Source: Loktanella sp. D2R18
Lineage (GTDB): Bacteria; Pseudomonadota; Alphaproteobacteria; Rhodobacterales; Rhodobacteraceae
Length of the DNA stretch: 64,000 nt
Assembly (NCBI RefSeq): GCF_003318235.1
Contig: NZ_QOCG01000006.1
Coordinates: 186,001-250,000 of the forward strand
Direction of reading: 5' to 3'
Every line of letters starts with the position of its first letter. Within the stretch, counting starts at the first letter, position 1. The notes beneath the pieces were generated by a model. The model was not told the DNA's origin. It made no database searches and saw nothing but the letters and a program-made list of their open reading frames with translations. Shown one piece after another: positions 1 to 64,000 of this stretch. The position numbers and the translations under genes were made by a program.

Positions 1-47
1 TCGCTGAGATTGATAGCGCACATCGCGCCAATCCGATGCCTTATTAA

Positions 48-73
48 GTAGGGTGGATCAAGATCCACCCTAC
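48..73. repeat. Perfect 12-bp inverted repeat with AA loop
   Basis: GTAGGGTGGATC at 48-59 and its exact complement at 62-73 are separated by two bases. The transcript would form a very stable hairpin on either strand. It lies just downstream of the 3' end of the minus-strand GNAT gene, so it could end transcription or be a dispersed palindromic repeat. There is no clear T-run, so a classical terminator is not certain. Confidence 0.6.
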
Positions 74-82
74 GGGGTGGGC

Positions 83-526
83 CTAAAGGCTGATTTGAAA
101 CCTTGGCCCGGCTGTTGCTGTGATTTCATCCCACCCCATCGCCCGGTAGGCCTGTGCTGCACTTGCGTTGTTGGGCGCTGTGCCAATCGTCAACCGTATT
201 GCGCCGGTTGCTTGCGCGTGCGATTGGGCCGCTGCGATCAGCCTGCGACCGATGCCTTGGCTACGTCGCCCTGCGATGACAAACAGATGCAAGATGTCGA
301 TGCTATCGCCTGTATTCATGGGGCGCCAGTGGGTCACAAGGGTCGCAAAACCGACAGGCCTGTCACCGTCACGTGCGATGAGCCCAATCAGAGGGCCATC
401 AATGAATTGCGCGTGAACATCCGCATCCCCACGCGCGCATGTGTCGCCGTGATGCGCGCAAAGCGCGTAAATCATGTCCCGAAGATCGGGGATATCGGTT
501 GGTGTGACGTTTGTGATCGTGATCAT
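83..526 (-). CDS. GNAT family N-acetyltransferase
   Basis: This 147-residue protein has the single-domain GNAT layout. The acetyl-CoA pyrophosphate loop is visible as RSQGIGRRL (about residues 89-97), and a C-terminal segment NNASAAQAYRAMGW matches the family's last helix and strand. It should transfer an acetyl group from acetyl-CoA to an amine; the substrate cannot be read from sequence. The ATG start at 526 leaves the usual N-terminal strand (TITNVTPTDIPDL) intact. It is transcribed alone, away from the lipocalin gene. A large plus-strand ORF over the same bases is a shadow. Confidence 0.85.
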   Translation of the reverse strand: MITITNVTPTDIPDLRDMIYALCAHHGDTCARGDADVHAQFIDGPLIGLIARDGDRPVGFATLVTHWRPMNTGDSIDILHLFVIAGRRSQGIGRRLIAAAQSHAQATGAIRLTIGTAPNNASAAQAYRAMGWDEITATAGPRFQISL

Positions 527-826
527 TGGGGTTTTCCTTTGCTGTGCCGCAAAGGGACAAGATTACCTGACGCCCTTTGCGGGCGTATCGGTGTCTATAT
601 CAAAAAAGATCCGGTCGCCGCGAAATGGGGCCGGGGTAATAGGGTGCTGCGATGTGCATTCCGTTGTTCATTGCCTAGGCTTGCCTGAAAGCGGGGCGCG
701 CTGTCAACAATAGCATCTTGTCGTCACCCGGTTTTTGCGAGACTGTCTGCAAAATGATCGTTCGGAGCCTAGAATGCCGTTTAGAACCAACAGCGAAGAT
801 TTCGGCACCCGCCACCGGATGACACG
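527..826. other. Intergenic region between divergent genes, with an inverted repeat
   Basis: This 300-base stretch separates the divergent GNAT and lipocalin genes and has no convincing gene. The only structure seen is a 10-bp inverted repeat, CCGCAAAGGG at 547-556 and its complement at 573-582, with a 16-base gap. It lies just upstream of the GNAT start and could be an operator or leader hairpin. Promoters for both genes must lie here, but none stands out. Confidence 0.45.
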
Positions 827-1342
827 ATGAGAGCGCTGGCGCTGATGCTTGCCTTGGCAAGCTGCACCGTTTCCCATTCTTACCGGGATACCAACGCACC
901 AATTTCATCCAAGGCGTTTTTTGAACCCGCGCGCTATGCTGGGCGATGGCATGAGGTCGCGCGCTTTCCTGTGCCGTTTCAAAAAGACTGTGCGCGGGCG
1001 ACGGCGGATTATGGTTTGCAAAGTGATGGTAGCCTGTCGGTGCTGAATATTTGCCGAAATTCTGACGGGTCGGAACGATCGCGGATCACAGGCAATGCCG
1101 ATATTGTCGGGCCGGGGCGTTTGGCCCTGCGTTTTGATGGTGTGCCGTTTGTTGTGGCGGATTATTGGGTGCTTTGGACGGACGAAAGTTACCGCACCGC
1201 CGTGGTCGGCAGCCCAAATGGCACGTCGGGCTGGATTTTGAACCGCGATCCTGAGATACCCGCTGATAGGTTACGCGCTGCGCGTGAAATATTGGAATTT
1301 AATGGCTATGATATTAGCCAACTGATGGAGATTTCCCCATGA
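827..1342 (+). CDS. Lipocalin family lipoprotein (Blc-like)
   Basis: This 171-residue protein starts with a lipoprotein signal ending in LALASC, so Cys13 is the likely lipidated residue. The lipocalin GxW signature appears as YAGRWHEVARFP near residues 37-48, and a second conserved run, YWVLWTDESY, sits near 122. Bacterial lipocalins of this type (Blc) are outer-membrane anchored and bind fatty acids or lysophospholipids, usually under envelope stress. The stop codon overlaps the ATG of the next small lipoprotein gene (ATGA), which suggests co-translation. Ligand and stress response are inferred from the family. Confidence 0.85.
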   Translation: MRALALMLALASCTVSHSYRDTNAPISSKAFFEPARYAGRWHEVARFPVPFQKDCARATADYGLQSDGSLSVLNICRNSDGSERSRITGNADIVGPGRLALRFDGVPFVVADYWVLWTDESYRTAVVGSPNGTSGWILNRDPEIPADRLRAAREILEFNGYDISQLMEISP

Positions 1343-1584
1343 AAAAGCTTGTTTTGGGATGTGTGATGTTTTTGGGCGCCTGTGAAACCGGCGGCGCGAT
1401 GGGCGGAAGCCCCGGCATGCAAGAGCATCTGGTGATCGGGAATCGCATGACATTCGAACAATGTCGTGCCCGCGGTGGTCTGATCATCCGTGACCAAGGC
1501 AGTCCGATGGTCGCCTGTGATCCGTCTGTGCGCGGCGAACCTGTGCCTGCGGATGAATTTAGTCACCCAACTGTGCAGGGTTAA
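1339..1584 (+). CDS. Small predicted lipoprotein, unknown function
   Basis: This 81-residue protein has a lipoprotein signal peptide (MKKLVLGCVMFLGAC), with Cys15 as the predicted lipidation site. The mature part has two cysteines (EQCRARGG and VACDPS) that could form a disulfide in the periplasm. It starts inside the stop codon of the lipocalin gene, so the two are almost certainly one transcript. I do not recognise a domain. The shared operon suggests an accessory envelope role, but nothing in the sequence shows what it does. Confidence 0.7.
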   Translation: MKKLVLGCVMFLGACETGGAMGGSPGMQEHLVIGNRMTFEQCRARGGLIIRDQGSPMVACDPSVRGEPVPADEFSHPTVQG

Positions 1585-1602
1585 TGCGCAGTTAGCCGGC
1601 TG

Positions 1603-2505
1603 ATGGAGCTCTGGGTCCCGATCACGCTGGTTGCGGCGACCGCGCAGGCGTTGCGGTTTATGCTGCAAAAACATCTGCGCGGGATGCAGCTTTCTACGGC
1701 GGGCGCGACCTTTGCGCGGTTTATCTATTCTTCGCCTTTGGTCATGGTGATCGCGGTGATTTATGCACGCACGTCCGGGCAGGGTGTGCCGCAAGTGCCC
1801 AAAGCGTTCTGGCCCTATGCAATTGCCGGGGGCGCGTCACAGGTATTGGCAACCATGTGCGTCGTGGCCTTGTTCAGTCACCGCAATTTTGCAGTCGGGA
1901 TAACGTTTAAGAAAACCGAAGTCCTGCTGAGCGCGCTGATTGGCTTTGTGGTCTTGGGCGATGCGATCACCGGATGGGCGATTTGCGCGATGCTTATCGG
2001 GCTAATAGGCGTGGTCTTACTTTCTGATCCACCCAATGCAACAGGGGCCTGGCACCAACGGATTTTCAACAAGGCAACGGCATTGGGGCTAGGCGCCGGG
2101 CTGCTGTTCGGCGTGTCTGGCAATGGATATCGTGGCGCGTCGCTGTCATTGGATGCGGGCGATGTATTCTATCGCGCCATCGTGACTTTGGCGATCGTGA
2201 CGGCGTTGCAGACGGTCACGATGGCGATCTGGCTTGCCTGGCGCGAACGCGGTGAAATAACCCGCGTGTTTCGGGCGTGGCGGGTGGCCGGGTTGGTTGG
2301 GCTGACCAGCATGGTGGGATCAATCTGCTGGTTCAATGCCTATACGCTGCAAACGGCGGCTTATGTGAACGCGCTGGGGCAGGTAGAACTGCTTTTGTCG
2401 CTGGCCATCGGGTCGCTTGCCTTTGGCGAAAAAATATCACGGCGCGAATGGCAGGGGATCGTATTCTTGGGGATAAGCATCTTGGTTCTGGTCTTGGTTG
2501 CTTAA
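1603..2505 (+). CDS. DMT superfamily transporter (EamA-like permease)
   Basis: This 300-residue, very hydrophobic protein is predicted to have about ten membrane helices in two homologous halves, as in EamA/DMT permeases. The motifs LGDAITGWAICAMLIG in the first half and FGEKISRREWQGIVFLG in the second are the usual end-of-half signatures. Members export or import small metabolites; the substrate is unknown here. It follows the small lipoprotein after 18 bases and may be part of that transcript. Its stop codon overlaps the stop of the convergent Nudix gene by four bases. Confidence 0.85.
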   Translation: MELWVPITLVAATAQALRFMLQKHLRGMQLSTAGATFARFIYSSPLVMVIAVIYARTSGQGVPQVPKAFWPYAIAGGASQVLATMCVVALFSHRNFAVGITFKKTEVLLSALIGFVVLGDAITGWAICAMLIGLIGVVLLSDPPNATGAWHQRIFNKATALGLGAGLLFGVSGNGYRGASLSLDAGDVFYRAIVTLAIVTALQTVTMAIWLAWRERGEITRVFRAWRVAGLVGLTSMVGSICWFNAYTLQTAAYVNALGQVELLLSLAIGSLAFGEKISRREWQGIVFLGISILVLVLVA

Positions 2506-3176
2506 AGTAAAGGTTTCCCACCTAAACGGCTGACCAATCTTGCCTCGTCATTGTTGCGAAAGAAAGGGACGGTTGCAGCGCGCTCTCCCGATGCGATTTG
2601 CGCGTTGAGTTCGGCCAGTACGACTTGGGTGATAAAGGGCAGATCGAACTTGCGCGCTTGGTGCAATGGTACCCATTGAAGATGGGCAAGCTCGTCCTCG
2701 GCATTGCTGAAATCATCAAGATCGGTGGTCAGCGCATCCGCGTCGGCCAAGAAAAACCGCGCGTCAAATCGGCGTGGGCGGCCCGGCGGGGTGATGGCGC
2801 GAAACAAAAATTGCAGCGCAGAACCGTTGGGTTGATGCCCTGATGCGGCAAACCCGCGCCAGCCTTTTGGGGCGTCTGCCCACTCGGCGCGCTGACCTAA
2901 GATATGTCCGGTTTCTTCCCAAAGCTCGCGGATCGCTGCTGCGGCGAGCGACGCAGGCGCGCGCGCGCTGTCTTGGGCAAGCCGGGCGGCTTCCGTTTGC
3001 GGCAATGTGACGGGGACCTGCGCGTCTACGGGATCAACAGCGCCGCCGGGGAAAACAAATTTACCGGGCATAAATGCCGCTGACGCGCCGCGTTGGCCCA
3101 TCAGCACAGATGGCGTGGTGCGCGCGTCGCGCAGCACAACAATCGTGGCCGCATCGCGGATGCTGATTTTATCCAT
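2502..3176 (-). CDS. Nudix hydrolase
   Basis: This is a 224-residue Nudix hydrolase, cleaving a nucleoside diphosphate linked to another group. The core Nudix box is seen as RELWEETG within a run beginning LAAAAIRELWEE, with a GGAVD strand before it. The reading frame is open upstream to 3353, but that part lies inside the DUF983 gene and is not family-like. The ATG at 3176 gives the normal N-terminus (MDKISIRDAATIVVL) 23 bases after the DUF983 stop, so the two genes are probably co-transcribed. Substrate unknown; the ~220-residue size resembles CoA or ADP-ribose pyrophosphatase relatives. Confidence 0.85.
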   Translation of the reverse strand: MDKISIRDAATIVVLRDARTTPSVLMGQRGASAAFMPGKFVFPGGAVDPVDAQVPVTLPQTEAARLAQDSARAPASLAAAAIRELWEETGHILGQRAEWADAPKGWRGFAASGHQPNGSALQFLFRAITPPGRPRRFDARFFLADADALTTDLDDFSNAEDELAHLQWVPLHQARKFDLPFITQVVLAELNAQIASGERAATVPFFRNNDEARLVSRLGGKPLL

Positions 3177-3199
3177 CTTATCCCCGTTTGGCCGGGGGC

Positions 3200-3589
3200 T
3201 TAGCCATCTTGTCCAAACCCATGCATGCGGCGTGCCCATTGAATTGCCACGATCATGCCTTTGAGCCGGGGCAAAAGAAAGAGCGACAAAGCCACGGAGC
3301 CTACGGAAAGCGTGGTGGCCATTACCATTGGGCTGGGTTCCCACATGACCCACATAAAGTGGATCGCAAAGCCGATGATATGTGCGACCAACAAAATTGT
3401 CAGATAGGCGGGGCCGTCGTCCGCGCGGTGGTGGCTCAAGGTTTCATTGCAAGCTGGGCAATGGTCGACGACCTTTAGATAGCCGTCGAATATACTGGCT
3501 TCACCACAGTTGGGGCATTTACAGCGCAGCCCGCGCAGAATTGCAGGTTTGGTTGGGCGTTCCGTCGGGAAAGTATGTGCGTCAGACAT
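3200..3589 (-). CDS. DUF983 family membrane protein
   Basis: This 129-residue protein has an N-terminal zinc ribbon (CKCPNCGE near residue 24 and CPACNETL near 45) followed by two membrane helices (about 61-79 and 86-106). This is the exact plan of the DUF983 family, common in alphaproteobacteria and often found near Nudix genes or cytochrome oxidase assembly genes. Function is unknown. It is upstream of the Nudix gene on the same strand with a 23-base gap, so the pair looks like an operon. Confidence 0.85.
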   Translation of the reverse strand: MSDAHTFPTERPTKPAILRGLRCKCPNCGEASIFDGYLKVVDHCPACNETLSHHRADDGPAYLTILLVAHIIGFAIHFMWVMWEPSPMVMATTLSVGSVALSLFLLPRLKGMIVAIQWARRMHGFGQDG

Positions 3590-3789
3590 CGGGGGTTGCT
3601 CCAGGGTTTCAGCAATTACATCGCCTATTCACGCCGCTTTGAAAAGGGGGAGAGGGCGGGTTGCGGCGCCGTGTCACGTAGCCCCAAAAGAGATTTCCGG
3701 TGGTCTTGCGACGGAAATGATCTGGGTCTGCGTTGAAGAAGGGTCTGCGGCTAAGAACAGTCGCACTAAACCTTAAGTGAGGAATGAAA

Positions 3790-4281
3790 ATGAAAAAGAC
3801 TATTTTGATGGCAGTACTTCTTTCAGGCGTCGTGATGACTGCAGGCGCGGTTTCGGCACAGCCGGAACAACGTGAACGCCCAGATTTTGCGACACTCGAC
3901 ATTGATGGCGATGGTGCGCTGACAATGGAAGAACTGCAAGCACGCGGCGAAGCGCGCTTTGCAGAGGCTGACACGGACGGCGACGGCGCATTGAGCGCTG
4001 AAGAGCTGACCGCCCAAGCGAACGCACGCTCTGAAGAACGCGTGGCCCGTATGATCGAACGTATGGATGAGAACGAAGATGGTCTTATCCAAGCCGACGA
4101 AATGAACCCCCGTGGCGGTGAACGCCGCGAAGGTAACATGGAGCGGATGTTCGAGCGTGTGGACACCGACGAAGATGGCACAATTAGCGCGGAAGAATTC
4201 GAAGCTGCGCAAGAAAAGATGCAAGAACGCGGTGAACGTCGCCAAGGTCATGGCGAAGGCCATGGTCGCGACAACAACTAA
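3790..4281 (+). CDS. Secreted EF-hand calcium-binding protein
   Basis: This 163-residue protein has a Sec signal peptide (KKTILMAVLLSGVVMTAGAVSA) and four EF-hand loops: DIDGDGALTMEE, DTDGDGALSAEE, DENEDGLIQADE and DTDEDGTISAEE. Each loop keeps the Asp/Asn ligands and a Glu or Asp at position 12, so calcium binding in the periplasm is likely. The ATG at 3790 is preferred to the one at 3784, because GAGG at 3778-3781 is too close to the first and well placed for the second. The gene ends 74 bases before an ECF sigma gene, with a hairpin between them. A role as sigma target or calcium buffer is inference. Confidence 0.85.
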   Translation: MKKTILMAVLLSGVVMTAGAVSAQPEQRERPDFATLDIDGDGALTMEELQARGEARFAEADTDGDGALSAEELTAQANARSEERVARMIERMDENEDGLIQADEMNPRGGERREGNMERMFERVDTDEDGTISAEEFEAAQEKMQERGERRQGHGEGHGRDNN

Positions 4282-4291
4282 ATCAAATGCT

Positions 4292-4318
4292 TTGGCGGGG
4301 GGGGCTTCTCCTCGCCAA
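4292..4318 (+). promoter_or_regulatory. Intercistronic hairpin between EF-hand and sigma genes
   Basis: TTGGCGGGG at 4292-4300 can pair with CCTCGCCAA at 4310-4318 (one G-U pair), with a 9-base G-rich loop. No T-run follows, so it is more likely a partial attenuator or an mRNA 3'-end stabiliser than a full terminator. It could explain higher expression of the EF-hand gene than of the sigma gene. Confidence 0.45.
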
Positions 4319-4355
4319 TTGCGAAGCGCTGTAAATATCGGTAGCACTACACTTC

Positions 4356-4943
4356 ATGAACGCGATGCCCGACCTTTTTGCTGGCGCCCCCGACGAGGCG
4401 CTACTGATTGCATTTGCCAATGGCGATGCACAGGCCGCGCAGGCGTTGACCGAACGGTTATTGCCAAGGGTTCTGGCGCAAGCGACGCGGATGCTAGCCA
4501 TTCAGGCCGAGGCCGAAGAGGTTGCGCAAGAAGCGATGATCCGCTTGTGGAAACAGGCACCCGATTGGCGGCAAGGCGAAGCACAGGTCAGCACATGGCT
4601 TTACCGCGTTGTGTCAAACCTTTGCACCGATATTTTGCGTAAACGGCGCGGTGGGGTCTCGCTTGATCAGATCGCCGAACCAACAGATGGCGCACCAAGC
4701 GTGGTGCAGAAAATGCAAACGAACGCGCGGATGCAGGCGCTGTCAGACGCGCTCGCGGCTTTGCCCGAACGTCAGGCACAGGCCGTATCCTTGCGGCATC
4801 TCGAGGGGCTGTCCAACCCTGAGATCGCGGAAATTATGGACACAAATGTGCGGTCAGTCGAAAGCCTGACAGCACGCGGGAAACGGGCGCTGGCTGCAAT
4901 CATGGCCGGGCGCAAGGCAGAACTGGGGTATGATGATGACTGA
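4356..4943 (+). CDS. ECF-type RNA polymerase sigma factor
   Basis: This 195-residue protein has sigma region 2 (residues about 28-92; QEAMIRLWKQAPDWRQGEA and TWLYRVVSNLCTDILRKRR) and region 4 (about 125-175; LPERQAQAVSLRHLEGLSNPEIAEIM), with no region 1 or 3. It directs core RNA polymerase to a small regulon. The end of the gene overlaps the start of a one-helix membrane protein gene, followed by a CnrX-like periplasmic protein. This order is like the cobalt/nickel system cnrH-cnrY-cnrX, so the sigma is probably held inactive at the membrane until a periplasmic signal arrives. Confidence 0.9.
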   Translation: MNAMPDLFAGAPDEALLIAFANGDAQAAQALTERLLPRVLAQATRMLAIQAEAEEVAQEAMIRLWKQAPDWRQGEAQVSTWLYRVVSNLCTDILRKRRGGVSLDQIAEPTDGAPSVVQKMQTNARMQALSDALAALPERQAQAVSLRHLEGLSNPEIAEIMDTNVRSVESLTARGKRALAAIMAGRKAELGYDDD

Positions 4944-5286
4944 TCTAAACGACGACATCCTAGAAGATATTTTTGCGCAGGCCCGTGCCGTTGCACCGGT
5001 CCCGTCAGATGATTTGATCGCGCGGGTGATGGCCGGGGCTACGGTGCCGCAAGCGGTACCACAACCCGCGCCGCGCCGCAGTCTGGGTCAGCAAGTGCTT
5101 GATCTCTTAGGTGGTTGGACGGCAGTCAGTGGACTGGTCACTGCGACCTGCGCAGGGGTTTGGATCGGGGTTGCACCGCCTGCTTCGGTTGAAAACTATA
5201 CCGCAACGTATTTCGGCGATGAAATCAACGTCAGTATATTTAGCGAGGATGCGATTTTCGCGACAGGAGATTTTTTTGATGGCTGA
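4930..5286 (+). CDS. Small single-helix membrane protein, candidate anti-sigma factor
   Basis: This 118-residue protein has an acidic N-terminal cytoplasmic part (about 1-58), one membrane helix (about 61-82) and a short periplasmic tail. This plan is like CnrY-type anti-sigma factors, and its position between an ECF sigma gene and a metal-sensor-like gene supports that. No conserved zinc-binding anti-sigma domain is visible, so the role is inferred from context. Three ATGs in a row are possible (4930, 4933, 4936); GGGG at 4925-4928 fits the last best. It overlaps the sigma gene by up to 14 bases and the next gene by 8. Confidence 0.65.
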   Translation: MMMTDLNDDILEDIFAQARAVAPVPSDDLIARVMAGATVPQAVPQPAPRRSLGQQVLDLLGGWTAVSGLVTATCAGVWIGVAPPASVENYTATYFGDEINVSIFSEDAIFATGDFFDG

Positions 5287-5752
5287 TGAAAAGACAAAAA
5301 ACGGGCGTGTTTTGCGCATCGTGCTGGTGGTTTCATTGGCGCTGAACCTTGCTGTGGTGGGGCTTGTTGCCGGGTCATTTGCCTCTGGCAGGGTTGGGGA
5401 TGGACCTCCTCGTAGCTTTGATCTTGGGCTTGGCCCGATGTCACGCGCATTGGCGCCAGAAGATCGGCGCGAAATCGGTACCGCGTTGCGCCACGCGCGC
5501 CCTATGGGTGAATATAACCCGCGGCGGCAAGTCACATTGATGATCGCGACCTTGCGCGCGACGCCTTTTGACCCGGAAGCTTTGCGTGATCTGATTGTCG
5601 AGCAAGCCGAGCACGGCACGCAGATTCAAAACGTGGCCCAAGATGTCGTGATCGATCACATCACAACGATGTCCGACGAAAGCCGCGTTGCTTTTGCGGA
5701 TAGGTTGCAGGACGAACTGACCAAAGTGCGCCCACGGCCAGAGCGGAATTAA
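5279..5752 (+). CDS. Periplasmic heavy-metal-resistance/sensor protein (CnrX/Metal_resist-like)
   Basis: This 157-residue protein has an N-terminal membrane anchor (VLRIVLVVSLALNLAVVGL, about 11-29) and a helical periplasmic domain resembling the Metal_resist family (CnrX, ZraP, CpxP relatives). Arg-rich helices and scattered His/Met residues (RHARPM, EQAEHG, IDHITTM) could bind ligands, but the CnrX site cannot be assigned confidently. The ATG at 5279 overlaps the previous stop by eight bases; the longer frame from 5111 is a shadow of that gene. It is the likely signal-sensing part of the sigma/anti-sigma unit. The true signal (metal, misfolded protein, calcium) is unknown. Confidence 0.75.
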   Translation: MADEKTKNGRVLRIVLVVSLALNLAVVGLVAGSFASGRVGDGPPRSFDLGLGPMSRALAPEDRREIGTALRHARPMGEYNPRRQVTLMIATLRATPFDPEALRDLIVEQAEHGTQIQNVAQDVVIDHITTMSDESRVAFADRLQDELTKVRPRPERN

Positions 5753-7131
5753 CTTGCCATTGCGACCTGATCACGCCCAGCGGACTTCGCTGCGTACAGT
5801 GCGGCATCTGCTTGCGCGCAGATGGTTTCTGCGCGTGGGTTTTTTGTTTGCTTCGCGCGGCTAATCGCGACGCCAACCGAAATAGTGACAGGTAACGGAG
5901 GGTGTGCTTCGCCGATGTCGAATGGCGTGCTGTTGATAAGGGAAAGAATCCTATTTGCGGTCATTTGTGCTTGGGCGGCTGTGGTGTCTGGCAATGCGAC
6001 AAGAAATTCTTCGCCGCCCACACGCGCCAGCATATCAACCGCGCGGATATTATCTTTTATCCGCTTTGCCAATTGTTTAAGCACCTTGTCACCCGCGGCA
6101 TGGCCATAGGTGTCGTTGATGGATTTAAAGTGATCAATATCGACCATCATCACCGCCATAGCGTCCCCAGACATCTGCGCGTGTTGCGCCATGCGCGCCA
6201 AATGCGGGTCAACGTAGCGCCGATTAAAAAGCCCTGTTAGCGGATCGGTCACGGCGGCTTGCAAGCCGTCACGCACCGTATCGCGCAATCGGTCATGCAA
6301 CCGTTTGCGTTTGATCAGTTTGCGCGCCCGCAAAACGATTTCATCAGCGGATGCAGAGACGATCACAACGTCATCAGCACCCAAATCCAAGAACATCGCA
6401 GCCATATCAGGCGCGTCGTCAGGCACGACAATAAGCTGCGTTGATTGACGGGTGTCTGGACGGGCCCGCAAATCGGACACGAGCCCGAAAAAACGCGCCG
6501 GGGCCGTCATATGGGCACTTGCGTCAATGACATAAAGCGCATGTGAAGGCTGTGTCTTGCTGGTGCGCAGCGCTTGGTCGGGATCCATAGCACGTACAAC
6601 ATGGCCCAAACAATGGGTCAATGCCGCCAAAAGCGCGCCATCAGGCTGTTGGGTCGCTGACAAAAGCGCGACATTTGCCGCAGTCTCAAAGGGAGTGGTC
6701 GCCTCTTCAAAGCCAAGGGCGCTGCTGGTCCCTTCGCGCAGATGCAATTCTTGATGGGTGCTGTGAACCCGTAGCAAGCTGCGGATGCGTGCCAGCAGAA
6801 GCCCGTCATTTACCGGGCGCGGCATGACATCATCGGCTCCGGCATTAAGCGCTGCGAACCGGGCTTGGCTTGAGTCGGTGACCCCGATTGCGATGATCGT
6901 GATGTTTTGCGTGTCCGGATTTGATTTCAGGGAGCGGCAATAGCTTTCTAGATCCAACGCGGGGTTGCCAAAGCTGGCCAGTATGAGATCGGGGCGGTGT
7001 TTGAGGATATGGGCATCTGCTTCGGCGCGGCTTGCACAGGTGTTTACGCGAAACTGCGCGGCGGACATTTTAACCTTCATCACAATACGATTGGTCGCAA
7101 CAGAATCGATGATCAATATACGTCCCGGCAT
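5749..7131 (-). CDS. PleD-like diguanylate cyclase with degenerate receiver domains
   Basis: This 460-residue protein has PleD architecture: receiver 1 (about 1-120), receiver-like 2 (about 150-270) and a GGDEF domain (about 295-460). The cyclase motif GGEEF is at about 372, and the inhibitory site RAVD precedes it, so c-di-GMP synthesis with product inhibition is expected. However, the residue matching PleD Asp53 is Ser (DLILASFG), and the acidic pair is IDS rather than DD. Activation by phosphorylation is therefore doubtful. The ATG at 7131 gives the PleD-like start MPGRILIIDS. It converges by four bases with the CnrX-like gene and is divergent from DUF3572. Confidence 0.85.
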   Translation of the reverse strand: MPGRILIIDSVATNRIVMKVKMSAAQFRVNTCASRAEADAHILKHRPDLILASFGNPALDLESYCRSLKSNPDTQNITIIAIGVTDSSQARFAALNAGADDVMPRPVNDGLLLARIRSLLRVHSTHQELHLREGTSSALGFEEATTPFETAANVALLSATQQPDGALLAALTHCLGHVVRAMDPDQALRTSKTQPSHALYVIDASAHMTAPARFFGLVSDLRARPDTRQSTQLIVVPDDAPDMAAMFLDLGADDVVIVSASADEIVLRARKLIKRKRLHDRLRDTVRDGLQAAVTDPLTGLFNRRYVDPHLARMAQHAQMSGDAMAVMMVDIDHFKSINDTYGHAAGDKVLKQLAKRIKDNIRAVDMLARVGGEEFLVALPDTTAAQAQMTANRILSLINSTPFDIGEAHPPLPVTISVGVAISRAKQTKNPRAETICAQADAALYAAKSAGRDQVAMAS

Positions 7132-7221
7132 TTTCAAACCCTCCATGAGGTCGCCCATTTCATGCAGACAATTTGAACGGTATTGGTTAAGAAACAGTTT
7201 CTGTAGAATTAAGGATTGTAG

Positions 7222-7500
7222 ATGGATCACGAACAGGCACAGGTCATCGCATTACAGGCATTGGCATGGTTGGTTGGCAATGATGAACTTTGCCCAGTGT
7301 TCTTGGGCGCAACAGGCGGGTCCGTTGATGATCTACGCGCCCGCGCAGGCGATCCTGCGTTTTTGGCAGCGGTGTTGGAATTCATCACAATGGATGATGC
7401 TTGGGTCGTGGCCTTTTGCGATAGTGTTGATTTGGCTTATGAAAAACCGCTGCACGCACGTTATGCACTGCCGGGCGCCGAGGCCGTGCATTGGACTTAG
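7222..7500 (+). CDS. DUF3572 family protein
   Basis: This 92-residue protein matches the alphaproteobacterial DUF3572 family, with the conserved run ALQALAWLVGND near residues 10-22 and an acidic helical middle (FLAAVLEFITMDDAWVVAF). It is soluble, all-helical and of unknown function. The family is commonly found next to pleD-like genes, as here, where it is transcribed away from the cyclase gene from a shared short promoter region. The neighbour pairing suggests a link to cell-cycle or c-di-GMP control, but that is only inference. Confidence 0.85.
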   Translation: MDHEQAQVIALQALAWLVGNDELCPVFLGATGGSVDDLRARAGDPAFLAAVLEFITMDDAWVVAFCDSVDLAYEKPLHARYALPGAEAVHWT

Positions 7501-7563
7501 TCCCCGATTGACTTTACCTTCTGGCCAAGGTGATGTGGCGGAAATTACCCAAAGAGGCTGCAC

Positions 7564-8262
7564 ATGATCAAAGGCATCATTTTCGATAAAGACGGGACTT
7601 TGTTCGATTTCAACGCGACATGGGGCGCTTGGACACGGCAGATGCTTGCCGCTGAAGCGGGCGGTGATCGTGCTAAGTTTGACGCGCTAGCCGATGTCTT
7701 GGGATATGACGCAGAGACGAACCGGTTTGTGCCGGGTAGCATCGTGATCGCCTCGACCGTGGATATTGTGGCGGACCATATCTTGTCGGTCCTGGGGGAT
7801 ATGGACAAGAGCGCGTTGATTGCGCGGATGAATACGGGCGCGGCACAGGTCGCGCAGCAAGAGGCAGTGCCGCTGGCCGCATATTTCGCATCACTTGCGA
7901 GGATGAACCTGACGCTAGGGATTGCCACAAATGACGCAGAGGCCCCGGCGCTGCAACATTTGGAACAGGCTGGCGTGAACGATTATTTCGAATTTATCGC
8001 AGGCTATGACAGCGGTTTTGGCGCAAAACCAGATGCGGGCCAATTGGACGCATTTTGTGCGAGAACCGGGATTGCCGCAGCCCATTGTGCAATGGTCGGC
8101 GATAGTACCCATGATTTGATCGCCGGGCGCGCGGCAGGCATGAAGACGATTGGAGTGCTCACTGGGCCCGCACCGCAGGCTGAATTGGCGCCACTTGCTG
8201 ATGTGGTATTGCGCGATATTGGCAAGATCCCCGACTGGCTGCGTGCCGAAGGGCTGATCTGA
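7564..8262 (+). CDS. HAD-superfamily phosphatase (phosphoglycolate phosphatase-like)
   Basis: This 232-residue protein has all HAD motifs: the nucleophile motif FDKDGTL at residues 7-13, the motif II region GIATND near 120, Lys in GAKPDAG near 156 and the acidic motif MVGDSTHDL near 177. It belongs to the Gph/HAD-IA group that hydrolyses small phosphate esters such as 2-phosphoglycolate. The substrate cannot be settled from sequence; the cap domain differs enough from classic Gph that I leave out a gene symbol. It follows DUF3572 after 63 bases and may share its transcript. Confidence 0.85.
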   Translation: MIKGIIFDKDGTLFDFNATWGAWTRQMLAAEAGGDRAKFDALADVLGYDAETNRFVPGSIVIASTVDIVADHILSVLGDMDKSALIARMNTGAAQVAQQEAVPLAAYFASLARMNLTLGIATNDAEAPALQHLEQAGVNDYFEFIAGYDSGFGAKPDAGQLDAFCARTGIAAAHCAMVGDSTHDLIAGRAAGMKTIGVLTGPAPQAELAPLADVVLRDIGKIPDWLRAEGLI

Positions 8263-8376
8263 TATTTCGGCACCGCGTCGAAAATGGCCCTGCGCCGTCA
8301 ATTGCCACGGCGTCGTCATGATCATGCCCTGTTGGTTGCTATGATACGACGCATCAGGACTTCTAAGGCATCTAAA

Positions 8377-8853
8377 ATGACGAATCTTATCCGCGCGATC
8401 AGCATCCTTTTTCTAACGCTATTTGGGCATTCTGCCTTAGCAAGCAATTGTGCCGTGCCGGAAAACGCGGATGCGCTTGTGGATGAGATTGCGGCAAGCG
8501 TAAATGCCACGCGGCGCGCAAACGGTGAAAGCACGTTGCGGATCAACCGTCGATTGGGCCGCGCTGCGGCAGCACATGCCTGTGACATGATGGAACATGA
8601 TTTCTTTGATCATCAAGGAACAGACGGATCAACTGTTTTGGTGCGGGTTGAAAACACCGGATATCGGCAATGCCTTGTGGGTGAAAACCTTGCTTGGGGA
8701 TACCCGGAATCGGCGCGTATCATCCGAGAGTGGATGCAATCGGCCGGTCACCGCGAAATCATGCTGCACCCGCGTATCGAAGAATTCGGTATCGGCATTT
8801 CCCAAGGCGAAAACGGCCCTTATTGGGTCATGGTCGTTGCAAAACGCTGCTAA
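8377..8853 (+). CDS. Secreted CAP-domain (SCP/PR1-like) protein
   Basis: This 158-residue protein has a signal peptide ([19 protein letters not shown]) and a CAP domain. Motifs include [20 protein letters not shown] and SAGHREIML, which carry the His and Glu residues of the CAP cavity. The cysteines in the mature part could form disulfides. Bacterial CAP proteins are periplasmic or secreted and poorly understood; some bind lipids or act on the envelope. The ATG at 8377 puts the signal peptide at the N-terminus; the frame is open upstream to 8284, but that part is Arg-rich and unlikely. It overlaps the stop of dtd by four bases. Confidence 0.85.
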
Positions 8854-9287
8854 ATATCCAACCAAATCGTAATGGGGCCATCATTGGTGAGGCTCACAGC
8901 CATATCGGCCCCAAATTCGCCCGTAGCGGTATTGATCCCCAATGCACCCATGTCTTTGATGAATTGTTCATAAAGCGCTTTGCCTTCAGCAGGGCGCGCA
9001 GCTGTCGAAAATCCGGGGCGGTTGCCGCGTGATGTATCCGCGGCCAAAGTGAATTGGCTCACAATCAGGGCCGATCCGCCTGTGTCGACAAGCGATCTGT
9101 TCATTTTGCCGGTGTCATCGGTAAAAATGCGTAGTTTGCTGATCTTGGCCGCCATTTGCGCCGATTTTGTCGCGTCATCGCCTTGCATTGCGCAGATCAG
9201 GATAAGCAGCCCTTGGTCGATTTCTCCGATCGTTTCGCCGGCAACACGCACCGATGCTGCGGTAACGCGCTGGATCAGTGCTCTCAT
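8850..9287 (-). CDS. dtd: D-aminoacyl-tRNA deacylase
   Basis: This 145-residue protein is full-length DTD. It has the diagnostic SQFTL motif (about residues 77-81) and the C-terminal NDGP motif (about 135-138), which form the cross-dimer active site and the Gly-cisPro chiral filter. It removes D-amino acids wrongly attached to tRNA. Its start overlaps the end of the upstream PfkB kinase gene by four bases, so it ends the long minus-strand array that starts with terC. It converges with the CAP gene with a four-base stop overlap and no room for a terminator. Confidence 0.95.
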
Positions 9288-10189
9288 AGCTCAGCGGCCC
9301 AAGGCGGGTTTGCACCTGCGCGGCTGACGGTGATCGCAGCGACCCGCGCGCCAAAGGCGGTGGCGGCTCTTAGGTCGTCACTTGTGACGCTGTGCAATGT
9401 CTCTTTGGTCAAAAGCCCGCGCCTATCCAATTCGGCCAAGAAACCGGCGCTGAACGTGTCGCCTGCGCCCACCGTGTCAACAACCGTGGCTTTTTGCGCG
9501 GGCACGTCAAATTGGTCCGTCGGCGTGACAACTGTGACCCCTTCGCTGCCGCGTGTTAGCAGGATGATTTTGGCGCCTGTGGCTTTCAGAAGGGCAGGCC
9601 CATCGGTATTGCCGGTTATCCATTCCAGATCCTCGTCGGATGATTTGATGATATCAGCGGCGCCTAACATGCGGGTCAATCGCGCGCGATAGCGGGTTTC
9701 ATCGGTGATAAAACTGGGGCGTATATTGGGATCAATCATGGTGACGCGGGCTGGGGCCTCGCGTAGCATCAGCGCTTCATAGGCGGCACCGCAGGGTTCG
9801 ACCACAAGGCTGATTCCGCCGAAGAATAATGCATCCGCACCGGGTGCAGGCAGATCATCAACCCCTAACATGCGCCCGGCCGTGTTTTCGTCATAAAATG
9901 CATATGAGGCATGACCATCGGTCAAGGTCACAAATGCCAAAGTTGTCGGGCGGTCAGATAGGGCGGCAGGGCTAGAATCTACATACGATTCTGCCAACCG
10001 TTCGCGCAAAATATCGCCAAATAGATCGTTCGAGATACCCGAAAAGAACTGCACAGGTCTGCCCAGCCGTCCCAACGCCACAGCGGTATTAAACACAGCG
10101 CCGCCAGCATGCGGGGCGAACGCGGGTTCGCACGCGTCATTCTGGCGCGGCAACATATCAATAAGGGCTTCGCCACAGCAGATGATCAT
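9284..10189 (-). CDS. PfkB family carbohydrate kinase (fructokinase-like)
   Basis: This 301-residue protein is a ribokinase-fold sugar kinase. The N-terminal [15 protein letters not shown] run and the C-terminal [13 protein letters not shown] motif, with catalytic Asp near 252, mark the PfkB signatures. The sequence is close to roseobacter fructokinases (Frk), which phosphorylate fructose; the specificity is inferred. A TTG at 10201 is also open, but the ATG at 10189 is preceded by GGAG at a good distance and starts normally ([11 protein letters not shown]). It lies 17 bases after the zinc-ribbon gene and overlaps dtd. Confidence 0.88.
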
Positions 10190-10206
10190 AGGGGTCTCCA
10201 AAATAT

Positions 10207-11295
10207 TTACTGGCTGTTAGCGATAACAATTCCTGCGATAATGGCAAGTATAACCGCAACAAGCGCCGCAATCTTCCACATAGAGTAGGGGCGTTCGCCT
10301 TGAACCTCACCTGTGCGCCCGTTCACAACAAATCGGTAGGTTTTTCCACGGTATTTATAAGCGGCGAGCCAGACAGGCAGCAGAATATGCTTAAAGGTTA
10401 CGTCGCTAACGTTTGTCTTGACCTTGTCGACACGTTGTTCATCCCCACCGATGTCCGATTTTACATCACGGTGGATGATGGCATCCATATGGGCATGGGC
10501 CTCTGCATAGCCGTCATTGATTTCGACCTGATAGCCTTCGGCACGAAAACCGGCCAGATATTCCGGCTGATATGGTTCTAACGAAGACAGATCCCAAGGT
10601 TGCAGCCCATCAGTGTAGTGTTTGGGCAAGGATTTGGACGCGAGTACAAGCACATCGTCGAAAAACCGTGCAACCCGGCCTGATTTGGGCTTCCAACGTG
10701 TTTTTTGCACGCGTACTTGGGTTTTTTTGCCATCTCGCATGACGGTTTTGGTTTCGTAGTAATGTGTGCCGCGTTGACCTGAATATTTGCTTTTTGTATC
10801 AGCATCAAAGGTCCAGTAAGGCACGTAGATACCATTTAGTTTTCGGCCCTTACGTGCATATTCCTTAAGCCCATTTGGCGCAAACCACAGGCTGCCCAGC
10901 CAGTTTGTGACCCCGGCGCGCGCGGTCGGTTCATCCAATCCGAACGGCAACACAGCTTGCGGTTTAATCTGGCGATGGGTGCCTGTGTCCGTGACAACAG
11001 GGGTGGCGCAAAATGGGCATTCGGTCGCGTGCAAATCTGCGTCAAATTCGGTTTGCGCCCCGCAATTGGGGCAAGATGTGACGCGGGTTTCCGCGATGTC
11101 CTCGGCCCCGAGGACATTGTCTTTGGCTGCAAGATAATCCAACTCGGCGATTATGCCGCCCGCCAATCGAATTTGTTGCGAGTTTCCACAATGGTCGCAG
11201 GTCAGTTGGCGCGCCGCTGGGTCAAACCGCAAATCAGACCCGCAGCTGTTACACGGAAACCGGTGTTCGGCTTCGGAATTAGGTTCGGAGTTCAT
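10207..11295 (-). CDS. TFIIB-type zinc-ribbon membrane protein (YdjG-like)
   Basis: This 362-residue protein has two N-terminal zinc ribbons (FPCNSCGSDL with CDHCGN, then CPNCGAQ with CPFC), a middle domain with RGTHYYETKTV and YVPYWTFDA, and one C-terminal membrane helix (about 340-358). The same plan is seen in B. subtilis YdjG and proteins often misnamed replication factor Y-like. YdjG is encoded with the SPFH protein YdjI, and here the SPFH gene is directly upstream, 62 bases away. The pair likely works at the inner membrane. An alternative GTG start exists at 11304; ATG 11295 seems better. Confidence 0.8.
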   Translation of the reverse strand: MNSEPNSEAEHRFPCNSCGSDLRFDPAARQLTCDHCGNSQQIRLAGGIIAELDYLAAKDNVLGAEDIAETRVTSCPNCGAQTEFDADLHATECPFCATPVVTDTGTHRQIKPQAVLPFGLDEPTARAGVTNWLGSLWFAPNGLKEYARKGRKLNGIYVPYWTFDADTKSKYSGQRGTHYYETKTVMRDGKKTQVRVQKTRWKPKSGRVARFFDDVLVLASKSLPKHYTDGLQPWDLSSLEPYQPEYLAGFRAEGYQVEINDGYAEAHAHMDAIIHRDVKSDIGGDEQRVDKVKTNVSDVTFKHILLPVWLAAYKYRGKTYRFVVNGRTGEVQGERPYSMWKIAALVAVILAIIAGIVIANSQ

Positions 11296-11325
11296 TACAA
11301 TCACTTTTTAAAATGCGTTGAGAAT

Positions 11326-11351
11326 GTGCGGCACCGGTGTAGGTGCCGCAC
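11326..11351 (-). promoter_or_regulatory. Intercistronic hairpin after the SPFH gene
   Basis: GTGCGGCACC at 11326-11335 and its exact complement at 11342-11351 form a 10-bp stem with a 6-base loop. On the minus strand it begins seven bases after the SPFH stop and precedes the zinc-ribbon gene. No T-run follows, so it may protect the upstream message or reduce downstream expression. Confidence 0.55.
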
Positions 11352-11357
11352 TAGATC

Positions 11358-12476
11358 TTATGCACCCGGCGGCGGCGGCGGCAGAATGGTGAAAAGCTGT
11401 GCGAGTTCCATAACGTCACCCGCTTTCATCCAGCCGTCTTGGCCTTGGGTCCAGACCATGCTGTCGCGCGACAGGGTGCCATCGGTGACTTTGCGTCCCA
11501 TCGCAGCCTTTGAAAACGGGCCGGACACTTCGCCAGCGACGGCAATGTGCCAAACATGTTCGACGGGCGGAGGTGGTGGCGGTGGCGCAACGGCGGCAGG
11601 TGCGGCGGCAGGCACAGCACCCCACGGTCCTTGGGCCATTTGCCCTGCCATCGCCAGCCCCATGCCTGCCCCCATACCAGCGGCCATCCCGCCTCCGGCA
11701 GGATTGCTGGCAGCGGCTGTCATGGCTTCTGCTGCAGAAAACTGCGTGTATTTGCCCAAATCTCCAGCAAGCCCTACCGAGGTGCGTTTATCCAACACGG
11801 CCTCGACCGCAGGTGGCAGGCTGATATTTTCGATGTAAAGCTCTGGGATTGATAGCCCGTATTGCTTCATGGTTTCGTCAATTGCCGTGGCAATAAGTTT
11901 ACCCAGATCAGCGGTATTGGCGGCCATATCCAGCACAGGAATGCCCGATGACGCGATCACGCGGCTGAATTCTTGCACGATGATATTGCGGATTTGATAG
12001 CTGATCTCATCCATGGTGAATTCGCCGTCGGTCCCAACGATTTCGCGCAGGAACACGGCAGGGTCTGCGACCTTAATCGTATAGGTGCCGTATGCCCGAA
12101 TGCGGGTTGGTCCAAATTCAGGGTCGCGCAGCATGATCGGGTTTTTAGTGCCCCACTTTAGGTCCGAAAACCGGGTCGTGTTGACGTAGTAGATTTCCGA
12201 TTTGAACGGGCTTTGGAACCCGTGATCCCAATGCTGCAAGGTCGTCATGATCGGCATGTTGTTGGTTTCAAGCATATACAAACCGGGAGTGAAAACATCA
12301 GCCAATTGGCCCTCGTGCACGAACACAGCCGCCTGACCTTCGCGCACTGTCAGCTTTGCGCCGTATTTAATTTCATGGTCTTCACGCTGAAACCGCCAGA
12401 CCATTGTGTCGCGGGTATCGTCCGTCCAGTGAATGACGTCGATAAATTCGCCGGTTAGAAAATCAAAAATGCCCAT
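11358..12476 (-). CDS. SPFH domain protein with C-terminal GYF_2 domain (YdjI-like)
   Basis: This 372-residue protein has an SPFH/virion-core-protein domain (about 1-240; KLTVREGQAAVFVHEGQLADVFTPG is family-typical), an Ala/Gly/Met-rich linker, a seven-proline run and a C-terminal GYF_2/DUF4339 domain (about 310-360; WHIAVAGEVSGPFS, MVWTQGQDGWMKAGDV). SPFH proteins assemble rings or scaffolds on membranes; YdjI of B. subtilis recruits PspA during envelope stress. No PspA gene is in the window. GYF-type domains usually bind proline-rich peptides. GGAGA 9 bases upstream supports the ATG. Confidence 0.85.
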   Translation of the reverse strand: MGIFDFLTGEFIDVIHWTDDTRDTMVWRFQREDHEIKYGAKLTVREGQAAVFVHEGQLADVFTPGLYMLETNNMPIMTTLQHWDHGFQSPFKSEIYYVNTTRFSDLKWGTKNPIMLRDPEFGPTRIRAYGTYTIKVADPAVFLREIVGTDGEFTMDEISYQIRNIIVQEFSRVIASSGIPVLDMAANTADLGKLIATAIDETMKQYGLSIPELYIENISLPPAVEAVLDKRTSVGLAGDLGKYTQFSAAEAMTAAASNPAGGGMAAGMGAGMGLAMAGQMAQGPWGAVPAAAPAAVAPPPPPPPVEHVWHIAVAGEVSGPFSKAAMGRKVTDGTLSRDSMVWTQGQDGWMKAGDVMELAQLFTILPPPPPGA

Positions 12477-12503
12477 CTGTTATGGTCTCCGTGGTTATAA
12501 GTC

Positions 12504-13439
12504 TTAACTGGCCCCTTGGGCCATCATATCGCGTGCGATTTGGCGTGCAATTGGGGCGGCTGTCGCAGGGTCCATACCTGCCTGAAGCCGTGGATCGTAA
12601 AGCATGCGCAATAGCATTTCGTCATGCGTCGTCAGTAGTGCGAATTCTTCGTCATCGTTAAAGATCGACGGGCGGGCACCGGGGCTATCATTGGCAAGCC
12701 CCATGCCTTGGGCCAATTCTTCGTGGATGCAGGCCGCGCGCATCAAGTTTGGATGCTCGGCGCGGATGATTGCGATGGCTTGGCTATAGGTGGATTCGCC
12801 GGGATCAAAGGTGCCAATGACGACGCAAAGCTGATCGCGCGGTAGGTCAACAATGGCGCGCACAGTTGCCGTCGAAATCGTGGGGATTAATTCACGCAGT
12901 CGCGGCTCAATCGCTTTGCGGTCGTCCTCGCCCAAGAACAGCACGTGATAGTTTGGACGCGGTTGATCAAAAGAAATCGGGACGCCCGTCACCCGCGAAA
13001 GGCGCGCGGCGTAGGATTCGACACTGGCGGTATCTTGGGCGCGCTGGGGATAGGGGACGGTGTCGCCGAACTCAATCTTCATGCGGATCGGATGTGCCCA
13101 ACGACGCAGGTTGGAGACGGTGCTTTGCGCGTTCCGAAAATCGCTATCGTCGCGGTATTCATTGAACAGTGCGATGCGGATGAAATTGCGCGCAAGGATC
13201 GTGTCGGTGAAGGTGGTGTCTGGGCCGCCGCCATCGCCACGCAGCAAGCCTTGGGTCAACAGGTCATTCTGAAGACGATTGTAATATACAGCGAGCCGCT
13301 GGCTTTCGGCGCTGGGCGTGGCTGCGACTGGCGGCGGGGGCAGGGCTTCGACAACTGGCGGCGTAGGGGTAGGTTCAGGTGGGGGCGTCACGCAGGCCGA
13401 AGTACCCGCCACAATGGCAAGCACGCCAAACCGCTGCAT
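12504..13439 (-). CDS. DUF2927 lipoprotein with metallopeptidase-like motif
   Basis: This 311-residue protein starts with a lipoprotein signal (FGVLAIVAGTSAC), then a proline-rich spacer and a DUF2927 domain. A zinc-protease-like motif, HEELAQGMGLAND, sits near residue 243, of the form HExxQxxGxxxD, with Glu in the catalytic place and no second His. A peptidase role is therefore possible but unproven. The ATG at 13439 follows a G-rich Shine-Dalgarno-like run; an ATG at 13457 is in frame but has no such site. It lies between telA and the SPFH gene with short gaps, so it is likely part of the same envelope module. Confidence 0.75.
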   Translation of the reverse strand: MQRFGVLAIVAGTSACVTPPPEPTPTPPVVEALPPPPVAATPSAESQRLAVYYNRLQNDLLTQGLLRGDGGGPDTTFTDTILARNFIRIALFNEYRDDSDFRNAQSTVSNLRRWAHPIRMKIEFGDTVPYPQRAQDTASVESYAARLSRVTGVPISFDQPRPNYHVLFLGEDDRKAIEPRLRELIPTISTATVRAIVDLPRDQLCVVIGTFDPGESTYSQAIAIIRAEHPNLMRAACIHEELAQGMGLANDSPGARPSIFNDDEEFALLTTHDEMLLRMLYDPRLQAGMDPATAAPIARQIARDMMAQGAS

Positions 13440-13462
13440 GATGCCCCCAAACCCCATTCGAT

Positions 13463-14653
13463 TTAGTCGCTAACCGCAGTGCCAACGTTGTCGCCCAGAC
13501 CTGTTTGTTTGGCCTTGGCGGCGGCAAGCGTATCTTTGAGCTCTGCTTCCATCTTTTTCATCTCGGCTTCTGCCTCAGACCGTTTGCGTTTGCCCTCATC
13601 CGCGATCTCAAGGCTTTCGTTGATTGTCGCGATTAGATTGGCGTTCGCTTCTTTCACGGCCTCGATATCAAACACGCCGCGTTCCATTTCTTCGCGGATT
13701 GTGCGGTTGGCCTGGCGTAGGTTTTGCGCATTTGCAGTCAGCAGTTCATTGGTCAGATCATTGGCATCACGCACGGCTTCTGCGGCCTCAGAAGACCGCT
13801 GAATTGTGACGGCTTGGGCCAATTGGGTTTCCCAAAGCGGCACAGTGTTGACGAGGGTCGAATTGATCTTAGTGACCAGTGACTTGTCGTTTTCTTGCAC
13901 CAAGCGAATCGACGGTAGCGATTGCATTGTCACCTGACGGGTCAGTTTCAGATCATGCACCCGGCGTTCAAGATCATCACGCGCAGAGCGGATATCGCGC
14001 AGTTCTTGCGCCATCATCACGGCTTTGTCTTCGGGGGCTGCTTGCACATCGGCTTCTTTTGCGGGGATGGTTGTCGCGTCTAGATCAGCGATCTTGGCCT
14101 CGCCCGCGGCGATATATAGCGCGAGTTCGTCATAAAATTGCAGCGTTTTGTCATAAAGCACATCAAGGCTTTCGATGTCTTTAAGTAGCACATGTTCGTG
14201 GCCCAAAAGATCATCAGTGATATTGTCGATCTGTCCCTGCACGTCTTCGAATTGGGCGACGAATTTTGCCATAGGTGCTGCGCGGCCCAGAAGTTTTTCC
14301 CACCAGCTACGCTTGCGGCGCACATCAAGTTCAGAGATAGAAAAGCCACGGATCGTAGTGACGATATTGCGCAGGCTGTCACCTGCTGGACCCACGTCTT
14401 TGTTGCGTACACCGGCCAGCATTTCTTGACTGATGACTTGCAATTCGGCCTGTGCGGATGACCCAAACGACACGATGGAATTCGTATCTGTCACGTCAAT
14501 TTCAGCGATGCGGCGGGTGATTTCTGCACTTGTCGGCGCATCTGCTGCCTCTAACGTGACCAACTCACCCTTTGGTTCTGGCAGCACAACGGCGGTGATT
14601 TTCGCGACATCCGCAAGGGCGGCTTCGGCTTTTTGGCGGGTTGTCTCGGTCAT
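13463..14653 (-). CDS. telA: TelA family toxic-anion-resistance protein
   Basis: This 396-residue, mostly coiled-coil protein matches the TelA family, named for tellurite resistance. Family-like segments include KRSWWEKLLGRA, DDLLGHEHVLLKDIESLD, LPSIRLVQENDKSLV and the VPLWETQLAQAV run. The C-terminal third is charged, Lys/Glu-rich helix. The biochemical role is not known; TelA genes are found with xpaC and TerC genes in predicted membrane and metal stress systems. Its start overlaps the end of xpaC by four bases, giving tight co-expression. Confidence 0.9.
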   Translation of the reverse strand: MTETTRQKAEAALADVAKITAVVLPEPKGELVTLEAADAPTSAEITRRIAEIDVTDTNSIVSFGSSAQAELQVISQEMLAGVRNKDVGPAGDSLRNIVTTIRGFSISELDVRRKRSWWEKLLGRAAPMAKFVAQFEDVQGQIDNITDDLLGHEHVLLKDIESLDVLYDKTLQFYDELALYIAAGEAKIADLDATTIPAKEADVQAAPEDKAVMMAQELRDIRSARDDLERRVHDLKLTRQVTMQSLPSIRLVQENDKSLVTKINSTLVNTVPLWETQLAQAVTIQRSSEAAEAVRDANDLTNELLTANAQNLRQANRTIREEMERGVFDIEAVKEANANLIATINESLEIADEGKRKRSEAEAEMKKMEAELKDTLAAAKAKQTGLGDNVGTAVSD

Positions 14654-15546
14654 GTGTCAGTTCCTTTGTTTTGCATGGCGACGCCTTCGCGTTGGAGGCG
14701 ATCACGTAATACGTTGATTTCAATGTCCATATCGCTGCGGTCATCGCGCATCATCACGTCGGTGCGTGCAGCAAAATTTGTTTCTAGATCGTCCAGCAAG
14801 GCATCGTAATTTGCGCGCGCATCACTGTCGGGTTTGCGTTGATAAAGATCAACAAATTTGATAGTCGCGTCGCGTGCCCCTTGCAGATAAATCCCAAGGA
14901 ATTTGCGCGCGCCCGACAGATCACGTGGGTCTTCTTCGACTGTGTGGATCATTTTGCGTGCCAACGTTTGGAAGGTCGCGACCCGCATTGTCAGTTTGCG
15001 ATCATCCAGAATATCGATCTGTTCTTGCATGGTTTCCAGATGCGCTTCGGCCTTGTCGACAACCCGCGCAACCCGGTCTTGCTGGAAATCATCAATGCCA
15101 TCCATGCGTTTATCCGTTAACGGATCAATGCCAAAGGCGGCAACATGCAGCCCCAATGCCGCGACGCCATAAAGGACAGACCCCATGATCCCGCTGTCAC
15201 CCGTATAGGCTGCAATCGTGATGCCGATGCCTGTCAGCACTGATGCCATCATCTTGCGTGGGATTGCAGGACGGCGGGCGACTTTACGTGCGTCATACGC
15301 CGCCTGCGCGACCAACCCTTCTTGCAGTAGCCAAGCGGCCAACGTCAGGATCGCCCCGCCGATCAATGCCGTGACCAACGTGGTTGGCCCATCGTTCAAC
15401 GAGGTCACAACCAAGATGATGGCTGGTACAAACAACAAACGCGCGGGCGATTTTGCAGCGCGCGCTTGGCGCACATCGATCACCGCTTCGCGCGGGGCGT
15501 CATTTGTGCCGTCTGGGCTATGTTTTCCACCAAATCGTTTTGCCAT
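14650..15546 (-). CDS. XpaC-like membrane protein (5-bromo-4-chloroindolyl phosphate hydrolysis family)
   Basis: This 298-residue protein has four N-terminal membrane helices in two pairs (about residues 34-72 and 98-136) and a long cytoplasmic coiled-coil region rich in Asp/Arg. It matches the XpaC family. The family name comes from an early phenotype in Bacillus; no phosphatase motif is visible, so an enzyme role should not be assumed. XpaC and TelA are regular partners. The ATG shares one base with the stop of the 28-residue ORF upstream (TAATG), and its own end overlaps telA by four bases. Confidence 0.85.
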   Translation of the reverse strand: MAKRFGGKHSPDGTNDAPREAVIDVRQARAAKSPARLLFVPAIILVVTSLNDGPTTLVTALIGGAILTLAAWLLQEGLVAQAAYDARKVARRPAIPRKMMASVLTGIGITIAAYTGDSGIMGSVLYGVAALGLHVAAFGIDPLTDKRMDGIDDFQQDRVARVVDKAEAHLETMQEQIDILDDRKLTMRVATFQTLARKMIHTVEEDPRDLSGARKFLGIYLQGARDATIKFVDLYQRKPDSDARANYDALLDDLETNFAARTDVMMRDDRSDMDIEINVLRDRLQREGVAMQNKGTDT

Positions 15547-15632
15547 TAGGACGCCCCCAGCCAGCCTGACGTAACGCCAAACATTAAGATCAATAGGACG
15601 ATGTAACTGATGCGCTTAAATGTCTGAGGCAT
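15546..15632 (-). CDS. Candidate 28-residue single-helix membrane microprotein
   Basis: Between terC and xpaC an ATG at 15632 opens a 28-codon frame: a short basic start (MPQTFKR), one hydrophobic helix (about residues 8-22), then GWLGAS. A Shine-Dalgarno site, AAGGA, lies eight bases upstream. The stop codon shares one base with the xpaC start (TAATG), typical of translational coupling. The gap would otherwise be about 100 unexplained bases in a packed operon. It could be a membrane regulator or simply a coupling leader peptide. Expression is not shown. Confidence 0.6.
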   Translation of the reverse strand: MPQTFKRISYIVLLILMFGVTSGWLGAS

Positions 15633-15649
15633 AGGGGGTCCTTGGTGGG

Positions 15650-16468
15650 TTAGTGCTTTTGTTCGGCTTGGCGCTGAGCAGCCAGTTTCCGGCTATAACC
15701 GGACTGAATGATCTCAACCGCGACCAGCACCAACACTGAAAAGTAGAATGTGGATTTGGACATTGGGATAATGTCTTTGCCAAATACTTTGATGTTGAGC
15801 GTATCATCATGCACGGCATGTGCCGCGGCAGGGCCAGCTTCGCCTAATAGAACGACACCAACGATCAACAAGATGAAAAGGCCAAGCACCTCGTACATAC
15901 GGTTCTTTTCCAAGAAACGTGTGACGCCATCCGCCAGAAGCAACATCGCAAGCCCTGATAGGATGATCGCAATCGCCAAAACCGGGAACACATCGGTAAT
16001 CGCCAGCGCAGAAAGGACCGAATCAAACGAAAAAATCAGGTTCATGATGACGATCATGATCACAACTTGTGTCGCCGATTTCCCTGACTTGCCACTCACA
16101 TCGTGGCCAAGGTTGTCCATCGACAACATGTGACCAATTTCTTTAACGGCGGTGTACATAATAAACACCCCACCCACGACGAACACGATGGTCGCAAAGT
16201 TTACGCCGCCCTCAAGTATGCCGACCCAATCCATGATGAAAAACGGCGCGGAAAGCGCATCGATCAGTTTGATCATTACAAACAGCAACACAACCCGCAG
16301 TGCTACGGCAACGATAATGCCCCATGTGCGTACCGATTTTTGCTGCGCAACGGGCGCGCGTTGGCTCTCGATTGAGATATAAAGAAGGTTATCAAATCCC
16401 AAAACAGCCTGCAAAAAGCAAAGCATGAGCAGGTTGGTCGCGTTTTCAAGTGTCAGCAGGTCGGTCAA
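15650..16468 (-). CDS. TerC family integral membrane protein
   Basis: This 272-residue protein has about seven membrane helices and the TerC motifs GFDNLLYIS (near residue 24) and FSFDSVLSALAI (near 147), each with conserved acidic residues in the membrane. TerC-family proteins act in tellurite resistance, manganese export or metalation of exported proteins. It is the first gene of the xpaC-telA-SPFH array. The start is TTG at 16468, supported by AAGGA seven bases upstream. A loop with His residues (AAHAVHDD) could face the metal side. Exact substrate unknown. Confidence 0.85.
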   Translation of the reverse strand: MTDLLTLENATNLLMLCFLQAVLGFDNLLYISIESQRAPVAQQKSVRTWGIIVAVALRVVLLFVMIKLIDALSAPFFIMDWVGILEGGVNFATIVFVVGGVFIMYTAVKEIGHMLSMDNLGHDVSGKSGKSATQVVIMIVIMNLIFSFDSVLSALAITDVFPVLAIAIILSGLAMLLLADGVTRFLEKNRMYEVLGLFILLIVGVVLLGEAGPAAAHAVHDDTLNIKVFGKDIIPMSKSTFYFSVLVLVAVEIIQSGYSRKLAAQRQAEQKH

Positions 16469-16532
16469 GGTAAAATCCTTTGGAAAATTCTCTGCTGCCT
16501 AGCATGCACAACGATTGTAACAGGACAAGGGT

Positions 16533-17333
16533 TCAGCTGCGCTGATTTTTTCTTTTGGCCGGCCGATTAACCGGTTTCCGGACCCTTGTTGGCGTTGGTT
16601 TGCCTGAAATCCCCAGTTGATCGCGGACAACACGCTGTTTGAGTTCCTCTACGTCACCTTGTTTTAGGTCGCCCAATTGGAACGGCCCATAGCTGACCCG
16701 GATCAGACGGTTCACAGTCACGCCGATAGCTTCCATTGTGCGACGAATTTCGCGGTTTTTACCTTCGCGGATCGAAACAGTCAGCCAAGCGTTTGCGCCT
16801 TGTTGGCGATCAAACGTTACGATCATAGGTTGGTATTTGATCCCGTCCACGACAATTCCTGCGCGCAATTGGTCCAATTTTGCTTCGCTAACGGACCCGT
16901 TGATGCGCACGCGGTAACGGCGCAGCCAGCCGGTAGCGGGCAGTTCAAGTTTGCGTTTCACGCCGCCATCATTGGTCAGCAACAGCAGCCCTTCGGAATT
17001 CAGATCAAGCCGTCCAATTGACATGACACGCGGCATGGTTTCGGGCAGGGCGCCAAATACTGTCGGGCGGTCCTTTTCATCGCGTTCGGTTGTCACAAGG
17101 CCAGCAGGCTTATGATACAGCCAGATGCGGGGTGGATCAGGTTCGCCGACCAGCTTGCCGTCAGCAGTGATTTTGTCACTGGATGTGACGTTCAGCGCTG
17201 GGCTGTCGATTGTCTTGCCATTCACGGTCACGCGGCCATCCGCAATCATGCGTTCAGCTTCGCGGCGGCTGGCAATACCTGCGCGAGAAAGGACTTTGGC
17301 GATGCGATCGCCCGAAGGTGTGTCATTGGTCAT
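16533..17333 (-). CDS. rluB: 23S rRNA pseudouridine synthase, RluB/RsuA type
   Basis: This 266-residue protein has an N-terminal S4 RNA-binding domain (RIAKVLSRAGIASRREAERM, residues 9-28) and a pseudouridine synthase domain. The catalytic Asp is in GRLDLNSEGLLLLTNDG near residue 105, and the KxNREIRR run (EGKNREIRRTMEAIG) is near 195. It isomerises a uridine in large-subunit rRNA; RluB is more likely than RsuA by size and the basic C-terminal tail. ATG 17333 gives the usual short N-terminus; earlier in-frame ATGs run toward the tadA promoter region. It is divergent from tadA. Confidence 0.9.
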   Translation of the reverse strand: MTNDTPSGDRIAKVLSRAGIASRREAERMIADGRVTVNGKTIDSPALNVTSSDKITADGKLVGEPDPPRIWLYHKPAGLVTTERDEKDRPTVFGALPETMPRVMSIGRLDLNSEGLLLLTNDGGVKRKLELPATGWLRRYRVRINGSVSEAKLDQLRAGIVVDGIKYQPMIVTFDRQQGANAWLTVSIREGKNREIRRTMEAIGVTVNRLIRVSYGPFQLGDLKQGDVEELKQRVVRDQLGISGKPTPTRVRKPVNRPAKRKNQRS

Positions 17334-17399
17334 ACTACTGCCCATAGCGGCTTTGATCGGCCCTTGCCAGTGGGTGCATTGCCGGGGCATCACATTGGC

Positions 17400-17846
17400 A
17401 TGGATTTTCGCAGTTACATGGATATCGCCTTGAAAGAGGCGCGCGCGGCCGCGACGCGCGGCGAAGTGCCCGTGGGTGCCGTGATTGCGGGGCCAGATGG
17501 GGTGATTGCACGGGCCGGAAACCGGACACGCGAATTAAATGACCCGACTGCCCATGCCGAAATGCTTGTGATCCGTGCCGCCTGTTCTGCTTTGGGCCAA
17601 GAACGGTTGGGGGGGTATGACTTGTATGTGACGTTAGAACCTTGTCCGATGTGTGCCGCGGCGATCAGCAATGCGCGGATTGCGCGGCTGTATTACGGGG
17701 CAGGGGATCCAAAATCGGGCGGCGTCGCCCAAGGGCCGCGCGTGTTTGTGCATCCGCAATGCCACCATAAACCAGAGATATATGACGGGATCGCCGCGAC
17801 TGAAAGTGAGACATTGTTGTTGGATTTTTTTGCGGCGCGCCGCTGA
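17400..17846 (+). CDS. tadA: tRNA-specific adenosine deaminase
   Basis: This 148-residue zinc deaminase converts A34 to inosine in tRNA-Arg. The active site is complete: THAEM supplies zinc-binding His and catalytic Glu, and PCPMCA supplies the two zinc-binding Cys. The C-terminal DFFAARR is usual. The ATG at 17400 gives MDFRSYMDIALKEA; the longer frame from 17112 is antisense to rluB and not real. It is divergent from rluB, with about 66 bases between them holding both promoters. Confidence 0.93.
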   Translation: MDFRSYMDIALKEARAAATRGEVPVGAVIAGPDGVIARAGNRTRELNDPTAHAEMLVIRAACSALGQERLGGYDLYVTLEPCPMCAAAISNARIARLYYGAGDPKSGGVAQGPRVFVHPQCHHKPEIYDGIAATESETLLLDFFAARR

Positions 17847-17940
17847 TCGCGCTACGATCATTCTAATTCCGCAGGCACATGCTTGCGACCTGCGGCATGT
17901 AGCGATAAACGCGGATGAAAGATTTACCGGAGAGCGTTCC

Positions 17941-18228
17941 ATGTCGATTGACACTCAAACCGCCCGCCGCGTGGCGAAACTTGCCCGCATTCAGGTGGAA
18001 GACGATGCATTGCCAGCTTTGGCCGCTGAATTTAGCGCGATCCTTGGCTTTATTGAGCAACTTAACGAGGTCGATGTCGAAGGCATTGAGCCGATGACAT
18101 CCGTGACCCCGCAGCGTCTTAAACGCCGCGAAGACGTGGTCACCGATGGCGATCAGCAAGCCGCTGTTTTGAAAAACGCACCTGATGCCCGCGAAGGGTT
18201 CTTTGCTGTGCCGAAGGTAGTAGAATAA
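17941..18228 (+). CDS. gatC: Asp-tRNA(Asn)/Glu-tRNA(Gln) amidotransferase subunit C
   Basis: This 95-residue protein is a full-length GatC, with [14 protein letters not shown] at the start, [15 protein letters not shown] in the middle and the [14 protein letters not shown] end that is conserved in the family. GatC wraps around GatA and steadies the GatCAB complex, which makes Gln-tRNA and Asn-tRNA from mischarged Glu/Asp-tRNA. The stop codon shares a base with the gatA start (TAATG). GGAG at 17929-17932 is its ribosome site. gatB is not in this window. Confidence 0.95.
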
Positions 18229-19709
18229 TGACTGATCTGACGAAACTGACCATTGCCGGCGCACGCGACGCCATGCGCAAGGGTGATACTTCCAGCGCGG
18301 AAATCACCGCAGCCTGTCTGACCGCAATCGAAGGCTCCGGCGCGTTAAATGCATTTGTGCATAACACCCCCGAGATCGCGAACGCACAAGCTGCCGACGC
18401 TGACACACGTATCAAAGCGGGCGATGCGCCGGATATGTGTGGCATCCCGCTGGGCATCAAAGACCTGTTTTGCACCAAAGGTGTGCCGTCACAAGCTGCC
18501 TCTGGCATTCTTGAAGGTTTCAAACCTGAATACGAATCGACCGTGACCAGCCAATTGTTTGACGCGGGTGCCGTGATGCTGGGCAAGCTGAACATGGATG
18601 AATTTGCGATGGGGTCGTCGAACGAGACCTCTGTTTATGGCAATGCCGTGAATCCTTGGAAGGTCGACGACCGTGAATTGACGCCGGGTGGCTCATCCGG
18701 TGGGTCGGCCGCGGCTGTGGCGGCTGATCTATGCCTTGCGGCAACGGGGACCGATACGGGCGGGTCCATTCGCCAGCCTGCGGCTTTTACAGGTATCACG
18801 GGGCTGAAGCCGACTTATGGCCGCGTGTCACGTTGGGGTGTTGTTGCCTTTGCCTCTTCGCTGGACCAAGCGGGCCCGATGACCAAAGACGTGCGTGACG
18901 CGGCGATTATGCTCGAATCAATGTGCGGCCACGATCCCAAAGACAGCACCAGCGCCGATCTGGCCGTGCCAAATTTCGAAGCGGCCCTGACAGGCGATAT
19001 CAAAGGCAAAGTGATCGGCATTCCCAAGGAATACCGCATGGACGCCATGCCCGCCGAGATCGCAAAGCTGTGGGAAGATGGCACTGCGATGCTGAAAGAT
19101 GCTGGCGCTGTGATCAAAGACATCACCCTTCCGCACACCAAATATGCGCTGCCCGCCTATTATGTGATCGCACCAGCAGAGGCGTCTTCGAATTTGGCGC
19201 GCTACGATGGCGTGCGCTTTGGACACCGTGCCCAACTGGCCGCAGGCGATGGCATTACCGAAATGTACGAAAAGACCCGCGCCGAAGGATTTGGCCACGA
19301 GGTGCAGCGCCGTGTGATGGTTGGCACCTATGTGCTGTCTGCCGGGTTCTATGACGCTTATTACAACCGCGCGCGCCGCGTGCGGGCACTGATCAAACGT
19401 GACTTTGACAACGTGTTTGCGGATGGGGTCGATGCAATTTTGACACCAGCAACACCTTCGGCAGCGTTTGGTTTGGGTGAAATGATCGATGCCGATCCGA
19501 TCCAAATGTATCTTAACGATGTGTTTACGGTCACCGTGAACCTTGCCGGATTGCCAGGTATCGCAGTGCCAACAGGCACGGATGCCAGTGGTTTGCCGTT
19601 AGGTTTGCAATTGATCGGGCGTCCATGGGAAGAGGCCGATTTGCTGAATGTGGCTTATAGTCTTGAGCAATCGGCAGGCTTTGTAGCCAAACCGAACAAG
19701 TGGTGGTAA
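18228..19709 (+). CDS. gatA: Asp-tRNA(Asn)/Glu-tRNA(Gln) amidotransferase subunit A
   Basis: This 493-residue amidase-signature protein releases ammonia from glutamine for tRNA amidation. The Ser-cisSer-Lys catalytic set is visible: Lys in [10 protein letters not shown] (near 79), the [12 protein letters not shown] segment (near 153) and nucleophile Ser in [12 protein letters not shown] (near 178). Length and ends fit the family. It is translationally coupled to gatC. It lies 40 bases before an excalibur-domain lipoprotein gene, and no terminator is seen in between. Confidence 0.96.
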
Positions 19710-19749
19710 GTATCAAGAAAAGAAGACGCGAAGTAGCAGGTAAGCATCA

Positions 19750-20472
19750 ATGAGAATAGCCGTCGGAATCGCGCTAGGCGCGCTGGTATTAAGTGCATGC
19801 ACGTCGAATGAACCACGCGCGCGCGGTGTCGGCTTTGATGATTATTCAAACTACGAATTGGAACGCGCGCAACGCGAAGCGGCTTTGGTATCAGGCCAGA
19901 CATCGATCATTCCACCCGCCCGCGTGAATGTTATTCCCGGAACAACCTCATCGGCACCAGGGGTTTCATCGTCGGATTTAGCCAATGCTGGGATTGGTCA
20001 GACACAGTTCGAGGCAACAGTTTCTCCCACACAGGGGGTCACACCTTTGCCGACGACAGCGGCAGCGGTACCCCCGGTCGCGCCGACGAACAACACGGGT
20101 ATTTCAGACGAGCAAAATTTTGATGCCGTGTCTGGCCGTGAAACGATTGAAAGTGACGCCGCACGCCGCGAGGCCCAAGCCGCCGCTCGTGAGCAAATCG
20201 CCGCGACTGCCGTGCCAGAGCGCCCCGCCAACACAGGGCCAAACATCGTTGAATATGCGGTGAATGCGCCTAATGTGAAGGGGCAGGAATGGTACAGTCG
20301 GTCCTTGCTATCGAGTGAAAATCGGTATCGCCGGAACTGCGCCGATTACGTGACCGCTGATGATGCGCAGCGAGATTTTCTTGCACGCGGTGGCCCAGAA
20401 CGTGACCGGCGTGGGATTGATCCGGATGGCGATGGTTTCGCCTGCGGCTGGGACCCAGCCCCGTTCAAATAG
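19750..20472 (+). CDS. Excalibur calcium-binding domain lipoprotein
   Basis: This 240-residue protein has a lipoprotein signal (ALGALVLSAC), a long low-complexity Pro/Thr/Ala-rich region (about 60-170) and a C-terminal excalibur domain ending in DPDGDGFACGWDPAPF. The DxDxDGxxCG motif binds calcium like a reduced EF-hand. The two Cys (RRNCADY and FACGW) probably pair. Function is unknown; excalibur domains occur in cell-wall proteins and nucleases. The cell-wall amidase gene just downstream makes an envelope role reasonable. Confidence 0.82.
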   Translation: MRIAVGIALGALVLSACTSNEPRARGVGFDDYSNYELERAQREAALVSGQTSIIPPARVNVIPGTTSSAPGVSSSDLANAGIGQTQFEATVSPTQGVTPLPTTAAAVPPVAPTNNTGISDEQNFDAVSGRETIESDAARREAQAAAREQIAATAVPERPANTGPNIVEYAVNAPNVKGQEWYSRSLLSSENRYRRNCADYVTADDAQRDFLARGGPERDRRGIDPDGDGFACGWDPAPFK

Positions 20473-20534
20473 GTTTTGGGCACCTGAAACTGACCACATA
20501 TAATTCGCCCAATTGCGGGCCGCGACGCGGGGGC

Positions 20535-21167
20535 GTGCGCCCGGATATGGTCGTGCTGCACTACACCGCGATGAAAACGGCCGCGTCCGCGCGTGATACC
20601 CTATGTAACTCCGCAAACGAAGTTTCCGCGCACTATCTGATCGCTGAAGATGGCGAGGTCATGTCGCTGGTGCCTGAAGCACTGCGTGCTTGGCATGCGG
20701 GCGCTGGGAGCTGGGGGGCGGTCACCGACGTGAATAGCCATAGCATTGGGGTCGAAATCGCGAATGACGGCTTCAGCCCCTTTGCAGCGCCGCAGATGGA
20801 TGCACTGTGCACCCTACTTGATGGGATAAAGGCGCGCTGGGGAATTCGGCCTGAACGGGTGATTGGCCATTCAGACATGGCGCCGGGACGCAAGATTGAT
20901 CCGGGGGCGCGGTTTGACTGGCTGCGGCTCGCGCGTTTGGGGCATGGGGTCTGGCCACAGAACGCGCCCCCGCAGGACATCGCGCAGTTCGTGCCGCAAA
21001 TGCGGGCCTTTGGCTATACGGCCAGCGATGATCCTGATCTGCTACTGTCGGTGTTTCGTATGCGGTTCCGGCCTTGGGCTACGGGCCCGCTGGATGATAT
21101 TGACGCAGGGATGGTCACCGAACTTGCCCGTCGTTTCCCCGTTGACGTGAACGCCACTTGGGCCTAA
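20535..21167 (+). CDS. N-acetylmuramoyl-L-alanine amidase (AmpD-like)
   Basis: This 210-residue Amidase_2 protein cleaves the amide bond between muramic acid and the stem peptide. Motifs include VVLHYTAM (zinc His), HSIGVEIAND (catalytic Glu region), VIGHSDMAPGRKIDPG (second His, zinc Asp), typical of AmpD. The only standard start is GTG at 20535, but 17 codons upstream in frame encode family-like sequence (TYNSPNCGPRRGG) with CTG codons at 20484 and 20490 and no ATG, GTG or TTG. The true start may therefore be non-standard. No signal peptide is seen, so it would recycle muropeptides in the cytoplasm. Confidence 0.88.
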   Translation: MRPDMVVLHYTAMKTAASARDTLCNSANEVSAHYLIAEDGEVMSLVPEALRAWHAGAGSWGAVTDVNSHSIGVEIANDGFSPFAAPQMDALCTLLDGIKARWGIRPERVIGHSDMAPGRKIDPGARFDWLRLARLGHGVWPQNAPPQDIAQFVPQMRAFGYTASDDPDLLLSVFRMRFRPWATGPLDDIDAGMVTELARRFPVDVNATWA

Positions 21168-21170
21168 TTG
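21142..21170 (+). promoter_or_regulatory. Candidate rnpB promoter at the end of the amidase gene
   Basis: TTGACG at 21142-21147 is followed by 17 bases and a weak -10, TAATTG, at 21165-21170. Transcription would start near 21177, which is the predicted 5' end of RNase P RNA. The promoter would overlap the last codons and stop of the amidase gene. Confidence 0.45.
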
Positions 21171-21175
21171 CGGGC

Positions 21176-21575
21176 TTGCGCGGATGGCTGGATGGCTGCG
21201 GGCGGTAACGTCCGAGGAAAGTCCGGACTCCAAAAAGCACGGTGCCGGGTAACGCCCGGCGGGGGTAACCCTAGGGATAGCGCCACAGAGAACAGACCGC
21301 CACGGTCGCACCTATGGTGCGCATTCGTCAAAGTCGTGGTCAGGGTGAAACGGTGGGGTAAGAGCCCACCGCGCGAGCGGCAACGTAAGCGGCACGGCAA
21401 GCCCCACCGGGAGCAATGCCAAATAGGGACTGCGCGCCGCAAGGCAGGGGGGCTTGAGCCCGAGCAGTCCGGGTTGGCAGCTAGAGGCCGTCTGGTAACA
21501 GGCGGTCTAGATGAATGGTCATCCATTTGGGGCAACCCAAAGGACAAAATCCGGCTTATAAGCCGTCCGCGCATA
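21176..21575 (+). ncRNA. rnpB: RNase P RNA, type A
   Basis: The catalytic RNA of RNase P, which matures tRNA 5' ends. The conserved core GAGGAAAGTCCGGAC starts at 21214, followed by the ACAGAGAACAG element near 21285 and a conserved 3' region (AGATGAATGGTCATCC near 21509). The outer helix P1 is formed by 21178-21187 (GCGCGGATGG) pairing with 21563-21572 (CCGTCCGCGC, one G-U pair), which sets the ends within a few bases. The length of about 400 bases fits alphaproteobacterial type A RNAs. It starts only about ten bases after the amidase stop. Confidence 0.95.
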
Positions 21576-21603
21576 TTCATCCCTGATTTCGGCGTCTTTG
21601 CGG

Positions 21604-21631
21604 TTGACTCGGGGCACGGCTGGCGTAAAAG
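21604..21631 (+). promoter_or_regulatory. Candidate rpmG promoter
   Basis: TTGACT at 21604-21609 and TAAAAG at 21626-21631 are separated by 16 bases, in the space between RNase P RNA and rpmG. This gives a leader of about 55 bases. It is a motif match only. Confidence 0.4.
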
Positions 21632-21691
21632 GCAGCTTCAATAGATTTATGCGAAGCGCCAATGATGGCCCGCAACCAGGAGAGATGAGAC

Positions 21692-21859
21692 ATGGCGAAG
21701 CCTACCACCATCAAGATCCGCCTGAACTCCACCGCGGGGACCGGGCACTTCTACGTCACGAAAAAGAACGCACGTACAATGACCGAAAAAATGGTCATCA
21801 AAAAGTACGACCCCGTTGTGCGCAAGCACGTGGATTACAAAGAAGGCAAAATCAAGTAA
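21692..21859 (+). CDS. rpmG: 50S ribosomal protein L33
   Basis: A 55-residue L33, with [11 protein letters not shown] at the start, the family's [10 protein letters not shown] run and an ending YKEGKIK. It binds 23S rRNA near the E site. The usual zinc cysteines of the C+ form are missing, so it is the zinc-independent type, as is common in alphaproteobacteria. GGAGAG at 21679-21684 lies upstream of the ATG. It is a single gene, closed by a strong terminator. Confidence 0.96.
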
Positions 21860-21883
21860 TTGATCGCCACTTTGACGGAATTG

Positions 21884-21911
21884 AAGGCCACGCAATCGCG
21901 TGGCCTTTTTC
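21884..21911 (+). terminator. Rho-independent terminator of rpmG
   Basis: A 10-bp stem (AAGGCCACGC at 21884-21893 with its complement at 21898-21907) with loop AATC, followed by a T-rich run. It lies 24 bases after the rpmG stop. Confidence 0.88.
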
Positions 21912-22086
21912 GTTTTAAGCGCGTTTGTTGATGTCTGCTCTGCGGTGTGGTTTCAACTGATCGCTGCAACACATGCTCCCGCATTTCTTACAGAAAGGTC
22001 GACGGAAACTCGTGACAACATCGTTCAAGATAACGATCGGTTAAAAAAATCTGAATAGTCAGATGAGTGTTACGAAAGATGACAAA

Positions 22087-22434
22087 ATGAAAACAATATC
22101 CATCACGACGATTGTCGCTGCTTTACTAGCTATAATGGCTTCCGAATCCATAGCGCAAAACCGACCGGCTAATGCTCCGGATACAGGTGCCCGGGTTCAA
22201 TGCCATGGAAGCAACCAATCATGCGTAAAAAGCAGGACATCTATTATAGAAATACAGACCCAATTACGACAGCACTGCAAAGGCCTCCCTGCAAATTTTG
22301 CTGACGGTGTTTGGGGAAATCAGACTCAGAACACTCTCGTACGCTTCCAACGTGCTTATGGTCTTGTGCCTGATGGCATTTATGGCCCAGCAAGTGCGCA
22401 AGCATTGGCAGGTAGCCCCAATGGGCGTTGTTAA
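22087..22434 (+). CDS. Secreted peptidoglycan-binding domain protein
   Basis: This 115-residue protein has a signal peptide (TISITTIVAALLAIMASESIA) and one PG_binding_1 domain in the C-terminal half, with the typical DGVWGNQTQNTLVRFQ and DGIYGPASAQAL turns. Cysteines at both ends of the domain could pair. It has no catalytic domain, so it probably only anchors to the wall or covers another protein. The gene is AT-richer than its neighbours and stands alone between a terminator and a hairpin, which may mean later acquisition. The ATG at 22087 is preferred to 22063, because only it starts the signal peptide. Confidence 0.75.
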   Translation: MKTISITTIVAALLAIMASESIAQNRPANAPDTGARVQCHGSNQSCVKSRTSIIEIQTQLRQHCKGLPANFADGVWGNQTQNTLVRFQRAYGLVPDGIYGPASAQALAGSPNGRC

Positions 22435-22454
22435 ACGTTTCTGACTAGTGAAAG

Positions 22455-22475
22455 GCCAGCGGTGTTCGCTGGCTT
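22455..22475 (+). terminator. Weak hairpin after the peptidoglycan-binding gene
   Basis: GCCAGCG at 22455-22461 and its complement at 22467-22473 form a 7-bp stem with a 5-base loop and only two Ts after it. It starts 21 bases after the stop. The rest of the gap to 22646 shows nothing gene-like. Confidence 0.4.
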
Positions 22476-22646
22476 ATCATCGCCCAAATGTCCGTTGGCC
22501 GGTCGTCGCGATAACCGACATTCGCGCAACGCAAAAAATGGCCATTCGGGCTCGGGGCTGACATTCGTTTCAGCGGCATCAAGTGATACCCGCGCATGCT
22601 TCGGATCTGAACACGAGCTTCTGGCGCTGGTTAGTGAAACCCAGAC

Positions 22647-23111
22647 TTAATACGGTGATACAGTCGGCTGCCCATCCAACGTCACATAGCGCCGTTCGCC
22701 TGTTGTCCGGTCAAAGTGAAGCACGCAGTCATGGTCGGGGTAGGTCACCACGTCGCTGTCCGCGCGGGTGCCGATGACCAGATAGGTGGCGGCTGAGTCG
22801 CTGGTGTTCTCGAGGTAATGCCCGATTGGCACACCCGCTTTGAACGCCGCACTGTCGCCGGGGTGCAGTGGGGTCGCTGCATCGCCTTCGTGGACGATGA
22901 CCATGCCGGACAGCATATAGATCATCTCGTCTTCGTTTTGGTGCCAATGGCGCTGCGATGATTTCGATCCGGGCGGTAGGGTTTCTGTGAATGCGCCGAA
23001 CTGGTCTAGCCCACCGCTGTCGCTGAACAGCTTGGCGGTATAATTACCCAGAACTGGGTGGGGATGCTCAGGCTGCTCTGTCGTGGCCTTGGCTGCGCGG
23101 ATGATGGGCAT
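22647..23111 (-). CDS. Cupin domain protein
   Basis: This 154-residue single-domain cupin has the metal-binding motif RHWHQNEDEMIYML (His, His, Glu; near residues 55-68) and the second-motif Pro-Gly run HPGDSAAFKAGVPIGHYLEN with the last His near 98. It should hold one metal ion; enzyme or sensor roles are both possible. It lies 106 bases downstream of a dioxygenase gene on the same strand and may be part of the same transcript. The C-terminal TGERRYVTLDG run is common in small roseobacter cupins. Confidence 0.8.
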   Translation of the reverse strand: MPIIRAAKATTEQPEHPHPVLGNYTAKLFSDSGGLDQFGAFTETLPPGSKSSQRHWHQNEDEMIYMLSGMVIVHEGDAATPLHPGDSAAFKAGVPIGHYLENTSDSAATYLVIGTRADSDVVTYPDHDCVLHFDRTTGERRYVTLDGQPTVSPY

Positions 23112-23217
23112 ATGTGGACCTTTGCAAATTGAAAAGACAGAGTTTTTACCAGCCCGTTGATCATGAGAGCGCTGTCACAGGTGCCGTGAGGGCGCAGCGC
23201 AGCCGACTGAGCCATAA

Positions 23218-23997
23218 TTAATCAAGCCGCCCATAGAAAGTCATACGCGCACTTTCAGACAGGGAAACACTAGGTTCCGCGTTATATGCAAGCACGGCCA
23301 GCATGCGTGTTTTGTCGCTTTCATTTGGCGAAACCCGGTGAATTGCGTTGCGCCCGCGAAATAGAACAAGCGCGCCCGGATTCATCGATAGAATCTCTGG
23401 CTGGACCTCACCATTGAGCAACGCGGCAACGCCGTCGTAATTCATTTCCCCGGCGTCGGCGTCTCTGAGGTCTTTGATATATTCAAAACGACTGCCCGCG
23501 TCGGGTTTCTGGATCAGCAGCGTGGTCGCAAAGGATGAGTTGTCGAAATGCCACCCGAGCTCTTGGCCGCGATTGGCGTAGTGGATGTTGATAGATGACA
23601 ATGGGTCCGCATAGGGATGTAGGGCGGTTTCACCTGTGGCGTGCTTGATGAAATCGCGAAATGACGGATCATCATATAGGGTGCGTAGCGGCGACGTCGG
23701 ACTGATCACATCGTCGCAGATACAGCCCTTGGAAGAAACAACCTGCTTGTTTGCCGGGTGATCCGCCGGGTAGGCGGGATTGTTTGGTGTCAGATAGACC
23801 GAATGATCTTGGGCGCAAAAATAGGCCTGATCTTGACCTGCAAGGCTCTCTGTAACCAAAGCAGAGAGCGCAGCGGGGCGAATGAAATCCGCAAGCACAA
23901 GCACACCCACCTCGTTCAAGGTCGAATTGCAGCGGTCAAGGAACGCGCGATCATTCAGCGGATAAGCGTCCAAATCGACTATCTCTGCAATGTGCAT
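23218..23997 (-). CDS. Fe(II)/2-oxoglutarate dioxygenase-like protein (HxD type)
   Basis: This 259-residue protein has a non-haem iron facial triad: His150 and Asp152 in GWHFDNSSF and His220 in AIHRVSP, with Arg231 as the likely 2-oxoglutarate partner. Length, spacing and the RFEY segment resemble the family that includes free amino-acid halogenases of the BesD type, formerly called ArpA-like. Halogenases have Gly or Ala in place of this Asp, so hydroxylation is expected here. The substrate may be a free amino acid or small molecule; that is inference. No carrier-protein or biosynthetic gene is nearby. Confidence 0.7.
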   Translation of the reverse strand: MHIAEIVDLDAYPLNDRAFLDRCNSTLNEVGVLVLADFIRPAALSALVTESLAGQDQAYFCAQDHSVYLTPNNPAYPADHPANKQVVSSKGCICDDVISPTSPLRTLYDDPSFRDFIKHATGETALHPYADPLSSINIHYANRGQELGWHFDNSSFATTLLIQKPDAGSRFEYIKDLRDADAGEMNYDGVAALLNGEVQPEILSMNPGALVLFRGRNAIHRVSPNESDKTRMLAVLAYNAEPSVSLSESARMTFYGRLD

Positions 23998-24080
23998 GTG
24001 TTGCTCCTATTCTTGCGGTCCATTCAACTATGGCAACGCGATCCCAAGAAGGGAACGCAAAAACGCGGTTCAAAACATAC

Positions 24081-24111
24081 AAAAAAGGGCCGGCGTTTCC
24101 GCCAGCCCTTT
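24081..24111 (-). terminator. Rho-independent terminator after the BI-1 gene
   Basis: Read on the minus strand: an 11-bp stem with one mismatch, loop GAAA, then six Ts. It lies about 20 bases after the BI-1 stop and separates it from the dioxygenase gene. Confidence 0.85.
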
Positions 24112-24132
24112 GATCAAGATATGTATCTGAAC

Positions 24133-24909
24133 TTACTCGCGGCTACCGAACAACTGCAGCAAGAAGATGAACATGTTGATGAAATCAAGGTACAGGTTCA
24201 GCGCACCCATGATTGCGGCTTTGGCCAACCATTCGCTGTCGCCGTGGGCGGCATGCGCGATATAGTCCGTTTTGATTTTCTGCGTGTCATAGGCTGTCAG
24301 ACCCGCAAAGATCAGAACACCGATGGCAGAGATCGCAAACATGATCGCAGGGGACTGCAAGAAGATGTTGACGACCATCGCAACGATTAATCCAACAAGA
24401 CCCATCATCAAGAACGTACCCATGCCGGACAGGTCTTTTTTGGTGGTATAGCCATAGAGCGAGAGGCTCGCAAATGCGATGGCTGTGATCAAGAAGATCT
24501 GCACGATGGACGCGCCAGTGTAGACTAGGAAGATAGAGCTAAGCGAAAGCCCCATGACGGCTGCAAATGCGTAAAACACAAGCTGCGCAGTTGCAGATGA
24601 CATGCGGTTGATCATCGCGCTCAGGCCAAAGACAAAAGCGAGAGGTGCGAACATGATGACGTAGCGTAGTGGTGTTGTGTAAATCAAACGACCAAGTTCA
24701 GTCAGATACTGACCTTCGCGCAATGCAACCTGTGCTCCCGCTGGGTCAGAAGTGACGGCAAGCCCAGCAATCGCCCAAGCGGCCAATGCAGTGATGACCA
24801 TGCCGATGGACATGGTCGCGTAAACTTTGTTCATGTGCGTGCGCAGACCTTCGTCTATCGCGTTGCTGCGCGTCTGTGCGCCAGCATTTGCCCAATCGTA
24901 TTCTGCCAT
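24133..24909 (-). CDS. Bax inhibitor-1/YccA family membrane protein
   Basis: This 258-residue protein has seven membrane helices and the BI-1 features: an N-terminal MNKVYATMSIGM run entering helix 1, acidic residues in the last helices (LTAYDTQKIK) and the C-terminal ALNLYLDFINMFIFLLQLFG segment. BI-1/TMBIM proteins act as pH-sensitive calcium leaks; the bacterial member YetJ is the model. YccA-type members also interact with FtsH. The ATG at 24909 (MAEYDWANAG) is the family-like start, with a GGAGGCCACC ribosome site region just upstream. The frame open to 24978 is not needed. Confidence 0.9.
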   Translation of the reverse strand: MAEYDWANAGAQTRSNAIDEGLRTHMNKVYATMSIGMVITALAAWAIAGLAVTSDPAGAQVALREGQYLTELGRLIYTTPLRYVIMFAPLAFVFGLSAMINRMSSATAQLVFYAFAAVMGLSLSSIFLVYTGASIVQIFLITAIAFASLSLYGYTTKKDLSGMGTFLMMGLVGLIVAMVVNIFLQSPAIMFAISAIGVLIFAGLTAYDTQKIKTDYIAHAAHGDSEWLAKAAIMGALNLYLDFINMFIFLLQLFGSRE

Positions 24910-25012
24910 GGTGGCCTCCAAATAATGTCTGGGCTCTGGGAAATAGAGCCGTTGTTGGCAATATTGGCAGCTATGCACGATTTTTCAAGGGCAATGCCGG
25001 ACAATCACAGGA

Positions 25013-25240
25013 TTAAATGTCGCCATTTTTCCAGTTTTGTGGCGCGTCCCAGGGTGCTTTGCTGGCTTCTTGCATGGCTTGGGCCCTTGTAATGCCGACA
25101 TCGCGCAACAGACGATCGTCAAGATTCCGCAGCTGGTGGCGTTGGCGTGCAACCCCAAAGGCGGTGATGATGTGTGCCAGCAGGCTAACACGTTGGCGCG
25201 GGTGGCATGTGGCGGTGTGGTTCAGTGCGTGTGACATCAT
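25013..25240 (-). CDS. DUF1127 (YjiS-like) small protein
   Basis: This 75-residue protein has a basic DUF1127 domain with the family core RQLRNLDDRLLRDVGITRAQA (about 36-55) and an ending WDAPQNW. Such short Arg-rich proteins occur widely in Rhodobacteraceae; some bind RNA and affect phosphate or stress pathways. The first two codons are both ATG, so the start is 25240 or 25237. It is divergent from the LysR regulator, with about 110 bases between them; LysR proteins often control their divergent neighbour. Confidence 0.85.
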   Translation of the reverse strand: MMSHALNHTATCHPRQRVSLLAHIITAFGVARQRHQLRNLDDRLLRDVGITRAQAMQEASKAPWDAPQNWKNGDI

Positions 25241-25351
25241 ATGTCCTTTCGTGATGTTTGGCGGTGTTTGTATTTCTATGCTTGATGAGTACCCGCTCTA
25301 TGTGCATTATGGAAATGAATGTTTGAGTTATAACACATCAAGGAAATTGAT

Positions 25352-26224
25352 ATGGCGCGAAATCTTGATCTGACGGCGTTGCGGTCGTTTGTTGCTGTGG
25401 CTGATACCGGCGGGGTGACAAAGGCGGCCGGGCTTTTGAACCTGACACAATCAGCTGTCTCAATGCAGCTAAAGCGGCTTGAAGAATCGCTTGATGCGTC
25501 TCTATTGGACCGCTCTGCACGCACCATTGGGTTGACGTCGCAGGGCGAGCTATTGCTCAGCTACGCCCGGCGGATGCTCACGCTGAACGACGAGATATAC
25601 GGAAAGCTGACCGCCACGCAGTATGAATGCGAAATTACGCTTGGGGTGCCACATGATATTGTCTACCCGGTGATCCCTACCGTTCTGAAGCAGTTTTCAG
25701 CCGCTTACCCGCGCGTGCGTGTGCATCTTGTATCGTCCTTCACCCGCGAATTGGTGGCCAATTTTAAGCAAGGTAAGGTCGATGTAATTTTGACCACTGA
25801 AGACACCGTGGACGCGGGCGGCGAAACATTGACGCAAATCCCATTGATTTGGGTTGGCGCGCCGGGCGGACAGATTTGGAAGCAACGGCCGTTGCGGCTG
25901 GCCTATGAAGAACACTGCATTTTCCGCAAATTCGTGCAGCGCCGTCTGGACGAAGCCGGAATCCCTTGGGATATGGTTGTCGAAAGCAATTCAAGCCGCA
26001 CGATTGAAGCAACTGTCAGTGCCGATATGGCCGTGCATACCATGCTTGAAGGCACACAACCGCGTCATTTCGAACAGATCAATCATCAAGGCAGCTTGCC
26101 GACGCTACGCAGTATGAACGTCAATATGTATCAGGCGCGCCTTGATGATGGACCTGTCATCCGGGACCTTGCGGGGTTTATACGCGATGGATTTGCGACA
26201 ATGCGCGCGCCGGCTATGGCGTAA
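25352..26224 (+). CDS. LysR family transcriptional regulator
   Basis: This 290-residue protein has an N-terminal winged HTH (LTALRSFVAVADTGGVTKAAGLLNLTQSAVSMQLKR, typical LysR) and a substrate-binding-like effector domain (about 90-290). The DNA-binding domain resembles LrhA/HexA-type regulators, with a short effector domain. AGGAA at 25341-25345 precedes the ATG. It faces the DUF1127 gene and probably controls it and itself. The coinducer is unknown. Its 3' end overlaps the convergent oxidoreductase gene by 11 bases. Confidence 0.9.
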   Translation: MARNLDLTALRSFVAVADTGGVTKAAGLLNLTQSAVSMQLKRLEESLDASLLDRSARTIGLTSQGELLLSYARRMLTLNDEIYGKLTATQYECEITLGVPHDIVYPVIPTVLKQFSAAYPRVRVHLVSSFTRELVANFKQGKVDVILTTEDTVDAGGETLTQIPLIWVGAPGGQIWKQRPLRLAYEEHCIFRKFVQRRLDEAGIPWDMVVESNSSRTIEATVSADMAVHTMLEGTQPRHFEQINHQGSLPTLRSMNVNMYQARLDDGPVIRDLAGFIRDGFATMRAPAMA

Positions 26225-27173
26225 CGACAACCTTGCCAATAGATTTGCGCGTGCGCAGCAAATCAAGCGCATCCGCTGCTTGGGCCAAAGGCAGGACATC
26301 GCTGATATGCGGTTTCAGCCGCCCGGCGATCTGCCATTCCATCAACGTGCGCAGGCTGTCTGTCAGCGCTTCGGGATTGAATTTGAGATATCCACCCCAG
26401 TAAAACCCGATGACGCTGATGTTTTTGACCATCAAGATATTGGCAGGGATAGGGGGGACCGCGCCGCTCGCAAATCCGATGGTGAGAATGCGGGCCTCGC
26501 GGTTGCAGGCGCCGAAAGCCGCTTTGAAAAGATCGCCACCGACCGGATCATAGACAACATCCGCACCGCCAAGCGCTTTGACGGCTTCTTTGATGTCATC
26601 TGACGTGCTGTCGATCAGGTGGTTGGCCCCAGCGTCCTTTGCTGCCTTTAATTTACCTGCACCGCGCGCCACCGCAATAACTGTCGCGCCCATTGCTTTG
26701 CCAACTTCAACCGCAGTGAGCCCAACGCCGCCGGCCGCGCCAAGCACCAAAAGCGTTTCTCCGGCTTGCAATTGGGCGCGCCGGGTCAGCGCAAGGTGGG
26801 ACGTACCATAGGCAACCATAAATCCGGCTGCGACCTCGGACCGCATTGCATCAGGGATCGGTGTGCAAAGATGTGCAGGGAAGACACCCTTTTCGGCTAG
26901 CCCACCCGCACCGCCAAATACGGTAACGCGGGTACCAATGGCGGGGCTTGTGACGCCGGGACCATGGGCAATGACGGTACCGCAAACCTCCATCCCAAGG
27001 GTAAAGGGCAGGGTGGGGGTGTCTTGATAGGTACCTTTTGCCATCAACAGATCAGCGAAATTCAAACCGCAAGCCGCAATATCGAGCAAAACCTCGCCAG
27101 ATTGGGGCGTTGGCACAGGGATTTCGATGATTTGTGGCGGTTGTTGGTGTGAATTGACCTGAAAAGCGCGCAT
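26214..27173 (-). CDS. NADPH:quinone oxidoreductase / medium-chain zinc-less dehydrogenase
   Basis: This 319-residue MDR-family protein has a GroES-like N-terminal part (about 1-120) and a Rossmann fold with the nucleotide-binding motif LGAAGGVGLTAVEVGKAMGA near 142-161. It lacks the structural-zinc cysteine cluster, which puts it with quinone oxidoreductases (QOR/NQO-like) that use NADPH. ATG 27173 (MRAFQVNSHQQ) is the family-like start; the upstream ATG at 27194 adds seven residues only. No neighbour points to a substrate. Confidence 0.87.
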   Translation of the reverse strand: MRAFQVNSHQQPPQIIEIPVPTPQSGEVLLDIAACGLNFADLLMAKGTYQDTPTLPFTLGMEVCGTVIAHGPGVTSPAIGTRVTVFGGAGGLAEKGVFPAHLCTPIPDAMRSEVAAGFMVAYGTSHLALTRRAQLQAGETLLVLGAAGGVGLTAVEVGKAMGATVIAVARGAGKLKAAKDAGANHLIDSTSDDIKEAVKALGGADVVYDPVGGDLFKAAFGACNREARILTIGFASGAVPPIPANILMVKNISVIGFYWGGYLKFNPEALTDSLRTLMEWQIAGRLKPHISDVLPLAQAADALDLLRTRKSIGKVVVTP

Positions 27174-27251
27174 CTGACTTCGAATCACTCCCATGAACTA
27201 ACAAATCTTGCTTATCAGACCGAAGGAGCTCTCTTCAATTCGCTCAGTTTT

Positions 27252-27302
27252 TTACCATTTGGTAACTAATTCTTCTGGTTGAACCTGTCCTTAAGGTAAG
27301 GA
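27252..27302 (+). promoter_or_regulatory. Two palindromes upstream of the XRE regulator
   Basis: TTACC-ATTT-GGTAA at 27252-27265 and TCCTTA-AGG-TAAGGA at 27288-27302 lie in the 278-base gap before the XRE gene, which has no other gene. Both sit between divergent genes, so they may be operators, for example for autoregulation. Confidence 0.4.
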
Positions 27303-27451
27303 TGGGTGCTGCAACCGTTGCGTGTTCTTGTTTGAAGGTGCAATGCATGGGTATCGGAGACAAAATATGGACGTTCTTTCGTCTGCATTGCGCTCCAGAT
27401 TCATAACGCGGTTAGTGATTTGCCGCAGAAAACCGCACGAAGGAACGATTG

Positions 27452-27823
27452 ATGAAACACCCGGTAGATGTACATGTTGGCAAGCGTATTCGCCATCGCC
27501 GTTGGATGAACGGTACGACACAGCAACAATTGGCTGAAAATGTTGGGATCAAATTCCAACAAATCCAAAAATATGAAACTGGTATGAACCGGGTTAGCGC
27601 GTCGCGGCTTTGGGATATCGCACATGTTCTGGATGTGCCTGTTTCCTTCTTTTTTGAAGGGCTTGAGCAAGAAGCAGACGCTGACGCCCCCAATGGCAAC
27701 ATGCCCGGCGATATTCTGACAGATAAAGAAGCGCTTGAATTGCTGCGTTCTTACTATGCAATTCCTGAAAACCAGCGCCGTCGCCTGTTTGACCTGGCGC
27801 GCGTTCTTAGCGAAGCGGCCTAA
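27452..27823 (+). CDS. XRE family transcriptional regulator (PraR-like)
   Basis: This 123-residue protein has a Cro/C1-type HTH (residues about 11-65; VGKRIRHRRWMNGTTQQQLA and GIKFQQIQKYETG) and a short helical C-terminus with LTDKEALELLRSYYAIPENQRR. This is a well-known alphaproteobacterial type that includes rhizobial PraR, a repressor tied to biofilm and quorum sensing. AGGAA at 27441-27445 supports ATG 27452; TTG at 27449 is also open. The stop is 71 bases from hisN. Confidence 0.88.
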   Translation: MKHPVDVHVGKRIRHRRWMNGTTQQQLAENVGIKFQQIQKYETGMNRVSASRLWDIAHVLDVPVSFFFEGLEQEADADAPNGNMPGDILTDKEALELLRSYYAIPENQRRRLFDLARVLSEAA

Positions 27824-27893
27824 AGCCGCCTTGACCTGCCCATCTGCAGCGCGTTACCGCTTTGGTGACAATAGCTGCAGACGGGACGATCAT

Positions 27894-28703
27894 ATGACGA
27901 TTGATAGCAACCTTCAGGCCGAGCTAATCCGCGTCGCACATCTGCTTGCGAATGCGGCCCGACCTGAAACTCTGACGCACTTTCGAACGCCCGGATTGGT
28001 TGCGCAAGACAAGGGCGTGCAAGGGTTTGATCCCGTTACGGTTGCGGACCGTGCCGCTGAACAAGCAATGCGCGCGATCCTGAAAGCTGAACGCCCGCGT
28101 GACGCGATCTTGGGCGAAGAATTTGGTGCAACCTCTGGTACATCTGGGCTGACATGGGTCTTGGACCCAATCGATGGCACCCGCGGCTATATTAGTGGTA
28201 CCCCGACTTGGGGAGTTTTAATTTCAGTTGCAGATGAAAACGGCCCCTTGTTTGGGCTGATTGATCAGCCGTTTATTGGCGAACGTTTTGCTGGAGGCTT
28301 TGGTGTCGCCGAAGTTGCCGGGCCTATGGGCACCCAACCGCTTGCGACCTTGCCCGCGCGCGCACTGTCTGATGCGATCCTTTTGTCCACCTTCCCCGAA
28401 GTGGGTACTGAGGCCGAAGCAAAAGCATTTCACACCGTTGCCAAACGCGCCAAGCTGACCCGTTACGGAATGGATTGTTACGGCTACGCGCTGTTGGCCG
28501 CAGGGCAAGTTGATCTGGTAATCGAAGCGGGCCTGAACGCTTATGATATTCAGGCCCCGATTGCAGTGATCCACGCCGCAGGCGGGATTGTCACCGATTG
28601 GACCGGCAATCCTGTGCATGAAGGTGGTCAGGTTCTGGCCGCAGCGAACCTGGAAATCCATGCGCAAGCGCTGGCAATTTTGCAGGAAGCAATCGATGGC
28701 TGA
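27894..28703 (+). CDS. hisN: Histidinol-phosphatase, inositol-monophosphatase type
   Basis: This 269-residue protein belongs to the IMPase fold. The metal site is visible: ILGEEFG near residue 66, DPIDGTRGYISG near 88 and AYDIQAPIAVIHAAGG near 215 (where the family's WD is YD). The RGY after DPIDGT marks the HisN subgroup, which removes phosphate from L-histidinol phosphate. The ATG at 27894 is preferred; the frame upstream to 27735 is a shadow of the XRE gene. Its 3' end overlaps the next gene by eight bases, giving coupled translation. Confidence 0.87.
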   Translation: MTIDSNLQAELIRVAHLLANAARPETLTHFRTPGLVAQDKGVQGFDPVTVADRAAEQAMRAILKAERPRDAILGEEFGATSGTSGLTWVLDPIDGTRGYISGTPTWGVLISVADENGPLFGLIDQPFIGERFAGGFGVAEVAGPMGTQPLATLPARALSDAILLSTFPEVGTEAEAKAFHTVAKRAKLTRYGMDCYGYALLAAGQVDLVIEAGLNAYDIQAPIAVIHAAGGIVTDWTGNPVHEGGQVLAAANLEIHAQALAILQEAIDG

Positions 28704-30030
28704 AACGCTGATCAAAAATGCTGACATCATTCTGACGATGGATGATGCGCGCCGCGAATTAAAAGGCGCAGATATTTTGATCAAGGATGGTGTGATTGCG
28801 GCGGTCGGGCAGGGTCTATCAACGCATGGCCGGACCGTTGACGCCAGTGGCACGATCGCGACGCCGGGGCTGGTGAATACGCACCATCATCTTTATCAAA
28901 CGTTGACCCGTGCGGTACCCGGCGCGCAAGATGCGCTGCTATTTGGCTGGCTGCAACGGCTCTATCCGATCTGGGCGCGTTTTGGGCCCGAGGAAATGTT
29001 TGTGTCGGCCCAAATTGGTCTTGCCGAATTGGCGCTGTCGGGCTGCACGCTCACGTCTGATCACCTGTATCTTTACCCCAACGGGTCGCGGTTGGATGAC
29101 ACGATTGCCGCTGCTCAAGAGGTCGGTTTGCGGTTCCACGCGACGCGTGGCGCGATGAGCATTGGCGAAAGCGACGGTGGGTTGCCGCCCGATAGTTTGG
29201 TCGAAGATGAAAACGCCATCCTGCAAGATAGTATCCGGGTCATTGACGCGTTTCACGACCCCAATCCCGGTGCGATGGTGCGCGTGGGCGTGGCCCCTTG
29301 CAGCCCGTTTTCCGTCAGCCGTGATCTGATGCGCGATGCGGCGATCTTGGCGCGTGACAAGGGCGTGATGATGCATACGCATCTGGCCGAAAACGACGAA
29401 GATATTGCCTATTCTCTTGAAAAATTCGGCTGCCGTCCCGGCCAATATGCCGAAGACCTTGGCTGGACAGGGGATGATGTCTGGCACGCCCATTGCGTGA
29501 AGCTTGACGGGCAAGAGATTGATCTGTTCGCCCGCAGTCGCACGGGCGTCGCGCATTGTCCGTGCTCTAACTGTCGGCTTGGGTCTGGCATCGCGCCTGT
29601 GCGCGCGATGCGCGACGCGGGCGTGAATGTTGGGCTGGGCGTCGACGGATCCGCGAGCAACGATATCGGAAATCTGGTGGGAGAGGCCCGCCAAACCATG
29701 CTGTTGCAACGGGTGCAAAACGGGGCCGACGCGATGTCAGCGCGCGAGGCGCTTGAAATCGCGACGCGTGGCGGCGCGCAGGTTTTAGGGCGTGATGATT
29801 GTGGCCAGATTGCGGTAGGTATGCGTGCAGATATCGCACTTTGGGATGCGCAAGCCGTTGAAAATGCAGGATCTTGGGACCCTGCTGCACTTATATTAGC
29901 AGGGCCACAAAAAACCCGCGATTTGTTTGTAGAAGGAAAACAAGTCGTGTCAGATGGTCAAATGACAACCGTTAATCTGGGCGCGACGATCCGTCGTCAA
30001 AACGATTTGGCGCGAAAGCTACTAGATTAG
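28696..30030 (+). CDS. 8-oxoguanine deaminase (amidohydrolase)
   Basis: This 444-residue amidohydrolase has the metal motif NTHHHLYQT near residue 58, the catalytic THLAEND near 225, VWHAHCV near 265 and the metal Asp in LGVDGSASND near 316. The segment GWLQRLYPIWARF and the LYLYPNG run place it with 8-oxoguanine/cytosine deaminases rather than the AtzA or GuaD groups. It would turn 8-oxoguanine into urate, helping clean oxidised purines. It overlaps hisN by eight bases. A guanine deaminase is close by on the other strand. Confidence 0.87.
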   Translation: MAETLIKNADIILTMDDARRELKGADILIKDGVIAAVGQGLSTHGRTVDASGTIATPGLVNTHHHLYQTLTRAVPGAQDALLFGWLQRLYPIWARFGPEEMFVSAQIGLAELALSGCTLTSDHLYLYPNGSRLDDTIAAAQEVGLRFHATRGAMSIGESDGGLPPDSLVEDENAILQDSIRVIDAFHDPNPGAMVRVGVAPCSPFSVSRDLMRDAAILARDKGVMMHTHLAENDEDIAYSLEKFGCRPGQYAEDLGWTGDDVWHAHCVKLDGQEIDLFARSRTGVAHCPCSNCRLGSGIAPVRAMRDAGVNVGLGVDGSASNDIGNLVGEARQTMLLQRVQNGADAMSAREALEIATRGGAQVLGRDDCGQIAVGMRADIALWDAQAVENAGSWDPAALILAGPQKTRDLFVEGKQVVSDGQMTTVNLGATIRRQNDLARKLLD

Positions 30031-30039
30031 GAGAGCGCA

Positions 30040-30513
30040 TTGCTTTTTCAAAAATTGTTGTTGGCATGTGCCGTTGCATCGCTTGCGGCCTGTACTGTTT
30101 CCGCACCAACCACTGCGGCTTCGACCCGGTCGGCCCCAGTATCGGGACAATTTCATAGCGATTTGAATCAGTTTCGCGCGGCCAATGGCGTTGCTGAAAT
30201 CCATGCGAGCGCGATGCTCACTGCGATTGCACAAGCCCATGCCGAAGACATGGTCAGCCGCAATTACTTCGGACATGCTTCACCTGGCGGTCCAAATGGG
30301 GCGACCTTGTCGCAACGGATGCGTGCTGGTGGGTGTCGCCCGGGAGCCGCCGCTGAAAACATTGCCCAAGGCCAACAAACTGACGCAAGCGTCTTTGCTG
30401 CATGGCGCGATTCTGCGGGCCACCGTACCAACATGTTAGGCAACCGCTACATCCGCTACGGTCTTGGTCGCGCGGGCAATACTTGGGTTACTGTCTTTGC
30501 GGCAGGCTGCTAA
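30040..30513 (+). CDS. CAP-domain (SCP-like) lipoprotein
   Basis: This 157-residue protein has a lipoprotein signal (LLLACAVASLAAC) and a CAP domain with the motifs AQAHAEDMVSRNYFGH, AENIAQG and WRDSAGHRTNML. Two Cys in the domain may pair. The start is TTG at 30040, supported by AGGAGAG at 30029-30035; no ATG fits. It begins nine bases after the deaminase gene. It is the second CAP protein in the window and is only distantly similar to the one near 8.4 kb. Function unknown. It converges with guaD, four bases overlapping. Confidence 0.83.
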   Translation: MLFQKLLLACAVASLAACTVSAPTTAASTRSAPVSGQFHSDLNQFRAANGVAEIHASAMLTAIAQAHAEDMVSRNYFGHASPGGPNGATLSQRMRAGGCRPGAAAENIAQGQQTDASVFAAWRDSAGHRTNMLGNRYIRYGLGRAGNTWVTVFAAGC

Positions 30514-31799
30514 GCCCGCTGTTTCCCAGCCACATAAACTGCGCTGATCGCCCTGTCGTCGCCCATCATGATGGTCGGGAACAGGGCGTCCCATATATCA
30601 GTGGCGCGTGAATGGCGTTGGGTGATTGCTGGCGTCGAGGCAAGATCAAGCACAGCAATATCGGCCATGGCCCCGGCGCCCAAATGGCCGATTTTCCCAG
30701 ACATATGTAGCGATTGCGCGGACCCTTCGGTGGCTAACCACATCAGCTGTGCCGGATGCAGTGCTATGCCGCGCAATTGCCCGATTTCATAGGCTGCAGC
30801 CATGGTGCGCAGCATCGAAAATGACGATCCGCCACCAGTGTCTGTCGCCAGCCCAATCGATAGTCCGGCCTTTGCCAGCCCCATGAGATCAAACAGGCCC
30901 GACCCAATAAATGTATTCGACGTTGGACAATGCACCACGGCGGCACCGACCTCGCGCAAGCGGTCAATTTCGCGTGACTTTAGGTGGATGGCGTGGCCGT
31001 ACAGCCCCCTTTCACCCAGTAGTCCAAAGGATTCGTAGGTATCCAGATAATCACGGGCATCCGGGAATAACCCTTGAACCCATTCTATTTCAGGAAGCTG
31101 TTCGCTTAGGTGCGTTTGCATCAGGCAATTTGGGTGCTCTGTCCAAAGCGCGCCCAAGGTGGCGAGTTGATCGGGCGTAGATGTCGGCGAAAATCGCGGG
31201 GTGATCGCATATTGCGCGCGCCCGACGCCGTGCCATTTCTCAAGCAGGGATTTGCTATCGTCATAGGCCGATTGCGGCGTGTCTTGCAGGTTGTCGGGGG
31301 CATTGCGGTCCATACAGGTTTTGCCGGCGACCACGGCCATATTGCGCGCGGCTGCAGCCCCAAAAAACGCATCCACACTTGCAGGGTGGATCGTGCAAAA
31401 ACTGGTCAGTGTGGTGGTTCCGTGATCAAGTGCGAGATCAAGCGTGCGTCCGGCGATATCGTCAGCGTAAGCCGGATCACCGAACCGCGCCTCTTCGGGG
31501 AAAGTATAGGTGTTCAGCCAATCAATCAGCTGTTTTCCCCAGCTCGCGATCATGCCTGTTTGCGGATAGTGCATATGCGCGTCAACGAATCCAGCGCTAA
31601 TCAGCGCATCCCCATAATCGGTGACAGCGGCATCTGGGTGGGCAGCGCGTAGGGCGCTGGCGGGGCCAATTTGCGCAATCCGGTCGCCTTCGATCAGCAC
31701 CGCACCCGCGCTGTCGAAATTTACAGCGTCGCGCCAATCCCCGGTCAAAGGATTACCCGAAAAGCCAAGCGTTTGGCCAAGAAGAAGTTGTTTTGTCAT
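30510..31799 (-). CDS. guaD: Guanine deaminase
   Basis: This 429-residue amidohydrolase converts guanine to xanthine. Motifs: the metal-binding VDAHMHYPQTG near 72, the THLSEQLPEIEWV run near 232 (family-specific), GHAIHLKSREIDRL near 270 and the metal Asp in LATDTGGGSSFS near 322. The PQTGMIASWG segment is typical of GuaD. It sits opposite the 8-oxoguanine deaminase, so two purine-base deaminases meet here. It is monocistronic, and the short gap to mgtE must hold promoters for both. Confidence 0.92.
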   Translation of the reverse strand: MTKQLLLGQTLGFSGNPLTGDWRDAVNFDSAGAVLIEGDRIAQIGPASALRAAHPDAAVTDYGDALISAGFVDAHMHYPQTGMIASWGKQLIDWLNTYTFPEEARFGDPAYADDIAGRTLDLALDHGTTTLTSFCTIHPASVDAFFGAAAARNMAVVAGKTCMDRNAPDNLQDTPQSAYDDSKSLLEKWHGVGRAQYAITPRFSPTSTPDQLATLGALWTEHPNCLMQTHLSEQLPEIEWVQGLFPDARDYLDTYESFGLLGERGLYGHAIHLKSREIDRLREVGAAVVHCPTSNTFIGSGLFDLMGLAKAGLSIGLATDTGGGSSFSMLRTMAAAYEIGQLRGIALHPAQLMWLATEGSAQSLHMSGKIGHLGAGAMADIAVLDLASTPAITQRHSRATDIWDALFPTIMMGDDRAISAVYVAGKQRA

Positions 31800-31899
31800 G
31801 GCTCAACCATAAGGGCGCGCCAGAGCCGGGTAAATCGCTGAAATGACATTGCGGACTTGTCGTGATCGGCTATGTTGAACGCGGTAGCGAGGGCAGATC

Positions 31900-33273
31900 A
31901 TGGCAGAGCAAACCGATATCTCCGAAGACGAAACCTTTGGTATCACCGATCGTCTGCTGGCCGATGTACTTGCAGCGGTTGAGGCTAAGGATGCGCAGAG
32001 CGTTGATGCGCTGCTTGACCCGCTACATCCAGCCGATATTGCCCACCTGATCGAACAGATCGACGGTCGAGATCGCCGCGATTTGCTTACGGTTTGGAAA
32101 GGCGGGCTTGATGGGGATACCCTATCAGAACTGCACGAAAGCCTGCGTGAAGAAGTCATCGAACAACTTGCGCCCGCCGAATTGGCCGACGCGGTGCGCG
32201 ATCTGGAAAGCGATGATGTCGTAGATCTTGTCGAATATCTGGGTGATGACCAGCAAGAGGCCGTGCTTGAGGCGCTTGACGCTGGTGACCGGGTGGTCGT
32301 CGAACAGGCGCTGTCCTACCCCGAAGAATCCGCCGGGCGGCATATGCAATCCGAATTGGTGCGCGTGCCTGAACATTGGTCGGTTGGCGAAGCGATCGAT
32401 TATATGCGTTCGGACATTGTGCTGCCGGATCAATTTTATCATGTGATCATGGTCGATGCGCGGCTTAAGGCGGTCGGCTACGTCACGCTTGGCCGTATCC
32501 TGAGCCATGCGCGCGATGTGCCCTTGGTTGATTTGGTCGAAGATACATTCCGCACCTTCCATGTCACCCAAGACGTCGAAGACGTGGCCCAGGCGATCAA
32601 CCACTACCACATGATTACCGCCCCTGTTGTCGATGACGACGGGCGGATTGTCGGGGTGATTACCATTGATGATGCGATGGCGTTTTTGGAAGAAGAAGCC
32701 GAAGAAGATATCTTGCGCCTTGCGGGTGTCGGCGAAGGGTCGCTGTCAGACCGTGTGATAGAGACGACCAAACAGCGGTTCCCATGGCTGGCTGTGAATT
32801 TGGTCACGGCGATTTTTGCATCGCTGGTGATTTCATTGTTCGAAGATACGATTGCCGGGCTTGTTGCGCTGGCTGTACTGATGCCGATTGTTGCGTCGAT
32901 GGGAGGCAACGCAGGCACGCAATCTTTGACGGTGGCAGTGCGCGCGATTGCGACCCGCGATTTGACCGGTGCTAACGTTTGGCGGGTGATCAGACGCGAG
33001 GTACTAGTGGGGCTGATTAACGGGCTGATCTTTGCTCTCGTGATGGGGGTGGTCGGCGTTCTTTGGTTCGGTTCGCCGATGCTTGGTGCGGTGATTGGGG
33101 TTGCGATGGTGATCAATATGGTGATCGCCGGGCTTGCGGGTACAGTGATACCAGTGATGCTAGAACGCTTTCGCATTGACCCTGCCTTGGCCTCTGGCGC
33201 CTTTGTGACGACTGTCACTGATGTGGTTGGGTTCTTTGCCTTCCTCGGACTTGCCGCGATGTGGTTGCTCTGA
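31900..33273 (+). CDS. mgtE: Magnesium transporter MgtE
   Basis: This 457-residue protein has the MgtE plan: an N-domain of helical repeats (about 20-130), two CBS domains (about 140-260) and five membrane helices (about 285-457). The conserved pore run is seen as PIVASMGGNAGTQSLTVAVRAIA near 330. It is a Mg2+ channel gated by cytosolic magnesium bound at acidic sites in the N and CBS domains. The stop shares bases with the next start (TGATG). Confidence 0.94.
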   Translation: MAEQTDISEDETFGITDRLLADVLAAVEAKDAQSVDALLDPLHPADIAHLIEQIDGRDRRDLLTVWKGGLDGDTLSELHESLREEVIEQLAPAELADAVRDLESDDVVDLVEYLGDDQQEAVLEALDAGDRVVVEQALSYPEESAGRHMQSELVRVPEHWSVGEAIDYMRSDIVLPDQFYHVIMVDARLKAVGYVTLGRILSHARDVPLVDLVEDTFRTFHVTQDVEDVAQAINHYHMITAPVVDDDGRIVGVITIDDAMAFLEEEAEEDILRLAGVGEGSLSDRVIETTKQRFPWLAVNLVTAIFASLVISLFEDTIAGLVALAVLMPIVASMGGNAGTQSLTVAVRAIATRDLTGANVWRVIRREVLVGLINGLIFALVMGVVGVLWFGSPMLGAVIGVAMVINMVIAGLAGTVIPVMLERFRIDPALASGAFVTTVTDVVGFFAFLGLAAMWLL

Positions 33274-33821
33274 TGGATAAATCAGCCGCCCGCCAAGCCG
33301 CATTTGCACGGCGCAAAGCCGCACATGCCAACGCCAAAGCAAGCGCAGGATATTTGAGCGAAGTTCTGGCAGGCTACCGCGGTGTGCCGTTGGCGGGCTA
33401 CATGCCGATGCGCACCGAAATAAACCCGCTGCCCGCAATGGACGAAGCCGCCGCACATGGGCCGGTTGGCGTGCCCGTGATTATCGCAGATGGTCAACCA
33501 TTGCAGTTTCGGCTGTGGGAACCAGGCTGCGCGATGGTCAAAGGGGCCTTTGGCGCGCAAATTCCTGAAACAGGGGCATGGATGCAGCCCGAAATCGTAA
33601 TCGTGCCGCTTGTCGCCTTTGATACGCATGGTGGGCGGTTGGGGTATGGCGGTGGGTTTTACGACCGGACATTGGAACTATTGCGCAGTCAGCGCCCGAC
33701 AATGGCCATCGGATTTGCCTATGCCGCGCAAGAGGATAGCGCACTGCCGTTAGAGTCCACAGACCAGCCACTTGACCTGATCGTCACCGAAAAAGGTATC
33801 ATTACGCCGGGTTCACGCTAA
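33273..33821 (+). CDS. 5-formyltetrahydrofolate cyclo-ligase
   Basis: This 182-residue protein converts 5-formyl-THF to 5,10-methenyl-THF with ATP. The ATP/folate motif is seen as RLGYGGGFYDRTL near residue 125 and VPLVAFD near 112; a basic N-terminus (ARRKAAHAN) is usual. The ATG at 33273 overlaps the mgtE stop and gives MDKSAARQ; an upstream frame start at 33261 is less likely. In many bacteria 6S RNA lies next to this gene, but here mgtE overlaps it and I saw no 6S RNA. Confidence 0.9.
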   Translation: MDKSAARQAAFARRKAAHANAKASAGYLSEVLAGYRGVPLAGYMPMRTEINPLPAMDEAAAHGPVGVPVIIADGQPLQFRLWEPGCAMVKGAFGAQIPETGAWMQPEIVIVPLVAFDTHGGRLGYGGGFYDRTLELLRSQRPTMAIGFAYAAQEDSALPLESTDQPLDLIVTEKGIITPGSR

Positions 33822-33854
33822 TATCGCTGCATATTTTGGATGCGAGGATTTGAT

Positions 33855-34565
33855 ATGCGATATTTCCCCCTATTGGGCGCAGTGATATTTTTGGCCGCTT
33901 GCCAACCAGAAGAGACTGTCGAAATGCGTGCTGCGCAGCGCGCCGAAGAAGCGATGGCAAAGGTCACGGACTGCGCTGCCGTGCAGTGTACAACACTGGA
34001 TTTAGACGGCGCCGGCATCCCTGACTATACAGTGCTGAACGACATGAGTCACCTGAAGGTACTGATGATCAGCTACACGGATTTCAATGATTTGAATGAT
34101 ATCGCCGGGCTGACTGGGCTGGAAGAGCTGCACATCGGATCGACAAGTGTGTCCGACCTCACGCCACTTTCAAACTTCGCGAACTTGCGCGTGTTGCATG
34201 TTCAGAACACCGATTTTACGGATATCGGTGGCCTAACGTCGTTACGCAATCTCGAAGAATTGGCGATTGGCCAAGCGCACTTTGCGGATATTAGTTTTGT
34301 GCAAAGCCTACCAAAATTGAAAACCCTTGATATTTCAAATGCGGACCTTCCCGGTTTGGGCGCTTTGCGTGGGCACCCTGCACTTGAAACGCTTGAGTTG
34401 GGCTATGCACCCATATCGGACTTAACGCCGCTTTTAGAGGTGCGGAACCTAAAACGGCTTGGTATATCCGATCCCGGCGGCGACGAAGCTTTGGCGGCAC
34501 AGCATGAATTGCTGCGCGGCCGTGGTGTTGTGATCGCATATGAACCGGTAATCGTGCTCTGCTAA
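33855..34565 (+). CDS. Leucine-rich-repeat lipoprotein (internalin-like repeats)
   Basis: This 236-residue protein has a lipoprotein signal (YFPLLGAVIFLAAC) followed by a short charged helix and six 22-residue leucine-rich repeats of the LxxLxIxxTxxxDLxxLxxLxN type (about residues 66-198), ending with a capping segment. A Cys pair near 40-46 (DCAAVQC) may cap the N-terminal side. Such repeats form a curved binding surface, so a protein-binding role at the envelope is likely. The ATG at 33855 is supported by GAGGAT at 33844. No relative of known function is recognised. Confidence 0.78.
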   Translation: MRYFPLLGAVIFLAACQPEETVEMRAAQRAEEAMAKVTDCAAVQCTTLDLDGAGIPDYTVLNDMSHLKVLMISYTDFNDLNDIAGLTGLEELHIGSTSVSDLTPLSNFANLRVLHVQNTDFTDIGGLTSLRNLEELAIGQAHFADISFVQSLPKLKTLDISNADLPGLGALRGHPALETLELGYAPISDLTPLLEVRNLKRLGISDPGGDEALAAQHELLRGRGVVIAYEPVIVLC

Positions 34566-34568
34566 AGA

Positions 34569-35318
34569 TTACTCTTCGGCGAACGCGGCCATCACCTCGT
34601 CTGAGGCTTCAAAGTTGGCGGTGACGCGTTGGATGTCGTCATCGTCTTCAAGCAGGTCGATCAGCTTCATCAATTTGGTCAGCCCTTCGACATCCACTTC
34701 GGTGGTCATGTTGGGTTTCCAGATCAGTTTGGTCGATTCTGACTCGCCCAGTTCGGCCTCAAGCGCGGTTGATACGTCATTCAAATCGGTGTCCGCGCAA
34801 TAGATGACGTGATTTTCTTCGTCGCTTTGTACATCGTCTGCGCCAGCTTCAATTGCAGCCATCATCACGGTATCAGCATCGCCCACAGACGCGGGATAAA
34901 CCACTTCGCCGGTGCGATCGAACATAAACCCGACAGAACCGGTTTCGCCCAAGTTGCCGCCGTTTTTAGAAAACGTTGAACGCACGGTTGATGCGGTGCG
35001 GTTACGGTTGTCGGTCATGGCTTCGACGATGACAGCAATGCCGCCGGGGCCGTAGCCTTCATAGCGAATTTCGTCATAGTTTTCGCCTTCGCCCGCTTGC
35101 GATTTCTTAATCGCGCGGTCGATCACATCCTTTGGTACAGAGCTGGATTTGGCTTCTTTCACAGCCATCCGCAGACGTGGGTTTTTATCGGGGTCCGGGT
35201 CGCCCATTTTGGCGGCCACGGTGATTTCCTTGGCTAGCTTTGAAAACAGCTTGGAGCGCAGTTTATCCTGACGCCCTTTGCGGTGCTGAATATTCGCCCA
35301 TTTGGAGTGGCCAGCCAT
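34569..35318 (-). CDS. yebC: YebC/PmpR family protein
   Basis: This 249-residue protein is full-length Yeb[19 protein letters not shown] at the start, the acidic middle domain and [17 protein letters not shown] near the end. Family members were named as transcriptional regulators, and more recent work shows that YebC helps ribosomes through proline-rich stretches. It is alone on the minus strand, convergent with the LRR gene three bases away. Confidence 0.95.
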
Positions 35319-35390
35319 TGGAAACCTCGTCTTTATCGATCTGAATTTGGGTCTCTATACGGCATTGGGGCGGGGCCCTGCAACCCTTGG

Positions 35391-37172
35391 CTAGAGTGGC
35401 CAGATATGGGGTATTACAAAGGAAACAATCGGCGCCAGCGACAGGTTCAGTGGGATGCCGAATTTGAGGAAGTCTGCGAATTTATATCCCCCTGGCCCGT
35501 AGACAAGTGTATTGGTTTGATAACCGATAGGCGTGGCAAAGCTTGCACTTGCTGCGACCATCACGGCGACAACCAAGGGCCGAGGATCAACGCCTAATGC
35601 CCCGGCTAGCCCAATTGCAATCGGCGTCATCACGACCGCTACGGCGTTATTGGATACAAGCTCGGTCAATGTGGACGACAGCAGGTAAACCGTCAGTACG
35701 ACAAAGAATGGCGGCAGCACCAGCATCACCGGCGAAAGCGTATCCGCGATCATCGCCACCGCGCCAGAGCTTTGAAGCGCGGACCCAACCCCAAGCATTG
35801 CGAAAATCAATGCAAGCAACCGCCCGTCAATGGTCGAAAAGGCCTCGTCCGCATCTATGCAGCCAGTGGCAAGCACAAGCGTGACACCGATCATCGCCAG
35901 CATAAGGATCGGCGCGACACCCATAGCGGCAAGCGCGACAACGGCCAACAAAACCCCAATCGCAATCGGTGCATGGCCGCGGCGATAGGCACGCTGTGAC
36001 GGCTTAGACACATCGCCAAGGTTCATATCTTCGGCAAGGCGCTGGATGTCTTCGGGTGCCCCTTCCAAAAGCAAAGTATCCCCAACGCGCACGATCATAT
36101 CTTCAAGCTGCTGGCCTAGATTGGTGTCACGCCGGTGCACCGCCAACGTATAGACCGCGTACCGCCGCCGCAGCCGCAATGTGCCTAACCTACGCCCGAC
36201 CATTTTACAGTTCGGGGTAATCAGAACCTCGACCGTGGTGGTTTCCACCGCAGAAAGCTGATCGACGCGGCGCAGGTCTTTGGTGGCTTGCAGCGACAAC
36301 AGCTCTGCCATCGCGGTGCGCAACACAACGCGGTCGCCGACCTTTAGCGTTACGTCTTTGAGGTTGCGGCGCAGGGATGTATCACCGCGCACCACGTCAA
36401 TCAGGCGCACGCCCTCGCGCTTAAATAGCTGAACCCCGGTCACATCGCGTCCGATCAGGTTACTGTCTGGGGGGATCACAGCCTCTGAAAAGAACCGCAT
36501 TTTAGATCGGTCTGACAACATCGTTGCCATGCTGGTGCGATCCGGCAAAAGCCGGGGACCTGCAAAATAAAGATAGGCGAATGTCCACGCGACAACCACA
36601 AGGCCGACGGGCAGAATTTCAATGATCCCAAAAGGCTTCATCCCTGACGAACGCGCGACCCCATCAACCAAAAGGTTGGTTGAGGTGCCCAGCAGGGTCA
36701 TCGTACCACCGACAATCGCGGCATAAGACAGCGGGATCAGCAGCTTTGACGCCGATGTGCCCAAGGTGCGCGCGAGTTGCACGAAAACCGGGATCATAAC
36801 GACCACGAGCGGCGTGTTGTTCATGATCGCACTGGCGAAGGCCACGAAGATCAAGCTACCGCCAATGGCGCGGGCAGGGCTGATCTTGGCTTGGCGTTCT
36901 GCCACTTGGGTCATCGCATTCAGCGCCCCGGTTCGCACAAGTGCGCCCACGATAATAAACATCGCCGCGATGGTCCAAGGGGCGGGGTTGGCCAAAACCG
37001 CTACCGCGCTATCATAGGGAAGCACCCCTGAAACCAACAAGATTGAGACGCCAATCATCGCGACAACTTCGGTCGGATAGGCCTCGCGCAGGAACATGAT
37101 AAACATGCCCGCGACGACGACCATGGTTAAGACGGCCGATTGCCCTTGGCTGAGAAGAATAAAATTACCCAT
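35391..37172 (-). CDS. SLC13-family permease with two RCK_C domains
   Basis: This 593-residue protein has two membrane halves (about 10-200 and 400-593) and a central cytoplasmic part with two TrkA-C/RCK_C domains (about 210-380; KVGDRVVLRT and RVGDTLLLEG). The SLC13/DASS family signatures are the paired hairpins with IMNNTPLVVVMIP near 115 and ELVSNNAVAVVMTPIA near 520. Members import sulfate, dicarboxylates or other anions with sodium. The RCK_C version is common in marine bacteria and often called a sulfate or anion permease. The substrate is unknown here. Confidence 0.88.
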   Translation of the reverse strand: MGNFILLSQGQSAVLTMVVVAGMFIMFLREAYPTEVVAMIGVSILLVSGVLPYDSAVAVLANPAPWTIAAMFIIVGALVRTGALNAMTQVAERQAKISPARAIGGSLIFVAFASAIMNNTPLVVVMIPVFVQLARTLGTSASKLLIPLSYAAIVGGTMTLLGTSTNLLVDGVARSSGMKPFGIIEILPVGLVVVAWTFAYLYFAGPRLLPDRTSMATMLSDRSKMRFFSEAVIPPDSNLIGRDVTGVQLFKREGVRLIDVVRGDTSLRRNLKDVTLKVGDRVVLRTAMAELLSLQATKDLRRVDQLSAVETTTVEVLITPNCKMVGRRLGTLRLRRRYAVYTLAVHRRDTNLGQQLEDMIVRVGDTLLLEGAPEDIQRLAEDMNLGDVSKPSQRAYRRGHAPIAIGVLLAVVALAAMGVAPILMLAMIGVTLVLATGCIDADEAFSTIDGRLLALIFAMLGVGSALQSSGAVAMIADTLSPVMLVLPPFFVVLTVYLLSSTLTELVSNNAVAVVMTPIAIGLAGALGVDPRPLVVAVMVAASASFATPIGYQTNTLVYGPGGYKFADFLKFGIPLNLSLAPIVSFVIPHIWPL

Positions 37173-37220
37173 ACGCTACAGTCTTGCGGGTTGACGCGCG
37201 CGGCGCAAGTGTTTGCGCAT

Positions 37221-38036
37221 TCATGCAGGTCCAGATTGTGCGAGCCGCCCGCCCTGACGCACCATCTCTACGCGGGTTGCCTTGCCCGTACGATCATCCG
37301 TTTCGACGTAAAGCCCTGAAAGGGTCGCATCGCCCGCCGCTGGGGTAAACCGGGCCTTAGGCATACCCGTGATAAAGCGGCGCATCGGTTCGGCTTTATC
37401 CATGCCAATCACCGAATTGTAATCGCCGCACATGCCCGCGTCAGACAGATAGGCAGTGCCACCCGGCAAGATCATCGCATCACCCGTAGGGACATGGGTA
37501 TGGGTGCCGACCACAATGCTTGCGCGGCCATCACAAAAGTGCCCGGTGGCCATTTTTTCAGAGGTGGCTTCGCAGTGGATATCAACGAGGCTCGCGTTGA
37601 CCTGACCGCCCATCGGAAATTGTTTGAGCACGCCATCAAGCGCCGAGAATGGATCGTCAAAAGGGCGCTTCATAAAGACTTGTCCCAAGACCTGCGCGAC
37701 CAAAATCTTACGTCCACCCGGTGCGTTGAACACACGTGCACCAACTCCGGGCGCCGATTTGGAGAAATTTAGCGGCCGGATGATGCGCGGCTCGTTTGCG
37801 ATGAACGTCAGCATGTCTTTTTGGTCAAACGCATGGTCACCCAGCGTGACAACATCGGCCCCGGCATCAAGGATGATCTTTGCATGATCACCCGAAAGCC
37901 CCATGCCAGCGGTTGCGTTTTCGCCGTTCACGATCACGAAATCGAGATTCCATTCTGCCCGCAAGCGCGGCAGGTCTTTGGTAATTGCGGCACGGCCCGC
38001 GCGGCCCATCACGTCGCCAAGGAAAAGTATTTTCAT
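37221..38036 (-). CDS. YmdB-like metallophosphoesterase (TIGR00282 type)
   Basis: This 271-residue protein has the full metal site of the YmdB group: FLGDVMGRAGR at the start, VNGENATAG near 40, LGDHAFDQ near 67, DIHCEATSEK near 150 and GTHTHVPTGD near 177. These hydrolyse cyclic nucleotides such as 2',3'-cAMP in Bacillus, affecting biofilm and development. The ATG at 38036 gives the usual MKILFLGD start. It is divergent from a DMT permease gene. Substrate inferred from family. Confidence 0.9.
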   Translation of the reverse strand: MKILFLGDVMGRAGRAAITKDLPRLRAEWNLDFVIVNGENATAGMGLSGDHAKIILDAGADVVTLGDHAFDQKDMLTFIANEPRIIRPLNFSKSAPGVGARVFNAPGGRKILVAQVLGQVFMKRPFDDPFSALDGVLKQFPMGGQVNASLVDIHCEATSEKMATGHFCDGRASIVVGTHTHVPTGDAMILPGGTAYLSDAGMCGDYNSVIGMDKAEPMRRFITGMPKARFTPAAGDATLSGLYVETDDRTGKATRVEMVRQGGRLAQSGPA

Positions 38037-38143
38037 GCACACGTTGTTATGCGGATCGCGACGGGTCCACCAGATGATTTTTTGCTAAAAAATCATTGCG
38101 GTCCCTTATTGCCATTGCTTCGCCAAACTGCGACGCAGATGCA

Positions 38144-39046
38144 ATGGAAAAACCAACGCAATCACGCCCGTTGATCGGGGTTGGCTGGATGATCTTTACC
38201 GGGGTGATGTTTGTCTGCGTCACGGCCGTGGTCAAACATGTGGGTAGCGATTTGCCTGCAGCCCAAGCCGCCTTTTTGCGTTATCTGTTGGGCTTCGTGT
38301 TTTTGGTCCCAATGATCAAACCGATTTTGGATGCTCATCTCAGCCGCCGCCAGCTTAAGCTCTTTGCGCTGCGTGGCGTTGTGCATACATGTGCAGTGAT
38401 CCTTTGGTTCTTTGCGATGGCACGCATTCCCATCGCCGAAGTGACCGCGATGAATTACCTGTCGCCAGTCTATGTCTCAATCGGGGCTGCATTGTTCTTG
38501 GGGGAACGTTTGCCGCCGCGCCGTTTGGCGGCGGTGGTCATGGCCTTGATTGGTGCGCTGATCATCTTGCGTCCGGGGATTAGGGAAGTCGAGCCGGGGC
38601 ATATTGCGATGCTTGGCACTGCGGTCTTTTTTGCAATTGGCTATCTCATCGCGAAACAGCTTTCGGGTGAAGTCTCTGCTGCCGTGGTGGTGGGCATGTT
38701 ATCTATCACAGTGACAATTGGGCTTGCGCCTGCGGCCTTGGCTGTGTGGGTAACACCGACGTTGGCGCAGCTTGGGTGGTTGTTTTTGGTCGCTTGTTTT
38801 GCGACGGCTGGGCATTACGCGATGACGCTCGCCTTTGCAGCCGCTCCGCTGACAGTGACCCAGCCTGTCACCTTCTTGCAGCTCGTTTGGGCTGTGATTT
38901 TGGGGGCCGTCGTCTTTGGCGAAGCCGTGGATAGCTGGGTCGTCTTTGGTGGCGCTGTGATTATGGCCTCAGTCAGCTTTATCACATGGCGCGAGGCCGT
39001 GGCCCGACGTCAGGTGACGCCAGCGCCAAACGCTACCAAAGTTTAG
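38144..39046 (+). CDS. DMT superfamily permease (EamA domains)
   Basis: This 300-residue protein has ten predicted membrane helices in two EamA halves. The half-end motifs are FLGERLPPRRLAAVVMALIGAL (near 110-131) and FGEAVDSWVVFGGAVIMAS (near 257-275). It resembles roseobacter drug/metabolite exporters of the RhaT/YdcZ-like group, and the substrate is unknown. ATG 38144 gives a short polar N-terminus; the frame upstream begins 16 residues earlier without need. Its stop is one base from the stop of choV on the other strand. Confidence 0.87.
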   Translation: MEKPTQSRPLIGVGWMIFTGVMFVCVTAVVKHVGSDLPAAQAAFLRYLLGFVFLVPMIKPILDAHLSRRQLKLFALRGVVHTCAVILWFFAMARIPIAEVTAMNYLSPVYVSIGAALFLGERLPPRRLAAVVMALIGALIILRPGIREVEPGHIAMLGTAVFFAIGYLIAKQLSGEVSAAVVVGMLSITVTIGLAPAALAVWVTPTLAQLGWLFLVACFATAGHYAMTLAFAAAPLTVTQPVTFLQLVWAVILGAVVFGEAVDSWVVFGGAVIMASVSFITWREAVARRQVTPAPNATKV

Positions 39047-39047
39047 C

Positions 39048-40061
39048 TTAAGCCGCCCGCGGTGCCAGTCTTGCCAATAGAGAGGCCTGCGTGATCTGTC
39101 CAACAGGCGTGCCATCTTGCATGACCTGAAGCGCGCTTGCATCGATCCGCGCGATGATCTCGCTGACGGGGGTTTCGATATCAACCTGCGGCCCATCGCA
39201 GACCCCATCCACCATTACGTCACGGGCCGTTAACACCCCAAGCGGGTTCATATGTGCGACAAACTCTGCAACATACTCATTAACCGGATTGGTGAAAATA
39301 TCGCGCGGAGTGCCGCATTGGACAATGCGCCCGCCCTCCATAATTGCAATGCGGTTACCGATCTTGAACGCCTCATCCAGATCATGGCTCACAAAGACAA
39401 TCGTGCGGTTGCGATCACGTTGCAGATCAAGCAATTCATCCTGTAACTTCGTACGGATCAGCGGATCAAGCGCCGAAAACGGCTCGTCCATCAGCAAGAT
39501 CGGCGCATCGGTCGCAAAGGCACGGGCAAGCCCCACGCGCTGCTGCATCCCGCCCGATAGTTCGCCGACCAGCGCATCAGCTCGGTCATCAAGGCCAACC
39601 AGCGCAAGTTCTTCAGTGACGCGTTGATTACGTGTCGCTTTATCTTGTCCGGCTAGCTCCAAACCCAGCCCAACATTGTCGCGCACGGTGCGCCACGGCA
39701 GCAGGCCAAATTGTTGAAATACCATCGCCACATCGCGCAGACGCAAGGCACGCAGGGTGCTTTTGTCGGCATTTGTGACAGATGTCATACCTTCAGAGGT
39801 TTTGATGCGCACATCACCGCGCGCCACCGGGTTCAGCCCGTTCACCGCCCGCAATAGCGTCGATTTCCCAGAACCCGACAGCCCCATGAGAACCAGAATC
39901 TCGCCTTCTTCGACATTGAGCGAACAATTGTGCACGCCAAGGATCTGGTCAGAGGCTGCGCGCACCTCGGCCCGGTCTTGGCCCGCGTCCATTAGGGGCA
40001 GGGCGGTCTCCGGTTTGTCACCAAAAACGATGGATACATTGTCAAATTCTACAGCGCTCAT
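39048..40061 (-). CDS. choV: Choline ABC transporter, ATP-binding subunit
   Basis: This 337-residue ATPase has Walker A GLSGSGKST near residue 59, the signature LSGGMQQRVGLARA near 165 and Walker B ILLMDEPFSALD near 187. A C-terminal region with weak CBS-like features (about 270-335) is shorter than in ProV. It powers choline import as the third gene of choX-choW-choV. Its start overlaps the end of choW by four bases. High-affinity choline uptake feeds the divergent bet genes. Confidence 0.92.
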   Translation of the reverse strand: MSAVEFDNVSIVFGDKPETALPLMDAGQDRAEVRAASDQILGVHNCSLNVEEGEILVLMGLSGSGKSTLLRAVNGLNPVARGDVRIKTSEGMTSVTNADKSTLRALRLRDVAMVFQQFGLLPWRTVRDNVGLGLELAGQDKATRNQRVTEELALVGLDDRADALVGELSGGMQQRVGLARAFATDAPILLMDEPFSALDPLIRTKLQDELLDLQRDRNRTIVFVSHDLDEAFKIGNRIAIMEGGRIVQCGTPRDIFTNPVNEYVAEFVAHMNPLGVLTARDVMVDGVCDGPQVDIETPVSEIIARIDASALQVMQDGTPVGQITQASLLARLAPRAA

Positions 40062-40894
40062 TGTGTTTTCACCCGCAACATACGGTCCAGAATGATCGCG
40101 ACAACCACGATCACCAATCCGCTTTCAAACCCTTTGGCCGCATTGACCTGCTGAAGCGCGCGCACAACTGGCACACCCAGCCCGTCTGCACCGACGAGGC
40201 CTGCAATCACGACCATCGATAGCGACAGCATGATCGTCTGGTTCAGCCCGGTCATGATCTGCGGCAATGCATAGGGCAATTCGACTTTGAAAAGGGTCTG
40301 ACGCGGCGTGGCGCCGAAGCTCTCAGCCGCCTCTAGCAACGCTTGTGGGGTGGATGAGACCCCCAAATGTGTCAGCCGAATCGGTGCAGGCAGTACAAAA
40401 ATAACGGTAGCCACAAGGCCCGGCACCATGCCGATCCCAAAGAGTACGATCATTGGGATCAAATAGACGAAGGTGGGCAGGGTTTGCATCAAATCCAGCA
40501 CTGGGCTGATCGCGCGGTACAATTTCGGGCGATGTGCTGCGGCAATGCCGATTGGCACGCCAATGGCCATACAGCTGACGCAAGCAAAAAAGATCAGGGT
40601 GAGGCTTTCTGTGGTTTCTTCCCAATAGCCTTGGTTCACAACAAATAGGAATCCGAGCGCGACAAGGGCGCAGGTTTTCCAATTGCGCTGCAATCCCCAT
40701 GTAATCGCGACAAAAACAGCGATCACAATCAACGGGTGCGGATATTGAAACACGGCCAAGACACTGTCAATCAAGACGTTTGCCCCGTTCTCGACGCCGT
40801 CGAAAAGCCACTGCGCATTATCGCGCAACCACTCAAACGCTGCTTTCGCAGTTTTCCCGACGGGGATTTTGGTTTCAGTTAGCCAGTCTAGCAT
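40058..40894 (-). CDS. choW: Choline ABC transporter, permease subunit
   Basis: This 278-residue permease has about six to seven membrane helices and the EAA-type loop for ATPase contact, ESFGATPRQTLFKVELPYALPQI (near 194), typical of ProW/ChoW. The first 60 residues form a short lead before the membrane part. It is between choX and choV; a strong hairpin lies between choX and choW and may lower expression of the membrane subunits relative to the binding protein. Confidence 0.92.
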   Translation of the reverse strand: MLDWLTETKIPVGKTAKAAFEWLRDNAQWLFDGVENGANVLIDSVLAVFQYPHPLIVIAVFVAITWGLQRNWKTCALVALGFLFVVNQGYWEETTESLTLIFFACVSCMAIGVPIGIAAAHRPKLYRAISPVLDLMQTLPTFVYLIPMIVLFGIGMVPGLVATVIFVLPAPIRLTHLGVSSTPQALLEAAESFGATPRQTLFKVELPYALPQIMTGLNQTIMLSLSMVVIAGLVGADGLGVPVVRALQQVNAAKGFESGLVIVVVAIILDRMLRVKTQ

Positions 40895-40919
40895 TGTTCA
40901 TAGGCTCCTTGCGCAACGG

Positions 40920-40951
40920 CATACCGCCCGGCGATGAAACCGGGCGGTATG
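40920..40951 (-). promoter_or_regulatory. Hairpin between choX and choW
   Basis: CATACCGCCCGG at 40920-40931 and its exact complement at 40940-40951 form a 12-bp stem with an 8-base loop. No T-run follows on the minus strand. Its position after a binding-protein gene is typical of elements that protect the upstream mRNA and give the binding protein a higher dose. Confidence 0.65.
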
Positions 40952-40969
40952 TCTTCTTCGTGGCTTTGA

Positions 40970-41893
40970 TTATTCAGCAAGCGCTGCTGTAACAGCCGCA
41001 ACGGCGTCGCCACCATCTTTGGTCGTCACGCCATCAAGCCATGCGGTATACGCATCTGCGTTATTGGCAAGCCAAGCTGTCGCCGCGACGTCTGCATCTT
41101 CGCCATCGTCAAGGATCGCTGCCATGATTTCATTTTCCATCGCCAAGGAAAATTCAAGGTTCATCAACAGTTTGCCGACGTTTGGACATTCCGCCACATA
41201 GCCTGCACGGGTGTTGGTATCGACAACCGCGCCGCCAAAGTTAGGTCCGAAATAATCATCGCCACCTGACAGATAACCCATTTCAAAGTTGGCGTTCATT
41301 GGGTGCGGTTCCCAGCCCAAGAAGACAATCGGCTCATCGCGTGATGAGTTGCGGTCAACTTGCGCCAGCATGCCTTGCTCAGAGCTTTCGACGACTTCGA
41401 AACCGGACAGGCCAAACGCATCACTGTCGATCATGTCTTGGATCAGGCGGTTGCCATCATTGCCTGGCTCAATCCCGTAGATTTCGCCATCAAGCGCGTC
41501 TGCGTGGGCCGCGATATCCGCAAAGTCATTGATGCCCAGTTCCATTGCCGCTTTGTTCACAGCCAATGTGTATTTTGCGCCTTCAAGGTTGGTGCGCACG
41601 ATATCAACGGTGCCTGCTTCGCGGTAGGGGGCGATATCGGCTTCCATTGTTGGCATCCAGTTGCCCAAGAACACGTCAACGTCACCCTCGGCAAGCGAGA
41701 TGTAGGTCACCGGCACGGAGAGGACTTTGATGTCTGTCTCATAGCCAAGCGCATCAAGCACTACGCTGGTTGCCGCAGTGGTTGCCGTGATGTCGGTCCA
41801 GCCCACGTCTGAGAACGTGACGAGCTCGCAATCAGCCAATGCAGGTGTGGCTGCGCACAGCGCGAGAGCAGAAAGAGTAGATCTGAGTTTCAT
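40970..41893 (-). CDS. choX: Choline-binding periplasmic protein
   Basis: This 307-residue protein has a signal peptide (LRSTLSALALCAATPALA) and an OpuAC-like substrate-binding domain. The stretches DVGWTDITATTA near 30 and FLGNWMPTMEADI near 75 resemble ChoX of Sinorhizobium, whose aromatic box binds choline and acetylcholine. Cys22 and Cys239 in the mature part (DCELV and ECPNV) probably pair. It is the first gene of the uptake operon and is read away from betI, with a BetI-like palindrome in between. Confidence 0.93.
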   Translation of the reverse strand: MKLRSTLSALALCAATPALADCELVTFSDVGWTDITATTAATSVVLDALGYETDIKVLSVPVTYISLAEGDVDVFLGNWMPTMEADIAPYREAGTVDIVRTNLEGAKYTLAVNKAAMELGINDFADIAAHADALDGEIYGIEPGNDGNRLIQDMIDSDAFGLSGFEVVESSEQGMLAQVDRNSSRDEPIVFLGWEPHPMNANFEMGYLSGGDDYFGPNFGGAVVDTNTRAGYVAECPNVGKLLMNLEFSLAMENEIMAAILDDGEDADVAATAWLANNADAYTAWLDGVTTKDGGDAVAAVTAALAE

Positions 41894-41923
41894 AAGTATT
41901 CTCCGTGTTGGTGGCGTTTTTTC

Positions 41924-41943
41924 TTGATTGACGAGTCAATAAA
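41924..41943. promoter_or_regulatory. Candidate BetI operator
   Basis: TTGATTGACGAGTCAATAAA contains the perfect inverted arms ATTGAC (41927-41932) and GTCAAT (41935-41940) around a 2-base centre. It resembles the known BetI operator pattern, TTGAT-centre-ATCAA type, and lies in the shared region between choX and betI. BetI bound here could repress both operons until choline is present. Confidence 0.65.
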
Positions 41944-41985
41944 GAACGATCTAATCTGCTTTGGCAACCTTACAGTGAGATTTTG

Positions 41986-42564
41986 ATGCCAAAGCTTGGG
42001 ATGGAACCTATCCGCCGCGCGGCCCTAGTGAAAGCAACGATTGATGAAATCGGGGCATCGGGGACGTTGGATATCACGGTCAGTAAGATCGCAAAGCGGG
42101 CGGGCATGTCATCGGCGCTGGCGCATCACTACTTTGGCGGCAAGGATCAGATTTTCTTGGCTGCAATGCGCCATACGCTTACGGTTTATGGGGCAGAGGT
42201 GCGCGGTGCCCTTGCGATGGCAGATAGCCCGCAGTCCCGACTTGAAGCGATTATTCGCGCAGGCTTTACCAATTCAAATTTCCGCCGCGAGGTGGTCGCC
42301 GCTTGGTTGAATTTTTATGTTCTGGCGCAGTCCAGCCCAGATGCGCGCCGTCTATTAAATGTTTATCAAAGCCGTTTGCGCAGCAATCTGATTTATAACT
42401 TACGTCCTTTGGTCGCTGAACGTGCCGCGGGTGTGGCGGAACGAATCGCGGGGCTGATTGATGGGCTTTATCTCCGCCGAGGGCTTGACCGAGGCGACGA
42501 TGCAGGGCGTGATGCCACCACACATGTTTTGGTGCTACTGCATGATGAATTGGGAGCGCTTTAA
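41986..42564 (+). CDS. betI: Transcriptional repressor BetI (TetR family)
   Basis: This 192-residue TetR-family protein has the BetI N-terminus (PIRRAALVKATIDEIG) and HTH (TVSKIAKRAGMSSALAHHYFGGKDQ, residues about 29-53), which is near-identical across BetI proteins. It represses choline-to-betaine genes and is released by choline. ATG 41986 is preferred to TTG 41983. Its stop shares a base with betC (TAATG). It likely binds the palindrome about 45 bases upstream, and so controls choXWV as well. Confidence 0.95.
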   Translation: MPKLGMEPIRRAALVKATIDEIGASGTLDITVSKIAKRAGMSSALAHHYFGGKDQIFLAAMRHTLTVYGAEVRGALAMADSPQSRLEAIIRAGFTNSNFRREVVAAWLNFYVLAQSSPDARRLLNVYQSRLRSNLIYNLRPLVAERAAGVAERIAGLIDGLYLRRGLDRGDDAGRDATTHVLVLLHDELGAL

Positions 42565-44072
42565 TGGATCACCCTAATATCCTGATCATCATGGTCGACC
42601 AGTTGAACGGTACATTATTCCCTGATGGTCCTGCTGATTGGCTACATGCACCAAACCTCAAGGCGCTTGCCGCACGCTCAACCCGTTTTCAAAACTGCTA
42701 TACGGCCTCGCCCTTGTGCGCGCCTGCGCGGGCAGCATTCATGTCAGGCCAATTGCCAAGCCGCAATGGCGTCTATGACAATGCCGCTGAATTCGCATCC
42801 AGCATTCCGACCTATGCGCATCACCTGCGCCGGGCAGGGTATCAAACTTGCCTGTCGGGGAAGATGCATTTCGTGGGTCCCGACCAGTTGCACGGGTTCG
42901 AAGAACGGCTCACTACGGATATTTATCCCGCCGATTTCGGCTGGACCCCTGATTATCGCAAACCTGGTGAACGGATTGATTGGTGGTATCACAATATGGG
43001 CTCGGTGACTGGCGCTGGTGTGGCCGAGATTTCCAATCAGATGGAATATGATGACGAGGTTGCGTATAATGCGACCCGCAAAATCTATGACCTGTCACGT
43101 GGCCATGATCCACGTCCTTGGTGTCTGACTGTTAGCTTTACGCATCCGCATGACCCTTACGTCGCCCGCAAGAAATATTGGGATCTGTACAATGATTGCG
43201 CGCACCTTGATCCGACCGTGGATCAGATTGCGTATGAGGACCTCGATCCACACTCGAAGCGTCTGTATGACGCGATGGATGCGAAAAATTTCGATATTAC
43301 GCCCGATCATATCCGTCGGACGCGTCAGGCGTATTTCGCGAATATCAGCTACCTCGATGATAAGATCGGTGAAATTCTGCAAACGCTCAAAGACAGCCGC
43401 CAAGAGGCGACGGTCATGTTTGTGTCGGACCACGGCGATATGCTGGGCGAACGCGGCATGTGGTTTAAGATGTCGTTCTTTGACGGCTCGGCCCGCGTGC
43501 CGCTGATGATCACTAGCCCAGATATGGAACCGGGGCTGGTCAAAGCACCCGTTAGCAGTATCGACGTGACGCCAACGCTGTGTGACATTGCAGGCGTGGA
43601 TATGTCCGAAGTCATGCCTTGGACATCTGGCGAAAGCCTTGTGCATCTGGGGCAGGGCGGCGCCCGCGATACGCCTGTGGCAATGGAATACGCCGCCGAA
43701 GGGTCCTATGCGCCGCTGGTGTCGCTGCGATACGGTAAATGGAAATATAACCGTTGCGTGCTTGATGCGGAGCAACTGTTTGACATGGATGCCGACCCAC
43801 ACGAGTTGACCAATCTGGCGGATGTCCCTGCCCACCAAGGGACCATCACCCAACTACGTGCCAAATCCGAAGCGCGCTGGGATTTGGAAAAATTCGACGC
43901 CGATGTGCGCCATTCCCAAGCCTGCCGCTGGGTCGTCTACGAGGCCCTGCGCAACGGAAACTACTATCCATGGGATTATCAACCGCTGCAAAAAGCGTCT
44001 GAACGCTACATGCGCAATCACATGGATCTGAACGTTCTTGAAGACGGCCAACGCTTTCCGCGTGGCGAATAA
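42564..44072 (+). CDS. betC: Choline-sulfatase
   Basis: This 502-residue sulfatase hydrolyses choline-O-sulfate to choline. The Cys modified to formylglycine is Cys52 in LCAPARAAF (C-x-P-x-R), and metal residues appear in IIMVDQLN near 9 and FVSDHGDML near 292. The C-terminal tail ([22 protein letters not shown]) is typical of BetC. The gene being inside the bet operon shows the cell uses choline sulfate, an osmolyte of algae and fungi, as a betaine source. Confidence 0.95.
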
Positions 44073-44107
44073 CTTTTTCCCTCAATTGCTCTCGCCGGAG
44101 GCGCATC

Positions 44108-45559
44108 ATGACCCAACAACCCACCGCTAGCCATTTTATCGATGGCCAATATGTCGAAGATACCGCCGGAGAGGTGATTGAGGTAATCTACCCCTATACC
44201 GGTAAGGTCATTGCGACCCTGCACGCGGCCACGCCCGCAATTGTAGACCGTGCGCTTGCATCGGCAGAGCGCGCGCAAAAAGAATGGGCCAGCTGGACCG
44301 CCACCGACCGTGGCCGCGTGCTGCGCAAGGCCGCTGACATCATGCGTGACCGCAACCATGATCTGTCGATCTTGGAAACCTTTGACACGGGCAAACCTTA
44401 TCAAGAAACATCTGTGGCCGACGCCACATCTGGTGCCGATGCGCTTGAATATTTCGGCGGTTTGGCCGCCAGCATCACCGGCGAACACATCCAGTTGGGT
44501 GATGATTTTGTGTACACGCGCCGCGAACCTTTGGGTGTCTGTGTTGGGATCGGCGCATGGAACTATCCGACCCAAATCGCTTGCTGGAAAGCGGCCCCCG
44601 CATTGGCGTGCGGCAACGCAATGGTGTTCAAACCATCCGAAGTAACGCCGCTTTGCGCGTTGAAAGTCGCAGAAATTTTGGTCGAAGCAGGCGCACCCGC
44701 CGGTGTCTACAATGTGATCCAAGGCTACGGCGCTGTCGGCGCGTCGCTGATCACAGATACGCGGGTCGATAAGGTCTCACTCACCGGGTCAGTGCCGACA
44801 GGACAAAAGGTCTATGCCGCCGCCGCTGAAGGTCTGCGCCATGTGACAATGGAATTGGGCGGCAAATCCCCGATGGTTGTCTTTGATGATGCTGATCTTG
44901 AAAACGCCGTATCTGGCGCGATTTTGGGCAACTTCTATTCGTCGGGTCAGGTCTGTTCAAACGGCACGCGCGTGTTTGTCCAAAAAGGTATCAAAGACGC
45001 CTTTCTTAAGCGCCTGACAGAACGGCTCGCCGGGATCAAAATGGGCGACCCGCAAGTCCCAGATGTGAACTACGGGCCAATGGTGTCTGAACGCCAACGC
45101 GAAATCGTCGAAGGTTTCATTGCCAAAGGCATTGAAGAAGGCGCGACACTTGTCACTGGTGGCAAACGCGTCGCGGGCGACGGGTTCTTTCTAGAAGCCA
45201 CCGTATTTGCGGATGTCACAGATGACATGACGATCGCGCGTGATGAAATCTTTGGCCCGGTCATGTCGGTGCTTGATTTTGAAACAGAAGAAGAGGCGCT
45301 GACACGTGCAAATGCCACTGATTTTGGGCTTGCTGCGGGCGTCTTTACCGCTGATTTGACGTGTGCGCACCGGATGGCCGCAGGGTTTGAGGCGGGCACC
45401 TGCTATATCAATACCTATAACCTTGCCCCGGTCGAAGCGCCTTTTGGCGGCTCTAAAATGTCAGGCGTCGGGCGTGAAAACTCCAAAGCTGCTATCGAGC
45501 ACTACAGCCAGATCAAAGGCGTCTATGTGGCGATGGGCGATGTGGAGGCACCATTTTAA
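44108..45559 (+). CDS. betB: Betaine-aldehyde dehydrogenase
   Basis: This 483-residue aldehyde dehydrogenase oxidises betaine aldehyde to glycine betaine with NAD(P)+. The catalytic Glu is in [10 protein letters not shown] near 252 and the Cys in [10 protein letters not shown] near 286; the cofactor loop is LTGSVPTG near 230. The [12 protein letters not shown] run near the end is typical of BetB. GCCGGAGG at 44094-44101 is its ribosome site. The stop shares a base with the next gene (TAATG). Confidence 0.95.
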
Positions 45560-45804
45560 TGACCACCACGACAACTCACAAACCGTTGCAACCCGTCGAC
45601 TATGTCAAGTGGGTTGCGACGGTTATTCAACTGATTGGTTACGGGCTCACGGGTCTGAATTATACGCCGTGGAACGTCTATGCATTTCTCGTCGGAATTT
45701 TCTTGTGGTTCGCCGTCGGCTTTATGTGGAAAGACCGTGCGATCATGGTTGTGCATGTGGGTGCTTTTATCTCACTTACGATTGGGTATCTCAATGCAAG
45801 CTGA
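45559..45804 (+). CDS. Small two-to-three-helix membrane protein in the bet operon
   Basis: This 81-residue protein has hydrophobic segments at about 18-34, 39-56 and 62-78 and few charged residues. It is coupled to betB at its start and overlaps betA by 11 bases at its end, so it must be made with them. The type occurs at this place in roseobacter bet operons (I believe DUF6552, not certain). BetA is membrane associated, so the protein could help anchor it or pass electrons on; that is inference. Confidence 0.75.
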
Positions 45805-47452
45805 TTACGTAATTATCGGGGCGGGCTCAGCAGGGTGTGCAATGGCCTACCGTCTGGCCGAAGCTGGCAAGCAAGTGCTGATCATCGAACACGGTGGGTC
45901 AGACCGGGGGCCGTTCATTCAGATGCCTGCGGCACTGTCTTATCCTATGAACATGAAAATGTATGATTGGGGGCTCAAGACCGAACCAGAACCGCATCTT
46001 GGAGGGCGTTCGCTGGTAACCCCGCGCGGCAAGGTGATCGGGGGGTCTTCTTCGATCAATGGGATGATTTATGTGCGCGGTCATGCCTGTGATTACGATT
46101 ACTGGGCCGAAAGCGGCGCACAGGGCTGGTCCTATGCAGATGTGCTTCCCTATTTCAAACGGATGGAACATTGGCACGAAGGTGGCCACGGCGGCGACGC
46201 CGATTGGCGTGGCAAAGACGGCCCGCTGCACATCACGCGCGGCCCGCGCAAAAACCCATTGACCCGCGCCTTTGTCAAAGCAGGCGAAGAAGCCGGGTAT
46301 CCGGTCACTGGTGACTACAACGGTCAGCAACAAGAAGGCTTTGGCCCGTTTGATGCGACGATCTACAAAGGGTATCGCTGGTCAGCGGCCAACGCATATC
46401 TGCGTCCGGCGCTGAAACGCGCCAATTGCAACATCACCCGTGCCTTTGCGCGGCGCATTGTGATCGAAAATGGGCGTGCTGTTGGCGTAGAGATCAGCCG
46501 CGGCAACAAGGTCGAAATCATCAAGGCAAACGTCGAAGTGATTGTGGCTGCGTCTTCGCTTAATTCGCCAAAGCTGTTGATGCTTTCGGGGGTTGGCCCG
46601 GCAGATCACTTGGCAGAACACGGGATTGATGTCGTCGCGGACCGTCCGGGGGTCGGGCAAAATCTGCAAGACCACCTTGAGCTTTATATCCAACAAGCTG
46701 CGACAAAACCTGTCACGCTGTTTTCCTATTGGAATCTGCGCGGCAAGGCGAAAATTGGGCTCGAATGGTTGCTTTGGAAAACCGGTTTAGGATCATCCAA
46801 CCAGTTCGAAAGCGCTGGGTTTATTCGCTCTGACAAAGGGGTGAAATATCCCGATATTCAGTTCCACTTCTTGCCCATTGCGGTCAGTTATGATGGTAAA
46901 GTCGCGCCCGAAGGGCACGGGTTCCAAGCGCATGTTGGCCCGATGCGGTCTGTGTCGCGCGGGCAGGTCACGTTGCGATCAAATGATCCCAATGAGAACC
47001 CAAAGATTGCGTTCAACTATATGTCCGACCCCACAGATTGGGAGGATTTCCGTAAATGCATCCGTTTGACCCGCGAAATTTTCGGGCAAGCGGCGTTTGA
47101 CGAATATCGTGGCCATGAAATTCAGCCGGGCGAGGCCGCGCAATCAGATGAGGCCTTGGATGATTTCATTCGCGACCACGCCGAAAGCGCCTATCACCCC
47201 TGCGGCACCTGTAAAATGGGCGCGGCCGATGATCCGATGGCCGTGGTTGATCCACAGGCGCGGGTAATCGGGGTTGAAGGTTTGCGCGTTGCCGATAGTT
47301 CGATTTTCCCACGGATTACCAATGGTAACTTGAACGGGCCGTCGATCATGGTCGGCGAAAAAATCGCGGATTTTGTGCTGCAACGTCATCCACTGCCTGC
47401 TGAAAACGTTGAGCCGTGGATCAATCCAAATTGGGAAACTGCGCAGCGGTAG
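45794..47452 (+). CDS. betA: Choline dehydrogenase
   Basis: This 552-residue GMC oxidoreductase oxidises choline to betaine aldehyde using FAD and passes electrons to the respiratory chain. The FAD motif [20 protein letters not shown] is at residues 6-25, the GMC signature around [18 protein letters not shown] near 80, and the active-site run [11 protein letters not shown] near 465 carries the His. The C-terminal [17 protein letters not shown] is conserved. ATG 45794 is the family start; the frame upstream is a shadow of the small membrane gene. Confidence 0.95.
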
Positions 47453-47544
47453 GAACAAGAAAATCCATTTGTTGATCGGGATCAATGCGGGACGAATCTC
47501 TGCATCCTAAGCTTTGGCCAAGACAGCTATTTAAGGATAAAAAG

Positions 47545-47787
47545 ATGTCACATACCCCGCACGAACTGCTTGAAGAATTTCCAGATCAGCATAATGCGAT
47601 GCATGCGCTTAAGGCTGAAGATGCCCATTTCGCAAAGCTGTATGAAGAGTATCACGTTGTGAATCGCGCAATTCACCGGGCCGAAACCGATGTTGAACCG
47701 ACTGATGACTTGTATATGGCCGAAATGCGTAAACAGCGCATGTCGCTCAAGGATGAAATCGCCGGAATTTTGGCCAAAGCGGCCTAA
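47545..47787 (+). CDS. DUF465 (YdcH-like) small helical protein
   Basis: This 80-residue protein is a helical hairpin of the YdcH/DUF465 type: ELLEEFPDQHNAMHALKAEDAHF, then LYEEYHVVNRAIHRAE and MRKQRMSLKDEIAGIL. Function unknown. The ATG at 47545 follows AAGGATAAAA at 47533-47542. It stands alone after betA, convergent with pccR with a gap of about 36 bases. Confidence 0.88.
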   Translation: MSHTPHELLEEFPDQHNAMHALKAEDAHFAKLYEEYHVVNRAIHRAETDVEPTDDLYMAEMRKQRMSLKDEIAGILAKAA

Positions 47788-47823
47788 GCAGTATTTTGGC
47801 AGGGGCGTGCGCGCCCTTGCCGT

Positions 47824-49224
47824 TCAATCCAGCTGGTAGGGCAGGACACCACGGGTGTTCGGGTCAACGCTAAGCTGGCGTTCAAGCGGCGGAACTGAGC
47901 GCTGATGACAATCGCGCCGTTCGCAAATGCGACATGAAATCCCAATTGGGGCATAGGCGCTTGGCGCGCCCAAATCCATATGATCAGCATAGACAAGGGC
48001 GGGCGCGTGCCGCACTTCGCAGCCAAGCCCAATCGCATAGCGCCGGGTCGGCACATTATAGGCCCCGCCGGATTTACTGACATCGCGTGCCAGGCAAAAA
48101 TACTGTGCCCCGTCGGGTGTTTCGGCAAGTTGGCGCAAAAACTGTCCGGGGTTGGCAAAGGCCTGATGCACGTTCCATAGCGGGCAAGCACCGCCAAATC
48201 GTGCAAATTGCAGCGTGGTTGCCGAATGGCGTTTGGTGATCGTTCCCGCCTGATCGACACGCACAAAAAAGAACGGGATGCCCTTTGCGCCGGGGCGTTG
48301 CAACGTGGACAGGCGGTGCGCCACCTGTTCAATCGAGGCGCCAAACCGGGTTGCCAATAGCTCTAGATCGTGGCGGTCGGATTGGGCCGCCTTTAGGAAC
48401 GCGCCATAAGGCATCAGCGCGGCGCCCGCAAAATAATTGGCCAGACCAACCTTGGCGATACTGCGGGCCTCGGGTGATTGAAACCGCGCCAGATCCAATG
48501 TCGCGTCCAATAGATCGCTTTGGGTGATCAGGGCCAGTTGCAATAGCAATTGAAAGCACTGGGTCGCAGGATGGCTGTCGCGCGACATCGACAGGGTGCG
48601 GCTGGCCGGATCAAAATGGCGTAGCGTTTTGCTATCGGTAAAAGTGACGGTAATGTTTTGCGCGGACAGTGCGCGAACGGCAGCTTGGGTTATTGTTTCA
48701 TCCGGTTTGCGCTGGATCGCAAATCGTTCTGCGCTGCGGTCAACCGCGTCGATATAGTTGTCGCAATAATGAAAGAAGTCACGCACCTCTTCCCAAGGGC
48801 TGGGTTGCAGGCGGACATCTTCGCGGCCCAATGCCTCGTCGAGTGATGCAAGCCGTTCATGGGTTTGGCGGTAGGCGCTGTGTAGGTCTAAAAATGCGCG
48901 TGCAATGGCAGGGGCGTTTGCGGCGACCAACCGTAAGTCGGCAAGCGCCGGGGCGGGGCCTGACAGCACCGGATCGGCCATCGCTTCGCGCATGTCGCTC
49001 ACCAATCGGGTCTCGTCACCGGCTTGTAGTTCAGTGACATCAAACCCGAATTCCTGCGCGAGGCCCAACACCACCGCGGTCGACACGGGGCGGTTATTGT
49101 TTTCCATTTGGTTCAGATAGGGCAACGAGACTCCAAGCTTTGCCGCGAAATCCTTTTGGGTCAGCGACAGCCGCCCGCGCAATTCGCGCAGCTTTGCCCC
49201 CGCATAAAGTTTTTGAACGGCCAT
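47824..49224 (-). CDS. pccR: Short-chain fatty acyl-CoA regulator, PccR-like (XRE/ScfR family)
   Basis: This 466-residue protein has an N-terminal XRE HTH (about 10-65; LRGRLSLTQKDFAAKLGVSLPYLNQMENN) and a long C-terminal domain of the short-chain fatty acid regulator type, ending in GISCRICERRDCHQRSVPPLER with its Cys-rich zinc-like cluster. In Rhodobacter sphaeroides PccR activates propionyl-CoA carboxylase genes and senses acyl-CoA. Here pccB is two genes away and carries TTTGCAA-type sites. The middle (DFFHYCDNYIDAVDRSAE) fits the IrrE-like core without a protease motif. Confidence 0.9.
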   Translation of the reverse strand: MAVQKLYAGAKLRELRGRLSLTQKDFAAKLGVSLPYLNQMENNNRPVSTAVVLGLAQEFGFDVTELQAGDETRLVSDMREAMADPVLSGPAPALADLRLVAANAPAIARAFLDLHSAYRQTHERLASLDEALGREDVRLQPSPWEEVRDFFHYCDNYIDAVDRSAERFAIQRKPDETITQAAVRALSAQNITVTFTDSKTLRHFDPASRTLSMSRDSHPATQCFQLLLQLALITQSDLLDATLDLARFQSPEARSIAKVGLANYFAGAALMPYGAFLKAAQSDRHDLELLATRFGASIEQVAHRLSTLQRPGAKGIPFFFVRVDQAGTITKRHSATTLQFARFGGACPLWNVHQAFANPGQFLRQLAETPDGAQYFCLARDVSKSGGAYNVPTRRYAIGLGCEVRHAPALVYADHMDLGAPSAYAPIGISCRICERRDCHQRSVPPLERQLSVDPNTRGVLPYQLD

Positions 49225-49232
49225 TACGCACC

Positions 49233-49252
49233 TTTTGCAACTTAGCTAAGTT
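49233..49252. promoter_or_regulatory. TTTTGCAA site and 14-bp perfect palindrome before pccR
   Basis: TTTTGCAA at 49233-49240 runs into AACTTAGCTAAGTT at 49239-49252, a perfect palindrome, in the 52-base gap upstream of pccR. TTTGCAAA is the core type bound by ScfR/RamB regulators, so this is a good place for PccR self-control. Confidence 0.6.
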
Positions 49253-49276
49253 AGATTAGCTGCTGCAAACCTGCGG

Positions 49277-50488
49277 TCAAGTAATGCGGGATTCGCGCCA
49301 GACCACAAACAGGACTGAAAGCAACGCAAGCACCCCGGTGCCCAGCATCAGCAGTTGCAGCGGCAAGGTGCCCGTTTCAACCGTCAGCATGCCGCCCGCA
49401 AATTGCGACAGCGCTGCGCCGCCACCGATCATGATCGCACCGCTCAGCCCGCTTGCGGTGCCCGCCAGATGCGGACGTACTGAAATGGACCCCGCCATGA
49501 CGTTGGGCAGGGCGATCCCATTGCCAAGTCCCAAAAATATACAAAATCCGAAAAAGTTGAGCGGGTGCGCCACGCCGGACATGGTAAGAATGGCGGATAT
49601 GCTCAGCCCGACGATAGTTATACCTGTGCCGATGATGGCCATTGTGTTGATGCCCAAGCGTACTGAAAACCGACCTGACAGGTAGTTACCAACCGAATAA
49701 CCAACGGCGGGCGCGCCAAGGGCGATACCGCTCCACATCGGAGAGAGGCCAAAGATTGTGCTGCCCACAAACGAGGCGCCACCAAGCAACGCAAAGAACG
49801 CACCCGATGAAAAAGCGCTGCAAAGCGCATAGCCCCAGAATCGCGGCGACCGAAAGAGCTCAGGATAGCCTTTGATCTGGTCGCGAAAGCTAACACCGCC
49901 CTTGGCGACGGTTTCGCCCAGATCCAAATAGACCAGTACGAGCGTGGCGGTCCCGGCAAGCGCTAAGAACGCAAAAGTGGCGTGCCAGTTAAACGCTTCG
50001 TCCAGCACGCCGCCGATCATCGGGCCAAACATGGGTACCAATGCGGTGCCCATGGTGACATATCCCATCAAGGATGCGGCCTCTTCTTGCGAAACGATGT
50101 CACGCACAATCGCGCGGCTAAGTGCCATATTTGTGGCAACCGCGGCCTGAAGAATGCGGAAAAACAGAAATAGCTCGATCGAATGAGACAGCATTGCGCC
50201 AATGGATGCGATGATGAAAATCGAAAGTGAGCCAAGGATCATGATCCGCCGTCCGTAGCGATCTGAAATCGGGCCAACGAAAATTTGCAACACCGCTGTC
50301 GCGGCTAAATACCCTGAAAGCGCGATCTGCATTATCGCGTAATCTGTTTCGAAATCGGCGGTCATCTTGGCCAACGACGGCAAAAAAATCGTCATGCTAA
50401 GGGCAGACATGCCTGTAATTAGCACCAGCGTCATGATGTGTGGCGGGGTGCTGCGATCAAGAAAGCGGATGAAGGGTAAGTTGCTCAT
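49277..50488 (-). CDS. MFS multidrug exporter, Bcr/CflA type
   Basis: This 403-residue protein has 12 membrane helices and the DHA1/Bcr-CflA features: the motif-A loop GPISDRYGRRIMILG near 72 and the RAIVRDIV run near 125. It would export drugs or metabolites with proton exchange. It is divergent from pccB and shares the TTTGCAA-rich region, so it may fall under PccR. The same strand holds pccR 52 bases downstream, and the two could be co-transcribed. Confidence 0.87.
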   Translation of the reverse strand: MSNLPFIRFLDRSTPPHIMTLVLITGMSALSMTIFLPSLAKMTADFETDYAIMQIALSGYLAATAVLQIFVGPISDRYGRRIMILGSLSIFIIASIGAMLSHSIELFLFFRILQAAVATNMALSRAIVRDIVSQEEAASLMGYVTMGTALVPMFGPMIGGVLDEAFNWHATFAFLALAGTATLVLVYLDLGETVAKGGVSFRDQIKGYPELFRSPRFWGYALCSAFSSGAFFALLGGASFVGSTIFGLSPMWSGIALGAPAVGYSVGNYLSGRFSVRLGINTMAIIGTGITIVGLSISAILTMSGVAHPLNFFGFCIFLGLGNGIALPNVMAGSISVRPHLAGTASGLSGAIMIGGGAALSQFAGGMLTVETGTLPLQLLMLGTGVLALLSVLFVVWRESRIT

Positions 50489-50546
50489 GGGTTAGGGGTA
50501 GGGTGCAACGCTGGTCTTGTCTATCCTTGGGATTGTATGGATACGA

Positions 50547-50595
50547 TTTGCAATGTTGCAATTTGTAGATTTTGCTAATGGTGGTATTTGCAAAT
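50547..50595. promoter_or_regulatory. Cluster of TTTGCAA-type sites before pccB (candidate PccR operators)
   Basis: Between the MFS gene and pccB lie TTTGCAA (50547-50553), TTGCAAT (50556-50562), TTTGCTAA (50571-50578) and a perfect 10-bp palindrome, ATTTGCAAAT (50586-50595). ScfR-family regulators such as PccR and RamB bind TTTGCAAA-type inverted repeats. The sites end about 75 bases upstream of the pccB start. Confidence 0.65.
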
Positions 50596-50668
50596 ATTCC
50601 CATTCGCGCTTCGTGAAATGGCTGCCTTGGGCTAGGGTTGGTCAAAGAACCGAATTGGGGGCGATCTG

Positions 50669-52192
50669 ATGGATGTATTACAAGAGCTAGAAGCGCAGCG
50701 CGAAGCTGCGCGTCTTGGTGGCGGCGAACGTCGGATTGCCGCGCAGCACAGTAAAGGCAAGCTGACCGCACGCGAACGCATTGACCTATTGCTTGACGAA
50801 GGGTCGTTTGAAGAATTTGACATGTTCGTGGCCCACCGCTGTACCGATTTTGGTATGGAGGCTGAACGCCCCGCTGGCGACGGCGTTGTCACCGGTTGGG
50901 GCACAGTGAACGGCCGCATGGTCTATGTGTTCTCTCAGGATTTTACTGTTTTTGGTGGCTCGCTTTCGGAAACCCACGCACAAAAGATTTGCAAAATCAT
51001 GGATATGGCGATGAAAAACGGCGCGCCTGTGATTGGGATCAACGATTCTGGGGGTGCGCGTATCCAAGAAGGTGTCGCGTCGCTTGCTGGTTATGCTGAA
51101 GTGTTTCAGCGCAACATTATGGCCTCTGGCGTGGTGCCGCAGATCAGTCTGATCATGGGGCCATGTGCTGGCGGTGCGGTCTATAGCCCCGCGATGACCG
51201 ACTTTATCTTTATGGTCAAAGACAGCAGTTATATGTTTGTGACTGGCCCTGATGTTGTGAAAACCGTCACCAATGAGGTCGTCACGGCCGAAGAGCTGGG
51301 CGGCGCATCGACCCATGCTAAGAAGTCCAGTGTCGCAGATGGTGCGTTCGAAAACGACGTCGAAGCCTTGGCTGAAGCGCGCCGTTTGATCGATTTTCTA
51401 CCGCTCAATAACCGCGAAAAACCGCCCGTGCGCCCGTTCTTTGACGATGTGGATCGTCTTGAAGACAGTCTTGATACGTTGATCCCGGACAACCCGAACG
51501 CGCCGTACGACATGAAAGAGCTGATCCATAAGCTTGCCGACGAAGGCGATTTTTACGAGATCCAACAAGAGTTTGCCAAGAATATCTTGACCGGGTTTAT
51601 CCGTCTTGAGGGATCGACTGTTGGTGTTGTTGCCAACCAGCCAATGGTGCTGGCTGGCTGTCTCGATATTGACAGTTCTCGCAAGGCAGCACGGTTTGTG
51701 CGGTTCTGTGATGCATTTGAAATTCCAATCCTGACGCTTGTCGATGTGCCCGGCTTCCTGCCCGGCACCAGCCAAGAATATGGCGGCGTGATCAAACACG
51801 GTGCTAAACTGCTGTTTGCCTACGGCGAAGCCACCGTGCCCAAGGTGACAGTGATCACGCGCAAGGCCTACGGTGGTGCATATGACGTGATGGCGTCAAA
51901 ACACCTGCGCGGTGATTTCAACTATGCGTGGCCAACTGCAGAAATTGCTGTGATGGGCGCCAAAGGCGCGACCGAGATTATTCACCGTGGTAAATCAGCC
52001 GAGGAAATCGCGGAGCAGACCAAAGAATATGAGGATCGCTTTGCGAACCCGTTTGTTGCGGCTGAGAAAGGTTTCATCGACGAAATCATCCGCCCGCAAT
52101 CCACACGCAAACGGGTCTGCCGGGCCTTTGCAAGCTTGCGCGGCAAGCAGTTGCAAAATCCGTGGAAAAAACACGACAATATTCCGCTATAA
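50669..52192 (+). CDS. pccB: Propionyl-CoA carboxylase beta subunit
   Basis: This 507-residue carboxyltransferase moves the carboxyl from biotin to propionyl-CoA, giving (S)-methylmalonyl-CoA. Both crotonase-fold halves are present: [19 protein letters not shown] near 118 and the oxyanion region [13 protein letters not shown] near 162 in the N half, [15 protein letters not shown] near 357 and [13 protein letters not shown] near 393 in the C half. The ending [23 protein letters not shown] is typical. pccA is in the same direction, with two small genes in between. It is likely under PccR control. Confidence 0.95.
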
Positions 52193-52270
52193 CTGGAGTG
52201 TTCACGCTGGTCGCAAAGCGCCTGGCGTGATCTATCGCGACCCGATGGATCACAATAACCGAGGTATGAC

Positions 52271-52633
52271 ATGGCCCTGCCATATATGGATAAACATCGC
52301 GGCTTTCCGGGACGCTTGCCCGGGACTGATTTTCAGTTCGTTCTGCGGCGCGCGAATAAAGATGGCGCGACTGCGCTGACCGAACGGGAGCGCTACCCAG
52401 ATCGCCGTCCGCCAGACAAACGTGCGGATGTCGGGTTTATGCAGGCTTTGTTGGAAAATTTTGGCGATGAACCATTTGTGCGCGGCAATCTGGATGCGGG
52501 CCGTCTGAGTTGGCTGTTTGGGCGTGAAGTGATCCCCGCCGAAGACCCGTTTGATCCAGCTGATTACGAAGCCATGCTGCGTGTCGATATCGATGTCGCG
52601 CGCGTCAGTTTCCCAGAGCTTTTTACAAAGTAG
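52271..52633 (+). CDS. Conserved hypothetical protein between pccB and pccA
   Basis: This 120-residue soluble protein is rich in charged residues, with short segments such as HRGFPGRLPGTDFQFVLRRANKDGA and DAGRLSWLFGREVIP; I do not recognise a domain. GAGG at 52261-52264 is well placed before the ATG at 52271. It starts 78 bases after pccB and is probably on the same transcript. Proteins of this kind occur at the same place in other Rhodobacteraceae, so a link to propionyl-CoA use is possible but only by context. Confidence 0.65.
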   Translation: MALPYMDKHRGFPGRLPGTDFQFVLRRANKDGATALTERERYPDRRPPDKRADVGFMQALLENFGDEPFVRGNLDAGRLSWLFGREVIPAEDPFDPADYEAMLRVDIDVARVSFPELFTK

Positions 52634-52964
52634 AAATGACATTGGTTGCACATCATAGGCGCGCTATGCTGCTTGGACGGCGGATATCCTCCCAAAAATG
52701 GGGGGATCAAACACGCGGGTATGCAACGACAGTTTTTGGCGACATCATAAGCTGTGCGATAAGCCAGACTTCTTTTGATGTCGCCGACCCACCTTATCAT
52801 ACTGATCCTTCCCCTTCTCGGTTCGCCTTCTCACAGGGCGGACCGAAACCGAGGATCGGCGAAAAAATGTCTGTTATTGCATATCACGTGATTGTGCATA
52901 TTGCTTTACGCGTGAAAGAGGCCAATTCTTGGCCGCGCAACACAATTCTAAAGGGCAGTAAAAA
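52634..52964 (+). other. 331-base intergenic region with an imperfect hairpin
   Basis: No convincing gene is seen here. At about 52815-52856, CTCGGTT and AACCGAG can pair, with an inner CGCC/GGCG pair and a bulge, which gives a possible structured RNA leader or decaying terminator. The region before 52965 is AT-richer than its surroundings and probably holds the promoter of the small lipoprotein gene. A non-coding RNA is possible. Confidence 0.35.
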
Positions 52965-53165
52965 ATGCAAAAATCATCTCTTCTTCTGGCTGCGGTCGCG
53001 GCTTTTGGCCTTGCAGGCTGTATCGACACCGACGGCGAACGTGCTGTTGCAGGCGCGGGTGCAGGTCTTGTCGCCGCTGAAATTCTGGGCACAGACCCAG
53101 TTGGCACAGCCGCTGTTGGCGCAGCCGCAGGCGTGTTTTGCGACGACGCAGGCATCTGCAACTAG
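52965..53165 (+). CDS. Small glycine/alanine-rich lipoprotein
   Basis: This 66-residue protein has a lipoprotein signal (LLLAAVAAFGLAGC, Cys19) and a Gly/Ala-rich hydrophobic stretch (AVAGAGAGLVAAEILGTDPVGTAAVGAAAG), ending in two Cys (FCDDAGICN). It resembles small outer-membrane lipoproteins with glycine-zipper parts. Function unknown. It is followed by a strong terminator, so it is probably its own transcript although it lies between pccB and pccA. Confidence 0.75.
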   Translation: MQKSSLLLAAVAAFGLAGCIDTDGERAVAGAGAGLVAAEILGTDPVGTAAVGAAAGVFCDDAGICN

Positions 53166-53206
53166 TATAAATTCACGTGCCATTCCGGCGCGTCTAAAAT
53201 CTTTGG

Positions 53207-53242
53207 ATCGTCGCTGGGGCAGGACCCCGGCGGCGATTTTTT
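53207..53242 (+). terminator. Strong terminator about 20 bases before pccA
   Basis: A 13-bp stem (ATCGTCGCTGGGG at 53207-53219 with CCCCGGCGGCGAT at 53225-53237; two G-U pairs), 5-base loop and six Ts (53237-53242). It closes the small lipoprotein gene and sits 19 bases before the pccA start codon. Confidence 0.9.
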
Positions 53243-53261
53243 GTTTGGGGGACGAAAACTA

Positions 53262-55259
53262 ATGTTTAAGAAAATCCTTATTGCGAACCGTGGTGAAATT
53301 GCCTGTCGGGTTATTAAGACTGCCCGCAAGATGGGGATCAAAACGGTTGCAATCTATTCTGACGCTGACCGCAATGCGCTGCATGTGAAAATGGCCGACG
53401 AGGCCGTGCACATAGGCCCGTCCCCCGCGAACCAATCTTACATCGTCATCGACAAGGTGATGGATGCCATCAAACAAACGGGTGCCGAAGCAGTGCACCC
53501 GGGCTATGGGTTCCTATCTGAGAACGCGAAATTCGCCGAAGCACTGGCCGCAGCGGGCGTCGCCTTTATCGGGCCACCAAAAGGCGCGATTGAGAAGATG
53601 GGCGACAAAATCACGTCCAAGAAAATCGCCCAAGACGCTGACGTGTCCACCGTACCGGGCTACATGGGGCTGATTGAAGACGCCGAAGAAGCGGTCAAGA
53701 TTTCCAACGAAGTCGGCTATCCGGTCATGATCAAAGCATCAGCCGGTGGTGGCGGGAAGGGCATGCGCATCGCGTGGAACGATCAAGAGGCCCGCGAGGG
53801 GTTCCAATCATCCAAGAACGAGGCAGCCAATTCTTTTGGCGATGACCGGATTTTCATCGAAAAATTTGTCACCCAACCCCGCCACATCGAAATTCAGGTC
53901 TTGGCCGATGGGCATGGCAATGCCGTCTATCTGCATGAACGTGAATGTTCGATCCAGCGCCGCAACCAAAAAGTTGTTGAAGAGGCTCCGAGCCCCTTCT
54001 TGGACGAGGCCACTCGCAAGGCGATGGGTGAACAATCTGTCGCGCTCGCGCAGGCTGTTGGCTACACCAGCGCAGGCACCGTCGAATTCATCGTGGATGG
54101 CGACCGCAACTTTTACTTCTTGGAGATGAACACCCGTTTGCAGGTGGAACACCCTGTGACCGAATTGATCACGGGCGTTGATCTGGTTGAACAGATGATC
54201 CGCGTGGCCGCAGGTGAAAAACTGCCTTTTGCCCAAGGTGATTTGAAAATCAACGGTTGGGCGATGGAAAGCCGGCTTTACGCCGAAGACCCCTATCGCA
54301 ACTTCTTGCCGTCTATTGGCCGTTTGACCCGCTACCGTCCGCCTGCCGAAGAAGCGTTTGAAAACCGCGCCGTACGTAATGACACCGGCGTTGTCGAAGG
54401 CGGCGAGATCAGCATGTACTATGATCCAATGATCGCAAAGCTATGTACATGGGCACCAGACCGCGCCACGGCGATTGAAGAAATGCGTCTGGCGCTTGAT
54501 GGGTTTGAGCTCGAAGGTATTGGTCATAACCTCCCGTTTTTGGCGGCCGTATATGACCACCCGAAATTCACCAGCGGCAACATGACCACCGCATTTATCG
54601 AGGAAGAATTCCCCGATGGGTTCGACGGTGTGACGCTGGACGACGACACTTGCGTGCGCATTGCGGCTGCGGCCTCGGCGATGCACCGGGTTGGTGAAAT
54701 TCGACGCACCCGTATTTCTGGCACAATGGGGAACCATGAGCGCCGGGTTGGGACCGATTGGGTCGTGAACTTACAAGGCGCGTCGCACGCGGTGACAATT
54801 GATGCCGATCAAAACGGTGCGAACGTCATCATCGGAGATAACACGTTGCGCGTTGAAAGCGATTGGACACCGGGTGATCCGCTTGCGCGTTTGTCCGTCG
54901 ATGGTACACCGCTGGTGATGAAAGTTGCAAAGATTTCAGGCGGTTTCCGCGTGCGGTACCGTGGGGCCGACATTAAGGTCCACGTGCGCAGCCCGCGTCA
55001 GGCCGAACTGGCCGAACTGATGCCCGAAAAGATGCCGCCGGATACGTCGAAATTCTTGCTCTGCCCGATGCCGGGATTAATCGTCAAAGTCGACGTACAA
55101 GCTGGTGATGAAATCCAAGAGGGCCAAGCGCTTTGCACCGTGGAAGCGATGAAAATGGAAAACATCCTGCGCGCAGAACGCAAAGGCGTGGTCAAGAAAA
55201 TCAACGCGGCGGCTGGTGACAGCCTCGCGGTTGACGAAGTGATCATGGAGTTCGAATAA
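53262..55259 (+). CDS. pccA: Propionyl-CoA carboxylase alpha subunit (biotin carboxylase)
   Basis: This 665-residue protein has a biotin carboxylase part (about 1-450; ILIANRGEIACRVI start, ATP-loop SAGGGGKGMR near 163, HERECSIQRRNQK near 225, ENTRLQVEHPVTE-like run near 285), a linking domain and a C-terminal biotinyl domain (about 590-665) with the biotin Lys in VEAMKMEN near 632. It carboxylates biotin and pairs with PccB. ATG 53262 is the family start. No standard ribosome site is clear because a terminator lies just upstream; expression may need read-through or a hidden promoter. Confidence 0.95.
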   Translation: MFKKILIANRGEIACRVIKTARKMGIKTVAIYSDADRNALHVKMADEAVHIGPSPANQSYIVIDKVMDAIKQTGAEAVHPGYGFLSENAKFAEALAAAGVAFIGPPKGAIEKMGDKITSKKIAQDADVSTVPGYMGLIEDAEEAVKISNEVGYPVMIKASAGGGGKGMRIAWNDQEAREGFQSSKNEAANSFGDDRIFIEKFVTQPRHIEIQVLADGHGNAVYLHERECSIQRRNQKVVEEAPSPFLDEATRKAMGEQSVALAQAVGYTSAGTVEFIVDGDRNFYFLEMNTRLQVEHPVTELITGVDLVEQMIRVAAGEKLPFAQGDLKINGWAMESRLYAEDPYRNFLPSIGRLTRYRPPAEEAFENRAVRNDTGVVEGGEISMYYDPMIAKLCTWAPDRATAIEEMRLALDGFELEGIGHNLPFLAAVYDHPKFTSGNMTTAFIEEEFPDGFDGVTLDDDTCVRIAAAASAMHRVGEIRRTRISGTMGNHERRVGTDWVVNLQGASHAVTIDADQNGANVIIGDNTLRVESDWTPGDPLARLSVDGTPLVMKVAKISGGFRVRYRGADIKVHVRSPRQAELAELMPEKMPPDTSKFLLCPMPGLIVKVDVQAGDEIQEGQALCTVEAMKMENILRAERKGVVKKINAAAGDSLAVDEVIMEFE

Positions 55260-55264
55260 GTGAC

Positions 55265-55738
55265 TTACTGCGCCGATATACGACGTCGATCTTCGACCTC
55301 TTGTTGGCGCAGGGGCATCTTATCGATGGTGCGTGAAATTTCGCGCACATTCCATGCAGACGGTTTACGAAATGAGACGCGCCCGTCCTTGCCCAGCAAG
55401 ACCATCGAATACCCGCGTGGGCGCAGTGCCAAACGCACGGATGTTTGCGCGTCGGGGTCTGTGTCGGTAATGATGATCACATCGCGTTCGGCCAGATCAT
55501 CAAGCCCTAGCGCCAGCAGGTCCATTTGCTGGCGGAAATGCGGGTCATTGGGGCTGTCTGCAAAGACGATCAGCGGCCGCGCAAGCCACTGGAAATCATC
55601 CAGCGTGATGTCGCTGGCATCAAAGATCGCGGTGCGGTCTGCCTCCCAACGCTCTAGCACAGTTTGCTCTTGGGCGGATGTGGCCACACCAAAAACGATG
55701 AACAAGGCGCAAAGCCCAATGTTTGTCAGTAACTTCAT
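55265..55738 (-). CDS. DUF4174 domain protein, exported
   Basis: This 157-residue protein has a signal peptide (KLLTNIGLCALFIVFGVATSA) and a DUF4174 domain (about 45-140), a thioredoxin-like fold with RPLIVFADSPNDPHF, ERDVIIITD and YSMVLLGKDGRVSFRKPS. The catalytic Cys pair of thioredoxins is missing. Function unknown. The ATG at 55738 starts the signal peptide; the frame upstream runs into the mutase gene and is not real. It is divergent from the mutase and convergent with pccA. Confidence 0.82.
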   Translation of the reverse strand: MKLLTNIGLCALFIVFGVATSAQEQTVLERWEADRTAIFDASDITLDDFQWLARPLIVFADSPNDPHFRQQMDLLALGLDDLAERDVIIITDTDPDAQTSVRLALRPRGYSMVLLGKDGRVSFRKPSAWNVREISRTIDKMPLRQQEVEDRRRISAQ

Positions 55739-55791
55739 ACCAATCGATATAGCGCCTGCTTGCCCAAATACTAAGGGCGAAGCGCAAATCA

Positions 55792-55807
55792 GCGAAATAA
55801 ATTTCGC
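55792..55807. promoter_or_regulatory. 16-bp palindrome before the mutase gene
   Basis: GCGAAATAAATTTCGC is a perfect inverted repeat (7-bp arms, AA centre) 19 bases upstream of the methylmalonyl-CoA mutase start, flanked by two GCGCAAA copies. It lies close to the ribosome site, where a repressor or a leader hairpin could act. Confidence 0.4.
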
Positions 55808-55825
55808 GCAAAGCCGGAGGCCACA

Positions 55826-57952
55826 ATGACCGATAAGAAAACGTGGGAACAGATCGCTACCAAAGAACTGCGTGGCAAGCCGCTTGATGCGCTGACATGG
55901 GATACGCTTGAAGGCATCGCCGTCAAACCGCTCTATACGGCTGATGACACGGCCGATCTGCCGCATATGGGCGGCATTCCCGGCCAATCACCATATACGC
56001 GCGGCGTGAAGGCGACGATGTACGCAGGCCGCCCGTGGACGATCCGTCAATACGCAGGGTTTTCGACGGCCGAAGAATCCAATGCGTTTTACCGCAAGGC
56101 GCTTGATGCGGGGCAGCAAGGCGTTTCGGTTGCCTTTGATTTGGCAACGCACCGGGGCTATGACAGTGACCACCCGCGCGTCGAAGGTGATGTCGGCAAG
56201 GCGGGCGTGGCGATTGACAGCGTCGAAGATATGAAGATCCTTTTCGACGGTATCCCGCTTGATAAAGTGTCCGTGTCAATGACAATGAACGGCGCGGTGA
56301 TCCCGATTTTGGCGAATTTCATCGTCGCGGGTCAAGAGCAAGGGCACGATAAGGCGCTGCTTTCGGGGACTATTCAGAACGATATTCTCAAAGAGTTTAT
56401 GGTGCGTAATACCTATGTGTACCCGCCTGAACCTTCGATGAGGATCATTGCGGATATTATCGAATATACCTCAAATGAGATGCCGAAATTCAACTCAATC
56501 TCGATCTCTGGCTATCACATGCAAGAGGCGGGCGCGAACCTTGTGCAAGAACTGGCCTATACCTTGGCGGACGGGCGTGAATATGTGCGCGCTGCGATTG
56601 CGCGGGGTATGGATGTGGATGCCTTTGCTGGCCGTCTGTCGTTCTTCTTTGCCATTGGGATGAACTTCTTCATGGAGGCCGCGAAACTGCGCGCAGCCCG
56701 TCTGCTGTGGTCTAAGATCATGGAAGAATTTGAACCAAAGAATCCCAAATCATCCATGTTGCGCACGCATTGCCAGACCTCTGGCGTGTCACTGCAAGAA
56801 CAAGACCCCTATAACAACGTGATCCGCACAGCTTACGAGGCGATGGCGGCGGCATTGGGCGGGACACAGTCCTTGCATACCAATGCTTTGGACGAAGCAA
56901 TTGCCCTGCCAACCGAATTCAGCGCACGCATCGCTCGCAACACGCAGCTGATTTTGCAAGAAGAAACCGGGATTACCAATGTCGTAGATCCGCTGGCGGG
57001 GTCCTATTACGTCGAAAGCCTGACCAATGAGCTGGCCGAAAAGGCTTGGGCGTTGATCGAAGAAGTCGAAGAAATGGGCGGCATGACCAAAGCCGTCGCA
57101 TCGGGCATGCCAAAGTTGCGGATCGAAGAAACCGCTGCCCGCCGTCAGGCCGATATCGACCGTGGGTCCGAAGTGATCGTTGGCGTGAATAAATACCGTA
57201 AAGACAAAGAAGACCCGATTGATATTTTGGATATCGATAACAACGCCGTCCGCATCGGGCAGGTCAAACGGATCGCCGATACAAAAGCGGCCCGTGATTC
57301 AGATGCTGTTGCCGCTGCATTGGAAGAGTTGACACGGCGTTCTGCCGAAGGTGGTAACCTTCTCGAAGCCGCAATCGAAGCCGCGCGCGCGCGCGCCACA
57401 GTCGGAGAAATCAGCATGGCGATGGAGAAAACATTTGGGCGCCACCGCGCCGAAGTCAAAACCTTGGCGGGTGTCTATGGTGCGGCCTATGAAGGCGATA
57501 AAGGTTTTGCTGAAATTCAACGCAACGTCGAAGATTTCGCCGATGCCGAAGGCCGCCGTCCGCGTATGTTGGTCGTAAAAATGGGCCAAGATGGGCATGA
57601 CCGTGGGGCCAAGGTGATTGCGACCGCTTTCGCGGATATCGGTTTTGATGTGGATGTTGGCCCGCTGTTCCAAACCCCCGCCGAGGCGGCGCAAGATGCC
57701 ATCGACAATGACGTGCATGTTATTGGGATTAGCAGCCAAGCAGCGGGTCACAAGACCCTTGCGCCGCAATTGGTGCAGGCGCTTAAGGATGCCGATGCCG
57801 AAGACATCATCGTGATTTGCGGTGGCGTGATCCCGCAGCAAGACTATCAGTTTCTTTACGATAGCGGCGTCAAAGCCATTTTTGGGCCGGGCACCAATAT
57901 CCCCAAAGCCGCAAGCGAAATTTTGGAATTGCTTTCTGCCGATAAGGGGTAA
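55826..57952 (+). CDS. scpA: Methylmalonyl-CoA mutase
   Basis: This 708-residue B12 enzyme converts (R)-methylmalonyl-CoA to succinyl-CoA. The substrate barrel (about 30-400) has [16 protein letters not shown] near 67 and [21 protein letters not shown] near 184; the C-terminal cobalamin domain (about 570-700) has [11 protein letters not shown] near 590 with the cobalt-binding His. It is the single-chain type. With pccAB it completes the route from propionyl-CoA to the TCA cycle. CCGGAGG at 55814-55820 precedes the ATG. Confidence 0.95.
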
Positions 57953-57956
57953 ACAG

Positions 57957-58004
57957 GGCAAACCGGTTGTCGCGATAAACCTATCGCGCTACAGCTGGTT
58001 TGCC
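57957..58004 (+). promoter_or_regulatory. Nested hairpin after the mutase gene
   Basis: GGCAAACC (57957-57964) pairs with GGTTTGCC (57997-58004), enclosing a second stem, CGCGATA (57971-57977) with TATCGCG (57982-57988). It begins five bases after the stop. There is no T-run, so it may serve as an mRNA 3' end shield rather than an efficient terminator. Confidence 0.5.
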
Positions 58005-58053
58005 GTTAGGATAGCTGCACAGAGATCTTTGCCTCACAGTGTGGAGTCGCCAA

Positions 58054-59169
58054 ATGGCGTTCATTTCAGAAATACATTTTCGGGGATCAGGTGTCGCGAA
58101 TTCAGGCGAATTCGTTGAAATTACCCTTGGCCCTGATGACGACCCGGACGATTTTGTTGTGTCGGTCTATGACGACGATGGCACGTTGCACACTAATGCG
58201 GGCATCGTAGGGGGCGAAGTGAACCTTGGTACGCTGACCGGTGTGGAACACCCCGACGACCCTGACTTTACGATCTACGTGATTTCTGTAGGGGTGCGAA
58301 ATGCGGCGAGCGACAGTGACGAAGGCAGCGGAATTGCACTGACCAATGTTGATAGCGGCACGGTTCTGTCATTCTATAGTGCTGATAATATCCCCGCGTT
58401 CACGGTGTCCGAAGGTGCTGCCTACATCGCAAGCTTACCCGGTACGGCGACTTCAGAAAGTATTCTTGAGCACACAAATGTCGCCAACGGTGAAAGCTAT
58501 CAGTGGGATATTTTCGGCAACCTTACCTACGCTACGATTGACGATGGCGATTCCGTGCTTTGCATTGAAGGCGGGACGCACGTTTCGACTGATAAGGGCG
58601 ACGTGTGTGCGCAAGACCTTGTCGTGGGTGATAAGGTCTGGACAGCAGACCATGGATTTCAACCGATCCGGTGGATTGGCCAAACGACATTGTCGCCCGA
58701 TGTTATGGCCGAACACCGCGACCAGCAGCCCATTCGGTTCAAGGCGGGGTGCATGGGGGGCGGTTACCCTGCAACAGATCTTATTGTGTCGCGGCAGCAC
58801 CGTATGCTGATCGCCTCGCCCGTTGCACAGCGCATGGTTGACGCAGGAGAGGTCCTTGTGCCCGCCGCAAAGCTCGCTGGGTGCGACGGGGTTGATGTGG
58901 TGACCCCAACCGAGGATATCACTTATGTACATATCTTATGCGACCAGCACGAACTGATTTCGGCGAATGGCGCGCTTGTCGAAACCCTTTTGCTGACGTC
59001 CTACGTGAAAGGCATCGCTGGAGGAGGAGGGGCAATGAAGAGTGTTTGCACGCCTATCACCACCGCCCGCCCTGTCGTTGACGGTAAGAAAGCCAAACAG
59101 CTTCTAGCGCGCATCACTAAAAACAAGCGACCACTCTATGAGCCGGAGAAAATCGCGCGTCACGCCTGA
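58054..59169 (+). CDS. Hint-domain protein
   Basis: This 371-residue protein has an acidic N-terminal domain (about 1-165; FRGSGVANSGEFVEITLG, resembling repeats seen in secreted roseobacter proteins) and a Hint_2 domain (about 172-330) with LCIEGGTHVSTDKGDV, DLVVGDKVWTADHGFQPIRWIG and HELISANGALVETL. Hint domains can cut themselves at the first Cys, as in hedgehog and inteins; Cys172 is kept. No signal peptide is seen, so type I export is possible. Biological role unknown. ATG 58054 with GGAG at 58042 is preferred to GTG 58039. Confidence 0.83.
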   Translation: MAFISEIHFRGSGVANSGEFVEITLGPDDDPDDFVVSVYDDDGTLHTNAGIVGGEVNLGTLTGVEHPDDPDFTIYVISVGVRNAASDSDEGSGIALTNVDSGTVLSFYSADNIPAFTVSEGAAYIASLPGTATSESILEHTNVANGESYQWDIFGNLTYATIDDGDSVLCIEGGTHVSTDKGDVCAQDLVVGDKVWTADHGFQPIRWIGQTTLSPDVMAEHRDQQPIRFKAGCMGGGYPATDLIVSRQHRMLIASPVAQRMVDAGEVLVPAAKLAGCDGVDVVTPTEDITYVHILCDQHELISANGALVETLLLTSYVKGIAGGGGAMKSVCTPITTARPVVDGKKAKQLLARITKNKRPLYEPEKIARHA

Positions 59170-60341
59170 TCGTCAGCTTCGTCTTTGCCTGATGCGAGCA
59201 TCAATATCGCATAGCCCAAGACACCGGATACCAAAGAGCCTGATAGCACGCCCAAACGGACTTGGTTCATCAGTTCCGGGTCGTCAAAGCTAAGCGAACC
59301 GATAAACAGCGACATCGTAAACCCAATACCTGCAAGGCAGGCGATCCCATAGATATGTGCCCAGCTTGCGCCATGTGGTAGGCGTGCAAACCCTAGTTTG
59401 ACCATCGCAAAGCTGACCCCAAAGACGCCAATTTGCTTGCCAAGGATCAACCCCAACGCAATGCCCAAGGGCAAGGGGGCAAACAGGTCGCTGAATGACA
59501 GCCCCGTCAACACGACACCCGCATTGGCGAAAGCAAAGATCGGTACGATCAAATAGAGCACATAAGGGGTGAGCCCGTGCTCTAGCGCATGAAGGGGGGA
59601 TTTGCCGTAGCGGTCCGTCATCGGAATAAGAAACGCTGTGATCACCCCGGCAAGGGTCGCATGGACGCCAGATTTCAGCACAAAGAACCACATGATCGCG
59701 CCGAGCAAAATTGCCGGAGCAAGGCGGTGGGCGCCGCGTGCGTTCAGGACGATTAGCCCGATCAGCGGCAGGATCGCCAAGAAGAGGTAATCGACCTTAA
59801 GATCAGCGGTATAAAACAGCGCGATAATCACGATGGCCCCAAGATCGTCCAAAATCGCGAGCGTCAGCAAAAACACCTTGAGCGATGCAGGCGCGCGCGT
59901 GCCGACCAAGGCGAGAACGCCAAGGGCAAAGGCAATATCTGTCGCCGCGGGGATCGCCCAACCGTTGATGGTGGCCGCGTTGCCCCAGTTAAAGATGATG
60001 AACACGACCGCTGGCACAATCATCCCGCCCACGGCGGCCATGCCCGGCAAAATCACATCACGTGGGTTTTTTAGTTTCCCTTCTAGAATTTCGCGCTTTA
60101 GCTCGAGCCCGATCAAGAAAAAGAAGATCGCCATCAAACCGTCGTTGATCCATAGGATCGCGGGTTTTTCTAATCCTTCACCATTTACGGTGATGGCCAG
60201 ATAAGCCCCGAGAAAGCGGTCATAGTACGGTGCCAGCGCCGAGTTTGCGACAATAAGCGCCGCAACGGCCGATGCCATCAATAATATACCGCCAAATGCG
60301 TCGTGACGAAAAAAGCGATCGAGCGCGGCGCGAAGTGCCAT
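59160..60341 (-). CDS. nhaA: Na+/H+ antiporter NhaA
   Basis: This 393-residue protein has 11-12 membrane helices and the NhaA site AIPAATDIAFALGVL near 132, followed by the ion-binding Asp pair in LTLAILDDLGAIVIIALFY near 163. It exchanges two protons for one sodium ion and keeps salt and pH balance, which suits a marine host. The C-terminal end is short and Asp-rich. Its end overlaps the Hint gene by 10 bases (convergent). Confidence 0.95.
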   Translation of the reverse strand: MALRAALDRFFRHDAFGGILLMASAVAALIVANSALAPYYDRFLGAYLAITVNGEGLEKPAILWINDGLMAIFFFLIGLELKREILEGKLKNPRDVILPGMAAVGGMIVPAVVFIIFNWGNAATINGWAIPAATDIAFALGVLALVGTRAPASLKVFLLTLAILDDLGAIVIIALFYTADLKVDYLFLAILPLIGLIVLNARGAHRLAPAILLGAIMWFFVLKSGVHATLAGVITAFLIPMTDRYGKSPLHALEHGLTPYVLYLIVPIFAFANAGVVLTGLSFSDLFAPLPLGIALGLILGKQIGVFGVSFAMVKLGFARLPHGASWAHIYGIACLAGIGFTMSLFIGSLSFDDPELMNQVRLGVLSGSLVSGVLGYAILMLASGKDEADDQA

Positions 60342-60430
60342 ATTGGTGTTTCCTGACTAATTTTCTAATATCTGCGTGATCATCTAATAGCTGTTGGGCT
60401 TGCATCAAGAGAAAAATGGGGTTTTCTTGA

Positions 60431-60448
60431 CGTTAATACTTATTAACG
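60431..60448. promoter_or_regulatory. 18-bp perfect palindrome before the VOC gene
   Basis: CGTTAATA (60431-60438) and TATTAACG (60441-60448) are perfect inverted arms around CT. A TTGACG at 60427-60432 overlaps the first arm. The site ends 13 bases before the VOC start codon, ideal for a repressor. Confidence 0.55.
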
Positions 60449-60461
60449 AGTTGGATACACC

Positions 60462-61061
60462 ATGTTTACGCTTGATCATATTGCGGTAGCCGCGACCAAT
60501 TTGCAGCACGGCGTGGATTGGGTGCAGTCTCAACTGGGTGTCACGCTGGAACCCGGTGGGGTTCATCCGCGTTACGGGACCCATAACATGCTACTTGGGC
60601 TGGCAGATGGGCTGTATCTTGAAGTGATCGCAAAAGATCCGGCTTGTGTCGCCGAAGCCGGGCACAGTTGGTTTGGGCTTGATCAATTTGACGGGGCTCC
60701 GCGTGTGGCGAATTGGATTTGTCGGGCTGATGACTTGGCGGCGTATAAGGCGATTTCTGGCCCAGCACAGGCACTGCAACGCGGCGATTTACATTGGGAT
60801 ATCACGGTGCCTGATGACGGTGGTCTGCCTTATGGTGGGGCGTTTCCAACATTGCTGCGCTGGGCAGAGGGCACGGTTCACCCCTCATCGTCGCTTCCGC
60901 AAACGGGATTGAAGCTCGTTGATTTGTGTATCTCAAACCCTTTGGCGCGCGAAATTGGGTGCAAGGTGGCGCTTGATGATCCACGTATTCGCTTTGAAAC
61001 TGGTCTTGTTGGGTTTCGGGCAACGTTTGAAGGGCCCGATGGCACAAAGGTGCTGGGTTGA
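60462..61061 (+). CDS. VOC/glyoxalase-like domain protein
   Basis: This 199-residue protein matches the glyoxalase-like type of the VOC fold: LDHIAVAATNLQHGVDWVQSQLG at the start and HNMLLGLADGLYLEVIAKDP near 45, with Glu/His residues that could hold a metal. Enzymes of this fold include glyoxalases, dioxygenases and resistance proteins; the activity is unknown. No clear ribosome site precedes the ATG. The stop overlaps a TTG start of a GNAT gene (TTGA), so the two are co-translated. Confidence 0.8.
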   Translation: MFTLDHIAVAATNLQHGVDWVQSQLGVTLEPGGVHPRYGTHNMLLGLADGLYLEVIAKDPACVAEAGHSWFGLDQFDGAPRVANWICRADDLAAYKAISGPAQALQRGDLHWDITVPDDGGLPYGGAFPTLLRWAEGTVHPSSSLPQTGLKLVDLCISNPLAREIGCKVALDDPRIRFETGLVGFRATFEGPDGTKVLG

Positions 61062-61525
61062 TCCGTCCGGCAACCGCAGATGACGCTAGCCAAATCGCCG
61101 ATATTTGGAATTTTGCCATTCGTGAAACGACAATTACGTTTAACCCTGACGAAAAATCGGTCGCGGAAGTCGCGTCACTAACCGCTAACGCCTGTTTCGT
61201 TTGGGAACAGGGCGGTCGCATGTTGGGTTTTGCGCGCTATTTTCAGTTTCGCGGTGGGGCCGGGTATCGGTTTACCTGTGAGCATACGATCATGTTGCAC
61301 CCCGACGGGCAGGGGCAGGGCGGGGGGCGGAATTTGATGGCCGCGCTTTGCGCCGATGCCAAAGACGCTGGTATGCATACAATGTTTGCCGGATGCAGTG
61401 CTGAAAATCCCGGTGCTGTGCCATTTCATGCCGCACTTGGGTTCGAAGAGGTTGCAACCCTGAGGCAAGTCGGGTTCAAGTTTGATCGTTGGATCGATTT
61501 GGTATTGATGCAAAAACAGCTCTGA
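61058..61525 (+). CDS. GNAT N-acetyltransferase, phosphinothricin-type
   Basis: This 155-residue GNAT enzyme resembles the Pat/MddA group acting on phosphinothricin or methionine sulfoximine: IRPATADDASQIADIWNFAIRETTITF at the start and the family's EHTIMLHPDGQGQGGGRNLM acetyl-CoA loop near 87-106. The ending FHAALGFEEV is usual. The start is TTG at 61058 inside the VOC stop. It likely acetylates a small amine or amino acid. It continues into a TerB/DnaJ gene after 11 bases. Confidence 0.83.
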   Translation: MIRPATADDASQIADIWNFAIRETTITFNPDEKSVAEVASLTANACFVWEQGGRMLGFARYFQFRGGAGYRFTCEHTIMLHPDGQGQGGGRNLMAALCADAKDAGMHTMFAGCSAENPGAVPFHAALGFEEVATLRQVGFKFDRWIDLVLMQKQL

Positions 61526-61536
61526 AAGGAACGCAT

Positions 61537-62217
61537 ATGTCGATCTGGGCACGTATCGCGGACGCGCTTGCTGCATTGACTGCGGGCGAGGGGCTGACAG
61601 CCGTTTTTGAAAAATTGCGCACGGCACCCGACCGCACGGTTGCCTTTGCGATCGCTGTCATCGCCTTGGGGGCGAAAATGGCGAAGGCAGATGGGCAAGT
61701 GACCCGCGACGAAGTTGTCGCCTTTCGTGAAGTCTTCACGATCCCCCCCGAAGAAGAAGATAACGCGGCAAGGGTGTTCAACCTGTCGCGCCAAGATGTG
61801 GCCGGTTACGAGGCCTACGCGCGCCAAATCAAAGCAATGTTTGCCGATGATGACACACCGTTGTGCCATCTGATGGAGGGGCTGTTTCAAATTGCGATGG
61901 CAGACGGGTTCTACCACCCGAACGAAGATGACTTTTTGCACAATGTCGCAAACATCTTTGGGTTTGACGAACGGCGATTTCGCGGCATTCGTGCGCAATT
62001 TGTGAAGGACGCGGATCGCGACCCATATGACGTGCTTGGGGTTTCCCCTGATGCGTCAATGGATCAAGTGCGCAAAGCTTGGCGCAATTTGGTCCGCGAA
62101 ACCCACCCCGACCAGATGATCGCGCGCGGCGTCCCTCCCGAGGCGGTTAAGCTGGCAGAACGCCGTATGGTTGCCATAAATCGTGCGTGGGAAGACATCC
62201 AAGGCGCACGCGCGTGA
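61537..62217 (+). CDS. TerB-like/DnaJ-domain protein (DjlA-like)
   Basis: This 226-residue protein has a TerB-like helical domain (about 35-150; GAKMAKADGQVTRDEV and EGLFQIAMADGFYHPNEDDFL, with acidic metal-binding turns) and a C-terminal J-domain (about 160-224; DPYDVLGVSPDASMDQVRKAW, with HPD in RETHPDQM). The HPD allows DnaK stimulation. E. coli DjlA also has an N-terminal membrane helix; here the start is soluble or weakly amphipathic. It is the second link in this window to the Ter stress family. It overlaps the next gene by four bases (GTGA). Confidence 0.88.
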   Translation: MSIWARIADALAALTAGEGLTAVFEKLRTAPDRTVAFAIAVIALGAKMAKADGQVTRDEVVAFREVFTIPPEEEDNAARVFNLSRQDVAGYEAYARQIKAMFADDDTPLCHLMEGLFQIAMADGFYHPNEDDFLHNVANIFGFDERRFRGIRAQFVKDADRDPYDVLGVSPDASMDQVRKAWRNLVRETHPDQMIARGVPPEAVKLAERRMVAINRAWEDIQGARA

Positions 62218-63221
62218 GGATCGCCACCTATAATGTAGAATGGTTTGATCGCCTATTTGACGATGATGACGGATTGATTGACGACGACAGCTGGTCGGCC
62301 CGCTGGGATGTGACCAAGGCGCAGCAGACGGCGGCGCTTGGCGCGGTATTTCAGGCGCTTGACGCAGATGCGGTCATGATCATTGAGGCCCCCGATACCA
62401 GCCCAACCCGCAGCGCGGTGCGTGCGCTGGGTGCATTTGCCAGCCATTTTGGACTACGGGCCAGCGCGGCAATTGTCGGTTTCGCCAATGATACCCAGCA
62501 AGAAATCGCGTTGCTGTATGATCCGAATGTCGTCCAAGTCACCCATGATCCGCTGAGCGATGATAAATACCCGCGTTTTGACCAGACCTTTGCGATGGAT
62601 TTGGATGTCGATGCCTCCCCCGACCCGATACGCTGGTCGAAACCTCCGCTAGAATTGGCGCTTGATGGGCCTGCGGGGCCGTTGCGCCTGATCGGTGTGC
62701 ACGCGAAATCAAAGGCACCACATGGTGCGACCTCTGATGCCGAAGCCATCCGCATCTCGATTGAAAACAGGCGCAAACAATTGGCCCAATGTATATGGCT
62801 GCGTGGTCGGGTGGATGCCCACCTTGCACAGGGCGATGACCTGATCATTTTGGGAGATTTTAATGACGGGCCGGGGCTGGATGAATATGAAAAACTGTTT
62901 GGCCGCTCTAGCGTCGAAGTCGTTTTGGGCGAAGGGAGCGCTGCACAAATGTATGATCCGCACGCGCGGCAGGCGCTAAGCCGCAGGTTGGGCGCAGCAC
63001 CGACAACCTCGCGGTTTAAACGCAAAGGGCAGCCCTATCTTCAGGCCCTGTTAGACTACATAATGGTGTCACCGGGGCTACGTGCACAGAACCCTGAATG
63101 GCAGATTTGGCACCCGTTCGATCACCCCGAATGCTATGAAAACAAGTCACTACAGGCAGCGCTGTTGCAGGCTTCTGATCATTTTCCTGTGGTTTTGGAA
63201 TTGCCGAACAAAAGAACCTAG
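62214..63221 (+). CDS. Endonuclease/exonuclease/phosphatase-fold protein
   Basis: This 335-residue protein belongs to the EEP fold: RIATYNVEWFD at the start, MIIEAPDT with the metal Glu near 65, the IGVHAKSK region near 164 (His), LIILGDFNDGPG near 214 and a C-terminal SDHFPVVLEL (catalytic His). Metal-dependent cutting of nucleic acids or phospholipids is expected; target unknown. The GTG start at 62214 overlaps the stop of the TerB/DnaJ gene and gives the family-like start. It converges with the PP2C gene. Confidence 0.83.
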   Translation: MRIATYNVEWFDRLFDDDDGLIDDDSWSARWDVTKAQQTAALGAVFQALDADAVMIIEAPDTSPTRSAVRALGAFASHFGLRASAAIVGFANDTQQEIALLYDPNVVQVTHDPLSDDKYPRFDQTFAMDLDVDASPDPIRWSKPPLELALDGPAGPLRLIGVHAKSKAPHGATSDAEAIRISIENRRKQLAQCIWLRGRVDAHLAQGDDLIILGDFNDGPGLDEYEKLFGRSSVEVVLGEGSAAQMYDPHARQALSRRLGAAPTTSRFKRKGQPYLQALLDYIMVSPGLRAQNPEWQIWHPFDHPECYENKSLQAALLQASDHFPVVLELPNKRT

Positions 63222-63979
63222 TCTCGCGCACATTTAATGACGGCAAAGGCAATATTGTCTTGCTCAGGGTCGCCTAGGTTTTCGAGTGCTGCCAAAAGCG
63301 CATCCGCGATTTTTTGGGCTGATTGTTGGGATGTTGCATCCAAAATGTCGCTGATTTGCGGGTCTGACAAATATTGCAGCCCGTCGCTTGAGACGATGAC
63401 GATATCTCCATCGCACAGCATGGTGGGCGTTTTTGGGCAATCGATTGCCTTGATGTCACGGCCCCGAATGACAGAGGTCAATGTATGGCGGCTGGGGTGA
63501 TCGCGACCTTCTTGTTCAGATAGTGCGCCGATTTTGACAAGCATATCAATCTGCGGAGCCATGGAGTGCGTCGCGCTGAGTTGTTGCAACGCGCCGTCAC
63601 GATATAGATACAGCGGTGAATCCCCGATCGAAGCCCATGACAATGCGTTATCGACAATGATTGTTGCCAAAAGCGTCGAGCCCATACCGTATGTTTCAGC
63701 GTGGGCTTTCGCATGTACCCCGACCTGCGTATTCGCCGTTCGGGCAGCGGTGGTCAGTAGGGCAGGGATGTCCGCCTTGCAGGCCAGCAGGTCGGAATTT
63801 TGTGCGGTAATTTGGCGAAACACTTCCGCGCTGACAATGCCGCTGGCGACGTCACCCGCAGCATGGCCGCCAAGCCCATCGGCAACCACCACGCTTCCAA
63901 GAACATCGGGCCCCGCCGCTTGGGACAAAAGCGCATCTTCTTGATAGTCCCGCGCACCTTGGTGCGTTGTTGTCGCCAT
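63218..63979 (-). CDS. PP2C-type Ser/Thr protein phosphatase
   Basis: This 253-residue PP2C protein removes phosphate from Ser/Thr. The metal residues are seen in YQEDALL near 13, VVADGLGGHAAGD near 31-43, WASIGDSPLYL near 113 and the VSSDGLQYL run near 195; the C-terminal EQDNIAFAVIKC has the last Asp. It is a single-domain, soluble protein without a kinase nearby in the window. The ATG at 63979 is only 21 bases from the window end, so its promoter is off the edge. Confidence 0.9.
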   Translation of the reverse strand: MATTTHQGARDYQEDALLSQAAGPDVLGSVVVADGLGGHAAGDVASGIVSAEVFRQITAQNSDLLACKADIPALLTTAARTANTQVGVHAKAHAETYGMGSTLLATIIVDNALSWASIGDSPLYLYRDGALQQLSATHSMAPQIDMLVKIGALSEQEGRDHPSRHTLTSVIRGRDIKAIDCPKTPTMLCDGDIVIVSSDGLQYLSDPQISDILDATSQQSAQKIADALLAALENLGDPEQDNIAFAVIKCARD

Positions 63980-64000
63980 GTCATAGCGGAATGCTACTTT

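Follow-up and report, generated by a model that had tools for sequence, protein, structure and literature searches.

A conserved XpaC–TelA–SPFH gene module with a candidate inner-membrane function between rluB and dtd in Rhodobacteraceae

The window, a stretch of 64,000 nucleotides from Loktanella sp. D2R18, contains an array of nine genes that lie on the reverse strand between positions 16468 and 8850. Order and strand, as determined from the open reading frame map of the window and Pfam searches, are those given in the preliminary description. The first gene, terC (15650..16468, TTG start), encodes a TerC family membrane protein (PF03741, 123.5 bits versus a cut-off of 27.8) and is followed by a microORF (15546..15632) that was recognized from its sequence, encodes a 28-amino-acid microprotein with a single transmembrane segment (TM), and overlaps the ATG of xpaC with one base of its stop codon. 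Further downstream are xpaC (14650..15546; XpaC or Halogen_Hydrol, PF10112, 89 bits), telA (13463..14653; PF05816, 358 bits), a gene for a DUF2927 lipoprotein (12504..13457; PF11150 above the cut-off), and spfh (11358..12476), whose product matches PF13421 (Band_7_1, 333 bits) and PF14237 (GYF_2, 66 bits). The array is completed by znr (10207..11304), which according to its sequence features encodes a double zinc-ribbon protein with a C-terminal TM, by pfkB (9284..10201; PfkB sugar kinase, PF00294, 151 bits), and by dtd (8850..9287; D-aminoacyl-tRNA deacylase, PF02580 [Tyr_Deacylase] above the cut-off, TIGR00256 179 bits versus a cut-off of 101.5). In the Pfam scan, which covered the eight products other than the microprotein, seven exceeded a cut-off and the zinc-ribbon protein stayed below. 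On the same strand, 64 bases upstream of the array, lies rluB (16533..17393), encoding a RluB-like pseudouridine synthase (TIGR00093, 140.6 bits versus a cut-off of 109.3).

With these start codons, the intergenic gaps from terC to dtd are 17, −1, −4, 5, 27, 53, 5 and −4 bases. Judged by eye, the ATG codons at 13439 (DUF2927), 11295 (znr) and 10189 (pfkB) are the likelier starts, and the one at 11295 yields the gap of 62 bases that had been given as the approximate upper end of the range. Sigma-70-like promoter sites (3 versus 7.2 expected from shuffling) were uninformative. A role in anti-phage defence was considered and rejected, as PADLOC gave no match for six proteins, from TerC to the zinc-ribbon protein.

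The array order was compared with that in related genomes. It is not due to chance, because none of 110 loci from relatives contradicts it, many of these loci being short and covering only part of the array (30 of them ≤4 kb). The array is old and conserved across the Rhodobacteraceae, in which the core xpaC-telA-DUF2927-spfh-znr is nearly constant. At most 200 bases separate xpaC and telA in 108 of 109 loci, znr is present in 72 of 74, and the array is bracketed by rluB (74 of 74), a constant upstream neighbour, and dtd (68 of 74), a housekeeping neighbour. Two genes vary: terC occurs in 34 of the 78 sufficiently long loci, and pfkB was seen in 35 of 74. The proposed union of an XpaC/TelA set with an SPFH/zinc-ribbon set in one array is thus borne out by conserved gene order. 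TelA and XpaC are also found in distant bacteria. Loci from outside the family were mapped by profile searches of stop-to-stop frames, picking the longest open reading frame being misleading in high-GC DNA. The genes xpaC, telA, spfh and znr occur together, without DUF2927, at two loci of Alphaproteobacteria from outside the family (L116 and L118). At 18 of the 20 TelA loci from such Alphaproteobacteria, no SPFH gene was seen at the locus itself, and therefore TelA can probably work without it. Plasmid-borne TelA was also encountered, with 596 records listed.

The microORF is a real gene, as had been proposed for the window. A single-TM microORF ends at the start of xpaC in 106 of 111 loci, with a one-base overlap in 54 of these 106 and a distance of at most 5 bases in 105. 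Across 274 sequence pairs, pN was 0.106 and pS 0.497 (pN/pS ~0.2), and the TM and a basic N-terminus are conserved, part of the loci having longer forms with two TMs. When the starts of other array genes were searched in the same way, TM microORFs were found at 0 of 110 telA, 14 of 35 pfkB, 4 of 74 znr and 3 of 68 dtd starts; the matches at pfkB putatively represent the tail of the TM of the zinc-ribbon protein. Among the five loci outside the count (L059, L063, L084, L087 and L099), a similar peptide was seen by eye in L059, L084 and L099. Outside Rhodobacteraceae, a looser test (hydropathy >1.9, wider window, L117 left out) showed that three of the six loci examined have a similar TM microORF ahead of xpaC (L116, L150 and, with an inner start giving 27 amino acids chosen by eye, L119). 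Of the others, L118 is truncated where its contig stops, and no TM microORF was found ahead of the xpaC-like gene of L115 and L120, which follows another gene order. Gene finders usually miss such a tiny membrane protein, and cut-offs for short open reading frames tend to hide it. An xpaC-linked microprotein was not found in the literature searched, with queries that covered neither XpaC alone nor the microprotein by itself. The tight junction with xpaC would also suit a leader peptide or a translational-coupling device that yields no working protein, but the constraint on the amino acid sequence, the conserved TM with its basic N-terminus, the two-TM forms and the similar microORFs beyond the family make this explanation improbable.

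XpaC contains two to three hydrophobic segments in its first half (hydropathy peaks at residues 30–48, 56–74 and 120–138), and we infer that its C-terminal part is cytoplasmic and helical. TelA is predicted to be all-helical and soluble with a long helical hairpin (helices 127–205 and 208–300; AlphaFold2 model, pLDDT 68.3). The best structural matches of this modest model were generic long helical bundles, and a PspA-like fold of TelA is only putative. Single-sequence searches retrieved no solved structure for TelA or XpaC, and the literature searched gave no mechanism for either. The SPFH protein consists of the Band_7_1 domain, a proline-rich linker and the GYF_2 domain, and the zinc-ribbon protein of two CxxC...CxxC ribbons and a TM at 345–363. 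All zinc-ribbon Pfam matches of the latter were below the cut-off, and therefore its kinship with YdjG is only putative.

The DUF2927 lipoprotein has a predicted matrix metalloproteinase (MMP)-like fold, which would be shared with the catalytic domain of metzincins. In metzincins, this domain carries the zinc motif HExxHxxGxxH/D and a Met-turn methionine, whereas the MMP motif HExxHxxGxxH reads EExxQxxGxxN in DUF2927. In an alignment of 105 rows, two of which are the window's own gene, E246, E247, G253 and N256 occur in all rows and Q250 and D257 in 104 each. The position of the Met-turn methionine, located by its distance from the motif, is occupied by F266 in 104 rows. By spacing, E247 retains the place of the general-base glutamate, and none of the three zinc-binding positions has a canonical ligand. 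Unlike metzincins, DUF2927 showed no sequence-level link to peptidases, either among PDB sequences or, for 58 members, in Pfam. A lipobox was detected in 95 of 105 sequences (loose pattern, with upstream extension), and eight of the ten misses have a hydrophobic stretch ending in MGC, an ending that this pattern excludes. An MMP-like fold with an altered motif was not found for DUF2927 in the literature searched. With this predicted fold and the replaced ligands, DUF2927 probably binds or senses something at the outer face, and a role as an ordinary zinc protease is less likely. Alternatively, DUF2927 could be an active, unusual metallopeptidase or a metal-binding lipoprotein that receives manganese or another metal via TerC, with the array serving metal and envelope homeostasis. 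The MMP-like fold, the retained E247 and the fixed or nearly fixed E246, Q250, N256 and D257 are compatible with this idea, as are the position of terC immediately ahead of DUF2927 in two genomes that lack the module described below (G061 and G089) and the metalation of exported enzymes by TerC proteins of B. subtilis (PMC12096827). However, the missing zinc ligands, the phenylalanine at the Met-turn, and the absence of terC from 44 of 78 loci render it rather unlikely.

XpaC, TelA and the SPFH/GYF_2 protein behave as one module that is retained or lost jointly. In profile searches of 46 genomes, a subset of the 133 TelA-positive genomes found, all 46 contained both XpaC and SPFH, whereas in TelA-negative genomes XpaC exceeded the cut-off in 0 of 16 and SPFH in 2 of 16, as would be predicted for a single machine. 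One of these two SPFH matches is a contig-edge fragment with spfh-znr (L112) and the other scored 27.9 bits. The co-loss of znr was judged at the locus only. On a DUF2927 tree, the absence of TelA requires six changes, at least three of which are forced by supported branches. Fisher p values overstate the evidence for co-occurrence because the genomes are related. In three of the 46 TelA-positive genomes, one gene lies outside the array but is retained: SPFH 37 kb away in G018, XpaC ~200 kb away in G023, and XpaC far away on the same contig in G104. The gene order could still be no more than an old synteny of the housekeeping kind next to rluB and dtd, which indeed flank the array in nearly all loci, with genes that do not cooperate. 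We consider this quite unlikely, as XpaC or SPFH persists despite relocation, both are jointly absent from TelA-negative genomes, and xpaC-telA-spfh-znr also occur together in two other Alphaproteobacteria.

The retention pattern does not extend to all nine genes. Array-type DUF2927 occurs in six TelA-negative genomes, in five of which it adjoins rluB or rluB-terC, with telA, spfh and znr not seen there. Two TerC-centred places in TelA-negative genomes (L176 and L177) held only a weak terC and a distant pfkB, and no other array genes. TerC does not follow TelA, as it was found in 15 of 20 TelA-positive versus 8 of 10 TelA-negative genomes searched. The label "Ter-type", based on TerC and TelA, would be tentative. 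Since DUF2927 is kept without telA, spfh and znr, and terC and pfkB are variable, we regard DUF2927, terC, pfkB and dtd as accessories. The dense packing on one strand had suggested a single membrane-stress machine of all nine products, including TerC, DUF2927, the sugar kinase and Dtd, across both faces of the membrane, but this is very improbable given that most loci lack terC and most lack pfkB, that TerC does not track TelA, that DUF2927 outlives the module, and that Dtd is a tRNA quality enzyme.

The same two adjacent families, XpaC and TelA, form a pair in Bacillota (llmg_1115/1116 of L. lactis and lmo1966-1967 of Listeria). The pair is reported to respond to membrane or bacteriocin stress, and its loss to weaken growth or nisin tolerance: the lactococcal genes belong to the CesSR regulon, and strains without them grow somewhat less well when membrane proteins are overloaded (PMC3139573), and a Listeria lmo1967 mutant is cited as having raised sensitivity to nisin and tellurite (PMC12791056). 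In contrast to that pair, the array adds the SPFH/GYF_2 protein, the zinc-ribbon protein and the TM microprotein, no such partners being met in the available sections of either paper. The preliminary description noted a likeness to YdjI and YdjG of Bacillus. Like pspA-ydjGHI of B. subtilis, the array encodes a Band_7_1 SPFH protein, a family that also gave a match in B. subtilis as a control, and a TM protein with two zinc ribbons that is putatively of the YdjG kind. However, TelA and XpaC stand in place of PspA and the TPM protein YdjH, and the SPFH protein ends in GYF_2 instead of a zinc ribbon. Neither PspA/IM30 nor a TPM domain was found by Pfam among the scanned products, and therefore the array is not the Bacillus ydjFGHI set. 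One PspA is encoded elsewhere in the genome, on another contig (G000:C32), so that a replacement of PspA is not needed. The array TerC shares PF03741 with the TerC metal exporters or chaperones MeeF and MeeY, but did not reach the thresholds set for the YkoY and YjbE subfamilies.

We think it somewhat probable that the array is an inner-membrane module of microprotein and XpaC, TelA, the SPFH/GYF_2 protein and the zinc-ribbon protein, fixed between rluB and dtd and surrounded by accessories; by analogy with the published work on TelA/XpaC and YdjI, we infer a function in membrane stress. XpaC and the co-translated microprotein would form a membrane anchor that pulls the soluble, long-helical TelA to the inner face, and the zinc-ribbon protein would tie the SPFH protein to the membrane. 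The latter would serve as a scaffold at which TelA gathers upon membrane damage or overload, a step modelled on the recruitment of PspA by YdjI with YdjG/YdjH in B. subtilis (PMC8581546, PMC11237479). DUF2927 would be a separable lipoprotein with an MMP fold and altered ligands, and TerC, where present, may provide metal to exported proteins. More tentatively, the array may be a previously undescribed membrane-repair module in which TelA takes the role of PspA on the SPFH/zinc-ribbon scaffold, XpaC and the microprotein provide the anchor, and, in Rhodobacteraceae, DUF2927 serves as a periplasmic readout in the form of a lipoprotein MMP pseudo-enzyme whose EExxQxxGxxN motif was fixed by selection.

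The link by co-loss of TelA and XpaC to the SPFH/zinc-ribbon scaffold defines a set of proteins for joint study. A conserved microprotein and a lipoprotein family with a predicted MMP fold and a rewritten metal site would offer a handle on families that are so far labelled as unknown.

All nine genes of the array lie on the minus strand of the window from 16468 to 8850, in the order terC, microprotein gene, xpaC, telA, DUF2927, spfh (SPFH/GYF_2), znr (zinc ribbon), pfkB (sugar kinase) and dtd; this same-strand order, given in the preliminary description, was borne out, and rluB lies upstream on the same strand. The successive intergenic gaps are 17, −1, −4, 5, 27, 53, 5 and −4 bases. Seven of the nine products passed a Pfam cut-off, and the zinc-ribbon protein was recognised from two CxxC pairs and a C-terminal transmembrane segment (TM). 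Inner start codons are likelier for DUF2927 (13439, which matches a 311-aa database protein from a close relative), the zinc-ribbon gene (11295) and the sugar kinase gene (10189). Facing the end of the array, a gene at 8284–8850 (plus strand) encodes a secreted CAP-domain protein, which is also found beyond dtd in several close relatives; its best NCBIfam relative is DalA, below the cut-off.

Gene order in other Rhodobacteraceae had been named as a check on the proposal that all nine genes form one membrane-stress machine. We compared 110 family loci, comprising the best 80 of 559 contig stretches confirmed in a TelA scan and 30 short loci obtained by searching 149 family genomes for TelA (present in 133). 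The order rluB-(terC)-xpaC-telA-DUF2927-spfh-znr-(pfkB)-dtd was contradicted in none of them. Because the 80 loci from contigs belong to the nearest relatives, the gene counts that follow are weighted towards close kin. Among those of the 110 loci (best 80 of 559 plus 30 short) that were long enough for the respective gene, we found rluB in 74/74, xpaC in 108/109, SPFH in 74/75, zinc ribbon in 72/74, DUF2927 in 104/108, dtd in 68/74, pfkB in 35/74 and terC in 34/78. Twelve extra family loci (L123–L133, L153), picked mostly for lower TelA scores, all contained telA, DUF2927 and SPFH; xpaC was upstream in 11 of them (about 0.8 kb off in L126) and the zinc ribbon was present in 10, with one copy (L124) split across two frames and one of the two misses being a contig end. 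Two kinds of inserted gene were observed. One, placed between spfh and znr, encodes a membrane protein of 140 aa (cluster of 23 ORFs, e.g. L006:11307-11726) that contains several histidines, appears cytochrome-b561-like by eye, and had no Pfam match in the one member scanned. The other, a nitroreductase gene (cluster of 29 ORFs), occurs before dtd or pfkB.

Co-occurrence, a further proposed check, separated the array genes. SPFH (Band_7_1) and XpaC were both found in all 46 TelA-positive family genomes examined (46 of 133, chosen by us mainly for completeness), as compared to 0/16 (XpaC) and 2/16 (SPFH) over cut-off in all TelA-negative genomes of the sample (Fisher p = 4e-15 for XpaC and 4e-12 for SPFH, the genomes not being independent). 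One 21-bit XpaC match fell below the cut-off. The SPFH exceptions were a 27.9-bit match and a contig-edge fragment retaining spfh-znr (L112) in a genome of 78% completeness, whose telA may therefore simply be unassembled. In three of the 46 TelA-positive genomes one member was retained outside the array: SPFH 37 kb away (G018), XpaC about 200 kb away (G023), and XpaC far away on the same contig (G104). In a 122-row tree of DUF2927, built by a quick method without bootstrap and with some long branches, the six TelA-negative rows require six changes, at least three of them forced by well-supported branches. TerC, named in the preliminary description as a known partner of TelA in Ter-type systems, does not track it (15/20 TelA-positive versus 8/10 TelA-negative genomes).

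Counting the locus in the window, 106 of 111 loci have a TM-bearing ORF of 20–40 codons that terminates where xpaC begins. When the test was repeated over 110 of these loci, such ORFs occurred at 106 xpaC starts, compared to 0/110 for telA, 0/104 for DUF2927, 0/79 for spfh, 0/34 for terC, 3/68 for dtd, 4/74 for znr and 14/35 for pfkB. Lengths centre at 27–29 aa. Across 274 pairs differing by 4–30% (pairs not independent), pN was 0.106 and pS 0.497, and the codon positions carried shares of 0.29, 0.12 and 0.59 of the changes. These values bear the mark of a protein-coding gene and support, at the sequence level, the microprotein as genuine. Basic residues preceding the TM suggest that its N-terminus lies inside. 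Many forms are no longer than the shortest ORF that gene callers usually accept, which would explain the missing annotation. Some loci encode a 60–85 aa form with an additional TM; a search with one such form retrieved 82 database proteins, mostly unnamed; some are called 'hypothetical' or carry names that disagree, for example 'cell division protein FtsX'. Outside the family, a similar TM microORF precedes xpaC in three of six loci examined (L116, L119, L150); it is absent before xpaC in L115 and L120, which differ in gene order, and in L118 the upstream region is cut by a contig end.

DUF2927, in turn, is separable from the module. It occurs in 9 of the 16 TelA-negative genomes, six times as the array type by profile score; in G095 and G108 the sole copy is a divergent paralogue, and G022 has a weak Pfam match missed by our own profile. 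The six array-type places read rluB-terC-DUF2927 (L170), rluB-terC-[129-aa XpaC-like fragment]-DUF2927-dtd (L171), rluB-DUF2927 (L173, L174, L175), and DUF2927 with rluB not in reach (L172). No telA, spfh or znr was detected at these six places, with the downstream side of L173 unreadable because the contig ends right after DUF2927. Read this way, the genes on either side of DUF2927 seem to have been lost while DUF2927 was kept. In L171 the stretch before DUF2927, VSDTGLKKLTFSW, is by eye very like the microprotein start, so that the deletion seems to have begun inside the microprotein. The fragment between terC and DUF2927 in this genome (L171:9333-9719, minus strand) is a stand-alone ORF resembling the C-terminal part of XpaC. 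Conversely, two loci of other Alphaproteobacteria (L116, L118) read xpaC-telA-spfh-znr without DUF2927. The window's genome encodes a second DUF2927 protein (L167; G000:C30:224291-224890, in a 458-aa frame) with an identical EExxQxxGxxN motif and S-V-Y at the Met-turn position.

Beyond the family, TelA is patchily distributed (11/115 class genomes, 10 over cut-off and two from the own family; 40/249 phylum genomes, 38 over cut-off). Of 20 non-family alphaproteobacterial loci read, 18 show no neighbouring SPFH gene; telA stands by itself in some and is accompanied by a weak xpaC match in others. A locus from another class (L150) combines xpaC-telA with a GYF_2 protein that has a sub-threshold Band_7_1 match. 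In the two such loci scanned (L115, L135), a lipoprotein-like gene (SBP_bac_11 and VWA) sits between telA and the weak XpaC match, beyond which lies a further gene; in L135 the latter is SBP-like only below cut-off.

The protein families of the array are already known; in the open-licence papers searched we did not meet the joined, co-lost module, the microprotein or the predicted DUF2927 fold. XpaC/TelA have been linked to envelope stress in Lactococcus (PMC3139573) and Listeria (PMC12791056), and in Bacillus an SPFH protein with TM partners recruits PspA (PMC8581546). A search of the main text of a comparative PSP paper (PMC11237479) for TelA and TerC found neither. A fair rival reading is that TerC supplies metal to DUF2927, since B. 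subtilis TerC has a role in metalation (PMC12096827) and terC lies directly before DUF2927 in two module-less genomes. As for the single machine joining both gene sets, XpaC, TelA and SPFH are indeed kept or lost together, but DUF2927 and TerC would be add-ons. By analogy with the Lactococcus, Listeria and Bacillus precedents, the TelA module may sit on an SPFH/zinc-ribbon scaffold, with XpaC and the microprotein as its anchor.
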